Positions 1-64,000 of a DNA stretch of 64,000 nucleotides are shown in pieces. This DNA comes from Phaeacidiphilus oryzae TH49 (GTDB taxonomy: Bacteria; Actinomycetota; Actinomycetes; Streptomycetales; Streptomycetaceae): positions 4,917,801 through 4,981,800 of the forward strand of contig NZ_JQMQ01000005.1 in NCBI RefSeq assembly GCF_000744815.1, read 5' to 3'. The position numbers and the translations under genes are program-made. The first letter of the stretch is position 1. Every line of letters begins with the position of its first letter. Below the pieces are notes generated by a model that was given only the letters and a program-made list of their open reading frames with translations, was not told the origin of the DNA and did no database searches.

Positions 1-6
1 CGAACC

Positions 7-774
7 ATGGAGCAGCAGCAGGAGTACCAGAAGCCCCGGCCCCGACTGCGCGCGGACGAGCGGATCGTCGCGGCCTCCAGGGCCGGCTGGGAGGAGTGGC
101 GGGCCGAGCGGCTCGCGGCGGTGACCTCGCCGGAGGGCAACCTGGCGCTGATCGAGACCCGCTGGCTGACGGACGGCGAGGAGGTCGAACCGGTCTCCGC
201 CTCCGCCGGGCTGCCGCGGACCGTCGCCGTGACCGCCGTCCGCCGCACCGACCTCGCCACCGGCGGGGCCGAGCACGGGCTGCGCTTCTGGGACTCCGCC
301 TCCCCGGCGATCCGCGCCTTCGAGGGGATCGACGTCTTCCCGTACAACCCGGAATGGGTGCTGGAGGCGGAGTACACGCCGGTGCCGGGCGGCCGGCTGG
401 TCCCCTTCGAGCACATCCGGGACAACGGCGGCAGCCGCGACCTCGCCGTGCCGGGCGACCTCACCTTCACGCTGGACGACGTGGACGGGGAGGCGCGCGA
501 GTACACGCTGCACGCCTTCGACGACGAGGGCACGCTGCTGCTGGTCTTCGGCGATCTCACCAATGGGCAGGACAGCTACGGGGCCGGCCGGTTCCTCTTC
601 GTGACCCCGATCGGAGAGGGGCGGGCGCTGCTCGACTTCAACCGGGCGTTCGTGCCGCCGTGCGGCTTCTCCTCCGAGTTCAACTGCCCGATGCCGCCCC
701 CGCAGAACCGATTCCCCTTCCGTATCGAGGCGGGCGAGAAGCGGCCGCTGTTCCGCGCGGGCTTCACCCACTGA
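7..774 (+). CDS. DUF1684 family protein
   Basis: A 255-aa soluble protein without signal peptide or membrane segment. It matches the DUF1684 family by its N-terminal GWEEWRAERL...EGNLALIETRWL block and its C-terminal block with NRAFVPPCGF, FNCPMPPPQNRFPF and a conserved acidic end. No enzymatic role is established for the family; the conserved Cys/Asn/Pro cluster near the C-terminus looks like a binding site. The ATG is close to the window edge, so the upstream promoter cannot be judged. The gene converges on the helicase gene, with only about 28 bases between the two stop codons. Confidence 0.85.
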   Translation: MEQQQEYQKPRPRLRADERIVAASRAGWEEWRAERLAAVTSPEGNLALIETRWLTDGEEVEPVSASAGLPRTVAVTAVRRTDLATGGAEHGLRFWDSASPAIRAFEGIDVFPYNPEWVLEAEYTPVPGGRLVPFEHIRDNGGSRDLAVPGDLTFTLDDVDGEAREYTLHAFDDEGTLLLVFGDLTNGQDSYGAGRFLFVTPIGEGRALLDFNRAFVPPCGFSSEFNCPMPPPQNRFPFRIEAGEKRPLFRAGFTH

Positions 775-802
775 CCGCCCGGGGGGCCGCGCGGCCCGTG
801 GC

Positions 803-3800
803 CTACCCGCGACGCAGCCGCAGGCCCCGTGGCGTCGGGGTGAAGCCCGCCGCCTCCAGGAGGCGGCCCAGGGGAGAGGTGAGCGCCGGGTCCCCGTTGG
901 TGCGCTCCACCGTCAGGGACTCCACCGCGCCGCCGCCCACCGCGGCGGCCAGCGCCGTCACCGCCGGCTCCAGGACCTCCAGCTCCTCGTTCCAGGCCAG
1001 CAGCGTCTTGCCGCCCCGCTCGACGTAGAGGACCAGTTCGCCGCCGACCAGGACGACCAGCGCCCCCGCCTTACGCCCCGGCTTGTGCCCGCCCCGCCGG
1101 TCGCCCGCCCCCGCCGGCGGATCCGGCCACGGCAGCGCGGCACCGTAGGCGTTCGCCGGGTCGGCGGCGGCCAGCACCACCGCGCCGGTCTCCGCCGCCG
1201 TCGCGTTCACCGCGCGCAGCCGGTCGGCGCCCCCGTCCGTGGTGAACTGGGCGGCGCCCAGCCCCTCGACGAAGTAGCCCCGCCGAGCCCGCCCGGTCTC
1301 CTCGAACGCGCCGAGGACGCGGTACGCGGCGGCGAAGCCGCCCGGCGTCCGCTCGGACTGGACGGCGCCGCGGGTGACCACCCCGTGCCGGTCCAGCAGG
1401 GTCTGCGCCCGCGCGTGCGCCCGGTAGGTCTCCTCCTGCGAGCGCGCGGGCAGCAGCGACCACCGCCCGGCCATCTTCGGATCGGTCGCGGCGGCCGCCG
1501 CCCGGCGGCCCGCGCTGCCCACCCCGTACCGCCCGCGCGGGGTCGCCCGCCGGGCGCGGTGCGCCGTGGCGCCCGCCGTGCGCCCCGAGCCGAGGAGGGC
1601 GCGCATCGGCGCGAGGGTGTCGTTGCTGACCTGCCCGGCCCAGGTCAGGTCCCAGACGGCGGTGGCCAGCTGGGACGCCGACGGCGGTTCCAGCCCCTGC
1701 GAGGTCATGGACAGCCCGACCGCGTCCGCGAGCTGCCGGAAGAACAGCCCGTACCCCGGGGCGAGCGCCTCCAGCACCGCCCGGTGCACCGGCGTGGGCT
1801 CCACCGGCAGCGGCTCGCCGAGCAGTAGCGGCGCCGAGTCCGCCGGGTAGAGCGCCACCCAGCCGTCCTTGCCGGGCAGCGCGCCGGCGCCCGCCCACAG
1901 CACCTCGCCGCTCGCGGTGAGCTCGTCCAGCATCGAACCGGTGTAGTCCCGCACCCGGGCCGGCAGCACCAGCCGCTCCAGCGCCGAGGCCGGCACGGCC
2001 GCGCCCTGCAGCTGCTCGACCGCCCGCATCAGCCCGTCGATCCCGCGTAGCCGGTGGCCGCCGCCGACGTGCTGCCACTGGGGGAGGAAGGCCGCCAGCG
2101 CGCGCGGCGGCACCGGCTCGGCCTCCTGGCGGAGCGCGGCCAGCGAGCGCCGCCGCAGCCGGCGCAGCACGTCGGCGTCGCACCACTCGCTGCCGGAGCC
2201 GCCGGGCCGGAACTCGCCGCTGACCACCCGCCCGCCGGCGGCCAGGCGGTGCAGCGCCGCGGTGGCCACGGCCGGGCCGAGGCCGAAGCGGGCGGCGGCC
2301 TCCGCCGCGGCGAACGGGCCGTGGGTGCGGGCGTAGCGGGAGAGGAGGTCGCCGAGGGGGTCCGGGACCGGCTCGGTGAAGGCCTCCGGGACGCCCACCG
2401 GCAGCGGGGTGCCGAGGGCGTCCCGCAGCCGGCCGGCGTCCTCGATCGCCGCCCAGCGCCACTCCCCGGCGACCCGGACCCGGATCACCCGGCGGGCCCG
2501 CTCCAGCTCCTCCGCCCAGGACGGCTCGGCCCCGCGGGCCGCCAGTTCGGCGTCGTCCAGCGGGCCGAGGAGGCGGAGCGCGTCGGCCACGCCCTCGGCG
2601 TCCTTGATCCGGCGGTCCGGGGTGAGCCGCTGGAGCTCGGCCTCCAGCTCGGCGAGGACGTCAGGGTCGAGGAGTTCGCGCAGCTCGGCCTGGCCGAGGA
2701 GCTCGGAGAGCAGCCGGGAGTCCAGGGCCAGCGCCGCCGCCCGCCGCTCGGCCAGCGGCGAGTCGCCCTCGTAGAGGAACTGGGCGACGTAGCCGAAGAG
2801 GAGGGAGCGGGCGAACGGGGACGGCTCGGGGGTGGTGACCTCGACGATCCGCACCCGCCTCGACTCCACGTCCCGCATCAGCTCGACCAGGCCGGGCACG
2901 TCGAAGACGTCCTGGAGGCACTCCCTGACGGTCTCCAGGATGATCGGGAAGGAGCCGAACTCGCTTGCCACCTGGAGGAGTTGGGAGGCCCGCTGGCGCT
3001 GCTGCCAGAGCGGGGTGCGCTGGCCCGGGCGGCGCCGGGGCAGCAGCAGCGCGCGGGCCGCGCACTCGCGGAAGCGGGAGGCGAACAGGGCGGAGCCGCC
3101 GACCTGCTCGGTGACGATCTGCTCCACCTCGGTCGGGTCGTAGACCACCGCGTCGGCGCCGATCGGGGCCTGGTCGACGGCGAGGTCGGGGGCCGCGCCG
3201 GGGACGGCCGCCGGCTCCTCCTCCGCGCCGGACCCCGGCGGCGGGAAGTCCCCGGGGAAGTCCATCAGGTCGGCGTCCGGCAGGCGCAGGACGATGCCGT
3301 CGTCGGCGTGCATCACCTGGGCGTCCAAGCCGTGCCGCTCGGTCAGCCGGGCCCCGAGGGCCAGCGCCCAGGGCGCGTGCACCTGGGCGCCGAACGGGGA
3401 GTGGACGACGATCCGCCAGTCGCCCAGCTCGTCCCGGAAGCGCTCGACCACGATCGTCCGGTCGTCCGGGACGTGGCCGCAGGCCTGGCGCTGCTCGTCC
3501 AGGTAGGCGATCAGATTGTCCGCCGCCCAGCGGTCCAGGCCGGCCGCGGAGAGCCGCTCCCGGGCCCGCTCCGGCGTCAGCGAGCCGAGCTCGCGGAGGA
3601 AGCCGCCCACCGCGCGGCCCAGTTCGAGCGGCCGGCCGAGGGCGTCGCCGTGCCAGAAGGGCAGCTTGCCGGGGGTGCCGGGGGCGGGGGTGACGATCAC
3701 CTTGTCATGGGTGATGTCCTCGATCCGCCAGGACGAGGTGCCGAGGGTGAAGACGTCGCCGACCCGCGACTCGTAGACCATCTCCTCGTCCAGCTCGCCG

Positions 3801-5539
3801 ACCCGGCCGCCGCCCTTCTTGCCCGCCTTCGAATCGGAGGCAGTCGAGCCGGCCAGGAAGACGCCGAAGAGGCCGCGGTCCGGGATGGTCCCGCCGGAGG
3901 TGACGGCCAGCCGCTGGGCGCCGGGGCGCGCCGAGACGGTGTGCGCCACCCGGTCCCAGACGATCCGCGGGCGCAGCTCGGCGAAGGCGTCCGACGGATA
4001 CCGCCCGGCCAGCATGTCCAGCACCGCGTCGTACGCCGACTGCGGCAGGGAGCCGAACGGGGCCGCCCGGCGGACCAGCGCCAGCAGCTCGTCGGTGTCC
4101 CAGTCGTCCATCGAGGTGATCGCCACGATCTGCTGGGCCAGCACGTCCAGCGGATTGCGCGGGATGCGCAGCGCCTCGATCTCGCCGGAGCGCATCCGCT
4201 CGGTGACCACCGCCGCCTGCACCAGGTCGCCCCGGTACTTGGGGAAGACCACCCCCCGGGAGACCGCGCCGACCTGGTGCCCCGCCCGGCCGACCCGCTG
4301 CAGGCCGGAGGCCACCGAGGGCGGCGACTCGACCTGCACCACCAGGTCCACCGCCCCCATGTCGATGCCCAGCTCCAGGCTGGAGGTGGCCACCACGGCG
4401 GGCAGCCGGCCCTCCTTGAGCTGCTCCTCGACCTCGGCCCGTTGCTCCTTGGAGACCGAGCCGTGGTGGGCGCGGGCGAGCAGGGGCGGGGCCGCGCGGT
4501 TGGCCCCGGCCTGCGCCATCAGCTCGGCCGGGGACCGGTCCTCCGGCAGGGCCTCGCCGGTGCGGCGCTCGTACTCGATCTCGTTGAGCCGGTTGCAGAG
4601 CCGCTCGGCGAGGCGGCGGGAGTTGGCGAAGACGATGGTCGAGCCGTGGCCCTCGACCAGGTCGGTGATCCGCTCCTCGACATGCGGCCAGATGGACGGC
4701 TTGCCCTGGTCCGGGTTGTCCTCGGTGGGCCGGCCGCCGGTCAGCTCGCCGAGGTCCTCGACCGGGACGACGACCGAGAGGTCGAACTCCTTCTCCGAGG
4801 CCGGCTGCACCACCTCCACCTCGCGCTGCGGCGCGAGGAAGCGGGCCACCTCGTCCACTGGGCGGACGGTGGCCGAGAGGCCGATCCGGCGGGCGGGGGA
4901 CGGGAGCAGCTGGTCCAACCGCTCCAGGGTGAGCGCCAGATGGGCGCCGCGCTTGGTGCCGGCCACCGCGTGGACCTCGTCCAGGATCACCGTCTCCACC
5001 CCGCGCAGCGCCTCCCGGGCGGCTGAGGTGAGCAGCAGGAAGAGCGACTCGGGGGTGGTGATCAGGATGTCCGGCGGGTGGGTGGCGAAGCGGCGGCGCT
5101 CGGCGGCCGGGGTGTCCCCGGAGCGGATCGCCACCTCGACCTCCGGCTCGGGCAGGCCGAGCCGGACGGCGGCCTGGCGGATGCCGGCCAGCGGCGAGCG
5201 GAGGTTGCGCTCGACGTCCACCGCCAGGGCCTTCAGCGGTGAGACGTAGAGCACCCGGCAGCGGCGCTTGGCGTCCGCCGGGGGCGGGGTGGCGGCCAGC
5301 TCGTCCAGGGCGGAGAGGAAGGCGGCGAGGGTCTTCCCCGAGCCGGTCGGGGCGACGACCAGGGTGTCCCGGCCGCGCCGGAGGGCGCTCCAGGCGCCGG
5401 CCTGGGCGTGGGTGGGGGCCGGGAAGGCGGCCTCGAACCAGGCGCGGGTGGGCTCGCGGAAGCCGCGCAGGGGGGAGTCCCGCGCGTCCCGCGCCTGCTG
5501 CCCGTCGGGGCTCTCGGGGTTCTCGGCCATGCCGCCCAT
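803..5539 (-). CDS. lhr: Lhr-type DEAD/DEAH ATP-dependent helicase
   Basis: About 1578 aa, a large superfamily 2 helicase of the Lhr (large helicase-related) family that acts on nucleic acid in DNA repair or processing. The N-terminal half has Walker A APTGSGKT (about residues 63-70), DEVH box (ILDEVHAV), motif III (LSATVRP) and a helicase-C half with TSSLELGIDMG and QRVGRAGHQ, followed by the long Lhr winged-helix/core C-terminal region. The open frame continues upstream to 6391, but that part is antisense to the subtilase gene, so the start is placed at MGGMAEN, preceded by a GAGG ribosome site; the ATG nine bases further in is an alternative. Full length for the actinobacterial family. Confidence 0.93.
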   Translation of the reverse strand: MGGMAENPESPDGQQARDARDSPLRGFREPTRAWFEAAFPAPTHAQAGAWSALRRGRDTLVVAPTGSGKTLAAFLSALDELAATPPPADAKRRCRVLYVSPLKALAVDVERNLRSPLAGIRQAAVRLGLPEPEVEVAIRSGDTPAAERRRFATHPPDILITTPESLFLLLTSAAREALRGVETVILDEVHAVAGTKRGAHLALTLERLDQLLPSPARRIGLSATVRPVDEVARFLAPQREVEVVQPASEKEFDLSVVVPVEDLGELTGGRPTEDNPDQGKPSIWPHVEERITDLVEGHGSTIVFANSRRLAERLCNRLNEIEYERRTGEALPEDRSPAELMAQAGANRAAPPLLARAHHGSVSKEQRAEVEEQLKEGRLPAVVATSSLELGIDMGAVDLVVQVESPPSVASGLQRVGRAGHQVGAVSRGVVFPKYRGDLVQAAVVTERMRSGEIEALRIPRNPLDVLAQQIVAITSMDDWDTDELLALVRRAAPFGSLPQSAYDAVLDMLAGRYPSDAFAELRPRIVWDRVAHTVSARPGAQRLAVTSGGTIPDRGLFGVFLAGSTASDSKAGKKGGGRVGELDEEMVYESRVGDVFTLGTSSWRIEDITHDKVIVTPAPGTPGKLPFWHGDALGRPLELGRAVGGFLRELGSLTPERARERLSAAGLDRWAADNLIAYLDEQRQACGHVPDDRTIVVERFRDELGDWRIVVHSPFGAQVHAPWALALGARLTERHGLDAQVMHADDGIVLRLPDADLMDFPGDFPPPGSGAEEEPAAVPGAAPDLAVDQAPIGADAVVYDPTEVEQIVTEQVGGSALFASRFRECAARALLLPRRRPGQRTPLWQQRQRASQLLQVASEFGSFPIILETVRECLQDVFDVPGLVELMRDVESRRVRIVEVTTPEPSPFARSLLFGYVAQFLYEGDSPLAERRAAALALDSRLLSELLGQAELRELLDPDVLAELEAELQRLTPDRRIKDAEGVADALRLLGPLDDAELAARGAEPSWAEELERARRVIRVRVAGEWRWAAIEDAGRLRDALGTPLPVGVPEAFTEPVPDPLGDLLSRYARTHGPFAAAEAAARFGLGPAVATAALHRLAAGGRVVSGEFRPGGSGSEWCDADVLRRLRRRSLAALRQEAEPVPPRALAAFLPQWQHVGGGHRLRGIDGLMRAVEQLQGAAVPASALERLVLPARVRDYTGSMLDELTASGEVLWAGAGALPGKDGWVALYPADSAPLLLGEPLPVEPTPVHRAVLEALAPGYGLFFRQLADAVGLSMTSQGLEPPSASQLATAVWDLTWAGQVSNDTLAPMRALLGSGRTAGATAHRARRATPRGRYGVGSAGRRAAAAATDPKMAGRWSLLPARSQEETYRAHARAQTLLDRHGVVTRGAVQSERTPGGFAAAYRVLGAFEETGRARRGYFVEGLGAAQFTTDGGADRLRAVNATAAETGAVVLAAADPANAYGAALPWPDPPAGAGDRRGGHKPGRKAGALVVLVGGELVLYVERGGKTLLAWNEELEVLEPAVTALAAAVGGGAVESLTVERTNGDPALTSPLGRLLEAAGFTPTPRGLRLRRG

Positions 5540-5696
5540 AGTGCCTCGCGGCACTGACAGAACCGCCCAGGCGCCCTGCGCGCCGCCGGCCGCGCCGGGC
5601 TGGCCTGCGCCGTTGCCCGATCCGCGCACCTGACCAGGACGGCACGCCGGAACCGGACATACCGTCGGAAAAGTCGCCGACCCCATCGGAGGAGAC

Positions 5697-7145
5697 TTGC
5701 GCAGCCTTCTCGTATTCGCCGCAGCCGGCGCGATCATCGGCGGCGCCGTGCCCCTGGCCGCCGCCACCCTGCAGGCCGACAGCGGCGGACCGTACCGCGC
5801 GTACCTGGTCTCGGACCGGGACGCCGGGCCCGCCGGCGCCGAGCACGCGGCGGGGGAGATCCGCTCGCTCGGCGGGCGGGTCGCGGTCGAGTACCGCGAG
5901 ATCGGCGTGGTGCTGGCGTACTCGGACCAGCGGGACTTCGGGGCCCGGATACGGAGCGGCGACGGCATCGCCGCAGCCGGCGCCAGCCGCACCGCGACCA
6001 CCCCGGTGGCGCCCCGGCAGGAGGCGGACGACGCCGCCGGAGCGGACGACGCCGGGGACGACGGGGTCCCCCTCGTCCCGGACCCCCACGAGCGCCCCTC
6101 CTGGAACCTGGGGATGCTCCAGCGGCGCCCCGCCGCCGCGGGAACGGGCAGCGCGGACACCGCCCCGCGGACCCCCGCCCCCGGCGTCCTCAGCCGGGTC
6201 ACCGTCGCCGTGCTGGACGCCGGGGTCGACGACACCCACCCCGACCTGCGCTCCGCCGTGGACCCCGCGGCCTCGGCCGACTGCGGCTCCGGCGCCCCGG
6301 ACAGCAGCCCCGGCGCCTGGCGCCCGGACCCCGACGTCATCGAGAGCGGCCACGGCACCCATGTCGCCGGGATCATCGGCGCCGCCCGCAACGGCGACGG
6401 CGTGACCGGAGTGGCGCCGGGCGTGCGGATCGCCGCCGTGCGCCTGCTGGGCCCGTCCGGGCAGTACTACGGCGAGAACCTGGTCTGCGGCTTCCTCTGG
6501 GCCGCCGCCCACCACGTCCGGGTGATCAACGACAGCTACTTCGCCGACCCGTGGAAGTACAACTGCCCCAGCGACCCCGACCAGCGGGCCATCATCACCG
6601 CCGTCGGCCGCGCCGTCGCCTACGCGCAGCGCAGCGGCGCCCTCGTCGTCGCCTCGGCCGGCAACGACGCCCAGGACCTGGACGCCGGGCGGGTCGACGA
6701 GCGCAGCCCCAACGACCGCAGCGGCAACTCCGCCGCGCCGGTCCGCTACCTCGGGCCGGACTGCATCCGACTGCCCGGGCAGCTCCCCGGCGTCCTCGAC
6801 GTCTCCGCCGTCGACCGGGACGGGAGGCTCGCCGCCTACTCGAACTGGGGCGCCGGCCGGATCGGCATCGCCGCCCCCGGCGGCGACCCGGACGGCGGCC
6901 CGGACCAAGGGGTGGTCTCCGACTGGCCGGGCGGCCGGTACGCCTCCCTCGCCGGCACCTCGATGGCCACCGCCCACGTCACCGGCGCCGCCGCGATCGC
7001 CGCCGCCCTCCATCCGGGCGCCGGACCGGCGGAGCTCCGCGCCCTCCTCGCCCGCGCGGCCGCCCCCGTCGACTGCGCAGGCCCGGAGGCCCGGTGCGCC
7101 GGCTCCGCCTTCTACGGCTCGGGGGCGCTGCGGATCCCGAAGTAG
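5697..7145 (+). CDS. Secreted subtilisin-like S8 serine protease
   Basis: 482 aa, starting with TTG after a strong GGAGGA ribosome site. A short hydrophobic N-terminal segment (about residues 3-23) is a signal peptide or anchor. An acidic low-complexity region (about 105-130) precedes the catalytic domain. The triad is visible as Asp in AVLDAGVDDTHPDL (about 174), His in SGHGTHVAG (about 219) and Ser in AGTSMATAHVTG (about 422), with the oxyanion Asn in SAGND (about 323). Several cysteines suggest an extracellular, disulphide-bonded enzyme. It diverges from the helicase gene and its stop almost touches the next start. There is no C-terminal membrane helix, so it is not a mycosin. Confidence 0.9.
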   Translation: MRSLLVFAAAGAIIGGAVPLAAATLQADSGGPYRAYLVSDRDAGPAGAEHAAGEIRSLGGRVAVEYREIGVVLAYSDQRDFGARIRSGDGIAAAGASRTATTPVAPRQEADDAAGADDAGDDGVPLVPDPHERPSWNLGMLQRRPAAAGTGSADTAPRTPAPGVLSRVTVAVLDAGVDDTHPDLRSAVDPAASADCGSGAPDSSPGAWRPDPDVIESGHGTHVAGIIGAARNGDGVTGVAPGVRIAAVRLLGPSGQYYGENLVCGFLWAAAHHVRVINDSYFADPWKYNCPSDPDQRAIITAVGRAVAYAQRSGALVVASAGNDAQDLDAGRVDERSPNDRSGNSAAPVRYLGPDCIRLPGQLPGVLDVSAVDRDGRLAAYSNWGAGRIGIAAPGGDPDGGPDQGVVSDWPGGRYASLAGTSMATAHVTGAAAIAAALHPGAGPAELRALLARAAAPVDCAGPEARCAGSAFYGSGALRIPK

Positions 7146-7146
7146 T

Positions 7147-8037
7147 GTGCGAGTCATGGAGGCGAACCGCGAGCGGGAGACGGCGCGGTACTGGCAGCAC
7201 CCGGCGATACCGCACACCGACCTGCTCAGTGCCCGCTACGTCCGGCACACCTTCGGGAAGCACACCCACGACACCTTCGTGATCGCGGCGGTCACCCGCG
7301 GGGTGGAGGAGTTCGCCCACGCCGGGGAGGTGCTGCGGGTGCATCCCGGGGAGCTCGCGCTGGTCAACCCGGACGTGATGCACACCGGGCACGCCGGGGT
7401 CCCCGAGGGCTGGAGCTACCGGGTGCTCTACCCGGAGGTGTCCGAGGTCGAGGCGGTGGCCGGGGAGCTGGGGCTGCGGCGGCCGGGCGCCGGGGGCCTC
7501 CACGCGACGCGGACGGTGGTGCCGGATCCGGCGCTGTCCGAGCTGGTGCTGCGCGTCCACGCGGCGGCCGAGCTGGACAACGCGCTGGCCGCGTCCACCG
7601 CCTGGCGGTCCGTCATCGTCCGGCTCGCGCAGGGGTACCTCGCGCCGCTGCGCGCCTCCGCACCACCGGGGAGCGCGGCGGGCGCCGGGCGGCTGGCCGC
7701 AGCGCGGGCGCGCGAGCTGCTGCTGAGCAGGATGGAGCGGCCGCCGTCCCTCGACGAGCTGGCCGCGGAGGTCGGGGCGCGGCCGTTCCCCCTGCTGCGG
7801 GTGTTCCGCGACGCCTACGGGCTGCCGCCGCACGCCTGGCTGACCCAGGAGCGGGTCCGCAGGGCGCGCCGCCTGCTGGACGGCGGGGTGCGGCCGGCGG
7901 AGGCGGCGGTACGGGTGGGCTTCGTCGACCAGGCGCATCTGACCCGGCACTTCCGCCGGATGCTCGGTGTGCCGCCGGGCGCGTACGCGGCGGGACGCCT
8001 CGGCCCGGGGCGCCAGGGGGCGGATCCACCCCCCTAG
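7147..8037 (+). CDS. AraC family transcriptional regulator
   Basis: About 296 aa. The N-terminal half is an AraC-type cupin ligand domain (HTFGKHTHDTFVIAAVTRG; HPGELALVNPDVMHTG). The C-terminal about 100 residues carry two helix-turn-helix motifs (LDELAAEVGARPFPLLRVFRDAYG and AEAAVRVGFVDQAHLTRHFRRMLGVPP as landmarks in two parts), the standard AraC/XylS DNA-binding unit. The start is either GTG at 7147 or ATG at 7156, only a few bases after the protease stop, so it may be read from the same transcript. The stop overlaps the end of the convergent kinase gene by four bases. The ligand and target are unknown. Confidence 0.88.
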   Translation: MRVMEANRERETARYWQHPAIPHTDLLSARYVRHTFGKHTHDTFVIAAVTRGVEEFAHAGEVLRVHPGELALVNPDVMHTGHAGVPEGWSYRVLYPEVSEVEAVAGELGLRRPGAGGLHATRTVVPDPALSELVLRVHAAAELDNALAASTAWRSVIVRLAQGYLAPLRASAPPGSAAGAGRLAAARARELLLSRMERPPSLDELAAEVGARPFPLLRVFRDAYGLPPHAWLTQERVRRARRLLDGGVRPAEAAVRVGFVDQAHLTRHFRRMLGVPPGAYAAGRLGPGRQGADPPP

Positions 8038-9410
8038 GGGTTCCGCGGGATGCGGAGGGTCACCGCCAGGCCCGTCGGCGTGCCCTGGGCGAAGAGGAGC
8101 CGGCCGCCGGACGCGGCGAGGAGCGTGCGGGCGATGGAGAGGCCCAGCCCGGAGCCCTCCACGTCGAGATGGCGCGGGCTGCGCCAGAAGCGGGAGCCGA
8201 TCCGCTGCAGCTCCTCCGGGTCCAGCCCGGGCCCCTCGTCCGCGACGGTGATCTCCACCGCCCCGTCCCGCCCCCGGCGGACCGTCACCCGCACCTCGCC
8301 CCCGTCCGGGGTGAACTTGATCGCGTTGTCCAGCACGGCGTCCAGCGCGCTGCCGATGCCCACCGGATCCAGCCGCACCGACGCCGGCTCGGCCTTCCAG
8401 CCCAGCGCCACCCCCCGCCGCTCCGCCATCGCCTGCCAGCCCTGCACCCGCTCGGCCACCAGCCCGGCCACGTCCGTGCGGACCAGCTCCGGCCGGGCGT
8501 TCTCGGCGACCGCGAGCCCCAGCAGGTCGTCCAGCACCCGGGCGAGCCGCTGCCCCTCCTCGCGGACGCCGCCCAGCTCCTCGTCGGCCTCGTCCGGCAG
8601 GTCCATGCCGAGCGCCTCGATCCGCAGCATCAGCGCCGCCAGCGGGTTGCGCAGCTGGTGGGAGGCGTCCGCGACGAACGCCCGCTGCTGCTCGAGCACG
8701 GACTCGACATGGTCCGCCATGGTGTTGAACCCCCGTGCCAGCCGCCGGAGTTCGGGCGGGCCGCCGCCCGGCGCGACCCGCGAGTCCAGCGATCCGGTCG
8801 CGATGTCGTGCGCCACCCGGTCCAGGTCCCGGACCGGCCGCAGCACCCAGCCGGTGAGCAGCACCGCCGCCGCCACCGCGACCAGCAGCGCCACCAGCAG
8901 CCCGGCCGCGAGCAGCAGCCAGCCGTGGAGGATCCGGGCGCTCATCGGCCCCGGCGGGGACTCGGTGACCACCACCGCCACCACGTCCCCGTCCCGGACC
9001 ACCGGCGAGGCGACCACCACGGAGCGGTGGTGCTGCCACGGCCACACCTGCCCCGGGTTCGCGCTGCGCCGGCCGTCCAGGGCCTCGCCGTACGCCGCCG
9101 CGGAGGCCGCGTCCGGGGCCCGCCAGCCGGCGGGGGCGGCGGCCATGGTGTGCCCGTCCGCGGCGAAGACGCCGGCGCGGATCCCGTACACCTGGCGGTA
9201 GCGGGAGATCTCGGCCCGCAGCGCGGCCGCGGCCTGCGCGTCGGTGAGGGCGTACTGGGCGAGGGCGGCGAACCTGGCCGCGTCGTCGATCCGGTCCACC
9301 ACCACCCGCTGCTGCTGGGCGGCCGCCTCGGAGAGGGCGAGCGGCACGCCGAGGGCGGCCAGCACGCAGAGCATCAGTGCGAGCAGGATGCCCAGCAGGC
9401 GCGTGCGCAC
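8034..9410 (-). CDS. Two-component sensor histidine kinase
   Basis: 458 aa membrane kinase. An N-terminal transmembrane helix, an extracytoplasmic sensor of about 130 residues, a second transmembrane stretch (LLLAAGLLVALLVAVAAAVLL), a HAMP linker, then the H-box DASHQLRNPLAAL, N-box LDNAIKFTPDGG, G1 DEGPGL, F-box FWR and G2 GSGLGLSIAR. It starts with GTG directly after the stop of the response-regulator gene (TGAGTG), so the pair is one operon. It should autophosphorylate on the H-box histidine and pass phosphate to the OmpR-type partner. The signal is unknown. Confidence 0.93.
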   Translation of the reverse strand: MRTRLLGILLALMLCVLAALGVPLALSEAAAQQQRVVVDRIDDAARFAALAQYALTDAQAAAALRAEISRYRQVYGIRAGVFAADGHTMAAAPAGWRAPDAASAAAYGEALDGRRSANPGQVWPWQHHRSVVVASPVVRDGDVVAVVVTESPPGPMSARILHGWLLLAAGLLVALLVAVAAAVLLTGWVLRPVRDLDRVAHDIATGSLDSRVAPGGGPPELRRLARGFNTMADHVESVLEQQRAFVADASHQLRNPLAALMLRIEALGMDLPDEADEELGGVREEGQRLARVLDDLLGLAVAENARPELVRTDVAGLVAERVQGWQAMAERRGVALGWKAEPASVRLDPVGIGSALDAVLDNAIKFTPDGGEVRVTVRRGRDGAVEITVADEGPGLDPEELQRIGSRFWRSPRHLDVEGSGLGLSIARTLLAASGGRLLFAQGTPTGLAVTLRIPRNP

Positions 9411-10246
9411 TCAGCCTCCCGGGGCCACCAGGCGGTAGCCGATGCCGCGGACGGTCTCGATCAGGGAGGGCAGCGCGAGCTTGTGCCGGAGCGAGGCGAT
9501 GTGCACCTCCAGGGTCCGGGAGGTCCCCTCCCAGCTGCTGCGCCACACCTCGGCGATGATCTGCTCGCGGCGGAAGACCACGCCGGGGGCGGTGGTGAGC
9601 AGCGCCAGCAGGTCGTACTCCTTGCGAGTGAGGGCGATCTCGCGGCCGTGGACGGTCGCCCGGCGGGCGGCGGCGTCCAGCACCAGCCCGTAGGCGTCGC
9701 GGAGGCCGGCTGCCGCGGCGGCGGCCGCGGATCCGGGGCCGCCGAAGGCCGCCGCCCCCGTCCCCGCTGCTGCCCCTGGCACTGGCCCTGCCCCCGGGCT
9801 GGGGCCGGCCGCCGTCCCGCCGCCGGCCTCCGGGCCGGGGCCGCCCGGGGGCCCGCCCCTCCTCCGCTGCCGCCCGCCGCGGCGGCCCGGCGGGCCACCG
9901 CGTGGATCCTGGCCAGCAGTTCCCCGATGTCGTACGGCTTCACCACGTAGTCGTCCGCGCCCAGGTTGAGGCCGTGGATGCGGGAGCGGACGTCGGAGCG
10001 CGCGGTCACCATGATCACCGGAATGCCGGTACGCGCCCGGATCTGACCGCACAGCTCGAAGCCGTCCCGGTCCGGCAGGCCCAGGTCGAGGAGGACCACC
10101 CGGTACGAGGGGCGGCCGTCCGGGAGCAGCGCGTCGAGGGCCTCGTTGCCCGTGCGGGCGTGCCGGACCTCGAAGCCGTGCCGGGTCAGTACCTTGGTCA
10201 GGGCCGCGGCCACATGCTCGTCGTCCTCCACCAGGAGTAGGCGCAT
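9411..10246 (-). pseudogene. OmpR-type response regulator, interrupted by a frameshift
   Basis: The N-terminal receiver domain (MRLLLVEDDEHV, phospho-acceptor Asp in VVLLDLGLPDRDG, Lys in DYVVKPYDIGEL) reads in one frame. The winged-helix DNA-binding domain (ALTRKEYDLLALL to ETVRGIGYRLVAPGG) reads in another. The change falls in the Gly/Pro/Ala-rich linker. One extra base in the C-run at 9856-9859 would join both halves into a protein of about 278 aa, the normal length. Either the sequence has a one-base error or the regulator is truly broken and the receiver is followed by a nonsense tail. The gene lies immediately upstream of its kinase partner. Confidence 0.8.
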
Positions 10247-10410
10247 GCGCTGAATCCACCGCAGTGCGCGGGCCGGGTCAAGAGCAAGGTCCCGACTGCT
10301 GACGGAGTGTTACCCAGCTGGGACCGTGCGCCCCGGGCCGGCGGGCGCGGCGCCGGCCGCGCAGTACCTCAAATCCCGCTCAACCCCGCGCTAGGCCTGC
10401 GAAGTCCCCA

Positions 10411-10432
10411 TATAGGGTCGACGGTACGACCC
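10411..10432 (+). promoter_or_regulatory. Possible promoter -10 with adjoining inverted repeat
   Basis: TATAGG (10411-10416) resembles a -10 element. It runs into the inverted repeat GGGTCG-ACGGTA-CGACCC (10415-10432), which would cover the start of transcription of the downstream ABC ATPase gene. The placement suits a repressor operator or a small leader hairpin. No regulator gene for it is evident nearby. Confidence 0.35.
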
Positions 10433-10473
10433 CGAACGAGCCGAACGCGCCGAATGAGCCGGGAGGAGCAGCT

Positions 10474-11250
10474 GTGAGTTCCGCTCCGTCCCCGCCGCCC
10501 GCTCCGCCCGAGGAGACGCCGTTGCTGGAGTTCCAGGATGTGTCCAAGCGGTTCGGCATGGTCCAGGTGCTCAGCGGGATCGACCTGTCGGTGCGCCGGC
10601 GCGAGGTGGTCGCCCTCCTCGGCCCCTCCGGCGCCGGGAAGTCCACCCTCTGCCGGACCGTCAACGGACTGGAGCCGATCGACTCCGGCGCGATTCTGCT
10701 CGACGGCGTGCCGGTCCCGCGCCGGGGGCGCGAGCTGCAGCGGATGCGCGCCCGAGTGGGGATGGTCTTCCAGTCCTTCAACCTGTTCAGCCACCGCACC
10801 GTGCTGGAGAACGTCACCTTCGGCCCGGTCCGGGTGCTTGGAACGGGGGAGGAGGAGGCCGCCGAGCGGGCCCGGGCCCTCCTCGACCGGGTCGGCATGG
10901 CCGGGTACGAGGAGAAGCTCCCGGCGCAGCTCTCCGGCGGGCAGCAGCAGCGGATCGGCATCGCCCGGGCGCTCGCCATGCGGCCCGAGCTGATGCTCTT
11001 CGACGAGCCGACCTCGGCGCTCGACCCCGAACTGGTCGGCGAGGTGCTGGCGGTGATGCGCGACCTGGCCGCGGACGGGATGACCATGCTGGTCGTCACC
11101 CACGAGATGGGCTTCGCCCGCTCCGCCGCCGACCGGGTGGTCTTCATGGCCGCGGGGCGGATCGTGGAGGAGGCGTCGCCGGACGAGTTCTTCACCACCC
11201 CGCGCACCACCCGCGCGCAGGACTTCCTGGCCAAGGTACTCCGGCACTGA
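10474..11250 (+). CDS. Polar amino-acid ABC transporter ATP-binding protein (GlnQ type)
   Basis: 258 aa cytoplasmic ATPase of the polar amino-acid uptake class. Visible motifs: Walker [10 protein letters not shown] (about 50-58), Q-loop VFQSFNLF, signature LSGGQQQR, Walker [15 protein letters not shown] and the switch histidine in VVTHEMGFA. It starts at GTG with a GGAGGAG ribosome site and has a 16-residue Ser/Pro-rich N-terminal extension. No permease or substrate-binding gene adjoins it, so it must pair with components encoded elsewhere. The substrate (glutamine, glutamate or a related amino acid) is inferred from the subfamily only. Confidence 0.9.
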
Positions 11251-11289
11251 GCTGTCCGGTGACGCGAACCGGCGCACCCCGGGCCTTGC

Positions 11290-11319
11290 TTGACGATGTG
11301 TCGGACGATCTGTTGCATT
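11290..11319 (+). promoter_or_regulatory. Candidate promoter of the FAD monooxygenase gene
   Basis: TTGACG (11290-11295) and TGCATT (11314-11319) are separated by 18 bases, a fair match to vegetative actinobacterial promoters. The GTG start at 11350 follows with GGGAGG six bases before it. This suggests a leader of about 20 bases. Confidence 0.4.
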
Positions 11320-11349
11320 GCCTACCATGAGTGCCGTGGGAGGCTGCCC

Positions 11350-13150
11350 GTGGATCCGGTGATCGTCGTCGGCGCCGGTCCGGTCGGACTGGCCGCCGCG
11401 CTCGCGCTCGCCCGCCAGGAAGTACCGACGGTCGTACTCGACGAGGGCAACGGGCTCGCCCCGGAGGGCCCGCGCTCGATCGTGCTCCGCCCGGACACCG
11501 CCGCCTTCCTGGCCCGAATCGGGTATCCGCGGGTGGCCGCGGACGCCTGCGCCTGGGCCGGCTGGCGGACCGTCAGGCGCCGCTCCGAACTGCTGCGGAT
11601 CCCCCTGGACGTCGGGACCGGCGGCACCCTCGCCGGCCTCGGCCCGGCCGGCGGCACGCCCCGCCGTCCTCCACCTCGCCCAGCACCGGCTGCAGCGCGG
11701 GCTGCGGGACGCCGTCGCCGCCTCGCCCTTCATCGACCTGGTCACCGACTCCGCGGCCACCGAGGTCGAGCAGGACGGCACCGGCGTCGCCGTCCACGCC
11801 GGGGACACCTGGTGGCGCGGCTCCTATCTGATCGGCTGCGACGGCCACCGCTCCATCGTCCGGCGGAAGCTCGGCATCCGGTTCCCCGGCAAGGCGATCG
11901 CCGAGCGCTGCGCGGTGGCCACCGTACGGGCCGAGCTGCCGGTGCCGCCCGAGGCACAGCTCCACCGCGATCCGCAGTTCGACTCCACCGCGCAGGAGCT
12001 GACCCTCCGTCCGCTGCCGGACCACGTCTGGCGGATGGACTGGCGGCTGCCGCCGGGCGCCCCCGCAGGACCGCTGCCGGCCGAGGTGCTGATCCACCAC
12101 CTGCGGGCCGCGCTGTCCGGACTGAACGAGGGCCGGGTGCCGCAGTACGAGCTGATCGCCTCGGCGGACCGGAAGATCCCGCAGCGGCTGGCCCTCAAGT
12201 TCCGCTCCGGTCGGGCCTTCCTGGCCGGCGACGCGGCCCACCTGCTCGGCGCGCTCGGCATGCAGAACCTCGACGAGGGGCTGCGGGACGCGGAGAACCT
12301 CTCCTGGAAGCTGGCCGCGGTCTGGCACCACTGGGCGCCGCCCGCGCTGCTCGACTCCTACCAGCGGGAGCGCCGGCCCTCGGTGATCGCCCGGCTGCGG
12401 GCGGTGGACCAGGCGCTGCCGCTGCTGCACCCCGCCAACCGGATGCTGGAGGTGCGGCGCTCGCTGCTCTCCGGCTCGCTGCGGAGGAACGCCGCGCTGC
12501 TCTCCGACGGCTCGCTGGGCACCGGCCGGCTCGGTGCGCCCCCGGCCTACCGCCAGCTTCCCGGCGAGGCGCGGAAGCTGGGCCGGGGCGGCGGCGCGGC
12601 GGTGCGCGGGGAGCGGGCCGCGGGGCGCCCGGCGCTCGCCTCCGAGCTGCAGCCGACCGACCGCGGGGCGCTGGTGCCGGACATCGCGGTGACCACCGTG
12701 GACGGCGCCCGGGACCGGCTGCGGGCGCGGCTGGGCCGCGGGCTGCTGGTGGTGCTGGTGGCGCCGGGCACGGACGTCTGGGCCAGCGAGCACTGGCTGG
12801 GCGCCGGGCTGATGCCGGCCCTCACCGAGGCCACCCGGGCCCTGCCGATGCCGGCGGAGCTGCTGGTCACCGGGGACTACCCGGGCGCCGCCCCGCACAC
12901 CGTGCTGCTGATCCGGCCGGACGGCTACCTCGCGGCGACGCTGCGCGGCTGCTCGCCCGGCGAGCTGTGGCGGATGGCCGACCTGGTCCGCGCCGGATCG
13001 GGCGCCCTGCCGGAACCGACCGGGGCGGACGCGACCGGGGCGGCGGTCCCGCCGCCCTCCGAGGCGAAGACGGAGCGGCTGCGGACCCCGCCTGCCGCCG
13101 CGGCGGCCGACACCCCGGCGGACACCCCGACCCCCGCCCAGGCCAACTGA
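11350..13150 (+). pseudogene. FAD-dependent aromatic monooxygenase, interrupted by a frameshift
   Basis: The N-terminus (VDPVIVVGAGPVGLAAALAL, the FAD-binding GxGxxG) reads in one frame up to about LGPAGGTP. From PAVLHLAQHRLQRG onward the protein continues in the next frame, with IGCDGHRSIVRR (DG motif) and FLAGDAAHLLGALGMQNL (GD motif) of the PheA/TetX-like class A flavin monooxygenases. Removing one C from the run at 11659-11662 restores about 599 aa, including a thioredoxin-like C-terminal region typical of this family. The start is GTG at 11350 with GGGAGG before it. If the shift is real, only about 105 N-terminal residues would be made correctly. The substrate is unknown. Confidence 0.8.
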
Positions 13151-13169
13151 GGCCGGCGTCGAGGCGGCG

Positions 13170-13865
13170 CTAGGCCTCGGTTCCGTCGGCCTCCAGGGCG
13201 GCGCGGACCACGCGGAAGGCCAGGCCCTCGCCGTAGCCGCGGCGGGCCAGCATGCCGACCAGACGGCGGGTGCGGACGGTGCGGTCGAGGCCGCAGGTGG
13301 CCGCCAGCTTCCGCTCGACCAGCGCCCGCGCGGCGGCCTCCTCGGCCTCCGGCTCGACCTGGGCGACGGCCTCCTCGACCACCTCGCGCTCCACCCCGCG
13401 GGAGCGCAGCTCCCGGGCCAGCGCGCGCCGGGACAGTCCGCGGTCCCGCTGCCGGACCTCCACCCACGACTCGGCGAAGGCCGCGTCGTCGATCAGCCCG
13501 ACCTCCTCCAGGCGGTCCAGCACCTCGGAGGCGACCTCCTCCGGGATCTCCCGCTTGGCCAGGGCCTCGGCCAGCTGCCGCCGGGTCTTGGCGGAGCCGG
13601 TGAGCAGTCGCAGGCAGATCCCCCGGGCCCGGGCGGCGGGGTCGTCCTCGCCGCCGGAGCCGGCGGCCGCGGGCATGGCGCTGGAGACGGCCGCGGGCCG
13701 GTCCTCCGCGGCGGCGCGGTCCCCCGTTCCGCGCCGCTGCGGGCCGGCGAGGTCCGAGGCGACCGTCAGGCCGTCGAACTTCGCCAGCACCCGCCTCAGC
13801 TCGGTGCTGCCGCCGCCGTCCACCGCGCCTCCGGCGCCCGGCTCATCCGTTGGACGTTGGCGCAC
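13170..13865 (-). CDS. recX: Recombination regulator RecX
   Basis: About 231 aa. RecX binds RecA filaments and modulates their activity. The C-terminal about 150 residues show the three-helix RecX repeats (RARGICLRLLTGSAKTRRQLAEAL region, EVLDRLEEVGLIDDAAFAESWV, RLVGMLARRGYGEGLAFRVV). The first about 75 residues are a disordered-looking extension. The start is placed at the GTG just after the recA stop (seven-base gap), which fits co-transcription; the frame is open further upstream but there it overlaps recA. This order, recA then recX, is standard in actinobacteria. Confidence 0.88.
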   Translation of the reverse strand: MRQRPTDEPGAGGAVDGGGSTELRRVLAKFDGLTVASDLAGPQRRGTGDRAAAEDRPAAVSSAMPAAAGSGGEDDPAARARGICLRLLTGSAKTRRQLAEALAKREIPEEVASEVLDRLEEVGLIDDAAFAESWVEVRQRDRGLSRRALARELRSRGVEREVVEEAVAQVEPEAEEAAARALVERKLAATCGLDRTVRTRRLVGMLARRGYGEGLAFRVVRAALEADGTEA

Positions 13866-13872
13866 CGTGGGG

Positions 13873-15039
13873 TCAGGCCCCCTTGGCGGCGGTCTTCTTG
13901 GCACCCCGGGCCGCGGGCTTGGTCGCGGCGGCTGCGGCCACCGGCTCGCCCGTCGCCGCGGAAGCCGCGTCGACCGCCTGCACCGGCACGGTCGCGCTCT
14001 CGGCGCTCTCCGCACCCTCCGCCGGGGCGGCCGCCTCGTCCTTGCGGACGCCGACGCCCAGCTTCTCCTTGATCTTCTTCTCGATCTCGTCCGCCAGGTC
14101 GGGGTTGTCGCGGAGGAAGTTCCGCGCGTTCTCCTTGCCCTGGCCCAGCTGGTCGCCCTCGTAGGTGTACCAGGCGCCGGACTTGCGGACGAAGCCGTGC
14201 TCCACGCCCATGTCGATCAGGCCGCCCTCACGGCTGATCCCGATGCCGTAGAGGATGTCGAACTCGGCCTGCTTGAACGGCGAGGCCACCTTGTTCTTCA
14301 CGACCTTGACCCGGGTGCGGTTGCCGACCGCCTCCGTGCCGTCCTTCAGGGTCTCGATGCGGCGGATGTCCAGCCGGACCGAGGCGTAGAACTTCAGCGC
14401 CCGGCCACCGGTGGTGGTCTCGGGAGAGCCGAACATCACGCCGACCTTCTCGCGGAGCTGGTTGATGAAGATCGCGGTGGTCTTCGACTGGTTGAGCGCA
14501 CCGGTGATCTTGCGGAGGGCCTGGCTCATCAGCCGGGCCTGGAGGCCGACGTGTGAGTCGCCCATCTCGCCCTCGATCTCCGCGCGCGGCACCAGCGCGG
14601 CCACCGAGTCGACCACGACCAGGTCGATCGCGCCGGAGCGGATCAGCATGTCGGTGATCTCGAGGGCCTGCTCGCCGGTGTCCGGCTGGGAGACCAGCAG
14701 GGCGTCGGTGTCCACGCCGAGCTTCTTGGCGTAGTCGGGGTCGAGGGCGTGCTCGGCGTCGACGAAGGCGACGATGCCGCCGGCCTTCTGCGCGTTGGCG
14801 ACGGCGTGCAGCGCGAGCGTCGTCTTGCCGGAGGACTCGGGGCCGTAGATCTCGACGACCCGGCCGCGCGGGAGGCCGCCGACGCCGAGGGCGACGTCCA
14901 GCGCGATGGCTCCGGTGGGGATGACCTCGATCGGCTGGCGCGCCCCGTCGCCGAGGCGCATCACCGAGCCCTTGCCGAACTGCCGTTCAATCTGGGCGAG
15001 CGCGGTGTCGAGAGCCCGCTCGCGGTCGGACGTTGCCAT
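13873..15039 (-). CDS. recA: Recombinase RecA
   Basis: 388 aa. RecA forms filaments on single-stranded DNA, drives strand exchange and triggers LexA self-cleavage in the SOS response. Walker [10 protein letters not shown] (about 66-74), the ATPase/DNA-loop block ([21 protein letters not shown] region) and the full core are intact. The C-terminal tail is Ala/Lys-rich, as in Streptomyces RecA, and slightly longer than usual. The start [10 protein letters not shown] is chosen because AGGGTGG precedes it; the open frame extends 29 codons upstream without family similarity. Confidence 0.98.
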
Positions 15040-15160
15040 GGATTCCACCCTTGTGGGTTGTGCTGAGCGCTTCATCGTCATTGACGCTAGCGGGTCCCAC
15101 TGACAATCGGCCGTCGGACCGAGCACGCCTGTGGAAAACTCGCCCGGCGGACAGTATAGG

Positions 15161-15172
15161 GAACGCCCGTTC
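15161..15172 (-). promoter_or_regulatory. LexA (SOS) box upstream of recA
   Basis: GAAC-GCCC-GTTC is a perfect match to the actinobacterial LexA operator GAAC-N4-GTTC. It lies about 122 bases upstream of the recA start, next to TATACT on the minus strand (about 15153-15158), a good -10 element. LexA bound here would block the recA-recX promoter until DNA damage. Confidence 0.8.
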
Positions 15173-15213
15173 GATTAATGCCCGGAAGGGGGATCCGACA
15201 CGCCGGCGGTCTC

Positions 15214-16698
15214 TCAGCTCCCGCCGTCACCACCCTTCCCACCTGGGCTTTCATCGCTGGACCCGGCGGAGTCGTCCGGGCCGTGCCTGGACCTCCTCAT
15301 CCAGGATGCCCCGCGCCGCTTCCGTCTCGTCATGTCCTCGACCCGGGGGTCGGCCACCTCGTAGCGGCGGATGTAGGTGCCGACGAAGGTCTGCAGCGTG
15401 GCCGTCACCGGGATCGCGATCAGCGCGCCGACCGCGCCCAGCAGCGCCGCGCCGACCAGCACCGAGCCGAAGGCGACCGCCGGGTGGATGTCCACCGTCA
15501 CCGCGGTGATCCGCGGGTGGATCAGGTAGTTCTCGACCTGCTGGTAGGCCACCTCGAAGACCAGCACCCACACCGCCGTCATCGGGCTCACGGTCAGCGC
15601 GAGGAGGACCGGCAGCGCGCCGCCGATGTAGGTGCCGATGGTCGGGATGAACTGGGAGACCATCCCCGCGAAGATCGCCAGCAGGGCCGCGTACGGCACC
15701 CCGAGCAGCCACAGCATCAGGAAGTGGGCGAGCGCCGAGATGGCCGCCTGGAGGAGGCGGGAGTAGAGGTAGCCGCCGGTCTTGGCGACCGCGATCTCCC
15801 AGGCCCGCAGCACCGTCTCCTGCTTGCTCGGCGGCAGGGCCGAGCAGACCGTGCGGCGCAGCCGCGGCCCGTCGGCGGCGAAGTAGAAGGTGAACATGGC
15901 GATCGTGAAGAGCTTGAAGAGCCCGCCGATCACCGTGCTGGAGATGCCCCAGGCGTTGTTGGCGATCTGCGTCACATAGTCCTTGATCGCCCCGGAGTCG
16001 GTGAGGAGGCCCTTCTGCAGGTCGGAGAGGCGGACGTGCCGGTGGAAGGTCCGGTTGAACCAGTTGATCAGCGACTCGGCGTAGTGCGGCAGCTGGTTCG
16101 CCAGCTGGCTGGTCTCCTCGACCAGCAGCGTGCCGAGGGCGGTGACCAGGCCCGCCAGGATCAGCACCATGACGATGAAGACGATCCCGGCCGCGATGCC
16201 CCGCCTCATGTGGTGCCGGCCCAGCCAGTCCACGGCGGGCTCTATGGCGAGCGCCAGCACGAAGGAGACCAGGATCTGCACCAGCAGGCCGATGAGCTGG
16301 ATGAACGCCCAGTGGGCGAGCTGGAACGCGGCGATCAGGGCCAGCGCGAGGACCATCGCCCGGGGGAGCCAGCGCGGCATCCGGGGGCGGGGGACGGCGG
16401 CTGACGCGGCATCATCGGCGCCCGCGCCGCTACCCGAGCCCGCGCCTGCTCCTGCCCCCGCTCCTGCCCCCGCGCCGGAGGAGGCGGCCTCGGCGGCGTG
16501 CGCCGCCGGGCCGGTCGCCTCGGGGTCGGAGTCCGCGGCCGCCACCGCGTCGGTCAGCCGTGCGGTCGCCTCCTCGCCCGCGCTGTGCGGCGGGGCGTCG
16601 GAGCCTGGGGAGCCCTCGGGGCCGCCACGGGCGGAGGGGGGATTCTGGCCGGAGTCACCTGCTGTCACAGGGCAAGTCTCACCCATCGGGCCCGGCAC
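15214..16698 (-). CDS. AI-2E family (PerM-type) membrane transporter
   Basis: About 494 aa. Around 110 N-terminal residues are Ala/Gly/Ser-rich and probably disordered, including an AGAGAGAGAG stretch. Then come about eight hydrophobic segments: MVLALALIAAFQLAHWAFIQL, a pair near GIVFIVMVLILAGLVTALG, and the conserved C-terminal half with FIPTIGTYIGGALPVLLAL and EVAYQQVENYLIHPRI, the hallmark of the AI-2E/PerM family. Members export small molecules or work as antiporters; the substrate cannot be read from sequence. The start is uncertain: a GTG ten codons downstream with GGGTGAG before it is also possible. Confidence 0.88.
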   Translation of the reverse strand: MPGPMGETCPVTAGDSGQNPPSARGGPEGSPGSDAPPHSAGEEATARLTDAVAAADSDPEATGPAAHAAEAASSGAGAGAGAGAGAGSGSGAGADDAASAAVPRPRMPRWLPRAMVLALALIAAFQLAHWAFIQLIGLLVQILVSFVLALAIEPAVDWLGRHHMRRGIAAGIVFIVMVLILAGLVTALGTLLVEETSQLANQLPHYAESLINWFNRTFHRHVRLSDLQKGLLTDSGAIKDYVTQIANNAWGISSTVIGGLFKLFTIAMFTFYFAADGPRLRRTVCSALPPSKQETVLRAWEIAVAKTGGYLYSRLLQAAISALAHFLMLWLLGVPYAALLAIFAGMVSQFIPTIGTYIGGALPVLLALTVSPMTAVWVLVFEVAYQQVENYLIHPRITAVTVDIHPAVAFGSVLVGAALLGAVGALIAIPVTATLQTFVGTYIRRYEVADPRVEDMTRRKRRGASWMRRSRHGPDDSAGSSDESPGGKGGDGGS

Positions 16699-16728
16699 CC
16701 GTGGCCCGACGTGGCGTCCGACGGGCCG

Positions 16729-16923
16729 TCAGCGCCGCTCCGGGGGAACGTCCATGGCCACGCAGACCGCCCGCCAGACCTCCTTCGCCGACCAGCCGTC
16801 GGCCAGGGCCTGGCGCACCGTCCGCCCGCCCAGCTCGGCGATCACATAGTCCGAGGCGAAGGAGTCGGCGTAGACCGCTCCGAATTGTTCGGCCATCAGC
16901 CGCCAGAAATCCGTCAGACGCAT
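16729..16923 (-). CDS. DUF3046 family small protein
   Basis: 64 aa, MRLTDFWRLMAEQFG...GGRTVRQALADGWSAKEVWRAVCVAMDVPPERR. This matches DUF3046, a small actinobacterial family regularly found beside recA. Its function is unknown; the fold is predicted to be helical and cytoplasmic. It lies between azlD and the AI-2E transporter in a run of same-strand genes. Confidence 0.9.
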   Translation of the reverse strand: MRLTDFWRLMAEQFGAVYADSFASDYVIAELGGRTVRQALADGWSAKEVWRAVCVAMDVPPERR

Positions 16924-16950
16924 GTGCTCAAGTATTCACGGCCGGCGATC

Positions 16951-17280
16951 TCACATGTGCGCGGCCACCAGCCGGACCAGCGCCGTGACCGCCACCGCGG
17001 AGACCACGACCACCAGGAACGGCGCCCGCCGCCACACCGCGATGCCGGCCGCGGCCAGGCCGGCCGCGCGGGCGTCCAGGGTGAGCGCGGCCAGGCCGGA
17101 GCCGTGGCCGCCGAAGGTCTGCTGCGCGGTGAGCGCGGCCAGCAGGGCCACCGGCGCGAGGGTGGCGAAGGTCCGCACGGCCGGCCGGTCCAGCAGGGCG
17201 GCGGGGACGCTGAGGCCGAGCAGCTTCAGCAGATAGCAGCCCGCGGCGGTGCCGAGGACGGCGATCCAGACGGCGGTCAT
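16951..17280 (-). CDS. azlD: AzlD domain protein, branched-chain amino-acid exporter small subunit
   Basis: 109 aa with about four hydrophobic segments, the size and pattern of AzlD (MTAVWIAVLGTAAGCYLLKLLGLSVP; FATLAPVALLAALTAQQTF). AzlD works with AzlC to export branched-chain amino acids or their analogues. Its ATG overlaps the expected azlC stop as ATGA, indicating translational coupling once the azlC frameshift is corrected. Confidence 0.9.
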   Translation of the reverse strand: MTAVWIAVLGTAAGCYLLKLLGLSVPAALLDRPAVRTFATLAPVALLAALTAQQTFGGHGSGLAALTLDARAAGLAAAGIAVWRRAPFLVVVVSAVAVTALVRLVAAHM

Positions 17281-18109
17281 CGGGAGGCCTCCTGCTCGGT
17301 GGGGACGGCGGGGGTGGTGGCGGCGGTCGCGGGGCGGCGGCGGTGCCGTCCGGCCGGCGGTCGCGGAGGAGGACGGCGACGAGGGGGACGCCGGCCACGG
17401 CGAGGAGTACCGGCACGCCGGCGGGGAGGAGCAGCGTCCCGCCGAGGAGCAGCAGCACGCCGAGCCCGGCCACCGCCCGCTGCCGGGCGCCCTCGGAGCC
17501 GGAGGCGCGGAGCCGGGGCGCGAGGAGGGCGAGGAAGACGGCCGGGCCGGCGGCGTCCAGCCCGTAGCGGGCCGGGTCGCCGAGGGCGCCGGCGCCGACC
17601 GCGCCGAGGAGGGTGGTGAGGTTCCACACGGCGTAGAGGGTGAGGCCGGTGACGCCGAAGCCGATCCGGGCGGTGCGGCGGTCCGGCTGGACCAGGGTGA
17701 CGGCGGTGGTCTCGTCGATCACCATCTGCGCGGCGAGCGGACGCAGGGCGCGGGGGATCTCCAGGCGGGCGCCGAGGCGCAGCCCGTAGAGGGCGTTGCG
17801 GACGCCGAGGAAGAGCGCGCCGGCCACCGCGGCGAGCGGGGCGGCGCCGGCCGCGAGGGCGCCGATCAGGGCGAACTGGCTGGCGCCGGTGAAGACCAGC
17901 AGGCTCAGGGCGCAGGTCTGGGCGAGGCTGAGGTGGGCGCCGGCGGCGGCCACGCCGAAGGCGGTGCCGGAGGCGCCCACCGTCAGGCCGACGGCGAGGG
18001 CGTCGCGGGTGGCGGCGCGGTCGCGGCGGCGGGTCTGGGCGGTGGTCGACGGGGTCGGTGCGCCTTCAGACTCGCTGGGGTCGGCCGCCTGGATGGGTGC
18101 TGCGTTCAT
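17277..18109 (-). CDS. azlC: AzlC family permease, branched-chain amino-acid exporter large subunit (3' frameshift)
   Basis: About 277 aa when corrected. The core matches AzlC: DALAVGLTVGASGTAFG, CALSLLVFTGASQFALIGAL, FLGVRNALYGLRLG and several membrane helices. As written, the frame runs past the expected end, through azlD in a wrong frame, to about 16928. Adding one G to the run of four at 17331-17334 gives a natural end (TTPAVPTEQEASR) with the stop overlapping the azlD start. All membrane helices lie before the shift, so the protein may work either way. This is either a sequence error or a late frameshift. Confidence 0.82.
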
Positions 18110-18181
18110 GGGGCCAGCGTTTCGCGGGGAGCGCGGGGCGGTCTTGTACGATCCTGCGGCGCCGCGCCCGGGGGCGGGGGG

Positions 18182-19063
18182 TCACGCCCGGAGGAGGAGT
18201 TCCGTGTTGATGATGGCGAAGTAGCCGTCGGGGTCGGCCGACCACGCGCGCCAGGCCGCGGACAGCGCCTCCAAACGCTCCTGCGAGGTGAAGCCGTCCG
18301 CCACGGCCTGGCGGGCGAACGCGGACCCGACCACGCGGTCGGCCCACATGCCGCCCCACCACTCCCGGTCCTCCGGGCCGGCGTAGCACCAGGTGTCCGC
18401 GGTGACGGTGACCAACTCCGGCGGGAAGCCCGCGGCCCGGGCCCACGCCGGCATCCGGCGCCCCGCGTCCGGCTCGCCGCCGTTGGCCCGGGCGATCCGG
18501 TGGTAGAGGTCGTTCCACTCGTCGAGCTCCGGCGGCCGCGGATACCAGCACATCGCCGCGTAGTCGGCGTCCCGCGCGGCGACGATCCCGCCGGGCCGGC
18601 AGACCCTCCGCATCTCGCGCAGCGCCTGGACCGGGTCGGACAGGTGCTGGAGCACCTGGTGGGCGTGGACCACGTCGAACGAGTCGTCGGGGTAGGGGAG
18701 CGCGTGGACGTCGGCGACCTCCAGGCGTACTGCTCCGCCGTCCCCGCCGTCCCCGCCGTCCGTGGCCCCATCCTCCGCGGCCACGCCCTGGGCGGCGAGC
18801 TCGGACCGGGCCGCGGCCAGTACGTCCCCGGCGGTGTCGACCGCGGTGAGCCGGCCGCCGCCGGTGGCCGGGCCCGTCCCGGCGGCCACGGCCTTGGCCA
18901 GCCCGGCGGTGATGGTGCCGGGGCCGCAGCCGACGTCCAGCAGGGCCTGGCCCGGGCGGAGGTGCGGCAGGAGGTAGCCGGCCGAGTTCTCGACGGTGCG
19001 CCAGCGGTGCGAGCGCAGGACCGACTCGTGGTGTCCATGGGTGTAAACGGCTCGTTCGCTCAT
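18182..19063 (-). CDS. Class I SAM-dependent methyltransferase
   Basis: 293 aa from MSERAVYTHGHH. Motif I LLDVGCGPGTITAGLA, the acidic motif II LTAVDTAG, ADVHALPYPDDSFDVVHAHQVLQHL and the post-motif MRRVCRPGGIVAARD define a UbiE-like small-molecule methyltransferase. The end WSADPDGYFAIINTELLLRA matches a widespread actinobacterial group of unknown substrate. A run of GGD repeats between motifs comes from a 9-bp GC repeat. It diverges from malQ. Confidence 0.9.
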   Translation of the reverse strand: MSERAVYTHGHHESVLRSHRWRTVENSAGYLLPHLRPGQALLDVGCGPGTITAGLAKAVAAGTGPATGGGRLTAVDTAGDVLAAARSELAAQGVAAEDGATDGGDGGDGGAVRLEVADVHALPYPDDSFDVVHAHQVLQHLSDPVQALREMRRVCRPGGIVAARDADYAAMCWYPRPPELDEWNDLYHRIARANGGEPDAGRRMPAWARAAGFPPELVTVTADTWCYAGPEDREWWGGMWADRVVGSAFARQAVADGFTSQERLEALSAAWRAWSADPDGYFAIINTELLLRA

Positions 19064-19262
19064 GCCCGGCACTCTACGCCCGGTCTCTGGATGCGAGACG
19101 AAGTGTCTTGGATGATGGACACGGCGGAAGAGGTGAAGGGGCCCGGCGAGGGGATCACCCGCGCGGCGGTGTCACGGGTCGGCCGACCAGGGTAGGTCTC
19201 TCACGGGCAGTCAGCCGCCCGGTCCGAACCCGCAGCTCAGCTCAGCTCAACTGGAGCCCTAC

Positions 19263-21422
19263 GTGGCAGAACCCGACGTGGCGGAACCCGATCTCCGCCG
19301 GCTCGCCGCCGCCTACGGCATCGACACCGAGTACGACCCGGGCTCGGGTCCGGTACCCGTCTCCGCCGAGACCCTGGTCGACATCCTCGCGGCCTTCGGC
19401 GTCGACGCGAGCAGCGCCGCCGCCCGCGAGGCGGCCCTCGCCGCCCTCCGCGAACAGGCCGAGGGCCGCCTCCTCCCGCCCTGCCTGGTCGTCCGGAGCG
19501 GGCACAGCGTGCCGCTCGGGCTGCCGCTGGACACCGAGGCCTGGGTGGAGCTGGAGGACGGCCGCTCCCGGCCTGTCTCCTTCAACCGCCTGCCCACCGA
19601 TCTGCCGGTCGGCCGGCACACCCTCTGCGCCCGCGCCCGCACCCAGGCCGCCGCCGCGCCGCTGATCGTCGCCCCGGCCCGGCTCGACGTGCCGCGGGAG
19701 CGCGCCTGGGGCTTCCTGGTGCAGCTGTACTCGGTGCTCTCGCAGCGCTCCTGGGGCATCGGCGACCTGGTCGACCTCAACCAGCTGGCCTGGTGGTCCG
19801 GGCAGCTGCTGGGGGCCGGGTTCGTGCAGGTCAACCCCCTCCACAGCGCGCTGCCCGGGGAGCCCTCGCCGTACCGGCCGTCCTCCCGCCGCTACCCGGA
19901 CCCGATCCACCTCCGCCCGGAACTCCTGCCGGAGGCCGCCTATCTGACGCCGGATCAGCGCTCCCGGCTGACCGAGCTGGAGGGCCGGGCGGCCGGGCTG
20001 CGGGAGGCGGTGCTGAACCCCCCCGAGGGAGAGGAGGGGAAGCCGCCCGAGGCGGGGCTGATCGACCGGGACGCCGTCTCCGCGCTGAAGCACCAGGCGC
20101 TCGCCCTCGTCCACGCCGTCCCCAGGCAGCCCGGGCGGGAGGCCGCCTACCAGGCCTTCCTGGAACGGGAGGGCGAGGCCCTCACCGACCACGCCACCTG
20201 GTGCGCCCTCGCCGAGGTGCACGGCCCCGCCTGGCGCGGCTGGCCCGAGGAGCTGCGGGACCCGCGCAACCCGGCCGTGGAGCGCGCCAGGAGCGGCGAC
20301 TCCGGCGAGGTCGCCGCACGGGTCGAGTACCACCGCTGGCTGCAGTGGTGCCTGGACGAGCAGCTCGCCGAGGCCCAGCAGGCGGCCAGGGGCGCCGGGA
20401 TGCCGATCGGCATCGTCCACGACCTGGCCGTGGGCGCCCACCCCGAGGGGGCCGACGCCTGGGCGCTGCAGCGGGTGATCGCCCCCGGGATCTCGGTCGG
20501 CGCCCCGCCGGACGCCTTCAACCCGCACGGCCAGGACTGGGGCCTGCCGCCCTGGCGGCCCGACGCCCTCGCCGCCGCCGGCTACCGGCCGTGGTCCGAA
20601 CTGCTGCGCGGGGTGCTGCGGCGGGCCGGCGGGCTCCGGGTGGATCATGTGATGGGCCTCTTCCGGCTCTGGTGGATCCCCGAGGGCCGCCCGCCCACCG
20701 AGGGCGCGTACGTCCGCTACGACCCGGAGGCCATGCTCGGCGTCCTCGCGCTGGAGGCCGAGCGCGCCGGGTCCGTGGTGATCGGCGAGGACCTCGGCAC
20801 CGTCGAGCCCGGGGTGCGGGAGGCCCTCGCCGACCGCGGGGTGATCGGCACCTCCGTGCTGTGGTTCGAGCGGGACCACGGCACCGGCGAGCCGCTGCCC
20901 GCCGAACGCTGGCGGGACCTCTGCCTGGCCACCCTCACCACCCACGACCTGCCCAGCACCGCCGCCCGGCTCACCGGCTCGTACGTCGAACTCCGCGACC
21001 GGCTCGGCCTGCTGGCCCGCCCGCTGGAGGAGGAGCAGGCGGACGCCGACGAGGACCGCGAGGAGTGGCTCGGCGAACTCGCCCGCGAGGGCCTCCTCGC
21101 CGTCCCCCCGTACGGCGACGGACCGGCCGCCGACGACGGGGACTTCGCCGGCCCGGCGGCGGAGGGCCGGGACGAGGCGGTGCGGGCGCTGCACCGCTTC
21201 CTGCTGCGGACGCCGGCCCGGCTGCTCGGGGTCTGGCTGCCGGACGTGGTCGGCGACCCGCGCCCGCAGAACCTTCCCGGGACGTCGAACGAGTACCCCA
21301 ACTGGCGGCTGCCGGTCGCCGACCCGGACGGGCGGCCGGTGAGCCTGGAGGAGATCACCGCCGCGCCGGGGGCGGCGGCGCTGGGAGAGGTGATGCGGGG
21401 GGATTCGGAGGAGGAGGGCTGA
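19263..21422 (+). CDS. malQ: 4-alpha-glucanotransferase (amylomaltase)
   Basis: 719 aa glycoside hydrolase family 77 enzyme that transfers maltooligosaccharide units in glycogen/maltose metabolism. Landmarks: SQRSWGIGDLVDLNQLAWW, the nucleophile region GLRVDHVMGLFRLWW, the acid/base region VVIGEDLGTVEPGVREAL and TTHDLPSTAARLTGSY, ending in NLPGTSNEYPNWRLP. The first about 145 residues form the N-terminal extension seen in high-GC MalQ. The start is GTG with GGAG upstream. It is cytoplasmic. Confidence 0.95.
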   Translation: MAEPDVAEPDLRRLAAAYGIDTEYDPGSGPVPVSAETLVDILAAFGVDASSAAAREAALAALREQAEGRLLPPCLVVRSGHSVPLGLPLDTEAWVELEDGRSRPVSFNRLPTDLPVGRHTLCARARTQAAAAPLIVAPARLDVPRERAWGFLVQLYSVLSQRSWGIGDLVDLNQLAWWSGQLLGAGFVQVNPLHSALPGEPSPYRPSSRRYPDPIHLRPELLPEAAYLTPDQRSRLTELEGRAAGLREAVLNPPEGEEGKPPEAGLIDRDAVSALKHQALALVHAVPRQPGREAAYQAFLEREGEALTDHATWCALAEVHGPAWRGWPEELRDPRNPAVERARSGDSGEVAARVEYHRWLQWCLDEQLAEAQQAARGAGMPIGIVHDLAVGAHPEGADAWALQRVIAPGISVGAPPDAFNPHGQDWGLPPWRPDALAAAGYRPWSELLRGVLRRAGGLRVDHVMGLFRLWWIPEGRPPTEGAYVRYDPEAMLGVLALEAERAGSVVIGEDLGTVEPGVREALADRGVIGTSVLWFERDHGTGEPLPAERWRDLCLATLTTHDLPSTAARLTGSYVELRDRLGLLARPLEEEQADADEDREEWLGELAREGLLAVPPYGDGPAADDGDFAGPAAEGRDEAVRALHRFLLRTPARLLGVWLPDVVGDPRPQNLPGTSNEYPNWRLPVADPDGRPVSLEEITAAPGAAALGEVMRGDSEEEG

Positions 21423-21560
21423 GCCGCCGGGCCGGGCGCCCGGTCGGAGCCGCCGCCGGTCGCCCGGGCGGCGGCCAATCGGGTGCGCTGCGGGTAAAGC
21501 GCCGACCAAAGGGCGGACCCCGCCGCGCAGCAGGTCGGGCGGGTTGGCTAGCGTTGGCCC

Positions 21561-21803
21561 GTGCTCACTAGGAATGCCAAGCGTGCCGGGGCCACGTCGG
21601 CCGGTGCCGCTCTCATGCTGCTGCTGATGACCTCGAACGCGTTCGCGAACACCCGCGTCAGCGGGGACGACCCCGGCCAGGGGCTCTCCGCCGCACAGAC
21701 CCTCGGGCTGTACGTCGGGATCCCGCTGGTCGCCTTCATCGTGATCGCCGGTCTCGTCATGCTTCTCGACCGGTCCACGATCCGTAACCGGAAGAACGGC
21801 TGA
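21561..21803 (+). CDS. Small secreted/membrane protein of unknown function
   Basis: 80 aa starting at GTG. A hydrophobic signal-like segment ending at NAFANTR is followed by about 18 polar residues, a single transmembrane helix (TLGLYVGIPLVAFIVIAGLVMLL) and a short positive tail DRSTIRNRKNG. This layout suggests an extracellular loop and cytoplasmic C-terminus. Similar small proteins are common in Streptomyces, with no known role. Confidence 0.75.
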   Translation: MLTRNAKRAGATSAGAALMLLLMTSNAFANTRVSGDDPGQGLSAAQTLGLYVGIPLVAFIVIAGLVMLLDRSTIRNRKNG

Positions 21804-21876
21804 CGACCGGCTGACGAACGGCTGACGGGGACCTCGCAGGTCCCTCGGACGGCGCCGGGCGGGCCCGGGCCCGCGG

Positions 21877-24432
<2,556 letters not shown>

Positions 24433-24588
24433 CGCTTTCGCACCCCTTCAGATCCTCTGCTCGCCGGCCCCGCGCGTACCTTCGGCTCCGGCTCCGCTCC
24501 CCTCGGTCCGGCTGAGCTTACTTGCGCCGTGGAGCGGATGGAGCCGAGGATCCGGCGGAATGCCAGGTCGGCCGGGGAGGTCTTCGGG

Positions 24589-25224
24589 CTAGACGGTGGC
24601 GTCGGGGTGAACGTCCGCGCCTTCGCCGGAGAGCGCGAAGACGTCTCCGGTGGCCCTTTCGGCCTCGCACAGGTTGCCGTAGGTGTGGTGGTAGGCCACC
24701 GGGGCGCCGCGCCAGTCGCCGGTGGCGCTGACCGTCACCGGGGAGTAGAGCATCGGGCACATCTCGTGGGCGCCGGCGGCCGGGTGGAGCTGCTCGAACC
24801 GGCCGTCGGCGGCTTCGAGTTCGGCGCAGGCGGCGGCCGCGTGCGGATGGGTGCCGCCGGGCGGGAAGCAGTCCAGGACCGCGCTCTGGCGGTGGCCGCC
24901 GTCGAGCGGACCGGAGGCGGGCTCGGCGAGCGGGCCGCCGCTGGGGCGCATCGGCCCACCGGGGTTCGCGAGTCCGGGGCCGGGGACGGCCGGGCCGGCG
25001 TTCCCGTCCTGCTGAACGACCGTCAACTGGAGGCTGGCGCCCGGGGCCGCGGGGATCACGCCCGGGACCGCCGCGGAGGCCGTCCCGGCCGCGGCCACCA
25101 GCGCGGCGGCGGAGGCGGCCGCCGCCACGGCGGCGCCGAGACCGGCCCGGGCGGAGGATCCGGCCCGGGCGGCGCGGTGCCTGGGAGGTGTGGTGCTGTT
25201 GTTGCCCATGAACATGCCCAACAC
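24589..25224 (-). CDS. Streptomyces subtilisin inhibitor (SSI) family protein
   Basis: About 211 aa, a secreted protease inhibitor. A Sec-type signal peptide (arginine-rich N-region, AAVAAAASAAALVAAAGTASA) leads to a Pro/Gly-rich linker and then the SSI domain. The four cysteines of the family are present (LDCFPPGG, AAACAEL, MCPMLY, NLCEAE), enough for the two disulphides. The reactive-site loop reads CPM-LYSP, so P1 would be Met as in classical SSI, which inhibits subtilisins. The linker of about 55 residues before the domain is longer than in SSI. Starts at GTG 25224 or the ATGs just downstream are possible. Confidence 0.9.
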   Translation of the reverse strand: MLGMFMGNNSTTPPRHRAARAGSSARAGLGAAVAAAASAAALVAAAGTASAAVPGVIPAAPGASLQLTVVQQDGNAGPAVPGPGLANPGGPMRPSGGPLAEPASGPLDGGHRQSAVLDCFPPGGTHPHAAAACAELEAADGRFEQLHPAAGAHEMCPMLYSPVTVSATGDWRGAPVAYHHTYGNLCEAERATGDVFALSGEGADVHPDATV

Positions 25225-25374
25225 CTAACGCCCGGGCGGGCGCCGGCGCCGGGCCATCGGTCCAGGATCACCCGATGGAGTGGACCGGCCGAGCCGGTGG
25301 CGGCGGCCGTTCGGCCCAGTCCGCGGCGGCCGCCCGGCCGGAGCCGGCGGCCGCCGCTGCCGGTCCAGTCCCGC

Positions 25375-27975
25375 TCAGCCGGCCGTGGCCGCCGCCTTGT
25401 CGGCGGCCTGCGCCTTCAGCGCGCGCTCCACGCCCGCCCGGCACTCGACCACCATCCGCCGCAGCGCCGGCGCCGGCTGCTCGTCCCGCAGCCAGGAGTC
25501 CGTCGCCTCCAGCGTCGACCGCTCGACCTGGATCGTCGGGTACAGCCCGATGACCACCTGCATGGCCATCTCGTGGCTGCGCTCCTCCCAGACGCCCTTG
25601 ACCACGCCGAAGTACCGCTGCGCGTAAGGCTTCAGCAGCTCCTGCTGGTCGGTCTGGACGAAGCCGGCGATGACCGCCTCCTGGACGGTGTTGGAGAGCT
25701 GCCCCTCCACCACCACCAGCCGCCAGGCCTCCGCCTTGGCCTCCGCGGTCGGCCGGGCCGCGCGGCAGGTCGCCGCGTGCCGCTCGCCCGCGGCGGTCGG
25801 GTCGAGGGCCAGCTCGGCCTGGATCTCGTCGTCGCCGGCCGTGCCGGTGGCGCACAGCCGCTCCAGCAGCGCCCAGCGCAGCTCCGTGTCCACGACCAGG
25901 CCGGGCACCTCGACGCTGCCGTCCAGCAGCCCGGACAGCTCGGAGAGCTGGCCCTCGCCCCAGGCCGAGGCGGCGAACGCGCGGGCCCAGGCCAGCTGGT
26001 GGTCGCTGCCCGGTTCGGCGGAGCGCAGCCGCTCCAGCGCGGCCTCCGCCCAGCGGGCCTTGCCCTCCGGGCGCCAGGCCGGGTCGGCGTACAGGTCAAG
26101 GGCGAGCTTCAGCTGCCGGTGGAGGGACTGCACCACGCCGATGTCCGACTCCTTGTCGATGCCGGAGAGCACCAGCTCCAGGTAGTCGCGGGTGGCGAGC
26201 TCGCCGTCCCGGGTCATGTCCCAGGCGGCGGCCCAGCACAGGGCGCGCGGCAGCGAGTCGGCGAAGTCGCCGAGCCGCCCCCGGACCACCGCCAGCGAGT
26301 CGGCGTCCAGCCGGACCTTGGCGTACGACAGGTCGTCGTCGTTGAGGAGGATCACCGCCGGGCGCTTCCGGCCGACCAGCTGCGGCACGGGCGTGGCGGC
26401 CGCGGCGGCGACGTCCAGCTCGATCCGGTCGGTGCGGGTCAGGTAGCCGCTGCCGTCCGGGGCCGGGTCGTAGAGGCCGATCGCGATCCGGTGCGGCCGC
26501 AGCACCGGCTCGCCCTTGGCGCCCTGCGGCAGCGCCGGCGCCTCCTGGGCCACCGAGAAGGCGGTGATGGTGCCGTCCTGGCCGACCGTCAGCTCCGGGC
26601 GCAGGACGTTGATCCCCGCCGTCTCCAGCCAGGCCTTCGACCAGGCCTTGAGGTCGCGGCCGGAGGTCTCCTCCAGTGCGCCGAGGAGGTCGGACAGGCG
26701 GGTGTTCCCCCACGCGTGCCGCTTGAAGTAGGCCTGCACGCCGCGGAAGAACTCGTCCTTGCCGACGTACGCCACCAGCTGCTTGAGGACGGAGGCGCCC
26801 TTGGCGTAGGTGATGCCGTCGAAGTTGACCTGGACGTCCTCCAGGTCGTTGATCTCCGCCATGATCGGGTGGGTGGACGGCAGCTGGTCCTGCCGGTACG
26901 CCCAGGTCTTCATGGTGTTGGCGAAGCTCGTCCAGGCCTGCGGCCAGCGCGAGCCGGGGGCCTCGGCCTGGCAGATGATGGAGGTGAAGGTGGCGAACGA
27001 CTCGTTCAGCCACAGGTCGTTCCACCACTCCATGGTGACCAGGTCGCCGAACCACATGTGGGCCAGCTCGTGGAGGATGGTCTCGGCCCGGCCCTCGTAG
27101 GCCGCGTCCGTCACCTTGGAGCGGAAGACGTACTGGTCGCGGATGGTCACCGCGCCGGCGTTCTCCATCGCCCCGGCGTTGAACTCGGGGACGAACAGCT
27201 GGTCGTACTTGGCGAACGGGTACGGCAGGTCGAAGCGCTCCTGGAAGTACGCGAAGCCCTGCTTGGTCACCTCGAAGACGGCGTCCGCGTCCAGGTACTG
27301 CCGGAGGGAGGGGCGGCAGTAGACGCCGAGCGGGACCCGCTGGCCGGTCTCCTTGTTCTCGTAGACGTCCGTCACCGACTCGTAGGGACCGGCGATGATC
27401 GCGGTGATGTAGGTGGAGATCCGCGGGGTGCGCTCGAAGACGTGCCGGCCCGGGGCCTTCGCACTCGCCGTCTCCTCCGGGGAGTTGCTCACCACCTTCC
27501 AGCCCTCGGGCGCCGTGACGGCGAAGTCGAAGGTGGCCTTGAGGTCGGGCTGCTCGAAGCAGGCGAAGACCCGGCGGGCGTCCGGCACCTCGAACTGGGT
27601 GTAGAGGTAGGTCTGCCGGTCCACCGGGTCGACGAAGCGGTGGAGGCCCTCGCCGGTGCTGGAGTAGGCGCAGTCGGCGACCACCCGCAGCTCGTTCTGG
27701 GAGGCCAGGGCGGGCAGCTCGATCCTGCTGTCCGCGAAGGCCTGCGCCGGGTCGAGCGCGGTGCCGTTGAGGGTGATCTCGTGGACGGCGGGCGCGATCA
27801 GGTCGATGAAGGTCGACGCGCCGGGGGTGCGCGAGGCGAAGCGGACCACGGTGGTGGACCGGAAGGTTCCCCCGTCGGGGGCCGAGCTGAGGTCCAGCTC
27901 GATCTCGTACGCGTCCACATGCAGGAGCTCCGCTCGGGCGCGGGCCTCCTCGCGGGTCAGGTTGGTGCCGGGCAC
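25375..27975 (-). CDS. pepN: Aminopeptidase N (M1 family)
   Basis: 866 aa cytoplasmic zinc aminopeptidase that trims N-terminal residues from peptides. The exopeptidase motif GAMEN (about 268-272), zinc motif HELAH (about 302-306) and the third ligand Glu in LWLNESFA (about 325) are intact, followed by the ERAP1-like C-terminal domain. The GTG start (VPGTNLTREEAR) is chosen because GGAG lies about nine bases upstream and this matches Streptomyces PepN; the frame is open 50 codons further up. A paralogue lies at 49733-53377. Confidence 0.95.
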   Translation of the reverse strand: MPGTNLTREEARARAELLHVDAYEIELDLSSAPDGGTFRSTTVVRFASRTPGASTFIDLIAPAVHEITLNGTALDPAQAFADSRIELPALASQNELRVVADCAYSSTGEGLHRFVDPVDRQTYLYTQFEVPDARRVFACFEQPDLKATFDFAVTAPEGWKVVSNSPEETASAKAPGRHVFERTPRISTYITAIIAGPYESVTDVYENKETGQRVPLGVYCRPSLRQYLDADAVFEVTKQGFAYFQERFDLPYPFAKYDQLFVPEFNAGAMENAGAVTIRDQYVFRSKVTDAAYEGRAETILHELAHMWFGDLVTMEWWNDLWLNESFATFTSIICQAEAPGSRWPQAWTSFANTMKTWAYRQDQLPSTHPIMAEINDLEDVQVNFDGITYAKGASVLKQLVAYVGKDEFFRGVQAYFKRHAWGNTRLSDLLGALEETSGRDLKAWSKAWLETAGINVLRPELTVGQDGTITAFSVAQEAPALPQGAKGEPVLRPHRIAIGLYDPAPDGSGYLTRTDRIELDVAAAAATPVPQLVGRKRPAVILLNDDDLSYAKVRLDADSLAVVRGRLGDFADSLPRALCWAAAWDMTRDGELATRDYLELVLSGIDKESDIGVVQSLHRQLKLALDLYADPAWRPEGKARWAEAALERLRSAEPGSDHQLAWARAFAASAWGEGQLSELSGLLDGSVEVPGLVVDTELRWALLERLCATGTAGDDEIQAELALDPTAAGERHAATCRAARPTAEAKAEAWRLVVVEGQLSNTVQEAVIAGFVQTDQQELLKPYAQRYFGVVKGVWEERSHEMAMQVVIGLYPTIQVERSTLEATDSWLRDEQPAPALRRMVVECRAGVERALKAQAADKAAATAG

Positions 27976-28168
27976 GGGGCATGCTCCATTCATCGGCATC
28001 GTCGGCGCTACGTCTTGCCACGTCGGCCGCGAGGACTTCGTCGGCGGATGTGCCGCATCCTCCCATGCGGGACCGACAAGCGGAGGGAGCCGGGAGGGCG
28101 GCGGCCCGCCAGGGCGGAAGGCCACCGGGTGGCGGGGTAGGGGGGCGCGGCGGCGTGGTTAAGGAGGG

Positions 28169-28185
28169 CTTTGAGAATCTCAAAG
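28169..28185. promoter_or_regulatory. Perfect 17-bp palindrome, operator-like
   Basis: CTTTGAGA-A-TCTCAAAG is a perfect inverted repeat with one central base. It is AT-richer than its surroundings and lies in the region between pepN (minus) and the unknown gene at 28348 (plus). Its shape fits a dimeric MarR- or TetR-like regulator site. No such regulator gene is adjacent. Confidence 0.5.
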
Positions 28186-28347
28186 TAAGTTGTTTGCCCC
28201 TCCATCTGGGAGCGGGGCCCAACTCATGGGCTCGGCTGCCCCTGTGGTACGGCACACGGCCACAACTGGCGCGGTGCGAACGGGCTGGCAGGATAGGGCG
28301 GCGCCTGGCGCCGGCCGGCCCGGGTTCGTTGGATTCTGGAGGACGTG

Positions 28348-28908
28348 ATGGTCGATCCGTCTGCCGATGCTGCGGCCCCGGTGACGGTGGCGACGGATGC
28401 GGGCATGCTCGCGTTGTGGGACCCGCTCGCGTTCTCCGCAGTCGTCGACTACGACACCTGGGAGCGGGAACTGCTGGAGGACGACGATCAGTTGCGGAGT
28501 ATCCGCGCGGGGTCGCTCGTGCCCGTCAACATTCGCAGTGATGGAGCGTTCGGGGTGCTGGCTCGGGTGGGGCAGGCGCCGGGAGAGGCACGGCTGACGC
28601 AACGCGAGTCGGTCTGCGCCCTTGTGTCCTCGCAGCCGTACCGCTTCCTCTCACAGGGGACCGCGTGCATCAGCGGCATCGAAGAGGTTCGCGGGGAGCC
28701 GTGGCCCGGCACCCTCCAATTCGCTGTGCCCACGGGAGAGTATGCGGTCGTCGTCCACTTGATCGATTGGGCCGCGGAATCGGGCGGCACCCTGGACGGA
28801 AGGGCCCCCGTGAACGCACTTCCCGACTTCGTCGTGCTGCTCAACCCGGTTTCTGATTCAAGCGGGTTTTTCCGCGTAAAGATTGAGACCTTCGAACGCG
28901 GCGAGTGA
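28348..28908 (+). CDS. Uncharacterised protein (about 186 aa)
   Basis: 186 aa, no signal peptide or membrane segment. It begins MVDPSADAAAPVTVATDAGMLALWDP and includes the acidic stretch YDTWERELLEDDDQLRSI. I do not recognise the family. Predicted mixed alpha/beta with an even acidic character, like many small immunity-type or accessory proteins, but that is only a resemblance. The ATG follows GGAGG; a GTG one codon earlier is possible. GC at third positions falls slightly toward the 3' end, unlike the housekeeping genes nearby, hinting at accessory origin. Confidence 0.7.
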   Translation: MVDPSADAAAPVTVATDAGMLALWDPLAFSAVVDYDTWERELLEDDDQLRSIRAGSLVPVNIRSDGAFGVLARVGQAPGEARLTQRESVCALVSSQPYRFLSQGTACISGIEEVRGEPWPGTLQFAVPTGEYAVVVHLIDWAAESGGTLDGRAPVNALPDFVVLLNPVSDSSGFFRVKIETFERGE

Positions 28909-28958
28909 GGGGCAGGCGTCACGCTTCGGTCGGCCCGGGGCCCGGTGGTGTGCTGACG

Positions 28959-29063
28959 ATGGCCGGCACCGTGGTGGGGCACTGGTGGCAGGCGCGTATC
29001 GCACGTCGCGAGCGTCAGGACCGGCGGGAGCGTGAGGACCGGTGCCTCCGGACCCGGTCCGGC
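28959..29063 (+). pseudogene. Possible remnant of a small membrane-anchored coiled-coil protein
   Basis: MAGTVVGHWWQARIARRERQDRREREDRCL resembles the start of Streptomyces proteins in which a short hydrophobic segment is followed by a charged Arg/Glu helix. The similarity ends abruptly at about 29063, where the minus-strand GNAT gene ends. Weak evidence. Confidence 0.25.
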
Positions 29064-29064
29064 C

Positions 29065-29475
29065 TCAGCCCTCCGGGGCCAGTACCCGCCACCGCCGGAC
29101 GGCCATGCCCCTCAGCGGCAGCATCCCGAGCTTTTCGTAGTACGCGCGCAACGACTCGTCGCAGCTCAGATCCACGGAGTACAGATGCTCCGCCTCCGCG
29201 AGGACGCGCCGGACCAGTTCCCCGCCGATGCCCTGCCCTTGGTCCTCGGGCAGCACCTCCAGCCACGGAATGAAGCCGGTAAGCACCCCGTCGCTGATCA
29301 TGTTGACGAAGCCCACGACGCGGCCCGTCTCGGCGTCCCGGGCGATGACGGCCCGATAGCTGCCCTTCAGAACGGCAAGGTGTTGCGCGGCCGTCGGCGG
29401 TACAGGCCAGCCCACGAAGAAACCGGAGAGGTCCTGCTCTGCGAGATCCGAGAGATCGGTGCTGTATGTGATCAC
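29065..29475 (-). CDS. GNAT family N-acetyltransferase
   Basis: 136 aa, a compact GNAT domain. The acetyl-CoA binding motif A is LEVLPEDQGQGIGGELVRRVL, preceded by VGFVNMISDGVLTGFIPW and followed by LRAYYEKLGMLPLRGMAVRRW. Single-domain GNATs of this kind acetylate amines on small molecules or proteins; the substrate is unknown. It diverges from the oxidoreductase gene at 29643. Confidence 0.88.
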   Translation of the reverse strand: MITYSTDLSDLAEQDLSGFFVGWPVPPTAAQHLAVLKGSYRAVIARDAETGRVVGFVNMISDGVLTGFIPWLEVLPEDQGQGIGGELVRRVLAEAEHLYSVDLSCDESLRAYYEKLGMLPLRGMAVRRWRVLAPEG

Positions 29476-29642
29476 CGGCGCATCCTGCCAGAGCAGTCCG
29501 TACTGGCCGGACGGAAGTTGGTCAACCGCCTCTTGGCTGGACCCGCCGGCCCAATGAGACGGCTACTGCGAGTCGGTTCTCTGGGGCTGTGGTCGCCGGG
29601 GTGGGTGGAACAAGGGGTGTGTGGCGGCACGTTGAAGTCGCC

Positions 29643-30620
29643 ATGCAGACAGTCGAGTTCAGCGAGTACGGGCCCGCCTCGGTGCTGCGGGTGGTGGAGC
29701 GGGCGGAGCCGGCCGTCGGGCCGGGGCAGGTGGCCGTCGAGGTGGCCTATACGGGCGTCAACTTCGCCGATGTGAAGGCGCGCGGCAGCGGCTACCGGGT
29801 GGCGGCCCTGCCCTTTGTGCCGGGGCTGGAAGTGTCCGGGCGGGTGCGGGAGGTGGGCGAGGGGGTGGCGGGCCTCGCGGTCGGCGACGAGGTCGTCGCC
29901 TTCCTCGAAGGCGGAGGTTACGCGGAGGTCGCGGTGGCGGACGCGGCCCGTACCTTCCGGCTGCCGGACGGCCTGGACGCCCGCCAGGCGGCGGCGCTCT
30001 CCACGGTGCTGGTGACCGCCTACGGCCTGCTGTTCCACGCCGCCCGGATCGGCACCGGGGAGTCGGTGCTGGTCCAGGGCGCGGCCGGCGGAGTGGGCAC
30101 GGTCGCCGGCCAGCTGGCCGCGGCGGCGGGCGCGAGCGCGGTGTACGGGGTGGTGTCCACGTCGGAGAAGGCCGCGTACGCCCAGGAGTTCGGCTACACG
30201 GACGTGTTCCTGGCCGAGGACTTCGACGTGCGGGTCCGGGAGGCCACCGGCGGCCGCGGAGTGGACGTGCTCCTCGACCCGGTGGGCGGCGACACCTGGC
30301 GGCGCGGGCTGGGCGCGCTGGCCTGGTTCGGCCGGGCCGTCTCCTACGGCAACGCGAGCGGGGAACCGGCCTGGTCGGCGGGGTTCGAGGAGTTGTCGGG
30401 GCGGGCCCAGAGCGCGGGCGCGTTCAGCATTCTCACGATCGGGCAGACATCCCCGCCCCTGCTGCGGGAGCTGACGGAGAAGGCGTTCGCGTTCGCGGCG
30501 AAGAGCGGGGTGAGCGTCCCGGTCACCGCGGAGTTCGCGCTGCGCGACGCCCCCGCGGCCCACGAACTGATCGAGAGCCGGGCGAGCACGGGCAAGCTGC
30601 TCCTCCGGGTGGGCGGCTGA
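29643..30620 (+). CDS. Quinone oxidoreductase-like zinc-independent alcohol dehydrogenase (MDR family)
   Basis: 325 aa medium-chain dehydrogenase/reductase of the NADPH:quinone oxidoreductase group. GVNFADVKARGSGY, VPGLEVSGRVREVG and the nucleotide-binding loop VLVQGAAGGVGTVAGQLA are clear. The catalytic-zinc cysteine set of alcohol dehydrogenases is absent, as in this group. It probably reduces quinones or enones with NADPH in the cytoplasm. ATG 29643 starts the family homology; the frame is open 18 codons upstream. Confidence 0.9.
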   Translation: MQTVEFSEYGPASVLRVVERAEPAVGPGQVAVEVAYTGVNFADVKARGSGYRVAALPFVPGLEVSGRVREVGEGVAGLAVGDEVVAFLEGGGYAEVAVADAARTFRLPDGLDARQAAALSTVLVTAYGLLFHAARIGTGESVLVQGAAGGVGTVAGQLAAAAGASAVYGVVSTSEKAAYAQEFGYTDVFLAEDFDVRVREATGGRGVDVLLDPVGGDTWRRGLGALAWFGRAVSYGNASGEPAWSAGFEELSGRAQSAGAFSILTIGQTSPPLLRELTEKAFAFAAKSGVSVPVTAEFALRDAPAAHELIESRASTGKLLLRVGG

Positions 30621-30692
30621 CCGACCGACGCCGCCCCTGCCTCGGGAATTCGCTGGTCGGGCGCGCGGGCGGCGGCATAGCCTCCGAGCACC

Positions 30693-30965
30693 ATGAGGTA
30701 TCGGGTTGAGTACACCGAGCGGGCGGCGAGGCTTCGGGACTTCCTTCCGGCCGACGACCGGCGGCGGCTGCTGCGGCTCGTCAGGAAGGTCGCCGAGGAT
30801 CCCTACGGTCCCGGAACCGGTCTGCGGTACACGAATGACGAGCTCACGCGGGCGAGTCGGGAGGACTCCGCGATGGTGGAGTTCATCGTGATCCCGTCCC
30901 GGCGGGTCGTCTACGTCCTGGAGGCGGACATCTACGACGCGCCGAGGGGCTACAACGTCATCTGA
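30693..30965 (+). CDS. RelE/ParE-like small protein, unpaired
   Basis: 90 aa. MRYRVEYTERAARLRDFLPADDRRRLLRLVRKVAEDPYG followed by VIPSRRVVYVLEADIYD fits the RelE/ParE toxin-like fold: a first strand, two basic helices, then a sheet with Arg on a late strand. No antitoxin gene adjoins; the gene before is an oxidoreductase and the next is convergent, with stops overlapping by eight bases. It could be a stand-alone ribonuclease toxin homologue or a domesticated relic. Confidence 0.6.
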   Translation: MRYRVEYTERAARLRDFLPADDRRRLLRLVRKVAEDPYGPGTGLRYTNDELTRASREDSAMVEFIVIPSRRVVYVLEADIYDAPRGYNVI

Positions 30966-31710
30966 GCGGGTCAGCGGTCAGCGTCGAGCGGTAGCACTCG
31001 GTCCGGTAGGGGAGCTCGGTGGGGCGGTGGGCCTCCAGGAGGGCCCGGACGCGGCGGAGGAGCTCCGCCCTCGGGGCGGGGTCGAGGGTGATGACGTAGC
31101 TGCGGGAGGAGATCATGTCGAGGATCCGGGCGCTCGTCATGGGGTGGCTCCAGTGGAAGTCCTGCCGCGAGACCGGGCCGAACGGGGTGACTACGCGGTC
31201 GACCTGGCGGTCCTCGGTCGGGGCCGCCGCGTAGTGGCGGAGGATCCCCTCCAGCTCGGCGACCCAGGGGACCGAGACGTCACGGAGGTTCCAGACCAGT
31301 CCCAACCGCCCGCCGGGGCGCAGCACCCGGGCGGCCTCGGGAACGGCGCGCTCCGGGGCCACCCAGTGCCAGGCCTGGGCGCAGAGAACGGCGTCGGCGG
31401 TTGAGTCGGGGAGGGGGATCGACTCACCGGTGCCGTCCAGGACGCGGACGTCGGGGAGTACGCGGGAGAACTCCTCGCGCATGCCGGAGGACGGCTCAAC
31501 GGCGATCACCTCCCGCCCGGGGGCCCGGAGCGCGCGGGTCAACTTGCCGGTGCCCGCGCCGAGATCGACCACCGTGCGCGCGTCCTCGGGCAGCAGCCAC
31601 GCAACCGCCTCCGGCGGGTACGGCGGGCGGCCCCGTTCGTAGGCGTCCGCCGCCGACCCGAAGGAGCCGGCCTGGCGGTGCCTCACCTCTTCTTCGTCGG
31701 CTGTCGGCAT
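30958..31710 (-). CDS. Class I SAM-dependent methyltransferase
   Basis: 250 aa from MPTADEEEVRHRQAGSFG. Motif I TVVDLGAGTGKLTRAL, motif II VIAVEPSSGM and DAVLCAQAWHWVAPERAVPEA with VLRPGGRLGLVWN place it with the AdoMet methyltransferases of the Methyltransf_11 type related to yeast TMT1/CrgA homologues. Small-molecule substrate unknown. The start is set at the first Met of the family match; the frame is open 50 codons upstream into the leader of the divergent GNAT gene. Confidence 0.88.
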   Translation of the reverse strand: MPTADEEEVRHRQAGSFGSAADAYERGRPPYPPEAVAWLLPEDARTVVDLGAGTGKLTRALRAPGREVIAVEPSSGMREEFSRVLPDVRVLDGTGESIPLPDSTADAVLCAQAWHWVAPERAVPEAARVLRPGGRLGLVWNLRDVSVPWVAELEGILRHYAAAPTEDRQVDRVVTPFGPVSRQDFHWSHPMTSARILDMISSRSYVITLDPAPRAELLRRVRALLEAHRPTELPYRTECYRSTLTADPLR

Positions 31711-31745
31711 GGGGGCATTCTGGCATTGTGGCAGAGGGCGACTGG

Positions 31746-31751
31746 TAGAAT
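31746..31751 (+). promoter_or_regulatory. Candidate -10 element of the GNAT gene at 31859
   Basis: TAGAAT matches the -10 consensus at five of six positions. Seventeen bases upstream is GCATTG, a weak -35. Transcription would begin near 31758, giving a leader of about 100 bases that contains the terminator-like hairpin. Confidence 0.4.
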
Positions 31752-31767
31752 GACGGCGGTACGAACA

Positions 31768-31812
31768 GCCTTCCTGGCCCGGATCAGGTGGATCCGGCGG
31801 GGAGGCTTTTTT
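31768..31812 (+). terminator. Intrinsic terminator-like hairpin in a gene leader (possible attenuator)
   Basis: The arms GCCTTCC..CCGGATC (31768-31785) and GATCCGG..GGAGGC (31791-31806) pair as a seven-bp upper stem and a six-bp lower stem with one bulge, around the loop AGGTG. Six T follow at 31807-31812. It lies 47 bases before the GNAT start and downstream of a -10-like TAGAAT, so it sits inside the leader, not after a gene on this strand. A GTG in the loop opens a 24-codon frame whose TGA overlaps the GNAT ATG. Confidence 0.6.
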
Positions 31813-31858
31813 CATGCCCGCGGGCTGTCTTCGCTTCTGCCGAATCCGAAGGAGTCTC

Positions 31859-32413
31859 ATGAATCCGATGCCGAGTGTCTCCGTTCGTCCCGCCCTCCCC
31901 GCCGACCGTTCCGTCGTGGAGCGGCTGTGGCTGATGTTCCGTCATGACATGTCCGAGTTCCAGGGCGCGTCGAACGCGCTGCCCAACCCCGACGGGACCT
32001 TTCGCGACGAGCGGCTGCGGGCGGCCTTCGAGGACGTCGACTGGGCGCCGTACCTGGTGGTCTGCGGCGACCGTCCGGCCGGGTTCGCGTTCGTCCGCGG
32101 ACTGGGGTCCCCGGTACGGGTGCTGAACAGCTTCTTCGTCGTGCGCGGGGTGCGCCGGGCGGGGGTCGGGCTGCGGGCGGTGGGGGAGGTGCTGGCCGGT
32201 CACCCGGGGGCATGGGAGGTCGCCTTCCAGGACGCCAACCGCGGTGCGGTGAGCTTCTGGCGCCGGGTGGCGACCGAGGCCGCCGGCGACCGGTGGAGCG
32301 AGGAGCGCCGACCGGTGCCGGGCCGTCCGGAGCTGCGGCCGGACGTCTGGATCTCGTTCAGCGTGGGGGGAGGAGAGGGGAGGGAGAAGGGCGAGGGGGG
32401 CGTAGGGGAGTGA
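31859..32413 (+). CDS. GNAT family N-acetyltransferase
   Basis: 184 aa. MNPMPSVSVRPALPADRSVVERLWLMFRHDMSEF is a typical GNAT N-terminus; the FFVVRGVRRAGVGLRAVGEVLA stretch is motif A, and the aligned ending QDANRGAVSFWRRVATEAAG matches the cofactor-adjacent helix. The ATG is chosen for AAGGAG five bases upstream; an in-frame ATG at 31814 with GGGGAGG before it would add 15 non-conserved residues. The C-terminal 20 residues are a Gly/Glu-rich repeat tail. The substrate is unknown; a leader hairpin suggests conditional expression. Confidence 0.88.
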   Translation: MNPMPSVSVRPALPADRSVVERLWLMFRHDMSEFQGASNALPNPDGTFRDERLRAAFEDVDWAPYLVVCGDRPAGFAFVRGLGSPVRVLNSFFVVRGVRRAGVGLRAVGEVLAGHPGAWEVAFQDANRGAVSFWRRVATEAAGDRWSEERRPVPGRPELRPDVWISFSVGGGEGREKGEGGVGE

Positions 32414-32442
32414 CCGGTGTTGGCTGAGGAGGAGGCGTCGTC

Positions 32443-33207
32443 GTGGGGCTGTTCGCCGCCAAGTGCCCGGTCGGGCCGGAGGCGCGGGCCTGGATCGAGA
32501 AGTCCATGGCCCTGCTGGCCGGGGAGTTCGGGCCGGAACCGCTGACCCGGGCGCCTGTGCTGCCGACGGCGGAGTTCTTCCCCGGCCCGTACGCCGGGTC
32601 GGAGGCGGACGTCCGGCAGGTCGTCGCGCGGGTCTGCGGGTACATGGGGGTGGCGGCCGACCGGGTGGAGGTCGAGGTGGAGCCGGACGACGGGGAGGAC
32701 GCGATGGTCGCCGGGCTCCGCCTGAACCGCAGCTCCCGCAGCGCCGCCGGGCACTACCGCCGGCAGGGCGGGCGAGCGGTGGTGTCGGTCGACGGGCGGC
32801 TGGCCGCCCGCCCGACGGCGCTGGTCGCGGTCGTCGCCCATGAGCTCGGCCACGTCCTGCTGATCGAGGAGCGCGGCCTGAACCCCGGGCAGCGCGACCA
32901 CGAGCAGCTCACCGACCTGCTGACGGTCTACTTCGGCCTCGGGGTCTTCAACGCCAACGCCGCCTTCGAGTTCCGGCAGGGCGGCGACGGGTGGTCGTCT
33001 GCGCGGCTCGGCTACCTCTCCGAGCAGATGTTCGGCTACGCCCTCGCCTGCTACGCCCGCCTGCGCGGTGAGACCGGCACCCCTGCCTGGGCGCGCCATC
33101 TGGACACCAACCCCCGCGCCTACCTGAAGCAGGGGCTGCGCTGGATGGCGGCGGCCGGTTCTTCGGGGGGCAGGGGGGCACCTCGGCGGGGCCCTGAGAG
33201 GCCTTGA
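32443..33207 (+). CDS. Putative zinc metallopeptidase (HELGH)
   Basis: 254 aa starting at GTG. The motif VVAHELGHVLLIEER with DHEQLTDLLTVYFGLGVFNAN downstream fits a gluzincin-like protein family: two zinc His in HELGH and a possible third acidic ligand in the DHEQLTD segment. There is no signal peptide, so it is probably cytoplasmic. The family is widespread but functionally undefined. The C-terminal about 15 residues are Gly/Arg-rich and may be unstructured. Confidence 0.7.
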   Translation: MGLFAAKCPVGPEARAWIEKSMALLAGEFGPEPLTRAPVLPTAEFFPGPYAGSEADVRQVVARVCGYMGVAADRVEVEVEPDDGEDAMVAGLRLNRSSRSAAGHYRRQGGRAVVSVDGRLAARPTALVAVVAHELGHVLLIEERGLNPGQRDHEQLTDLLTVYFGLGVFNANAAFEFRQGGDGWSSARLGYLSEQMFGYALACYARLRGETGTPAWARHLDTNPRAYLKQGLRWMAAAGSSGGRGAPRRGPERP

Positions 33208-33269
33208 GGGACCTTGGGACGCCTTGACGGCGCTGGGTCGGCTGCTGATCCTGGCCGGAACCGGCTGCG

Positions 33270-33512
33270 ATGACGGAACTGGCTTGGAGGCGGGGTCCTG
33301 TGCCGACGGGAGCGGTGGGGCAGCAGCGGGACGGGTCGATCGTGCGAGAGGTGGCGCTGGCCGAGGTGCTGGAGACGGCGGCCCGGGCGCTGGAGGACCG
33401 GACCCGCGCGACGGTGGAGGCCTGGCGCAACCAGGCCGCCGTGGTACGGGGGTTGGCGGCGGGGGTGCTGCCGCCGATGCCGGGGTATCCGCCGCGCGGG
33501 GCTGCGGGGTAG
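33270..33512 (+). CDS. Small uncharacterised protein
   Basis: 80 aa. The middle (REVALAEVLETAARALEDRTRATVEAWRNQAAVVRGLAA) is a plausible amphipathic helical pair; both ends are Gly/Pro-rich. Codon-position bias is consistent with coding, but no family is recognised. It could be a short stand-alone protein or a chance frame. Confidence 0.4.
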   Translation: MTELAWRRGPVPTGAVGQQRDGSIVREVALAEVLETAARALEDRTRATVEAWRNQAAVVRGLAAGVLPPMPGYPPRGAAG

Positions 33513-33676
33513 GGGGTAGCGGGGGTCTCGGGGGAGCGGGGGAACGGGGCCACGAGGGCAGAAAGCGGAGAGGCGGAGGGGCGGGGAGTCGGAGGGGCGG
33601 CGGCGAGTCGGGCGGGTACTGCCGTGACTCTTCTGTGCGGGCCTGGTGTGAGTCGGGCCAGCCGGGTACGAGCGTT

Positions 33677-33693
33677 TCTGACGGAGCGTCAGA
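33677..33693. promoter_or_regulatory. Perfect palindrome upstream of the MFS gene
   Basis: TCTGACG-GAG-CGTCAGA is a perfect 7-bp inverted repeat with a 3-base centre, followed by CTATGAG. Its position ahead of an exporter gene fits a TetR-type operator, but no TetR gene is next to it. The gene-free stretch 33513-33762 holds nothing else recognisable. Confidence 0.5.
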
Positions 33694-33762
33694 CTATGAG
33701 CGGGGCGGGGCGGGGCGCGAGCGCGCGGTTCCGAGCGCTGCTCTCGGTCGGCGCCGACGCGT

Positions 33763-35604
33763 GTGTCGGGAATGTGGGTGGTGGGCGTGGCCGGGCCGGA
33801 AACCGAGGCGACCGAGGCGGCAAGGGCGGCAAGGGCGGCAAGGGCGACCGAGACGGCCGAGACGGCAAAGGCGGCCAAGATGCGGGACTGGTCCTGGGGC
33901 CGCATCTGGACGCTGGTGGTCTCCTGCCTGGCGGTCTCCCTGGTGATGGCGGCCGTGGCGTCGCTGACCACGACCCTGCCCGACCTGGCGCGCGATACCG
34001 GCGCCGGACAGACCCAGTCGACCTGGATCGTCGACGCCTACACCCTGGCCCTGGCCTGCGTGCTGCTGCCGGCCGGCGCGGTGGGCGACCGGCGCGGGCG
34101 GCGCGGACTGCTGCTGGCCGGGCTCGGCGTCTTCGCGGTCGCGTCGGCGGTCCCGGTAGTGGTGGACGCACCGGAGTGGATCATCGTCTGCCGGGCCGCG
34201 GCCGGCCTCGGAGCCGGTCTTGTGATGCCCGCCACGCTGGCCATCCTCACTGCCGAGTTCCCCGCCCGGCAGGCCTCGCGCGCGGTCGGGGTGTGGGCCG
34301 GATTCGCAGGCGCGGGAGGGGCGTTGGGACTGCTGGGCGCCGGGGCGCTGCTGGCGGTCTGGTCGTGGGAGGCGGTCTTCGCGGCGACCGCGCTGCTGGC
34401 GCTGGTGCTCGTGGTCGGCGGCTGCTTCCTGCCCGCCTCGCGGGAGACCGGGGCGCCCCGGCTCGACCTGGCCGGTTCGGTGCTCTCCGCGGTGGCCGTC
34501 GGGCTGGTGGTCTTCGGCGTCATCGAGGCGCCCGACCACGGGTGGAGCAGCCCGGTGGTCCTGGGCACGCTGAGCGGCGGGGCGGTGGCCGTGGCCTGCT
34601 TCGTGCTCCTCGAACGGCGGCTGGCCGCACCGCTGCTGGACATCCGGCTGTTCGGGCGGCGCGGCTTCGGCACCGGCTCGGCGTCGATGACGGTGCAGTT
34701 CGTCGCCACCTTCGGGATCTTCTACCTGCAGATGCAGTACCTCCAACTGGTGTGGGGCTACTCGGCGTTGCGCGCCGGACTGGCGCTGGCGCCGATGACC
34801 GTTCCGCTGGTGCTGATAGCCGTCTTCGCGCCGTGGCTGGCCGAGCGGGTCGGGCTGCGAGCGATGACGGCGGCCGGGCTGGCGATGATCACTGTCTCGC
34901 TGGTCGGGGTCAGCGGCCTCGGAGTCGCACCGGACTACCCGCGAATGACGGCCTACCTCGCCCTGTTCGGCGCCGGGCTGGGCACCAGCGGGGCGCCGGC
35001 CACCACGGCGATCGTCCGCGGGGTGCCGCGCGGCAAGCAGGGTGTGGCGTCGGCGGTCAACGACGCCACCCGGGAGATCGGCGCCGCCATCGGAATCGCC
35101 CTCGCCGGGAGCCTGCTGGCGAGCGGGTACCACGCGCATTTCGCGCTGGGGGGAGGGGCGGCGCCTGGAGGTGGCGGCGGTGGCGGCGGTTCCGGCGTGG
35201 GGGCGCGGGCTGGGGAGTCCCTGGCGGCGGCGCTGCAGATCGCCGGTCGTCTGCCGGGCCGTGCGGGAGCCCGGGTCGCCGAGGCGGGACGGCTTGCCTT
35301 CGTCCACGGGATGCATGACGCGTTCCTCGTCCTGGCGATCGTCACGGGCGTGGCGACGGTGGTCCTGGCGGCGTGGGCACCGGGACGCGGACGGGGCGTG
35401 GACGGGAACGAGGCGGGGGGCGGGGAGTCGGACGCGCGGGAGTCGGACGCGCGGGAGGCGGGCGTGGGGGCGGGGCGGGGGCGGAGGAGAACGCGGGGGA
35501 GCGCGAGCGCAGCGGGACGCGCGAGCGCAGGGGTACGGGCGAGCGCAGGGGTACGGAGTAGCCGGGAGGAACTGGTGGGGCGTGCCCGGCGTCCTGGGCA
35601 TTGA
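33763..35604 (+). CDS. MFS transporter, DHA2 (14-TM, EmrB/QacA-like) drug exporter
   Basis: Up to 613 aa. Fourteen-helix MFS pump: TM1 near IWTLVVSCLAVSLVMAAVAS, then DTGAGQTQSTWIVDAYTLALA, motif A-like GAVGDRRGRRGLLL, motif C-like LGAGLVMPATLA and a late VASAVNDATREIGAAIGIALAGSLL. It probably uses the proton gradient to export drugs or metabolites. The N-terminal about 39 residues are encoded by GGCAAGGGC-type repeats, so the ATG at 33880 (MRDWSWGRIW) may be the true start. About 75 C-terminal residues are also minisatellite-derived and probably disordered. Confidence 0.88.
   Translation: MSGMWVVGVAGPETEATEAARAARAARATETAETAKAAKMRDWSWGRIWTLVVSCLAVSLVMAAVASLTTTLPDLARDTGAGQTQSTWIVDAYTLALACVLLPAGAVGDRRGRRGLLLAGLGVFAVASAVPVVVDAPEWIIVCRAAAGLGAGLVMPATLAILTAEFPARQASRAVGVWAGFAGAGGALGLLGAGALLAVWSWEAVFAATALLALVLVVGGCFLPASRETGAPRLDLAGSVLSAVAVGLVVFGVIEAPDHGWSSPVVLGTLSGGAVAVACFVLLERRLAAPLLDIRLFGRRGFGTGSASMTVQFVATFGIFYLQMQYLQLVWGYSALRAGLALAPMTVPLVLIAVFAPWLAERVGLRAMTAAGLAMITVSLVGVSGLGVAPDYPRMTAYLALFGAGLGTSGAPATTAIVRGVPRGKQGVASAVNDATREIGAAIGIALAGSLLASGYHAHFALGGGAAPGGGGGGGGSGVGARAGESLAAALQIAGRLPGRAGARVAEAGRLAFVHGMHDAFLVLAIVTGVATVVLAAWAPGRGRGVDGNEAGGGESDARESDAREAGVGAGRGRRRTRGSASAAGRASAGVRASAGVRSSREELVGRARRPGH
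35421..35575. repeat. GC minisatellites in the 3' end of the MFS gene
   Basis: Two short direct-repeat blocks: GGGAGTCGGACGCGC-type units near 35428-35460 and GCGAGCGCAG(G)GGTACGG-type units near 35495-35565. They encode the Arg/Ala/Ser-rich tail of the transporter and look recently expanded. Confidence 0.6.
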
Positions 35605-35781
35605 AGCGCGCGTGGTGGGAGGCGGGTCGGCCCCCGGCTCGAGCCCGGTACCGCCGATGCCTGTGTCGACGCCGTCGGTGATGGCGCCGGCCGACGCCGA
35701 GGGCGATGCTGAGAGCGACGGCGTCTCGCCCGGGTCGGACGAGGAGCCGGAACCGGGGTCGGAGCCGGAACCGGAGTCGGA

Positions 35782-36990
35782 GTGGAGCCGGAGTCGCTGT
35801 CGGCACCGGTCCGGTCGGCCCCCGCCGCCGTCGCCGCCGCCGTCCTTAGTCGTCGCCGAGCCTTGGGGAACCGTCGCGTGCCCGTATCCGTACCCCTCCT
35901 GTTCCTGCTGTACCCCGCCACGCTGTTCTGGCTGATCGTCTTCACGGTGGCGACCGTCCGGGACCGCCGCCGGCTGCGCAACGCCGTCTACCTCTTCTTC
36001 CTCGTCCTCTGCGCGCTGCTGTCCGCCTTCGACACGCTGAGGCTGTTCCTGCCCGAGGGCGCCGTCCTGCTGGCCGTACTGCTCGTGCTGGCCCTCGTCG
36101 CGGCGGTGGTGCTGCTCGCCGTCTTCCTGATCTGCAACGGCGTGACGATGGTGCGCAGAGAGGGCCTCCGGCCGGCGAACCTCCTCTCGCTGCTGGTGGG
36201 GCTGGGGATGGTCGGGTACGGGGTGTTCTTCGCCATCTGCGAGTGGATCGACAGCCTGCCGCTGCACGCGCTCCAGGTGGTGCTAGTGGTGCTCCTCGCG
36301 TACGTCTCGTTCCTCTTCAGCAGCTTTCTGCTCTACTCGCTCTTCTACGCCCGGCTCCCGTACTGGGGGCGGGTGGACGCCGTGATCGTCCTCGGGTCGG
36401 GGCTGATCGGGTCGCGGGTGCCGCCGCTGCTCGCCTCGCGACTCGACCGGGGGCGGGCCGAGTTCGAGAAGGCGGAGGCCAAGGCGGCCGGAAAGGCGGG
36501 GCAGACAGGTCAGGCGGGGCAGGCGGGGCAGGCGGGGCAGACAGGTCAAGCGGGGCAGGCGGCGGCGCCGGGACAGGCCCTGCCGGTCATCGTGGTATCA
36601 GGCGGCCAGGGTCCGGGGGAGGACCTGCCCGAGGCGCACGCCATGGCGGACTACCTGATCGCCGCCGGCGTACCGGCCGAGCGGGTGGTACGGGAGGACC
36701 GCTCGACGACCACCGCGGAGAACCTGAGGTTCAGCAAGGAGATCCTGGACCGCAGCCTCCCCGAGGGCTACCGCTGCCTGGTCGTGACCAACAACTACCA
36801 CGTGCTGCGGGCGGCCCTGACGGCCCGCCGGGTCCGGATCCGCAGCGAGGTGGTGGGCTCGCCCACGGCCCGGTACTTCTGGCCGTCGGCGGTGATCCGG
36901 GAGTTCGTCGCGATCGTCATGGCGAAGAAGGGGCTGAACCTGCTGGTGTGCGGGCTGCTCATGCTCGGCGCTCTGCTGTCGGCGGCGTAG
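35782..36990 (+). CDS. YdcF family (DUF218) membrane protein
   Basis: Up to 402 aa. Four to five membrane helices in the first half (SVPLLFLLYPATLFWLIVF; EGAVLLAVLLVLALVAAVVLLAVFL; LHALQVVLVVLLAYVSFLFS) precede a DUF218/YdcF domain (DAVIVLGSG, VIVVSGGQGPGEDLPEAHAMADYLI, STTTAENLRFSKEIL, VVTNNYHVLRAAL), then a final helix. Relatives include ElyC/SanA-type envelope proteins, but no reaction is proven. The domain carries a Gly-Gln-Ala/Thr repeat insertion. The GTG at 35878 (VPVSVPLLFLL) is a likely alternative start, because the first 32 residues are repeat-derived. Confidence 0.85.
   Translation: MEPESLSAPVRSAPAAVAAAVLSRRRALGNRRVPVSVPLLFLLYPATLFWLIVFTVATVRDRRRLRNAVYLFFLVLCALLSAFDTLRLFLPEGAVLLAVLLVLALVAAVVLLAVFLICNGVTMVRREGLRPANLLSLLVGLGMVGYGVFFAICEWIDSLPLHALQVVLVVLLAYVSFLFSSFLLYSLFYARLPYWGRVDAVIVLGSGLIGSRVPPLLASRLDRGRAEFEKAEAKAAGKAGQTGQAGQAGQAGQTGQAGQAAAPGQALPVIVVSGGQGPGEDLPEAHAMADYLIAAGVPAERVVREDRSTTTAENLRFSKEILDRSLPEGYRCLVVTNNYHVLRAALTARRVRIRSEVVGSPTARYFWPSAVIREFVAIVMAKKGLNLLVCGLLMLGALLSAA
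36495..36562. repeat. CAGGCGGGG 9-bp tandem repeat inside ydcF-like gene
   Basis: About seven units of a CAGGCGGGG/CAGACAGGT pattern insert a GQAGQTGQ-type loop into the YdcF domain. In-frame 9-bp steps mean copy number can change without breaking the gene. Confidence 0.75.
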
Positions 36991-37519
36991 CGCCGCCGTC
37001 CCAGCGCAGGGTCATGTCCGGGAGGTGCTCCATGTTGCGCGCGCCGTCACTGGTGTCGAGGGTGCGGAAGCCGTGGCGCGTGTAGAACGCCCGGGCCTCG
37101 GTGTTCTGCTGGAAGACGTGCAGGGAGAGGCCGTGGGGGCTGTGCCGCTTGGCCGCGTCGAGAAGCAGGGTGCCGATGCCCTGGCGGCGGACGTCCGGCC
37201 GGAGGTAGAGGTGCTCCAGCAGATCGCCGTCGACGGCGGCGTAGCCGACGGTGTCGAGGCGGCGGCTCGACTCCGCGGCCCGTACCGCCACCCAGACTCG
37301 GCAGGTGCGGAGGACGACCGACCCGAACCATGCGGCGACCTCCTCGGCGGTCCGCCGCTGCGGGGGCAGATACGGCATGGTCGCGGCCCGGGAGTCCAGA
37401 TGGATGCGGGCGAGATCCGCCGCGTCGGCGGCCGTCGCGGACCGGATGGTGACGGCGGGGACGGCGGGGACCGCGGGGACGGCGGCGGTGCTGGGATGTG
37501 GTTCATCCGCAGAGCTCAT
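36959..37519 (-). CDS. GNAT family N-acetyltransferase
   Basis: 186 aa. After an N-terminal AVPAVPAVPAV repeat (9-bp GC unit), a GNAT domain follows: VTIRSATAADAADLARIH, the acetyl-CoA loop LYLRPDVRRQGIGTLLLDAA and VFQQNTEARAFYTRHGFRTLD. This resembles the RimI-like/YjdJ groups. Its end overlaps the 3' end of the convergent YdcF gene by 32 bases. Substrate unknown. Confidence 0.88.
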   Translation of the reverse strand: MSSADEPHPSTAAVPAVPAVPAVTIRSATAADAADLARIHLDSRAATMPYLPPQRRTAEEVAAWFGSVVLRTCRVWVAVRAAESSRRLDTVGYAAVDGDLLEHLYLRPDVRRQGIGTLLLDAAKRHSPHGLSLHVFQQNTEARAFYTRHGFRTLDTSDGARNMEHLPDMTLRWDGGATPPTAERRA

Positions 37520-37620
37520 GGGAGGACGCTACTGAGTTGCGGGGCCGGGTTCGAGCGAATTAGGCGGTGGTCGGGGGGCGGCCGGGCGGAGCCGGCGGCC
37601 GGGCGCCTCTGCCCTGCCGG

Positions 37621-38319
37621 TCAGCCGAGGGCTTGGGAGATGCGGGATCGGGGGTCCTCGGCGTCGGCGGCGTCCTCGCCGGCCCCGCCGTCCGGGCTGT
37701 CCTGCACCGCTTCGGGGTTGGTGGTGGTGAAGGTGACCGTGTGGGCGATGGCGTCGAGGATGCCCGCGTAGTACGGCGCCTCGGTGGGGCAGGGCGTGCT
37801 GAGGTCGATCACCACGACCTTGCGCTGGCCCTGCGGGAACGGGATCACCGCCTGCGCCTGCCAGGCCATCGGGGAGACGGCTTCGACGTCGTCCGGTGCG
37901 AGCGTCATCCGGATGACGAACGCGGCCGGCCCGCAGGGGAGTTCGATCGGTGTGGCGGAGACCCCCGGGGCGTGCCGCGGCCCGCCCTCGGCGTGCGCCT
38001 TCAGGATCTGGGCGATGGTGAGATGCGGGTTCGCCTCCTCCTGGTCCTTGACGAAGACGTTCAGCGTGGCCATCGACAACCCGCCGTCGTCGGTACGGAA
38101 GTACCCGTACCCGACGTAGATCGCCCCCTCGGCGAGGAGCGAGCCGTAGGCCGTCCGATACAGCGTCAGAAGCGTTTCGCGATCGGAGGGGGAGGCGTCC
38201 GCGGCGACGGCGTCGACGACCTCGCGCAGCTTGTCGAGAAGGAGGCCGGGGTCGTCGAGGTGCGGGAGGTCGACGAAGAACTCGGGGATCCGCAGCCCCA
38301 TCGCGTCAGTTGTCGGCAT
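37621..38319 (-). CDS. Uncharacterised protein, last gene of a WXG100 cluster
   Basis: 232 aa, no membrane segment or signal. It shows a mixed alpha/beta pattern (GAIYVGYGYFRTDDGGLSMATLNVFV; GPAAFVIRMTLAPDD; QGQRKVVVIDLSTPCP). I do not recognise the family with certainty; similar proteins accompany WXG100 genes in streptomycetes. The ATG shares its A with the stop of the preceding gene (TGATG), so translation is coupled to the membrane protein. It could be an immunity or chaperone-like partner of the 516-aa protein, but this is inference from position. Confidence 0.7.
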   Translation of the reverse strand: MPTTDAMGLRIPEFFVDLPHLDDPGLLLDKLREVVDAVAADASPSDRETLLTLYRTAYGSLLAEGAIYVGYGYFRTDDGGLSMATLNVFVKDQEEANPHLTIAQILKAHAEGGPRHAPGVSATPIELPCGPAAFVIRMTLAPDDVEAVSPMAWQAQAVIPFPQGQRKVVVIDLSTPCPTEAPYYAGILDAIAHTVTFTTTNPEAVQDSPDGGAGEDAADAEDPRSRISQALG

Positions 38320-38618
38320 CACCCCTCCTGGCGGCGAACGAAGTAGGCGCGCTTTCCCTGCTTGCCCATCCATGCGGTCCGCTGGAACTCGAACCCGCAA
38401 TCGGCTCCGATGGCCTTCATCCGGTCGAGGGGCAACCTGTAGTCGTCCAGGTCGATCTCCACCTGGTCAGGAGCCGGCCCCACTTGCGGTCGGTCGAACT
38501 CCTTACGAAACGCCGCCTCCTGCTCTTCTGCCGGGCGGTGGCGGTTCCTCCACTGAAGCGTGTAGTAGCTCGCGATCAGCGCTGCCACCACGCAGACCAC
38601 CACGACGATCAGCACCAT
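38319..38618 (-). CDS. Small single-pass membrane protein of a WXG100 cluster
   Basis: 99 aa. One N-terminal transmembrane helix (MVLIVVVVCVVAALIASYYTL) with a cytoplasmic domain (RNRHRPAEEQEAAFRKEF; VEIDLDDYRLPLDRMKAIGADCGFEFQRTAWMGKQGK). It lies 15 bases after the 516-aa gene and overlaps the next gene by one base. Function unknown. Confidence 0.7.
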   Translation of the reverse strand: MVLIVVVVCVVAALIASYYTLQWRNRHRPAEEQEAAFRKEFDRPQVGPAPDQVEIDLDDYRLPLDRMKAIGADCGFEFQRTAWMGKQGKRAYFVRRQEG

Positions 38619-38633
38619 GACGGCATCCCTCCG

Positions 38634-40184
38634 TTAACCACGTGCGAGTTTGGCAAGTCCACCGACGATAGCGGTGGTTCCGTGCGCACCATCCCGCAAC
38701 GCGGGCCCGGCCACGAGTCCATCGGATCCGAGCAGGACGCTGGTATTGGAATTTGCATACGACGGGTCTTCCGCCACTCCGGGGACGACCCCGGCCGCAG
38801 CGAACGCCGCGCCGGTGGCGTTGATATGAAACTGCACCAGCTTTCCGGCGAATGCAGCCGACTCCTTGTCCATCCCCATGCTCTTGGCCGCGCTCTTCAA
38901 AATGGGGTTGACCGCCCCGTCTCCGCCCGCCATTTCCTTGGCAGCCGATCCCCACCGGCTCGCGAAACCCGGCGTCTTCGCCGCTTCTCCCGCGCCCTCC
39001 GCTGCCTTCGTCGCGGCCTCGGCGCCCTCCGCGCCCTTCGCCACCGCTCCGGCCGCCTCCCCGGCCTCGGCCGCGTCCTTCAGGAAGCCGGCGGCCTTCG
39101 CCGCAGGGCCGATCCCCGGCACCGCCCCCAGCGCGTCGCACCCCAGAGTGGCCCAGTTGCCGAGGGCCTCGGCGCTGGTCGGGGGCCAGAGCTTGGCGCC
39201 GTCGCTGGCCATCTTCCAGGAGTGCAGCCCCAGCGCCCCGACACTCAGCAGGATCGCCGGGATCGCGAACACCGGGCAGAACAGCGCGAGCACACCGCAG
39301 ACCGCCGCGGCCGCGCCGAGGATGTCGCCGCCGTGCTCCTTGATCCAGTTCAGGATCGGGTTCGGCTTGTGCGGGGCGAGGTCCTTCGCGTCCTTGCGCA
39401 ACGCGTCGGCGACCGAGGAGGCGTCGTGGAAGTGCTCGTCGGCCAGCTTCTTCGCGTCCGTGATCGCCTGATGGAGGGTCGAGAACGCGTTGTCCACCCG
39501 CCTGACGGCGTCTTCGACGGTGGACATCGCGGCCTTGATCCGGTCGTCGGCCTGCTGGAGCGCCTGGTCGGAGTCGAAGTGCCGGCCTTGGAGCGCGAGG
39601 GCGTCGCTGTTGCTCCGCACCGCCGCCACCGCATCGGACCAGGCCGTGCCGAAGCTGCTGCGCGCGCTCTGCGCGTCCGCCTCGATGGACCGGGCCCGGG
39701 AGCGGTGGTCGTTCAGCCGGGTCTCCCACCCGCCGAGGTCGTGGGCCGCCTTCTGCAGGGACTCCTGACCCTCCTTCAGGTACTTCGGCAGGTCCTCCTT
39801 GAGCTTGGCGTGGAAGGCCTCCGCCGCCGAGCCCTGCCAGGAGTCCTTGTCGTCGGCCATCTTCTGGATCAGCTCCTGCGCGGAGGCCAGCTTCTGTGCC
39901 GCCCCGCTCAGGGCGCCGACCAGGCGGGCGACCTCGGCCGGATCACCGGCCGCCGGGTCGATCCCGAGCGCCGGGTAGGCGGTGCCGGGCGCGGGCGGCC
40001 GGCCGAGGCCCTCGTAGCCGGAGCCGGCGGTCAGGCTCGGGCCGACACCCCCGGCGAGGATGTTCGAGCCGCCGGCGTGCAGTACGTCGGCCAGCGTCGG
40101 CGGGTTCCAGTCGAGGAAGGCCAGCGGCATGGCGCCGCCCGCGCTGCCCAGTACGTCGTAGTTCCCGTGCCAGTCGCCCGCCAT
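38634..40184 (-). CDS. WXG100/LXG-like putative type VII secretion substrate
   Basis: 516 aa from MAGDWHGNYDVLG. A Gly/Pro-rich start is followed by a WXG100-type helical hairpin with the WxG turn (KDSWQGSAAEAFHAKL), a long coiled-coil region (about 150-280), a hydrophobic segment (ILGAAAAVCGVLALFCPVFAIPAILLSVGAL) and an Ala/Gly-rich helical C-terminus. The layout is that of LXG/WXG polymorphic substrates, but no known toxin domain is visible at the C-terminus. Its ATG overlaps the stop of the upstream WXG-like gene by one base. It could be an effector, a pore-like protein or a structural substrate. Confidence 0.72.
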   Translation of the reverse strand: MAGDWHGNYDVLGSAGGAMPLAFLDWNPPTLADVLHAGGSNILAGGVGPSLTAGSGYEGLGRPPAPGTAYPALGIDPAAGDPAEVARLVGALSGAAQKLASAQELIQKMADDKDSWQGSAAEAFHAKLKEDLPKYLKEGQESLQKAAHDLGGWETRLNDHRSRARSIEADAQSARSSFGTAWSDAVAAVRSNSDALALQGRHFDSDQALQQADDRIKAAMSTVEDAVRRVDNAFSTLHQAITDAKKLADEHFHDASSVADALRKDAKDLAPHKPNPILNWIKEHGGDILGAAAAVCGVLALFCPVFAIPAILLSVGALGLHSWKMASDGAKLWPPTSAEALGNWATLGCDALGAVPGIGPAAKAAGFLKDAAEAGEAAGAVAKGAEGAEAATKAAEGAGEAAKTPGFASRWGSAAKEMAGGDGAVNPILKSAAKSMGMDKESAAFAGKLVQFHINATGAAFAAAGVVPGVAEDPSYANSNTSVLLGSDGLVAGPALRDGAHGTTAIVGGLAKLARG

Positions 40185-40528
40185 CAGGAACCGCTCCCCG
40201 AACCGCTCCCCGTGCTCTGCCCGGGAATGGTCGCGTTGAGCTTCTTCAACTCGTTCTGGAGCGCATTCTCGACCTGGCGGTAATTGGCACTGGTGTTCTT
40301 CAGGCCGTCCCGCAGGTCCGTCGAGGACTTCTTCATCTGTTCGAGGCCGTAGGCCCAGGTCTTCTGGAAGTCCGCGCAGGCCTGGTCGAGTTCGGGAGTC
40401 CCGATCCTGCCGGAGCTCTCGTCCTTCATCGCCCGGAGCGCGGAGTCCATGCACTCCTCCGAGTCCGTCAGCATATTGGTCAGCCGATCCAGCACACCGA
40501 GCTCGGTCTTGAAGTATGACGATGCCAT
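40184..40528 (-). CDS. WXG100-like small helical protein
   Basis: 114 aa from MASSYFKTELGVL. Almost entirely helical with the size of an ESX partner protein (LTNMLTDSEECMDSALRAMKDE; WAYGLEQMKKSSTDLRDGLKNT). A strict W-x-G is not present; W-A-Y-G stands at the turn. The Ser/Gly tail could be flexible. First gene of a four-gene minus-strand operon whose members overlap or nearly touch, it is probably the secretion partner of the 516-aa protein. Confidence 0.7.
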   Translation of the reverse strand: MASSYFKTELGVLDRLTNMLTDSEECMDSALRAMKDESSGRIGTPELDQACADFQKTWAYGLEQMKKSSTDLRDGLKNTSANYRQVENALQNELKKLNATIPGQSTGSGSGSGS

Positions 40529-41260
40529 CCGCAGCCCCCGCTTACCGTTCCTCGCCACTACGTCCATCGGCCGGAGAAGACCCTAACAATCGCGGCCGGG
40601 GAAGCCACCAAGCCGAGGCAAAGGCGGGGACGTCGGGTCCGGACTTCTGATTCGTACCCTCCCGGCCCACCCGGGCCTCGTGCCGAACGGCGGGCGGGTG
40701 GGACGCGGGAGCGAGACGGGAGCGGTGCGGAGCCGAGCCTGCCCAGGGACGGGGCCGACGCTGCGCAGGGCGGTCACCCGGTCAGGTGACGCCGTGGAGG
40801 CCGTGGACGCCGTGGAGGCCGCGGACGTCCTGTACCCGGGGAAGCGGCGATTCGGTGCGCCGCACGGCCCTGCGAAGCGTCGCCACGTAATCCCCGCCGA
40901 ACCCTCCCATCTCCCCGCCGGGACGCCCCAACACGTCGCCCGTACAACGGATCCCGTCCCCCGACAGCGGGTTGGGCGCCTGGGCCGCAGGCAACAACCC
41001 TGGTAGGGGAGTCGCGGACGGTCGGCTGGTGCCGGCGGTGCGGGTCGCGCCGGGACGGGCCGGTCCACCGCGGTGACGCCGCCCGTACCACCGTGGCCAT
41101 TCTCCTACGGTGTTGGGATCGCAACGGATGTGGAACACGCTTGATGCGGCTCATATGATGTGTTCTGCCTGTGCTTGCCGGGGCGGGCTGTAGCGCCCGG
41201 ACGCAACCGGACGAGGCGAGCGACGAGCAGGACTAGGCGAGGGGAACGGGGAGAGACGGC
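40529..41260. other. Gene-free divergent region between two WXG100 operons
   Basis: No convincing gene in 732 bases; the open frames here lack coherent protein character. It contains a 9-bp GC repeat (GCCGTGGAG type, about 40791-40828). TGGAAC (41131-41136) and TATGAT (41154-41159), 17 bases apart, are a weak promoter candidate for the plus-strand operon, flanked by GAACAC and GTGTTC arms. Confidence 0.45.
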
Positions 41261-41578
41261 ATGACCGGTCAGGGGTACTCGGTCGACCTGGACTACCTGC
41301 AGGACACCATCAAGAAGCTGCAGGGTGTGTGCGACTCCATGGGCGGCCCGGAACAGTGCGCGGTGCACGACACGAATCTCGAGTCCACCGACTTCGGCCA
41401 CAACTTCGTCGAGGCCACCCAGCTGCACCAGGCGCACGAGACGATGCGCTCGGAGATCCAGGGGATGATCACGTCCCTGAAGTCCATGATCCAGGACTTC
41501 CACGGTCGGACCACCCAGGTCCACAACGGCTATCAGCAGCACGAGACGGCGACGTCCGACTCGATGATGAACCACTGA
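41261..41578 (+). CDS. WXG100 family small protein
   Basis: 105 aa, two helices around a turn. It reads MTGQGYSVDLDYLQDTIKKLQGV, then STDFGHNF in the place of W-x-G, then a second helix SEIQGMITSLKSMIQDFHGRTTQVHNGY. Size, symmetry and position beside a larger WxG protein and a mycosin identify an EsxA/B-like secretion substrate. GGGGAG lies before the ATG. It probably forms a helical dimer in the cytoplasm before export. Confidence 0.8.
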   Translation: MTGQGYSVDLDYLQDTIKKLQGVCDSMGGPEQCAVHDTNLESTDFGHNFVEATQLHQAHETMRSEIQGMITSLKSMIQDFHGRTTQVHNGYQQHETATSDSMMNH

Positions 41579-41708
41579 CGGCAGCGGTCGCGATAGCACG
41601 TTTGTCGGCCGCTGAGCTGCGGCCACGGCACATGACCACAACTCGAGTTCCGGTACGGGGGCGCTAAGCCTGGGGGCCGGGCGCGGCAGGGAAGAAGAGG
41701 ACAGGGAC

Positions 41709-43154
41709 ATGGGTGGCTCCGACGCCTACGCGTACGGATACGGGCCGGACGGGTACTACGACCCGCAGCTGGCGCAGCAGATGCAGCAGCAGCAGAACGA
41801 GGCCGACGCGGCCTGGAAGCAGGTGCTCGCCAAGAACCACGGCGGCCACTACGGCGCCGGCGGGTTCACCACCGACTTCGAGGCGGCGGGCGACACCCAG
41901 GCCCTGGTCGACATGGTGGCCAACGCCAACCCGGGTCGGATCTCCTCGGTCGCGGACCAGTACATGAAGATCCACGACCAGATCGCCGACATCACCAAGG
42001 AGCTCCACACGCATGTGAACAACATGCTGGAGCACTGGACGGGCCCGGCCGCGGACGGCTTCCGCACCCACGCCGAGACGCTGCACACCAGCCTCACCAA
42101 CAGCCTGACCTACGCGAAGAACGCCCACACCGCGCTGAAGAGCTCCAGCGAGTCGCTCACCCGGGCGCAGTCCAACATCAAGCACGCCCCCAGCTGGTGG
42201 GACCGCGCCAGCCGCGCCCTCACCTCCGAGCGCTCGGACTACCAGTTCAAGACCGACGCCGCGAAGTACGGCCTCGCCGAGGCGGTGCAGAAGGACGGCA
42301 GCCAGCTCAGCGCCCAGATGGAGGCGAAGCAGCACAACGTCCTCGTCATGCAGAGCCTGGGGACCGACTACAACAACAACGCGGCGATCCTGCAGCAGAC
42401 GCCTGGGGGCGGCAGGGAGAACCTGGGTGTCTGGCCCCAGCCGGTCAAGGAGCACACCGGATCGGTGACCCAGCCGAGTTCGGGTACGCCGGAGTCGCCC
42501 AACTCCACCTCCGGTGGCGGCGTGGTCACCGGCGGCGGCCACTACTCCGGTCCCGGCGGAGGCGGTATCAGCGGCGGAATCGCCCAGCCCCATCTGACCG
42601 GCCTCCCCAGCACCACCGGAATCGACGGGGTGTCGGGTGGCCAGGGCGGGAGCACCGGGGTGATCAACCCCACCGGGCCGCAGGGGTTCGGCGGAGGCTC
42701 CGCCGGTGGACACAGCGGTCTCGGCGGGGTGGGCGGCCTCGGCGTCATCGGCGGCCTCGGCGCTACGGGCGGACTCGGCGGCCGGTCGCGCTTCGGAGGT
42801 GGCGGCTTCGCCGGCGAGGGAGGCCTCGGCAAGGGCGGGCTCGGCGGCGCCGCGTCGGAGGCCGAGCTCACCGCGGCCGAGCGGGCCGCGCTCGGCGGCA
42901 GGGGCGGTGCCGCGCTGGAGGGCGAGGCCGGAATGGCCGGCGAGAGTGCCTTCACCAAGGGCGGCTCCGGCATCGGTGGTGGCGCGGCCGAGGGCGAGGG
43001 CGGCATGGGCAACCGAGGCATGATGGGCGGCATGGGCGGTATGGGCCGCGGGGGTGGCCGTAAGAAGGACCGCAAGGGACGCGCGGACTACCTCGTTGAA
43101 GACGAGGAGACCTGGATGCAGGATGATGTCCCGAACCCTCCGGTGATCGGGTAG
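41709..43154 (+). CDS. WXG100-domain protein with long Gly-rich C-terminus
   Basis: 481 aa. After a Tyr/Gly/Gln-rich N-terminus, residues about 55-215 form a helical WXG100/PPE-like domain with EHWTGPAADGF at the turn. From about 245 the chain is Gly/Ser/Thr-rich and disordered, with GGLG repeats and GMMGGMGGMGRGGG. It ends in an acidic/Trp tail (LVEDEETWMQDDVPNPPVIG) that could be a secretion or recognition signal. It probably pairs with the 105-aa protein upstream as a type VII substrate. AGGACAGG precedes the ATG. Confidence 0.8.
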   Translation: MGGSDAYAYGYGPDGYYDPQLAQQMQQQQNEADAAWKQVLAKNHGGHYGAGGFTTDFEAAGDTQALVDMVANANPGRISSVADQYMKIHDQIADITKELHTHVNNMLEHWTGPAADGFRTHAETLHTSLTNSLTYAKNAHTALKSSSESLTRAQSNIKHAPSWWDRASRALTSERSDYQFKTDAAKYGLAEAVQKDGSQLSAQMEAKQHNVLVMQSLGTDYNNNAAILQQTPGGGRENLGVWPQPVKEHTGSVTQPSSGTPESPNSTSGGGVVTGGGHYSGPGGGGISGGIAQPHLTGLPSTTGIDGVSGGQGGSTGVINPTGPQGFGGGSAGGHSGLGGVGGLGVIGGLGATGGLGGRSRFGGGGFAGEGGLGKGGLGGAASEAELTAAERAALGGRGGAALEGEAGMAGESAFTKGGSGIGGGAAEGEGGMGNRGMMGGMGGMGRGGGRKKDRKGRADYLVEDEETWMQDDVPNPPVIG

Positions 43155-43193
43155 CAGGTCGTCAAGACTTCAATATGACGCTCGACGCAAGTG

Positions 43194-43232
43194 GCCGATG
43201 GCCCCGTGGGATCTCCCCCCGGGGCCATCGGC
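43194..43232 (+). terminator. Strong 13-bp hairpin between the Gly-rich WXG protein and the mycosin
   Basis: GCCGATGGCCCCG (43194-43206) and CGGGGCCATCGGC (43220-43232) form a perfect stem with a 13-base loop. No T-run follows. It may end or stabilise the upstream transcript, or lower mycosin expression relative to the substrates. Confidence 0.6.
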
Positions 43233-43255
43233 ATGGAAGGAATGGGGTACAGCGA

Positions 43256-44698
43256 ATGGCCTTCACGCGGGTGTTGCGTGCGGTCGTGGGAGCGGCGCTC
43301 GCGGGAGGCCTGGTACTCGCGGTTTCTCCGACCGCGAGTGCTGACCAGGTGCGGGATGCCGAGTGGGCGCTCAAGCAGTGGGAGGTGCCACAGAACGTCT
43401 GGCCTATCACGACTGGAGCCGGCCAGACCGTCGCTGTGATCGACTCCGGCGTTCGGGCCTCTCATGTGGACCTCAAGGGGCAGGTTCTCCCCGGAAAGGA
43501 CTTCCTCACCCCCGCGGACAAGGGCTGGGTCGACCACAGTGCGAGTGGTCAGGGGCACGGGACAGCGATGGCGAGCGCCATCGCCGGGCACGGTCACGGC
43601 CCTGGCGGTTCGGAGGGGATGAAGGGAATCGCCCCCGGCGCGAAGATCCTGCCGATCGCTGTGGCACTCACAGGAGACAGCAACAATGCCGCGGCCACCA
43701 GTCATCAGGATGTAGCAGCGGCCATCCGATGGGCCGTGGATCACCACGCCGGCGTCATCAACATGTCCATCGGCAACCTCACGTCGAGCGCGGAGGAGCT
43801 GTCGGCCGTCGCCTACGCCGAGCAGCACAACGTCGTCCTCGTGGCTGCCGCCGGCAACGATTCGCTGGACAACGTCGGGTACCCGGCGAAATATCCCGGG
43901 GTGATCTCTGTCGGAGGGCTGACCAAGGCCGACACCGTTTGGAGCGGTGAGAACTACGGTCACATCACCGTGGTTGCTCCGGCTGAGAACATCGTCAGCG
44001 CAAACAACGGCAGCGACACCCAGTACGGAATGGGTACGGGAACCAGCCCGGCCGCCGCCTACGTATCGGGGCTCGCCGCCCTCATCCGCGCCAAGTACCC
44101 CGACCTGACCGCCGGTCAGGTCGTCAACCGCATCATCAGGTCCGCGGGCGAGCCGAAGGGCATCAAGGCGCCGGACGCGCACTGGGGTTACGGCGTGATC
44201 CTGCCGCACGCCGCGCTCACCGAGAACATCCCGGCCGGGCCGGCGAGCGGTCCGCTGCCGCAGGCGAAGGCGTTGAGCAGTCAGCCGGGCGGCACCGCCG
44301 CGACGGGTTCGTCGGGGCCGGGATCCCAGGCCGCCGGCAGCAAGAGCTCCTCGAACGGGGTCGTCATCGGCGTCCTGGTCGGGCTGGTGGTGGTCGTCGC
44401 GGTGATCGTGGTGATCGTGCTGCTGGTCCGGCGCCGCAACCGGAACTCCGGTGGCGGGCCCGGGGGTTACGGCGGCGGATCGGGCGGCGCCGGCGGCGGG
44501 CAGTACCCGCCGTATCCGCAGCAGACTCCGCAGACCGGCGGCTACCAGCCTCCGGCCGGCATGCCCGGCGGCGGGGGAGGACAGCCTCCCCAGTCGGTCT
44601 ACCAGAACAACCCGTACGCCCAGCCCCAGGCCCAGCCCCCTCAGCAGCCGCCGTACGGTGGCGCGCCCGGCGGCGGCGGTCACCAGCCGGGCCGCTGA
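43256..44698 (+). CDS. mycP: Mycosin-type S8 subtilisin-like protease of type VII secretion
   Basis: 480 aa. Signal peptide ending TASAD, then a subtilase domain with Asp in VAVIDSGVRASHVDL (about 63), His in GQGHGTAMAS (about 101), oxyanion Asn in AAAGNDS (about 201) and Ser in GTGTSPAAAYVSG (about 264). A C-terminal transmembrane helix (VVIGVLVGLVVVVAVIVVIVLLV) anchors it with the protease outside. This layout is that of mycosins. Unusually, a Gln/Pro/Gly/Tyr-rich tail of about 80 residues follows the helix inside the cell. Mycosins are needed for ESX secretion, but no other ESX core gene is present here. AAGGAATGGGG precedes the ATG. Confidence 0.9.
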   Translation: MAFTRVLRAVVGAALAGGLVLAVSPTASADQVRDAEWALKQWEVPQNVWPITTGAGQTVAVIDSGVRASHVDLKGQVLPGKDFLTPADKGWVDHSASGQGHGTAMASAIAGHGHGPGGSEGMKGIAPGAKILPIAVALTGDSNNAAATSHQDVAAAIRWAVDHHAGVINMSIGNLTSSAEELSAVAYAEQHNVVLVAAAGNDSLDNVGYPAKYPGVISVGGLTKADTVWSGENYGHITVVAPAENIVSANNGSDTQYGMGTGTSPAAAYVSGLAALIRAKYPDLTAGQVVNRIIRSAGEPKGIKAPDAHWGYGVILPHAALTENIPAGPASGPLPQAKALSSQPGGTAATGSSGPGSQAAGSKSSSNGVVIGVLVGLVVVVAVIVVIVLLVRRRNRNSGGGPGGYGGGSGGAGGGQYPPYPQQTPQTGGYQPPAGMPGGGGGQPPQSVYQNNPYAQPQAQPPQQPPYGGAPGGGGHQPGR

Positions 44699-44728
44699 TC
44701 GTCGGACGGCCCTTGCCCGCTCGGGGAT

Positions 44729-44749
44729 CTGTCGCGGAAATCGCGACAG
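44729..44749. repeat. Palindrome CTGTCGCG-N5-CGCGACAG, copy A
   Basis: An 8-bp perfect inverted repeat with a 5-base loop, followed by GTTCCC, in the short gap between the convergent mycosin and HNH genes. It may act as a bidirectional terminator. A near copy with the same right flank lies at 45294-45312 on the other strand. Confidence 0.65.
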
Positions 44750-44765
44750 GTTCCCGGTCCGGCGG

Positions 44766-46184
44766 TCAGGCGGCGGCGGGGGCCCCGGTGGGGTAGCGGT
44801 GCGGGTGACTGGCGTAGCTGTGGCCGGTGGGGGCGGTCCAGGTCAGTCCGCCGCCGGCCGGGTCGTAGTCGAGCGACCAGCCGGCCCGGTGGGCCGTGAG
44901 GTGGTGGCGTCGGCAGAGCGGCACCAGGTTGTCCTCGTCGGTGCGTCCTCCGCGGGCGAAGGCGCGGACGTGGTGGAGGTCGCTGCGGTCGGCGGGCCGT
45001 GAGCAGCCCGGGAAGCGGCAGTGCGGGTCGCGCGCGATGACGTGCCGTTCCAGCTCGGCGGTGGGGCGGTAGGCGGCGGGATCCGTCTTGACCAGGCGTC
45101 CCGTGGCGGGCTCCAGCAGCAGCCGGTACCAGACGCTGTCCGGGCCGAAGGCCAGCGCGCGGGCCTGGCCGGCCGTGATCGGGCCGTGGCCCCTGAGCTC
45201 GCCGGGGGCGTTCGAGACGCCGATCAGGGTGTCGTAGGGGATCGTCACCTGGACCACGGTGCCGACCCGGCCGCGCCCGAGGGAGAGGGAACCTGTCGCG
45301 GATCGCGCGACAACTCCCGCCCCCTGGCCGGCGGTCCGCCCGGCGACGAGCGCGACCAGCGCGTCCGCCCGCCGCTGGCCCATCGTGCGGACGTCCTCCT
45401 CGGGCGCCGCCTTGGCCACCGCGTCCAGACCGGCCGCCACCTGCGCCGCCTCGCCTGCGGTGAGGCGGGCGCCGAAGGTGGCCATGCCCTCCGGCTCGGG
45501 GCTCACAAAGGTGCCACGGGTCTCCTTGGCCTGCTCGTGGCGGCGCTCGGCGCCGTCCGGGTCGAGGCGGTGAATGGCGCGCTCGATGGACTTCCGGGTG
45601 GCCGAGACCGTCTGCTGCGGCATCCTCGGCAGCACCGACTCCTCGATCGCGCGCAGCAGTTCGGGCTGCTCGGCCACTACCTCGGTCGTCTCCACCAGGG
45701 CCTTGGCCTGCATGAAGTGGATCCGGCCGCGGGCCAGCTCCCGCACGGTGGCGGGGAAGCGGCCGACCAGACGGCGCGCGTCCCACAACCGCGCGCCCGC
45801 CGTGTCCGGCCGCAGGTGGAGGGCGGCGGCGACCTGCTCCCTGGTCTCGTCGAAGTCGACGAGGGCGTCCGGGCGGCCGGGAATGCACTGCAGCGGCTGC
45901 GCCTCCAGATCGGCCAGCAGGCGCAACTCCATGGCCTGCAGCCAGCCCTGGTGCCGGTGGAGGGCGATGAGGGCGTCCACCCGGCCGCCGTCCGAGAGCT
46001 CCGCCGGAACCAGCTGGGCGAGTCGGGCGGCGGTTGCGCCGGAGGGGGCGGTGCGGGCCAGGCCGGCCGCGAGGGCGTCGCCCAGCGCGGGGGAGTCCGC
46101 CGTGGCGCCCCCGGGCGCTGCCCCGCTCACCGACCGCCCCTGCGTCGTCCCCGTCGGCGGAGCCATCACCGTGATCACCGTCAT
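44766..46184 (-). CDS. HNH endonuclease, DUF222 (13E12-like) family
   Basis: 472 aa. The long N-terminal DUF222 helical region (GRIHFMQAKALVETTEVVAEQPE) is followed by the HNH nuclease: CRFPGCSRPADRSDLHHVRAFARGGRTDEDNLVPLCRRHHLTAH, split here as CRFPGC, DLHHV, N and LCRRHH. The CxxC/HH arrangement can bind zinc. Such proteins are abundant in actinobacteria and relate to the mycobacterial 13E12 repeat family; their biological role is unclear. The start is the ATG of MTVITVMAPP. It sits between two WXG100 clusters, on the opposite strand. Confidence 0.9.
   Translation of the reverse strand: MTVITVMAPPTGTTQGRSVSGAAPGGATADSPALGDALAAGLARTAPSGATAARLAQLVPAELSDGGRVDALIALHRHQGWLQAMELRLLADLEAQPLQCIPGRPDALVDFDETREQVAAALHLRPDTAGARLWDARRLVGRFPATVRELARGRIHFMQAKALVETTEVVAEQPELLRAIEESVLPRMPQQTVSATRKSIERAIHRLDPDGAERRHEQAKETRGTFVSPEPEGMATFGARLTAGEAAQVAAGLDAVAKAAPEEDVRTMGQRRADALVALVAGRTAGQGAGVVARSATGSLSLGRGRVGTVVQVTIPYDTLIGVSNAPGELRGHGPITAGQARALAFGPDSVWYRLLLEPATGRLVKTDPAAYRPTAELERHVIARDPHCRFPGCSRPADRSDLHHVRAFARGGRTDEDNLVPLCRRHHLTAHRAGWSLDYDPAGGGLTWTAPTGHSYASHPHRYPTGAPAAA
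45294..45312. repeat. Palindrome TGTCGCG-N5-CGCGACA, copy B inside the HNH gene
   Basis: A 7-bp perfect inverted repeat with a 5-base loop in the coding region. Read on the minus strand it is followed by GGTTCCC, as copy A is on the plus strand, so 26 bases match with about four differences, all in the spacer. Confidence 0.65.
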
Positions 46185-46442
46185 CCGACCCACCCCAGCC
46201 CGCAGAACTTCCCTGTACGAACAGTCTCCCAGGGGGCACTGACAATCCAGGGCCGCCGGAGCAGCGGTGCCGTGGACCGGCGGGGGAATTTCCTCAACCG
46301 CCCTGCGGAGCACCGGGCTTGAGTACCGGGCCTGTAGCGGATCCGACGCTTTCGGTCGCCGTAGGGCTGCGATAGCGTGGGGCCGTTCTCGGCCTCCCCC
46401 GCGCAGAGGGTGGCCGACGGGGATTTCTCGGGGAGAAGATGT

Positions 46443-46769
46443 ATGTCCGGTGACAGTTTTACGGTCCATCCGCAAGCGGTCCAGGACTACGCCAAGGTGG
46501 TGCAGGCGCAAGCCGATGCCATGCGCAGGATCCATGGCAGTCTCGCCGCCGTCAACGTCTCAGCGGATTGGTTCGGGCATCTTCCCGAGTCGAGCAGTCT
46601 GCACAGCCAGTACGAGTCGCACGCGCAGGCCGAGAAGACCAATACCTCCCAGATGGCGGATTTCCTGGAGGCGATAGGGGAGAGCCTGGCCGACATCGCC
46701 AGGACCTATCAGGAAGTCGACCAGCACCACGCCACCGAGCTCAAGTCCCTGCACGTGCGGGAGGCCTGA
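46443..46769 (+). CDS. WXG100/ESX-like small protein
   Basis: 108 aa from MSGDSFTVHPQAVQDYAKVV. Two helices with W-F-G at the turn (VSADWFGHLPES), then NTSQMADFLEAIGESLADIARTYQEVD. This is the pattern of the type VII substrate helper placed before a larger partner. GGGGAG precedes the start. A weak promoter (TTTCGG, 17 bases, TAGCGT at 46350-46378) lies upstream. The next gene begins one base after its stop, so the two are co-translated. Confidence 0.75.
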   Translation: MSGDSFTVHPQAVQDYAKVVQAQADAMRRIHGSLAAVNVSADWFGHLPESSSLHSQYESHAQAEKTNTSQMADFLEAIGESLADIARTYQEVDQHHATELKSLHVREA

Positions 46770-46770
46770 C

Positions 46771-47919
46771 GTGGCCTATGAATGGACCGGGGCGGCCGGC
46801 CTCAACCTTCCCGCCGCATTGCCGGAGATCCACAAGGAACACGAAGGCGGAATCGGCGGCCTGATCGACTCGGGCGTTCAGGCGGTCCTCGACCACACGC
46901 CGCTCCAGCACATGCTGGAGCAGGTCACCGGAAACGCGGACGCCCTCCACCAGGCCGGTCAGCAGTGGCTGGACCAGGCCCACGCCGCCGATCAGCTGGC
47001 GCAGCAGCTCCGGTCGGGGGCGAAGCCGCTGGACGCGAACTGGACGGGCGACGCGTCCGACAGGTTCAGCGGATTCATGGGCGATATCGTCGAGCAGGTC
47101 GAGTCCATGTCGCAGGACATGGCCCAGACGGCACAGATCCTGAACCAGGCCGGTCAGGAGTGCCAGATGGCCGAAGACGTGATCAAAATGATCATCCGCG
47201 AGCTCATCGAATGGGCCGCGATGACCTTGGCCGCGACGGCGGTCGCGGATCTCGTGACCTTCGGGCTGGCGACCATCGTCGGCACCATCGCCGAGGGAGC
47301 CGAGGTCGCCGCGTTCGTCGCCCGGGCCACCGAGGAGACCACGAAGCTCGGCCGGATACTCCGGGACCTCCTCAAGATGCTCAAGGAGATCGAGGAGGCG
47401 GGCAAGGAGGTCAAGTCGGCCGAGGGGCTGGCGAAGCTGAACAAGCTCTGGCGCGCGCGGAAGGCGATTCACTCCGCCATCCACGATTCGAAGCTCGGAC
47501 TGCGCGCGGGCAGCGCGGCCAAGAAGGACGCCAAGGCTCTGGAAGAAGCCATGAAGGCGGGCAGCGACGCACGGGCCGCCCACATTCGGGGCCTTCAGGA
47601 GATGGAGCCGGCCGCGCGGCAGGCGCTGGGGCAGCTCTACGGAAAGACCGGCGGGAAGGTGGCCGCGCTTCTGGGGTTGCCCTCGGCGGGCAATATGTGG
47701 CCCGCTCTGGGGAGCGACATGTTCCACGGCGTGAAAGAGACCTTCACCCAGGACGGCGGTGTCCATATGGCCACCGACGCGGCGGGAGGGTCGACGCCCG
47801 CGCCGTATCAGCTGCCCTTCTCGGAACGTCTGCCCGCGGGCGCGGGGACTGGGGCGTCTCAGGGCAACCACGTGATTCTGTCGTATCTTGAGACCTTGAA
47901 CAGCGTGAAGTCGGCCTGA
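46771..47919 (+). CDS. WXG100-domain protein with helical C-terminus
   Basis: 382 aa from GTG. The N-terminal part (about 40-135) is a WXG100-like hairpin with NWTGDASDRFSGF at the turn and QMAEDVIKMIIRELIEW. A hydrophobic helix pair (AAMTLAATAVADLVTFGLATIVGTIAEG) and a charged coiled coil (about 195-260) follow, and the end is without known toxin domain. It resembles the 516-aa protein in layout: WXG, hydrophobic core, helical tail. It is probably exported with the 108-aa partner. Confidence 0.75.
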   Translation: MAYEWTGAAGLNLPAALPEIHKEHEGGIGGLIDSGVQAVLDHTPLQHMLEQVTGNADALHQAGQQWLDQAHAADQLAQQLRSGAKPLDANWTGDASDRFSGFMGDIVEQVESMSQDMAQTAQILNQAGQECQMAEDVIKMIIRELIEWAAMTLAATAVADLVTFGLATIVGTIAEGAEVAAFVARATEETTKLGRILRDLLKMLKEIEEAGKEVKSAEGLAKLNKLWRARKAIHSAIHDSKLGLRAGSAAKKDAKALEEAMKAGSDARAAHIRGLQEMEPAARQALGQLYGKTGGKVAALLGLPSAGNMWPALGSDMFHGVKETFTQDGGVHMATDAAGGSTPAPYQLPFSERLPAGAGTGASQGNHVILSYLETLNSVKSA

Positions 47920-47957
47920 TGCCTGTGCCTGACGCCTGACGACGAAACGGAAAGTGC

Positions 47958-48626
47958 ATGGCGACCGGAGCGGTTGAAGAGCGGCGGAAAGCCGCGGTCG
48001 AGTGGTTCTCCCAGTTGCTGGCCCCATGGTGGCAGTCGGGAGAGCAGCTCCAGGGCGTCGCCCCGGTCAATCTCCACACCCGGCTGGCGGCTCCTCCGAA
48101 GAAGGTGGTGGAGCGTCAGGTCGTGGTCGGCGGGACGCAGTCGGCCCCTTCCGGGAGGACCGCGCGCAGCGAGGGGCACTCGTGGTTGACGCCGGTGTTC
48201 TGGGTGCTCGGCATCATGGACCTCTTCAGCGGTGTGAACCCCTTCAACTCGAGCTCGCAGGGGAGTACCTGGGGGCAGCGAGGCGTGTGGCGGGGCGGCT
48301 GGTCCAGCGAGGCGGGCAAGTTCCGGCTGGCGGCCTGGGGTTTCTCCTCCGCGCGAGCCAATCCGCTCAGTCCGCACCTGCGTTTCGTGGTGACGGACCG
48401 CAGGGTGCTGGTGTTCCACGCGGGTACGGACTGGGACACCCTGCCGGAGCAGCCGGAGCAGCTGGTCGCGGAGTTCCCGCGGGGAATGCCGGATTCCCTG
48501 CGGACCCGGCAGCGCCGCATGGGGACGCGAGTCGATCTGGTCTTCGGCGACGGTTCCTGGATCTCCCTGGACCCCGATATCCAGTCGAACGAGAAGTACC
48601 TGTCGGCGCTGCTGAACGACGGATAG
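47958..48626 (+). CDS. Uncharacterised protein, possible PH-like domain, in a WXG100 cluster
   Basis: 222 aa. A hydrophobic stretch (HSWLTPVFWVLGIMDLFSGVNPF) lies in the first half. The second half has LSPHLRFVVTDRRVLVFHAGTDWD and VDLVFGDGSWISLDPD, a strand pattern like bacterial PH-domain proteins. It follows the 382-aa gene by 38 bases and may be an accessory or protective partner. No firm family assignment. Confidence 0.6.
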   Translation: MATGAVEERRKAAVEWFSQLLAPWWQSGEQLQGVAPVNLHTRLAAPPKKVVERQVVVGGTQSAPSGRTARSEGHSWLTPVFWVLGIMDLFSGVNPFNSSSQGSTWGQRGVWRGGWSSEAGKFRLAAWGFSSARANPLSPHLRFVVTDRRVLVFHAGTDWDTLPEQPEQLVAEFPRGMPDSLRTRQRRMGTRVDLVFGDGSWISLDPDIQSNEKYLSALLNDG

Positions 48627-48683
48627 CGGGGCAGGCGACTGCCGACGTGCGACGGGTGACGACGGGGGCCACCTGCGACGGGC

Positions 48684-49643
48684 TCAGCCTCCGGTGACCG
48701 GCTGGGGTGACGCGGCGGTGTCGGCGGAGGCGGAAGCGGCGGCGGCCTCGGTGGTGGCGGCGACGGCGCCGGCCCGCTCGGCCTCCGGCGCCCAACCCGG
48801 CCCCCGGAAGAGGTGGTTGACCCAGATGCGGAAGGTGGCTCCGGCACCCTGGCCGCGGGCGGTCGCCGCGCGCAGGTCGCGGGCGATGTCGACGTACTCG
48901 TGGGTGGCGACGCGGAGCGGGTTGTAGGTGCGGATGTTCTTGGTCAGGCCGTAGACCGGACGGTCGGTCTCCAGGGTGAAGGTGCCGAACAGCCGGTCCC
49001 AGACGATCAGGATCCCGGCGAAGTTGCGGTCCAGGTAGCCGCCCTGCGAGGCGTGGTGGACGCGGTGGTGCGACGGTGTGTTGAGGACGAACTCCAGCGG
49101 CGCCGGCAACCGGCCGATGCGCTCGGTGTGGATCCAGAACTGGTACACCAGGTTCACCGAGGAGCAGAACGCGACCGCCGCCGGACTGACCCCGCACAGC
49201 ACCATGGGGACGTAGAAGACCCCGAAGGTGAGGTCGGTCCACGGCTGCCGCAGCGCGGTGGACAGGTTGAAGGCCTGGCTGGAGTGGTGCACCACATGCT
49301 GCGCCCACAGGATCCGCACCCGGTGGGTCGAGCGGTGCGACCAGTAGTAGCAGAAGTCCTGCGCCAGCAGCATCAGCGGAACGGTCGTCCACCAGTGGAC
49401 CGGCACCCGCAGCGGGGTCAGCTCGTAGAGGGCGGTGTAGATCGCCACCGCGGGCAGCTTCCACAGCAGGTTGGTGACCAGGCTGCCCAGCCCCATGGTG
49501 ATGCTGGTGGCGCTGTCCTTGACGGTGTACCCCCGCTGGTCCTCGTCCGGGTGCAGCCGGAAGGACACGATCTCGACGACCGTCAGCAGGATGAACGCGG
49601 GGATCGACCAGGTGACCGCGTCCGGGAGGCTCGTGGTGGGCAT
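48684..49643 (-). CDS. Sterol desaturase / fatty-acid hydroxylase family membrane protein
   Basis: 319 aa. Four or so membrane helices and three histidine boxes: HRSTH, HVVHHSS and HHRVHH, the di-iron ligands of this superfamily. Related bacterial proteins hydroxylate or desaturate lipids such as hopanoids, carotenoids or sterols; the substrate is unknown here. The start is the ATG of MPTTSLPDAVTW. The last about 40 residues are an Ala/Ser-rich tail. Confidence 0.88.
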   Translation of the reverse strand: MPTTSLPDAVTWSIPAFILLTVVEIVSFRLHPDEDQRGYTVKDSATSITMGLGSLVTNLLWKLPAVAIYTALYELTPLRVPVHWWTTVPLMLLAQDFCYYWSHRSTHRVRILWAQHVVHHSSQAFNLSTALRQPWTDLTFGVFYVPMVLCGVSPAAVAFCSSVNLVYQFWIHTERIGRLPAPLEFVLNTPSHHRVHHASQGGYLDRNFAGILIVWDRLFGTFTLETDRPVYGLTKNIRTYNPLRVATHEYVDIARDLRAATARGQGAGATFRIWVNHLFRGPGWAPEAERAGAVAATTEAAAASASADTAASPQPVTGG

Positions 49644-49732
49644 GTCCGCTGATGCTACGGACGGTCGGCGCTGGTGGGGAGGGGTCGGAACAAGATTTTT
49701 ACGCGCGAGTAAGTTATTTCGGGCCCGAGCGG

Positions 49733-50614
49733 CTACCGCGGTGACGGCCCCGACCGGGCCGCCAGGTACGCCGACAGCCGGCGCGGAAGCGCCCGCGAGG
49801 CGGCGACCGCGGCGGCGTAGCGCGCGTCCGGGACGGAGACCGGGCGGCCCCGCCGGAAGTCGCGCAGGGCCGCGTCGACCACCCGGTCGGCGTCCAGCCA
49901 CAGCGACTCGGGGATCGCCGAGACGTCCATGTCCGCCCGCTCATGGAACTCGGTCCGGACCCAACCCGGGCACAGGGCCATGATGTTGACGCCTCGTCGG
50001 CTGCCGCCGGGGCGCCGGGCGCGCTCGGTGTGGGCGGCCGAGCGGGCGCTCTCGCTGAAGTTCACCACCCATGCCTTGGACGCGCTGTACGTCCCGCGCG
50101 GGTAGAACGCGGCCACCGAGCCGAGGTTGATCACCCCGCGGCCGCCGCCGCGTTCGATCATCCCGGGCAGCGCGGCCCGGGTGAGGCGGAGCACGGCCTC
50201 GCAGTGCACGCGGAGCATCGCCACCTCCTCCTCGACCGGGGTGTCGAGGAAGCCCTGCGGATGGCCGAAGCCGGCGTTGTTGACCAGGAGGTCGACGGGC
50301 GCGGCGGGGAGGTCGGCGCGGCCCTGGAGCCGCTGCTCGACGGCGGCGATCCCGGCCTCCGTGGACAGATCCGCGGCCAGCACCTCCGCCCCGGCCGCCC
50401 CGGCCGCGCCGGTCGCGCCGCCGCGTGGGAGGCTCGCGGCGAACTCCCGCAGTCGCTTCTCGTCCCGGGCGACCAGCACCACCCGGAAGCCGTCCGCGGC
50501 CAGCCGCCGGGCGAACGCCGCCCCGATCCCGGCGGTGGCGCCGGTGACCAGCGCGGTGGGCGGCCGGCCGGGCAGCGAAGCGCCGGCCGTGCCAGGCGCG
50601 GGCGCGCCCGTCAT
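49733..50614 (-). other. SDR module that may be a separate gene
   Basis: From the ATG at 50614 (MTGAPAPGTAG) this reads as a complete short-chain dehydrogenase of 293 aa with Rossmann TGATAGIG, NNAG, the catalytic Ser in NLGSVAAF and YxxxK in TYSASK, most like the DltE/YqjQ-type oxidoreductases. The ATG lies in an ATGA context, as expected for a coupled downstream gene after a stop in the aminopeptidase frame. Confidence 0.6.
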
Positions 50615-53377
50615 GCCCCCGCCCGTCACGCCCCGCCCGTCACGCCCCCGCCCGTCACGCCCCGCCTCCGCCCCTGCCGCCGCGTCGCGCGCGTCGCCCG
50701 CGTCCCGCTGCCGCGCGCGCAGCGCCCGCGCCAGCTCGTCGCGGGATTCGAGCACCAGCCGCCGCAGCGCCGGCGCCGCCTCGGCGTGCTCGGCCAGCCA
50801 GCGATCGGTCCGCTCCAGGGTGGCCGGCGAGATGATCCGGTACGGGAAGAGCCCCTCGACGATCCGCACGGCGATCTCGATCGACCGCTCGGACCAGACC
50901 GGCTCGATCACCTGGAAGTACCGCTCCACGTACGGTTCGAGGAGAGCGAGCCCGCCGCCGTGCCGGTCCCCGGTCGCGTCCCCGTCCCCGCTCGCGTCCC
51001 CGTCCCCGCTCCCGTCCCGGTCCCCGCCCTCGATCGGTAGCTGCTGGAAGCCGGCGACGGTGGCGTCCACCAGCGCGTTGGGCAGCTCGTCCGATTCGAC
51101 GACCGCCTGCCAGGCCGCCTCCTTGGCGGCCGGCTCCGGCCGTGCCGCCACGCAGCGGGTGTACAGCCGCTTGCCGCTCGCCGTGTTGTCCCGCTTCAAC
51201 TCGGCGTCCAGCTCCGGCATCCCGGCCCGGCCGGCGATCACCAGCGTCTCCCACAGCGCCCAGCGCGGCTCCTGGTCGATGTCCAGGCCCTCGATCGCGA
51301 CGGTGCCGTCGAGGAGGCCGCGGGCGATCCGCAGCTGCTCCTCGCCCTCCGCCGTCCTGGAGAAGAACCGCGACCAGGCCAGCTGCCGGTCGCTGCCCGG
51401 CTCGGCGGCCCGCAACTCGCGCTCCGCGCAGCGGGCGAGCGCCTGCGCGGCCGCCGGGCGGTGGCTGTCGGCGACGTACTCCTGGAGCGCCGTCTCGGCG
51501 TTGCCGTGCAGCGACTGCAGCACGCCGATGTCGGTCTCCCGGCCGGCGAACCGGTCGACCAGCGCCAGGTACTGGGCGGCCGGCAGCAGCCCGTCCCGCA
51601 CCAGGTTCCACATCGCCGACCAGGCCAGCGCCCGCGCCAGCGGATCGGCGATGTCGCCGAGGTGCTCGCGGACGGTCTCCAGCGAGCCCTCGTCGAAGCG
51701 GATCTTGCAGTACGTCAGGTCCCCGTCGTTGACCAGCACCAGCGCCGGGCGCCGCTCGCCGACCAGCTCCGGCACCTCCGTCACCGGCTCCGCGGCGACG
51801 TCCAGTTCGACCTGCTTGACCCGGGTCAGCCGGGAGCCCGCGAAGTCGTAGAAGCCGACCGCGATCCGGTGCGGCCGCAGCGTCGGGTGGTCCTCCGGGG
51901 CGTCCTGGAGGATCGCGAAGGCGGTGATCCTGCCCTCCCCGTCGGTCTCCAGGCGGGGGGTCAGCGAGTTGACCCCGGCCGTCTGCAGCCAGGCCCGCGA
52001 CCACTCGGCCATCGCCTCGGCGCCCCGGCCCGAGGTCTCGACGAGGACGTCCAGCAGGTCCTGGAGCTGGGTGTTGCCGAAGGCGTGGCGCTTGAAATAC
52101 CGCCGCGCGCCCTCGAAGAACTCCTCCCGCCCGGCGTACGCCACCAGCTGCTTGAGCACCGAGGCGCCCTTGGCGTAGGTGATCCCGTCGAAGTTGAGCT
52201 TGGCGTCCTCCAGGTCGCGGATGTCCGCCGTGATCGGGTGGGTGGTCGGCAGCTGGTCCTGCCGGTACGCCCAGGCCTTGCGGCGGTTGGCGAAGGTGAC
52301 CCAGCCCGCCTTGAACGCGGTCGCCTCGACCAGCGACAGCGAGCCCATGTAGTCCGCGAAGGACTCCTTCAGCCACAGGTCGTCCCACCACTGCGGGGTG
52401 ACCAGGTCGCCGAACCACATGTGGGCCATCTCGTGGAGGATCACGCAGGCCCGGCTCTCGTAGGCCGCCTCGGTCACCTTCGAGCGGTAGACGAACTCCT
52501 CGCGGAAGGTCACCAGGCCCGGGTTCTCCATCGCCCCGATGTTGTACTCCGGCACGAAGGCCTGGTCGTACTTGCCGAACGGGTACGGGTAGTCGAAGGC
52601 CTCGTGGAAGAAGTCCAGGCCCTGCTTGGTGACCTCGAAGATCCGGTCCGAGTCGAAGTACTTGGCCAGCGAGCGGCGGCACATCGCGCCCAGCGGGATC
52701 TCGATCCGGCGGCCGTCGTCCAGCGTCCGCGAGTAGTGGTCGCGGGCCACGTGGTACGGGCCGGCGGCGATCTCGGTGATGTAGGTGGAGATCCGCGGGG
52801 TGGGGCCGAACCGCCAGAGGAGGGCGGTGCCGTCCTCGGTGCGCTCCGGGTCGCCGCTGGCCGCCGAGTTGGAGAACACCTCCCAGTGCAGCGGGGCGGT
52901 GACCGAGAAGCTGAACGGGGCCTTCAGGTCGGGCTGTTCGAAGTTCGCGTACACCCGGCGGGCGTCGGCCGGCTCGTAGTGGGTGTAGAGGTAGGTCTCG
53001 CCGTCGACCGGGTCGGTGAACCGGTGGAGGCCCTGCCCGGTCCTGCTGTACGCGCAGTCCGCCTCGACCACCAGCTCGTTCTCGGCCTCCAGGCGGGGGA
53101 GGGCGATCCGCGAGCCGTCGAAGACCTTGGCCGGATCCAGCTCCTCGCCGTTCAGCCGCACCGAGCGGACGGCCGGGGCGAGGAGGTCGGCGAAGCTCGC
53201 CGCGCCCGGCTCGGCGCAGCGGAAGCGCAGCACGGTCCGCGAGGCGAACGTACCGGCCGAGCTGCCCTCCGCAGGACGGTTCGCCGAGGTCACATCGAGG
53301 TGCACCTCGTACGAGTCCACGCTGATGAGGCGGGCCCGCTCGCGGGCCTCGTCCCTGGTGAGGTTTGCTCCAGGCAC
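49733..53377 (-). CDS. M1 aminopeptidase fused in frame to a short-chain dehydrogenase
   Basis: 1214 aa. Residues 1 to about 890 are a complete M1 aminopeptidase paralogous to PepN: GAMEN (about 281-285), HEMAH (about 315-319), Glu in LWLKESF (about 338) and the C-terminal domain with an acidic GDGDASGDGD repeat loop. A linker of about 30 residues (RDGRGRDGRGVTGGGMTG) joins it to an SDR domain: ALVTGATAGIGAAFA, NNAGFGHP, and catalytic Ser with YSASK. The linker DNA is a 14/15-bp tandem repeat. Either a real fusion, or two adjacent genes joined by a one-base change in a G-run. The GTG start has AAGGAG nine bases before it. Confidence 0.8.
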   Translation of the reverse strand: MPGANLTRDEARERARLISVDSYEVHLDVTSANRPAEGSSAGTFASRTVLRFRCAEPGAASFADLLAPAVRSVRLNGEELDPAKVFDGSRIALPRLEAENELVVEADCAYSRTGQGLHRFTDPVDGETYLYTHYEPADARRVYANFEQPDLKAPFSFSVTAPLHWEVFSNSAASGDPERTEDGTALLWRFGPTPRISTYITEIAAGPYHVARDHYSRTLDDGRRIEIPLGAMCRRSLAKYFDSDRIFEVTKQGLDFFHEAFDYPYPFGKYDQAFVPEYNIGAMENPGLVTFREEFVYRSKVTEAAYESRACVILHEMAHMWFGDLVTPQWWDDLWLKESFADYMGSLSLVEATAFKAGWVTFANRRKAWAYRQDQLPTTHPITADIRDLEDAKLNFDGITYAKGASVLKQLVAYAGREEFFEGARRYFKRHAFGNTQLQDLLDVLVETSGRGAEAMAEWSRAWLQTAGVNSLTPRLETDGEGRITAFAILQDAPEDHPTLRPHRIAVGFYDFAGSRLTRVKQVELDVAAEPVTEVPELVGERRPALVLVNDGDLTYCKIRFDEGSLETVREHLGDIADPLARALAWSAMWNLVRDGLLPAAQYLALVDRFAGRETDIGVLQSLHGNAETALQEYVADSHRPAAAQALARCAERELRAAEPGSDRQLAWSRFFSRTAEGEEQLRIARGLLDGTVAIEGLDIDQEPRWALWETLVIAGRAGMPELDAELKRDNTASGKRLYTRCVAARPEPAAKEAAWQAVVESDELPNALVDATVAGFQQLPIEGGDRDGSGDGDASGDGDATGDRHGGGLALLEPYVERYFQVIEPVWSERSIEIAVRIVEGLFPYRIISPATLERTDRWLAEHAEAAPALRRLVLESRDELARALRARQRDAGDARDAAAGAEAGRDGRGRDGRGVTGGGMTGAPAPGTAGASLPGRPPTALVTGATAGIGAAFARRLAADGFRVVLVARDEKRLREFAASLPRGGATGAAGAAGAEVLAADLSTEAGIAAVEQRLQGRADLPAAPVDLLVNNAGFGHPQGFLDTPVEEEVAMLRVHCEAVLRLTRAALPGMIERGGGRGVINLGSVAAFYPRGTYSASKAWVVNFSESARSAAHTERARRPGGSRRGVNIMALCPGWVRTEFHERADMDVSAIPESLWLDADRVVDAALRDFRRGRPVSVPDARYAAAVAASRALPRRLSAYLAARSGPSPR
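50606..50663. repeat. 14/15-bp tandem repeat at the aminopeptidase-SDR junction
   Basis: Four units of GCCCGTCACGCCCC(C), alternating 15, 14, 15 and 14 bases. On the coding strand each unit contains TGA after GT or AT, so its frame depends on the length of the G-runs. Confidence 0.85.
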
Positions 53378-53600
53378 GGCGTCGGCTCCTTGTGCTCCGT
53401 TGGACGTGTGGATCCTGTGGACCCGCTGCATCCTTTCACGGGCCCCTCTGCGCCGCCTGGGTGTACCCCTCGGGACCCGCCGCGTTCCCGCCGGGAATCC
53501 CCGCGCGGCGAGCGGCGTTGCCGCTGGAGGAGGCGCCGGGGGCCGCCCGCACCAGCGTCGGCACGCCCCGCACCGAACCGGTTCACCCCTGAGGAGTGAC

Positions 53601-54242
53601 ATGACCGACACCACCCAGCCGAAGGTCGCCGACTTCTGGTTCGACCCGCTCTGCCCCTGGGCCTGGATGACGTCCCGCTGGATGCTCGAGGTGGAGAAGG
53701 TCCGCCCGGTGAAGGTCCGCTGGCACGTGATGAGCCTGGCGGTGCTCAACGAGGGCCGCGACCTGCCCGAGCAGTACCAGCAGCTGATGAAGGAGGCCTG
53801 GGCCCCGGTCCGGGTCTGCATCGCCGCCGCGCAGCAGCACGGCGACGACGTCCTCGGCCCGCTGTACACGGCGCTCGGCACCCGCTTCCACAACCGCGAC
53901 CTGGGCCGCTCGCCGGAGGTCATCGCGGACGCCCTGGAGGAGGCCGGCCTGCCGCGCGAGCTCGTCGAGGCGGGCGAGTCCGAAGCCTACGACGAGGCCC
54001 TCCGCGCCTCCCACAAGGAGGGGATCACCCTGGTCGGCGAGGAGGTCGGCACCCCGGTGATCGCGGTGGACGGCCCGGAGGGGCCGGACGGCCCGCGGGT
54101 CGCCTTCTTCGGCCCGGTGGTCACCCCGGCGCCGCGCGGCGAGGCGGCCGCGCAGCTGTGGGACGGCACCCTGATGGTGGCCTCCACCCCCGGCTTCTAC
54201 GAGATCAAGCGCACCCGCACGGTGGGCCCGATCTTCGACTGA
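53601..54242 (+). CDS. DsbA-fold oxidoreductase, Rv2466c-like (mycothiol-linked)
   Basis: 213 aa. KVADFWFDPLCPWAWMTSRWMLEVE is close to the N-terminus of the mycothiol-dependent reductase Rv2466c, followed by a helical insertion and a cis-Pro loop near VGTPVIAV. Here the second active-site residue is Ala (C-P-W-A), so a monothiol mechanism with mycothiol is likely. It is cytoplasmic and probably reduces nitro compounds or protein disulphides in stress. GAGGAG precedes the ATG; a clear terminator follows. Confidence 0.88.
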   Translation: MTDTTQPKVADFWFDPLCPWAWMTSRWMLEVEKVRPVKVRWHVMSLAVLNEGRDLPEQYQQLMKEAWAPVRVCIAAAQQHGDDVLGPLYTALGTRFHNRDLGRSPEVIADALEEAGLPRELVEAGESEAYDEALRASHKEGITLVGEEVGTPVIAVDGPEGPDGPRVAFFGPVVTPAPRGEAAAQLWDGTLMVASTPGFYEIKRTRTVGPIFD

Positions 54243-54262
54243 GCGGCCGAGGACCGAACGGG

Positions 54263-54299
54263 ACGGGTCCCCCACGCCATGGAGGTGTGGGGGACCCGT
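54263..54299 (+). terminator. Intrinsic terminator after the DsbA-like gene
   Basis: ACGGGTCCCCCAC (54263-54275) pairs perfectly with GTGGGGGACCCGT (54287-54299) around an 11-base loop. TCGCTT follows. It lies between convergent genes and may serve both. Confidence 0.8.
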
Positions 54300-54363
54300 T
54301 CGCTTGCGGGGCCGTCGGCCGCCCGCCGCCCGCCGCCCGCCGTCAGCCGTCAGCCGCCCGCCG

Positions 54364-55815
54364 TCAGGCCGCTGCCGCCGACCGCTTCCGCCGCCGCTGT
54401 GCTGCGACGCCGAGCAGCGCCAGCACCGCCGTCAGCCCGCCGGTGAAGTACAGCTGCGTCAGCGTGTCCTGATGGAGCGTCATCAGCGCCAGCACGGCCA
54501 GCACCGCGAGCAGCGCGACCCAGCTCAGCACCGGGAACAGCCACATCCGCAGCACCAGCCGCTCCGGCGCCTCGCGCTCCAGCCGCCGCCGCATCCGCAG
54601 CTGCGCCACCGCGATGAAGCCCCAGACCACCAGCACGGCCGCGCCGACCATGTTCATCAGCCAGGTGAAGACCGTGGTCGGCCAGAGCACCCCGGCGAGC
54701 ACGGCCAGGAAGCCGAACCCGCAGGAGGCGATCACCGCGAGCCGCGGCACGCCCCCGCTGACCCTCGCCAGCGCCCGCGGCCCCTGCCCGCGCCGTACCA
54801 GCGAGTACGCCATCCGCGAGGAGCCGTAGATGTTGGCGTTCATCGCCGACAGCAGCGCGATCAGCACGACCACGTTCATGATCTGCCCGGCCGCCGGGAT
54901 GTGGAGGTGGTCCAGCACCGCGACGTACGGGCCGTCGGTGGCGACCGCCGGGTCGTTCCACGGCACCAGGGTGACCACGACCAGCATCGAGCCGACGTAG
55001 AAGAGGGCGATCCGCCACATCGCGGTGCGGACCGCGCCGGTGACGTTGCGCACCGGGTCGTCCGACTCGGCGGAGGCGATGGTCACCGTCTCCAGGCCGC
55101 CGTAGGCGAAGGCGGTGGCCAGGATGCCGGAGATCAGGCCGCCGGCGCCGTGCGGCATGAACCCGCCGTCACCGGTCAGGTTGCTCGCCCCGGGGGCGGT
55201 GTCGATCACTCCGCAGATCGCCAGCACGCCGACCACCAGGAAGGCGACGATCGCCGCCACCTTGATCGCCGCGAACCAGAACTCGAACTCGCCGTAGTTC
55301 TTCACCGCGGTGCAGTTGGTCAGGCAGAAGAAGGCCATGAAGACCAGCACCCAGCCCCAGGCGGGGAGGAACGGCAGCCAGCCGTGGATGATCCCGCCGG
55401 CCGCGGTCGCCTCGGCGGCCACGCCCAGGGTCAGCATGGCCCAGTACATCCAGCCGGCGGTGAGCCCGGCCCAGGGCCCGATCTCCCGCTCGGCGTGCAC
55501 CGAGAAGGAGCCGGTGGCCGGGTGGGCGGCGGACATCTCGCCGAGCATCCGCATCACCAGCATCACCAGCAGGCCGCTGAGCGCGAAGGCCACCACGATG
55601 GACGGCCCGGCCGAGGCGATGCCCGATCCGGAGCCCACGAAGAGGCCGGCGCCGATCACTCCGCCGAGGGCGATCATCGAGAGGTGGCGGCGCTTCAGGG
55701 ACCGGGAGAGCTGGCCTTCGCCGGGGGTGCCGGTGCCGGTGCCGGGGCCGGTCGGCTCGGCGGAGGCCGGCTCGACGGCCGCGGCGGTCGATTCGGCCGC
55801 GCGGGTTGGGGACAT
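54364..55815 (-). CDS. Amino-acid permease (APC superfamily, GABA/AnsP type)
   Basis: About 483 aa from MSPTRAAES; an ATG 11 codons upstream is possible. About twelve membrane helices. LKRRHLSMIALGGVIGAGLFVGSG is the signature APC start, with RMLGEMSAAHPATGSF and ASAESDDPVRNV. It imports an amino acid or GABA with protons. It ends in an RRRKRS basic tail. The substrate is not decidable from sequence. Confidence 0.9.
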   Translation of the reverse strand: MSPTRAAESTAAAVEPASAEPTGPGTGTGTPGEGQLSRSLKRRHLSMIALGGVIGAGLFVGSGSGIASAGPSIVVAFALSGLLVMLVMRMLGEMSAAHPATGSFSVHAEREIGPWAGLTAGWMYWAMLTLGVAAEATAAGGIIHGWLPFLPAWGWVLVFMAFFCLTNCTAVKNYGEFEFWFAAIKVAAIVAFLVVGVLAICGVIDTAPGASNLTGDGGFMPHGAGGLISGILATAFAYGGLETVTIASAESDDPVRNVTGAVRTAMWRIALFYVGSMLVVVTLVPWNDPAVATDGPYVAVLDHLHIPAAGQIMNVVVLIALLSAMNANIYGSSRMAYSLVRRGQGPRALARVSGGVPRLAVIASCGFGFLAVLAGVLWPTTVFTWLMNMVGAAVLVVWGFIAVAQLRMRRRLEREAPERLVLRMWLFPVLSWVALLAVLAVLALMTLHQDTLTQLYFTGGLTAVLALLGVAAQRRRKRSAAAA

Positions 55816-56257
55816 CGGTTCTATCCAGACGTTCGGATATTGGGACACGGTGTTCAGTGTTCGGACATCCTGCGGTACTTGTACGGAGTGCGGCGGGCTC
55901 TGACCGCGATTCGGTCACCATCGACACGAAGAGTCGCCCCACGGCTACGGCGCCACGGGCGGCCGCCGGACGGGTGTGAAGCGGGGCACGTTCCCTGCGG
56001 TGTGCGACCCGTGGTCTGCTGTGAGACGGCACACGTCCGTCGCCGACCGAGGGAGAGGCCGCCACGAAGTCGACAAAGTTACCGCTGCCGATCTTGTCGA
56101 TTACGGCCGCTGCACCCGAATCGTCCGTCCGCTAACTTGACGTAGGCCGTCACACGTTGACGGGCGTTCACACGAACCGCCCGCAGCGGCAGTACCGCCG
56201 GCAGCACCAGCAGTACGCCCACGCACCACAGCCGAAGAGCCGACCGGAGTGCCCATC
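55816..56257. other. Divergent intergenic region between the permease and bioY
   Basis: 442 bases without a gene. It holds the inverted repeat TCGACAA/TTGTCGA (56070-56076, 56094-56100), two TTGACG hexamers 20 bases apart (56137, 56157) and GTTC-ACAC-GAAC (56166-56177), a short palindrome just upstream of the bioY leader. Promoters for both genes must lie here. Confidence 0.5.
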
Positions 56258-56872
56258 ATGAGCAGTACCACCGTGACCAGCAGCCCCTCCGCGATACGCC
56301 CCGGCGCCGTCCTCGCCGATCAGCTGCCCGCGGCCGGCAGCCGCGCCCGGGCGTTCGCCCGCGACGCCGCCCTGGTGGCCGGCGGAGCCGCGCTCACCGG
56401 CATCGCCGCGCAGATCTCGGTGCCGATCCCCGGCACCCCCGTGCCGGTCACCGGCCAGACCTTCGCCGTGCTGCTGGTCGGCGCGGCCCTCGGCGCCCGC
56501 CGCGGCTTCGCCTCGCTCGCCCTCTACGCGCTGCTCGGCATGGCCGGCCTGCCCTGGTTCGCCGGCGGCGGCTCCGGCGCCGCGTTCGCCAGCTTCGGCT
56601 ACGTGCTGGCCTACCTGGCCGCCGCCCCGCTGGTCGGCGCGCTGGCCCGGCGCGGCGCCGACCGCACCCCGCTGCGCACCGCGGGCGCGATGGTCCTCGG
56701 CAGCCTGGCGATCTACGCGATCGGCGTGCCCTACCTGGCGATCGCCCTCCACGTGGGGCTCGGCAAGGCGCTGGCGCTGGGCATGGTGCCGTTCCTGATC
56801 GGCGACGCCATCAAGGTCGTCCTGGCCATGGGCCTGCTGCCGGCCGCCTGGAAGCTCGCCGCGCGCCGCTGA
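56258..56872 (+). CDS. bioY: Biotin transporter substrate-binding subunit BioY
   Basis: 204 aa. Six membrane helices with the BioY core: VPIPGTPVPVTGQTFAVLLVGAALGARRG, GMAGLPWFAGG and GYVLAYLAAAPLVGALA. BioY binds biotin as the S component of an ECF transporter or alone. The ATG at MSSTTVT is used because GGAG lies 11 bases upstream. No bioMN genes follow; rpiB is next. The palindromes upstream could bind a biotin-responsive repressor. Confidence 0.92.
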   Translation: MSSTTVTSSPSAIRPGAVLADQLPAAGSRARAFARDAALVAGGAALTGIAAQISVPIPGTPVPVTGQTFAVLLVGAALGARRGFASLALYALLGMAGLPWFAGGGSGAAFASFGYVLAYLAAAPLVGALARRGADRTPLRTAGAMVLGSLAIYAIGVPYLAIALHVGLGKALALGMVPFLIGDAIKVVLAMGLLPAAWKLAARR

Positions 56873-56914
56873 GCCCTCCGATCCGGCGCCGGCCGCCCCA
56901 AGTAAGCTGACCCC

Positions 56915-57382
56915 ATGCGCGTGTACCTGGGATCCGACCACGCCGGATACGAACTCAAGCAGCACCTCGTCAAGTGGCTCGCCGGCAACGGCCATGAGCC
57001 GGTGGACTGCGGTCCGCACGTCTACGACGCGGAGGACGACTACCCGCCCTACGTGCTGCGTGCCGCCGAGCGGACCGCGGCCGACCCGGAGTCGCTCGGC
57101 GTCGTGATCGGCGGCTCGGGCAACGGCGAGGCGATCGCGGCCAACAAGGTCAAGGGGGTGCGCGCGGCCCTCGCCTGGAGCGAGGAGACCGCGACCCTCG
57201 GCCGCGAGCACAACAACGCCAACGTGGTCTCGGTCGGCGCCCGGATGCACAGCCTGGCCGAGGCCACCCGGTTCGTGGAGGTCTTCCTGGCCACCCCGTT
57301 CTCGGCGGCCGAGCGCCACCAGCGCCGGATCGACATGCTCACCGAGTACGAGACCACCGGGGAGCTTCCGCCGACGGAGTGA
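56915..57382 (+). CDS. rpiB: Ribose-5-phosphate isomerase B
   Basis: 155 aa. RpiB interconverts ribose-5-phosphate and ribulose-5-phosphate in the pentose phosphate pathway. MRVYLGSDHAGYELK and VIGGSGNGEAIAANKVKGVRAAL match the actinobacterial subtype, where Glu in GNGE is the acid/base in place of the Cys of enterobacterial RpiB. Length normal; 42 bases after bioY. Confidence 0.96.
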   Translation: MRVYLGSDHAGYELKQHLVKWLAGNGHEPVDCGPHVYDAEDDYPPYVLRAAERTAADPESLGVVIGGSGNGEAIAANKVKGVRAALAWSEETATLGREHNNANVVSVGARMHSLAEATRFVEVFLATPFSAAERHQRRIDMLTEYETTGELPPTE

Positions 57383-57409
57383 GCGGCGGCGGGACGCGCC
57401 CCCGTCTGG

Positions 57410-57429
57410 CTTCGCGACAGCCCGCGAAG
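57410..57429. terminator. Hairpin between convergent rpiB and the Eis-like gene
   Basis: CTTCGCG-ACAGCC-CGCGAAG, a 7-bp perfect stem in the 76-base gap between two convergent genes. It could end both transcripts; no T-run. Confidence 0.5.
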
Positions 57430-57458
57430 GCCTGCGGGGGCGGCCGTCTCGCCTGCGC

Positions 57459-58784
57459 TCAGAATCCCCGCGGCAGCCAGGGCGCCACGTCCGTGGCGAA
57501 CGCGCCCGAGGCCTCCGCCAGCGCGCCGGGCCGGAGTTCGGCGATCCGGCCGGCGCCGGCCTGCTGCGCCAGGCTTGTCGCGCCGAAGTACGCGGCGCCC
57601 AACTCCCTGGCCGTGAGCGCCAGATCCGGCTGGTCCGCGGTGCGCTCGCAGACCGCCCGGCCCTCGGCGTCCGCGCTGAGCCGCCAACGGCCCTCGTTCC
57701 AGGGGCAGAAGTCGTCGGCCACCTCGAGGACGACGTCCATCGGCCGGGTGTAGCGGCGGGCGGAGAGGGCGGCGCGCAGGTCCACCAGGCGGGCGTGCAG
57801 CGAATCGACCACGCCCGCGTCGCACCTCCGCGCATCGGTCACCAGCTCCAGCAGCGGGTCGTCGACCGGCAGGTTGGCGCAGACCACGGTGTCGGTGAGG
57901 TCGATCTCCAGCAGGTAGCGCCAGAGTTCGGCGTACGCCACCGGGTCGGCGGCCTGCACGTCCCGCACGTTCACGGTGCCCTTGGCGCCCTGCCACTCCC
58001 AGCCGGGCTTGACCGAGTACCGGGAGTACCCGCGCAGGCCGCCGCCGGCGTCCCCGGCGGCCTCCGGATCCTCGGCGAGGACGCACATCAGCGGGGAGCC
58101 GCCGCCTCGGTAGGACTCCGGGTCCAGCACCGCCTGCCGCTCCCAGCCGTCCGGGCGGGCCAGCCAGCCGGGCCGCCCGGGGCCCACCCTCCGGTACAGC
58201 TCCTCGCAGGCCGGGGCGGCCTCGGCGGCGTCGACCATCCGGAGCCGGGGGACCGGTCCATGCGGCAGGAACCCGCTCGGGTCCGACGGCGGGACGATCC
58301 GCACGCGGTGGCGGGGGATCGAGACCCGCATCTTGCGGGACGCCACGCCGAAGCCGAACCGGCCGTAGATCGCCGGCTCGGAGGCGGTGAGGACGGCCAG
58401 CGGCTCGTCGCGCTCCCGCGCGTCGTCCAGCAGTCGGCGCATCATCGCGCTCAGCACGCCCCGCCTGCGGTGGGTGCCGAGGACGCCCACCATGGTGATC
58501 CCGGCGGCCGGAACCTCCGCCCCGCCGGGGACGACCGCGCGGAAGGAGAACGCGCTTGACGCCGCGACAAGTTGTTTTGTCGGTTTACCGTCGTATACCG
58601 CGATGGAGCGGTCGAACTCGGTAAGGTCGTGCCAGAGCGCTCGCTCCTCGGGGGCCTCCGCCACCCCGCCGAAGGCGCGTTCCAGGACGCCGTACCAGGT
58701 GTTCCACTCGTCCGGCGCGAGGGTGCTCAGGTCGAGCGGGGTCGGCGACGGGACCGGTTTCAGGGGAGACGGCTGAGTATCCAT
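57459..58784 (-). CDS. Eis-like GNAT N-acetyltransferase
   Basis: 441 aa with the Eis three-part layout: an N-terminal GNAT domain (MVGVLGTHRRRGVLSAMMRRLL, acetyl-CoA loop), a second GNAT-like domain and a C-terminal SCP2-like domain ending with the catalytic-carboxylate phenylalanine (WLPRGF). In mycobacteria Eis acetylates aminoglycosides; in streptomycetes the substrate is unknown. It diverges from the PP2C gene. Confidence 0.92.
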   Translation of the reverse strand: MDTQPSPLKPVPSPTPLDLSTLAPDEWNTWYGVLERAFGGVAEAPEERALWHDLTEFDRSIAVYDGKPTKQLVAASSAFSFRAVVPGGAEVPAAGITMVGVLGTHRRRGVLSAMMRRLLDDARERDEPLAVLTASEPAIYGRFGFGVASRKMRVSIPRHRVRIVPPSDPSGFLPHGPVPRLRMVDAAEAAPACEELYRRVGPGRPGWLARPDGWERQAVLDPESYRGGGSPLMCVLAEDPEAAGDAGGGLRGYSRYSVKPGWEWQGAKGTVNVRDVQAADPVAYAELWRYLLEIDLTDTVVCANLPVDDPLLELVTDARRCDAGVVDSLHARLVDLRAALSARRYTRPMDVVLEVADDFCPWNEGRWRLSADAEGRAVCERTADQPDLALTARELGAAYFGATSLAQQAGAGRIAELRPGALAEASGAFATDVAPWLPRGF

Positions 58785-58858
58785 ATGACGTGCCTATCAG
58801 GAGCAGCGGCAGGCAGCGAGGAGATTTCCGCGCGGCGCGCGGGGGCGGGCCTGCCGGC

Positions 58859-60202
58859 ATGAGCGGGACCACCGCCGGCTCCGTGCCGCCCGCCTCCTCC
58901 TCGCCGTCGTCAGGGGGGCCTGGGGGGTCTGAGCCCGCGCCCGTATCCGAGGCCGCGCCCGTACCCGAGGCCGCGCCCGTACCCGAGGCCGCGCCCGCGC
59001 CCGTATCCGAGGCCGGCCGTCCGCCCGAGCCCTCGCGTCCCTCCCGTCCCTCGCGCCCCTCCGGGCCGCCCCAGGACTCCGGTCTGGCGAGGATCCGCCG
59101 TGCGCTCTACCGCGCCCGCCGGCGGCTGCGCCGTACCGCGGTCGACTACTTCCGGGGCGACGCCTCCGACTGGATCGCCTTCGGCTCGCTGATCCTCCTC
59201 GTCCCGATCCTGATCGTGCTCTGCGTGCTGGCCACCCCGGTCTGGTTCCCGCCGTTCGCGCTCCTGCTGCCGGTGCTGGTCGGCGCGCTGCTGCTGCGTC
59301 CCGGCAGCCTCGTCCTCCTCTACGGCGCGGTCGCGGTCGCGCTGGCGCTGGAGGCGCGGCTCCTCGGACCGTGGGACGGCGGGCCCGGCCGGGTGACCCC
59401 GGGGACCGTCCTGGTCGTGCTGGCGATCGGCGCGCTCGGCATGCTGATCGCCCAGTTCCGCAACCGGGTCGGGGTGCCCTGGCGGCGCGGCGGATCGATG
59501 CTCTTCGACCTGCGCGAGCGGCTGCGGGTGCAGAGCCAGATCCCGGGCCTGCCGGACGGCTGGCACGCGGACATGGCGCTGCGCCCGGCCGGCGGGCAGT
59601 CCTTCTCCGGCGACTTCGTGGTGGCCGCCCGCACCGGTGACGGCCAGCGCTTCCTGGAGGTCGTCCTCGCCGACGTGTCCGGCAAGGGGATGGACGCCGG
59701 GTCCCGCGCGCTCCTCCTCTCCGGGGCCTTCGGCGGCCTCCTCGGCTCGCTGCCGCCGCACGACTTCCTGCCGGCGGCCAACGGCTACCTCCTCCGCCAG
59801 GACTGGGAGGAGGGCTTCGCCTCCGCCGCCCACCTCGTCCTCGACCTGGACACGGGCGAGTACGAGCTCCTCTCCGCCGGGCACCTGCCGGGGATGCACC
59901 GCCTTGCCGGCAACGGGAGTTGGCGGATGCGCGAGGCCGAGGGGCCGCTCCTCGGCATCTTCGAGTCGGCCAAGTTCGAGGGCGTACGCGGCCGGATGGG
60001 CAGCGGTGACGTCCTGATGCTCTGCACGGACGGGGTGGTGGAGGCGCCCGGCCGGGACTTCACCGAGGGGATGGACCGGCTGATGGGCGCCACCGACCGG
60101 ATGGTCGGAACCCCCTTCCGCGGCGCGGCGACCCGGCTGATCGAGTCGGTCGCCCAGGGCGCCGACGACGACCGCGCCGTCCTGCTGATCTGGCGCGGCT
60201 GA
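58859..60202 (+). CDS. Membrane PP2C (SpoIIE-type) Ser/Thr phosphatase
   Basis: 447 aa from MSGTTAGS; a GTG at 58790 in frame is possible but would leave only five bases to the divergent Eis-like start. The N-terminus carries AAPVPEAAPVPEA repeats (18-bp DNA units near 58940-59010). Three to four membrane helices (LILLVPILIVLCVLA; ALLLPVLVGALLLRPGSLVLLYGAVAVALAL) precede the PP2C-SpoIIE domain: GQSFSGDFVVAARTG, LADVSGKGMDAGSRA, LLSAGHLPGMHRL and LCTDGVVEAPG. It probably controls an anti-sigma-factor antagonist or similar partner. Confidence 0.9.
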   Translation: MSGTTAGSVPPASSSPSSGGPGGSEPAPVSEAAPVPEAAPVPEAAPAPVSEAGRPPEPSRPSRPSRPSGPPQDSGLARIRRALYRARRRLRRTAVDYFRGDASDWIAFGSLILLVPILIVLCVLATPVWFPPFALLLPVLVGALLLRPGSLVLLYGAVAVALALEARLLGPWDGGPGRVTPGTVLVVLAIGALGMLIAQFRNRVGVPWRRGGSMLFDLRERLRVQSQIPGLPDGWHADMALRPAGGQSFSGDFVVAARTGDGQRFLEVVLADVSGKGMDAGSRALLLSGAFGGLLGSLPPHDFLPAANGYLLRQDWEEGFASAAHLVLDLDTGEYELLSAGHLPGMHRLAGNGSWRMREAEGPLLGIFESAKFEGVRGRMGSGDVLMLCTDGVVEAPGRDFTEGMDRLMGATDRMVGTPFRGAATRLIESVAQGADDDRAVLLIWRG

Positions 60203-60442
60203 CAGTTTCCGCACACTCGGCCGACAGACATACGGCCGAAACCTCTGCCACCCGGCAGCAAATCGTCAACTTCGCCACATGACGGGTGGTCAAGTGCGGC
60301 GGAAACCCGTCAGAAGGGACAGTGTCATCGCGGAACGACTTTACGGGGCGCACCCCGCCGGACAAACTGTCAGCGGGCGGGGAACGGAGGGTGGCCCGGT
60401 CCTGTGAGCGTGCAACAGTCGCGAACGAGGAAGTGAATCCGG

Positions 60443-60637
60443 GTGGTCTTCTCGATCTCCGCCGTGCTGCTGCTCGGCATCATCCTGATCATCGTGATCC
60501 GCAACAAGAGCATCAAGCTGGGCTGGGCCCTGCTGGCCGCGCTCTTCGGCTTCTTCCTCGCCGAGACGTCCGCGGCGCCCCCGATCAAGTCCTTCCTCAA
60601 CCAGATCGCGTCCACCCTCAACGGCCTGACGCACTGA
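60443..60637 (+). CDS. Small double-TM membrane protein
   Basis: 64 aa starting at GTG. Two hydrophobic helices (VFSISAVLLLGIILIIVI; LGWALLAALFGFFLA) around RNKSIK, then TSAAPPIKSFLNQIASTLNGL. Similar small proteins occur near actinobacterial conjugation genes, but no tra gene is present in this window. Function unknown. Confidence 0.65.
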   Translation: MVFSISAVLLLGIILIIVIRNKSIKLGWALLAALFGFFLAETSAAPPIKSFLNQIASTLNGLTH

Positions 60638-60717
60638 GGGATTCGGCGGCGTCACCGCGTCCGTCCCGTCACCGCGTCCGTCCCGCCGCCGCGGCTCCCC
60701 GGCGCCGCGGCACCGGC

Positions 60718-61128
60718 TCACCCCCGGGACTCGAGCCACTCCTGCAACTCGACCGTGTTCCCCTCCGGATCGCGCAGGTAGCCCACCCGCATCCGCCCCC
60801 ACACGGTCCGCGGGCCGTCGAGGACGATCCCCCCGCGCGCCCGTATCCCGGCCAACTCCGCATCCAGGTCGTCGGTCCGCAGCACCACCAGGGCCCGCCC
60901 CCGCCGGCCGTCCGCCGACCACCAGGCGGCGGACTCCATGAACTGCTCGGCCGCCTGCAGCGCCACCGCCGCCCCGGCGGTCCCGTTCCCCCGGGGAGTC
61001 AACTTGCCGTACGGCCCCACTTCGGCCTCCGGCCCGCTCTGTTGCGGCACGAACTCCAGCACATCGCGATACCACCGAAAGCACACCGCGAAGTCGTCAA
61101 CGATCAACCGAACCTGCGTCAACTCCAT
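60718..61128 (-). CDS. VOC family (glyoxalase-like) protein
   Basis: 136 aa. MELTQVRLIVDDFAVCFRWYRDVLEF starts the first beta-alpha-beta-beta-beta unit; VVLRTDDLDAELAGIRARG and GYLRDPEGNTVELQEW form the second. Metal ligands are incomplete compared with glyoxalase I (Gln/Glu in the last strand). It could be a lyase, dioxygenase or binding protein. Confidence 0.88.
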   Translation of the reverse strand: MELTQVRLIVDDFAVCFRWYRDVLEFVPQQSGPEAEVGPYGKLTPRGNGTAGAAVALQAAEQFMESAAWWSADGRRGRALVVLRTDDLDAELAGIRARGGIVLDGPRTVWGRMRVGYLRDPEGNTVELQEWLESRG

Positions 61129-61206
61129 GCCCACACAACCTACTCGGCACCACTGACGACTACCGATCCACACGCCATCCGCTCGCGGAAGGCGAGCCGA
61201 AACGGA

Positions 61207-61245
61207 ACGGCACCGCCGCACCTCCTCGATGCGCGGCGGTGCCGT
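61207..61245 (-). terminator. Strong hairpin downstream of the AfsS-like gene
   Basis: ACGGCACCGCCGC (61207-61219) pairs perfectly with GCGGCGGTGCCGT (61233-61245), 13 bp. A second hairpin, CGGGGCTC/GAGCCCCG (61256-61281), lies closer to the stop. Together they probably end the AfsS-like transcript. Confidence 0.7.
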
Positions 61246-61293
61246 GGTCGGCGGCCGGGGCTCTCCCCACGCGGAGCCCCGACCGCAGTCCAG

Positions 61294-61515
61294 TCAGGCC
61301 TTGTCGGCCTCGCCGGCTTCCTTCGTCTCCTGGGTGACCCCGTTGTCGGGGGTCACCGTCTCCTGGGTCACGCCGTTCCGCGGTGCGGCGGTCTCCTGGG
61401 TGACCCCGTTCCGCGGTGCGGCGGTCTCCTGGGTGACCCCGTTCCTCGGCTTGGCGGTCTCCTGGGTCACGCCGTTCTCCGGCTTGACCGTGGCCGTCTC
61501 GTCCGCAGATGACAT
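61294..61515 (-). CDS. AfsS-like repeat protein (sigma-factor-like small regulator)
   Basis: 73 aa. After MSSADETATVK come five tandem 11-residue units: PENGVTQETAK, PRNGVTQETAA twice, PRNGVTQETVT and PDNGVTQETKE, ending AGEADKA. Small size, Asn/Thr/Pro repeats and the position beside an AfsR-type regulator match AfsS of S. coelicolor, which has short imperfect Thr/Pro/Asp/Asn repeats and is switched on by AfsR to stimulate antibiotic production. Here the gene diverges from the regulator, and its promoter region carries a SARP-type direct repeat. AAGGAG lies five bases before the ATG. Assignment is by analogy; the repeat sequence differs from AfsS. Confidence 0.7.
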   Translation of the reverse strand: MSSADETATVKPENGVTQETAKPRNGVTQETAAPRNGVTQETAAPRNGVTQETVTPDNGVTQETKEAGEADKA

Positions 61516-61582
61516 GGCGACTCCTTGAGGGAAACGTGCTGGCCCCACCCAGGCCGATCGGTCCGGTAGGCAGTACGTCGGA

Positions 61583-61616
61583 ATCCTGGCACAGTCGAAT
61601 CAACAGACAATCAACA
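61583..61616 (-). promoter_or_regulatory. SARP-type direct repeat and promoter of the AfsS-like gene
   Basis: On the minus strand TGTTGAT (61610-61616) is repeated exactly 11 bases later (61599-61605). CAGGAT (61583-61588) follows 10 bases after the second copy, close to the 8 bp reported between SARP heptamers and -10 elements. Transcription would start near 61576, giving a leader of about 60 bases. The repeat also overlaps the -35 position of the regulator gene. Confidence 0.65.
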
Positions 61617-61639
61617 ACCTGCGGATGTCGGTGTACATT
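61611..61639 (+). promoter_or_regulatory. Candidate promoter of the AfsR-like gene
   Basis: TCAACA (61611-61616) and TACATT (61634-61639) are 17 bases apart. The -35 lies within the direct repeat, so the regulator could control its own gene. CGTAC-TTTC-GTACG (61651-61664), an inverted repeat, follows in the leader. Confidence 0.4.
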
Positions 61640-61690
61640 CGTCCGCGACGCGTACTTTCGTACGTTGCGCACTCCGGGAGAAGAAGGTCC

Positions 61691-64000
61691 ATGCGGGACG
61701 GGAGGGGACTGGACGCCGGCGGAGACCGACCGCGCTTCCTGCTGCTCGGTCCGGTTCGCGTCCAACGCGGCGACGACTCCGCGGGGTTGGGCTCGCCCCA
61801 ACAGCTGGCCGTCGCCTGCGTCTTGCTGCTCAACGCGGGTCGGCTGGTCACCACCCAGCAGCTCATCGACGCGCTCTGGGGTGAGGAGCCCCCGCCGCGC
61901 TCGGTCGGCGCCGTGCGGACGTACGTGTCCCGGCTGCGCGCCCTCTTCGAGCCGGGCCGGCCCGCCCGTTCCCCGGGCCGCATCCTCACCTCCGTCGCCG
62001 ACGGCTATCTGCTCAGGGTCCCGGCGGAAGACGTCGACGCCCTCCGCTTCGAACAGGCCGTAGCCTCCGCCGAGTCGGGCACCGCCGAGGGCCAGGGCGC
62101 GCTGGCCGAGGCGCTCGCCCTCTGGGAGGGCGTCCCGCTCGCCGGCGCGACCGGACCGTACGCGGAGGCGGAGCGCCGCCGGCTCGCGGAACTCCGCCTG
62201 CGCGCCCAAGAGGCATGGCTGGAAGGCGAACTGTCGCTCGGCCGGGCATCCGACACGGTCGCCGAGCTCACCGCCCTCTCCGCCGAGCACCCGTTGCGCG
62301 AGCACCTGCGCGGGCTGCTCATGCAGGCGCTGTACCGCAGCGGACGGCAGGCCGAGGCGTTCGCCGTCTACACGGACACCCGCCGCATCCTGGTCGACGA
62401 GCTCGGCGTGGAACCGGGTCCCGAACTCGCAGCCCTCCACGGCCGGATGCTCGCCGGCGACCCGGACCTCGCCCCCGCCCCGCACGCCGAGGGCGTCTCC
62501 GCGCTCCCGTTGACCCCAGCCCAACTCCCCATCGACATCGCCGACTTCACCGGGCGCTCCAAGCTGATCAGCGAGCTCTCCGACATCCTGCGGGCCCCCG
62601 ATTCCCGTACGGTCGTGATCAGCGCCCTGGCCGGCATCGGCGGCGTCGGGAAGACCACCCTGGCGGTGCACACCGCCCACCGCATCCGCAGCGACTTCCC
62701 CGACGGCCAGCTCTACGCCGACCTGGCGGGCGCCGGGCCCAGCCCCACCGACCCCGCCACCGTGCTCGGCGACTTCCTGCGCACCCTGGGGGTCCCGGCC
62801 CGCGAGGTGCCGGACGGTTCGGACCGGCGCTCGGCCATGTACCGCACCCTCCTGGCCGACCGCCGCCTGCTGGTGGTGCTGGACAACGCCCGGGACGCCG
62901 CCCAGGTACGGCCGCTGCTGCCGGGCACCGCCGGCTGCGCCGTCGTGGTCACCAGCCGTGCCCGGATGGCGGGCCTCGCCGGGGTGCGGGCGTTCGACGT
63001 GGACGTGATGGAAGAGGACGAGGCGCTCCAGCTCTTCGCCACCATCGCGGGCCCGGAGCGGGTCGCCGCGGAGCCGGAAGCGGCGCGCCAGGTCGTCGGC
63101 GTCTGCTCACGGCTGCCGCTGGCGGTCCGGATCGTGGCCTCCCGCCTTGCGGCGCGGCCCGGCTGGACCGTCGCCACGCTCGCGGAGCGCCTCGCCGACC
63201 AGCGGCGCCGGCTGGACGAGCTGCACGTGGGCGACCTCGCCGTGGAGGCCACCTTCCACCTCGGCTACACCCAGCTCACCCCCGAGCAGGCCCGCGCCTT
63301 CCGGCTGCTGGCGCTGCCGGACGGCCCCGACTTCTCGCGCGCCTCGGCGGCCGCGCTGCTCGGCACGGACGAGTACGGCGCGGAGGACCTGGCGGAGTCC
63401 CTGGTCGACGCGGGGCTGCTGGAGTCCCCCGAGCCCGGGCGCTACCGCTATCACGACCTCATCCGCCTCTACGCCCGCCGCCAGTCCGAGCGCCACGAGG
63501 ACCCGAAGGAGCGCGAGCTGACGCTCCATCGGCTGATGGACCACTTCCAGGCGACCGTCCGCTGCGCCTCCCGGCTGCTGGAGCCGAACGACGTGCTCAC
63601 CGGGCAGCTGCCGCCGACCACGTCCGAGGGCTGCACCCTGGAGACGCCCGAGGAGGCGCACTCCTGGCTGGCCGCCGAGCACGCTGGCCTGCTGGCCCTG
63701 GCGGAGCAGACGGTCAGGGAGCGCACCGGCGGACCGCGGACCGCGGTCGACCTCCTCTTCACCTGGCTGTGGCTGATCGAGGCCCGGATGTACCGGCGCG
63801 ATCTGGAGCGGGTGCTGACCGCGGCGATCCAGGCGGCCGGCGCCGCCGCGGACCTCCTCTCCGAGATCCGGGCGCGCTTCCTCCTCGGGGTGCTCGGCTA
63901 CCTCGGCGGCGACTACACGGCGGCCGAGGCCGAACTCCGTTCCGCGGCACAGCTGCTGGCGGCGAGCGACCTCGCGGAGGGCATCACCCGGTACGGGGTG
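61691..64000 (+). CDS. AfsR-like SARP family regulator with NB-ARC ATPase (cut by window end)
   Basis: At least 770 aa; the 3' end lies outside. Residues about 15-95 are an OmpR-type winged helix (GLGSPQQLAVACVLLLNAGR; SVGAVRTYVSRLRALF), about 105-250 a bacterial transcriptional activator domain (EHPLREHLRGLLMQALYRSGRQ region; LVDELGVEPGPELAALH), then an NB-ARC ATPase with Walker A GIGGVGKTTLAV and LLVVLDNARD, and a helical C-terminus heading into TPR-like repeats (TWLWLIEARMYRRDLERVL). This is the AfsR layout. It would activate target promoters through direct repeats; AfsR itself is phosphorylated by Ser/Thr kinases. GAAGAAGG precedes the ATG. Confidence 0.92.
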   Translation, partial: MRDGRGLDAGGDRPRFLLLGPVRVQRGDDSAGLGSPQQLAVACVLLLNAGRLVTTQQLIDALWGEEPPPRSVGAVRTYVSRLRALFEPGRPARSPGRILTSVADGYLLRVPAEDVDALRFEQAVASAESGTAEGQGALAEALALWEGVPLAGATGPYAEAERRRLAELRLRAQEAWLEGELSLGRASDTVAELTALSAEHPLREHLRGLLMQALYRSGRQAEAFAVYTDTRRILVDELGVEPGPELAALHGRMLAGDPDLAPAPHAEGVSALPLTPAQLPIDIADFTGRSKLISELSDILRAPDSRTVVISALAGIGGVGKTTLAVHTAHRIRSDFPDGQLYADLAGAGPSPTDPATVLGDFLRTLGVPAREVPDGSDRRSAMYRTLLADRRLLVVLDNARDAAQVRPLLPGTAGCAVVVTSRARMAGLAGVRAFDVDVMEEDEALQLFATIAGPERVAAEPEAARQVVGVCSRLPLAVRIVASRLAARPGWTVATLAERLADQRRRLDELHVGDLAVEATFHLGYTQLTPEQARAFRLLALPDGPDFSRASAAALLGTDEYGAEDLAESLVDAGLLESPEPGRYRYHDLIRLYARRQSERHEDPKERELTLHRLMDHFQATVRCASRLLEPNDVLTGQLPPTTSEGCTLETPEEAHSWLAAEHAGLLALAEQTVRERTGGPRTAVDLLFTWLWLIEARMYRRDLERVLTAAIQAAGAAADLLSEIRARFLLGVLGYLGGDYTAAEAELRSAAQLLAASDLAEGITRYGV

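Follow-up and report, generated by a model that had tools for sequence, protein, structure and literature searches.

A predicted AfsR/AfsS-like activation module in divergent layout, with a conserved afs-type box, in Phaeacidiphilus oryzae TH49

AfsR is known as a master switch of antibiotic production. The closest described system is the AfsR-AfsS pair of Streptomyces coelicolor, in which a full-length regulator of the domain order SARP, NOD and TPR (structures 8HVR, 8JKE and 8K60) has as its target a small acidic repeat protein, AfsS, made of three 12-aa units and encoded directly downstream in tandem. The afs box of this species consists of two 11-bp repeats at −40 to −19 and is followed by the −10 element CACTGT (PMC10936776), with a repeat consensus of CGTT(T/C)ATCGNN (PMC10972967); PhoP and AfsR sites overlap at afsS (PMC6988585, PMC10972967), and how AfsS works is still unsolved (PMC2267785). 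Parts of this design recur elsewhere. In the SARP-LAL system PimR-pimM, a large SARP likewise acts on another gene of its own locus via heptamer repeats with an 11-bp period (PMC10972967), but the target is a pathway regulator within an antibiotic cluster and the C-terminal half of PimR is LAL/cyclase-like rather than NOD-TPR (PMC3367932). EmbR of Mycobacterium tuberculosis (2FEZ) shares the SARP-type DNA-binding and BTAD domains, with an FHA domain in place of NOD-TPR and with different targets. A literature search, outside whose scope subscription papers mostly fell, returned nothing relevant on a divergent afsR/afsS pair or on a Kitasatospora AfsR.

We analyzed a 64-kb stretch of DNA (the window), in which the first-pass annotation had described an AfsR-layout regulator diverging from a 73-aa repeat protein, an arrangement confirmed here by ORF coordinates and domains. 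The two genes are separated by a 175-bp gap, and the features, in window positions, are as follows.

61294-61515, minus strand: small ORF P0001, an AfsS-type repeat protein of 73 aa with an ATG start
61324-61477, strand unassigned: 33-bp tandem array coding for the P0001 units (Tandem Repeats Finder, 4.7 copies, 85% matches)
61583-61588, minus strand: hexamer CAGGAT, the inferred small-gene −10, 17 bp from the proximal repeat start
61595-61605, minus strand: afs-type box, downstream (proximal) 11-bp repeat TGTTGATTCGA
61606-61616, minus strand: afs-type box, upstream (distal) 11-bp repeat TGTTGATTGTC, located at the small-gene −35
61634-61666, plus strand: three candidates for the regulator −10 (TACATT at 61634, TACTTT at 61653, TACGTT at 61661), compared by their distances in relatives
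61691-64000 (within the window), plus strand: AfsR-type SARP-NOD-TPR regulator of 988 aa, with its ATG at 61691 and a GGAGAAGAAGG leader

Our main reading, to which we assign a probability of about 0.85, is a divergent AfsR/AfsS-type activation module in which the regulator is predicted to bind the box and switch on the small gene, whose protein would have an AfsS-type role. Within the gap, two TGTTGATT repeats on the minus strand follow each other at an exact 11-bp period, the perfectly repeated part being 8 bp long (AATCAACA on the plus strand at 61598-61605 and 61609-61616). Read along the minus strand, the order is TGTTGATTGTC-TGTTGATTCGA-CTGTGC-CAGGAT, which verifies the annotated TGTTGAT repeats at an exact 11-bp interval ahead of CAGGAT and places the start of the proximal repeat 17 bp before this hexamer. 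In S. coelicolor, where the downstream repeat begins at −29 and the −10 element at −12, the standard position, the distance between these starts is equally 17 bp, and the window site has the two CGTT(T/C)ATCGNN-like 11-bp repeats and the 17-bp spacing that define an afs box. The box of locus L138, CGTTCAGCGTT-TGTTTATGCCC-CTCGGG-CACTGT, fits the −35 (TTCAGC) and −10 elements given in the literature.

Exact 8-bp repeats at 11-bp spacing arose in 64 of 20,000 random intergenics of like composition (0.3%), a rate that would accommodate a functionless chance match and at which the repeat on its own is suggestive only. Across the 64-kb window, no second TGTTGAT-N4-TGTTGAT site was found at up to three mismatches (0.25 expected), and the pattern of box plus −10 had one exact match in the 7.8-Mb genome and one with a mismatch. 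Scored with a matrix built from all clades except the window, the window site reached 38.2 bits, compared to 11.8 bits for the next non-overlapping site in the 64 kb and a maximum of 18.5 bits over 3000 random intergenics. The comparative evidence decides that the box is more than chance. Aligned with related loci, the repeat is conserved, with motif, 11-bp period and 17-bp distance common to 43/43 divergent loci (the window, 29 Kitasatospora, 8 Streptacidiphilus and 5 Streptoverticillium-type Streptomyces) and 23/23 tandem afsR-afsS loci. For each locus, we picked the best 11-bp repeat with the motif [CT]GTT[TCG]AT, blind to the −10 element, and a NANNNT hexamer nevertheless started exactly 17 bp after the proximal repeat start in all 66, the sole spacing common to them all; these loci represent ten clades and are not independent, 29 being Kitasatospora. 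CAGGAT itself reappeared in four tandem afsS loci (L045, L046, L144 and L145), and a reversed control pattern was rare over 90 genomes. Conservation of a fixed geometry in 66/66 loci, along with the single exact genome match, refutes the chance explanation, whose probability we consider negligible, and the afs-type box and its geometry can be taken as real with very high confidence.

The conserved site might instead be mainly a PhoP operator (PHO box), as 11-bp repeats are used by both PhoP and AfsR and the two compete at afsS. The PHO repeat is GTTCACC-like, whereas the repeat in the window reads GTTGATT and those of relatives GTTTAT or GTTGAA, drifting by clade, and the fixed 17-bp distance to the −10 element and the constant link to an AfsR-type gene suit a SARP activator; we consider a site that is mainly a PhoP operator very unlikely, and binding by both proteins possible.

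The properties of the regulator are consistent with the SARP activator reading. Its gene runs 657 bp past the window end (the length of 988 aa was read from the genome), and its domains, Trans_reg_C (OmpR-type DNA-binding), BTAD, NB-ARC and TPR, follow the AfsR order of SARP (ODB plus BTAD), NOD (NB-ARC) and TPR. It aligned with the structurally solved AfsR of S. coelicolor along almost its full length (E = 1.5e-220) and retained 9 of 12 DNA-contact residues (S46, Q48, W74, P79, R87, T88, S91, R92 and R94), the changed positions being S80P, Q81R and K95A, while the base-reading T88 and R92 were present in 43/43 divergent regulators. Against the AfsR equivalog NF053617 (NCBIfam, cut-off 1430 bits), the regulator scored 960 bits, below the cut-off, with four divergent-layout regulators at 885-1003 bits and three tandem-locus regulators at 1494-1711 bits. 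A tree of 59 regulators, built by a quick method and with long branches and uncertain rooting, grouped every divergent-layout protein into a single clade (SH-aLRT 99), separate from the tandem AfsR clade. Strong members of both clades occurred together in no genome listed from the 120 searched, where second-best listed matches reached at most about 608 bits, and the two clades therefore look like alternative versions of one gene rather than paralogues kept together.

The small gene, preceded by an AAGGAG leader at 61521-61526, encodes a protein that consists mostly of five 11-residue units ending NGVTQET, compared to the three 12-aa units of S. coelicolor AfsS. An AfsS unit motif trained solely on 21 tandem AfsS-like proteins (TVKPENGVT, TVTPDNGVT) was present in P0001, with only 5 of 5000 shuffles equally good, and P0001 is a small acidic protein of short repeats of this kind; its unit TVKPENGVTQET resembles TVKPNNIYTEGT of the tandem locus L142. 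P0001 had no match to the AfsS equivalog NF053616 (NCBIfam, cut-off 60 bits), which the small protein of L138 (genus g9) exceeded with 90.7 bits. Every divergent relative carries a small divergent ORF at the same place, the encoded proteins differ greatly from clade to clade, and all seven small proteins tested from other divergent clades failed the AfsS unit motif, which suggests that the function of the partner could vary with the clade. This variability, combined with scans of P0001 against Pfam and NCBIfam that gave zero matches, is also what an unrelated small protein under SARP control, such as a peptide precursor, would predict, and some peptide precursors also have repeated cores. The tandem-AfsS unit motif and the likeness to L142 speak against that identity, as does the lack of a recognized maturation enzyme in the neighbouring ORFs inspected, and we regard it as unlikely. 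The AfsS-type reading of P0001 is the one we retain: the annotated pairing, in which a SARP box links an AfsR-type regulator to a small gene of AfsS type, is supported, and the view that the pair works like AfsR-AfsS is well supported at the level of sequence, but strict identity with AfsR-AfsS is not supported, both NCBIfam equivalog cut-offs being missed. The pair also differs from the S. coelicolor system in its divergent order, in the separate clade of its regulator and in its genomic neighbourhood.

On the basis of homology and position, the regulator is predicted with high confidence to activate the small gene. Two SARP domains would bind side by side on the 11-bp repeats at 61595-61616, which overlap the small-gene −35 position, and would bring RNA polymerase to the −10 element CAGGAT, such that an active regulator would lead to production of the 73-aa AfsS-type protein, which would act further downstream. 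As for S. coelicolor AfsR, inhibition of the regulator may be relieved when its NOD domain binds ATP.

The first-pass annotation had further placed the repeat over the −35 position of the regulator and proposed built-in autoregulation, and neither claim held up well. The sequence TCAACA-N17-TACATT, which matches the consensus at 8 of 12 positions, would put TCAACA of the box at the regulator −35, and a sigma70-type promoter scan, uninformative for streptomycete promoters, gave nothing above threshold. TACTTT at 61653 and TACGTT at 61661 match the distances of most relatives better than TACATT at 61634. Among divergent relatives, the best candidate for the regulator −10, a conserved TANNNT (TAAGCT, TACTGT, TACCGT, TACGTT and others), is in most cases 26-54 bp past the box and in two cases 84 and 104 bp past it, and was not found in three of those examined; at 26-54 bp, the repeat is not over the regulator −35 in those relatives. 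The repeats are moreover oriented towards the small gene, and the distance to the regulator −10 is outside the SARP activating position. A shared box, through which the regulator would act on its own promoter as well as on the small gene, draws on the common intergenic region and on the weak promoter readable across the repeats; given the −10 distances in most relatives and upstream boxes that always face outward (reverse orientation in 0/110 loci), we find it doubtful. Autoregulation as such is possible, with the positions giving it no support, and control of the small gene alone is the reading carried forward.

Both divergent and tandem layouts occur in this regulator family, which bears on the annotation of the module as rewired. 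The divergent layout was seen in 29/29 Kitasatospora loci and in the other divergent groups in unrelated gene neighbourhoods, and the divergent clade includes one switch to tandem, in some Streptacidiphilus, where a full box sits at the regulator stop codon before the small gene and another box is still present upstream, with no convincing divergent small ORF found there. Several tandem genera have an outward-facing upstream box (10/12 loci), as do the Streptosporangiaceae at about −139 (32/41 loci, among L084-L129, left out of matrix building). The Streptosporangiaceae also have a downstream box facing the regulator at about +245 in 38/41 loci, their upstream and downstream boxes sharing the geometry described above, and no uniform small gene was found among the ORFs behind their boxes. 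The outward upstream box was absent from 10/10 tandem loci of the g9/Streptomyces group. Since the divergent regulators form one old clade that includes a switch to tandem, and since the sister family and many tandem genera also have the upstream box, rewiring is unlikely and the divergent layout is probably the older state, with the tandem-only form of S. coelicolor derived, as far as the uncertain rooting of the tree allows. A broader reading is tentative, and we put it somewhat short of even odds: the divergent layout would be ancestral in Streptomycetales and Streptosporangiales; selection would keep the box and the position, not the sequence, of a fast-changing, probably disordered small protein; many lineages would have added a second box aimed at the regulator 3′ end that could drive antisense negative feedback; and the S. 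coelicolor tandem would be a derived exception.

Additional boxes were observed in several groups. In Kitasatospora (L074, L068, L080 and others), a second afs-type box was present in 28/29 loci. It lies about 91-157 bp past the regulator gene, on the strand directed towards the regulator 3′ end, and is followed by a GC-rich hairpin. No convincing ORF was found behind these boxes, only the GC hairpin, and Rfam returned no family except tRNAs in the sampled loci; the downstream box could drive an AfsR-dependent antisense or small RNA. Tandem genera (L042, L044-L046, L048 and L142-L145) have a second box (CGTATATCGATCGTTCATC...) about 67-101 bp upstream of afsR and pointing away from it, with afsS downstream in tandem. 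The only other box-like site in the window's genome at one mismatch (G000:C5:718318-718351, minus strand, corresponding to L131:1501-1534) scored 26.1 bits and lies approximately 170 bp upstream of an ORF that by eye resembles a Dyp-type peroxidase, a possible second target.

With respect to the neighbourhood, the module pair is common to the clades and the flanking genes are essentially unshared between the window and its relatives, which makes orthology by neighbourhood unusable. Past the window end (L009:10448-16000), the genes after the regulator are a hydrolase-like ORF, two tRNA genes and tig-clpP1-clpP2-clpX-like genes, and this side is not shared with relatives of the module. Within the window, an ORF at 58790-60202 (plus strand) resembles, by eye, a PP2C/SpoIIE-like phosphatase with a repeated PVSEAAPVPEAAP near its N-terminus.

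An operator that can be aligned and a rapidly changing partner, found in many genera and in both layouts, provide a natural comparison set for the unsolved action of AfsS. The features that stay fixed, namely the box with its spacing and the V-x-P-D/N-N unit in tandem AfsS and P0001, hint at the task required of the small protein. The module also offers a route to predicting AfsR-type targets beyond Streptomyces sensu stricto, and it makes the tandem order of the textbooks look like a special case.
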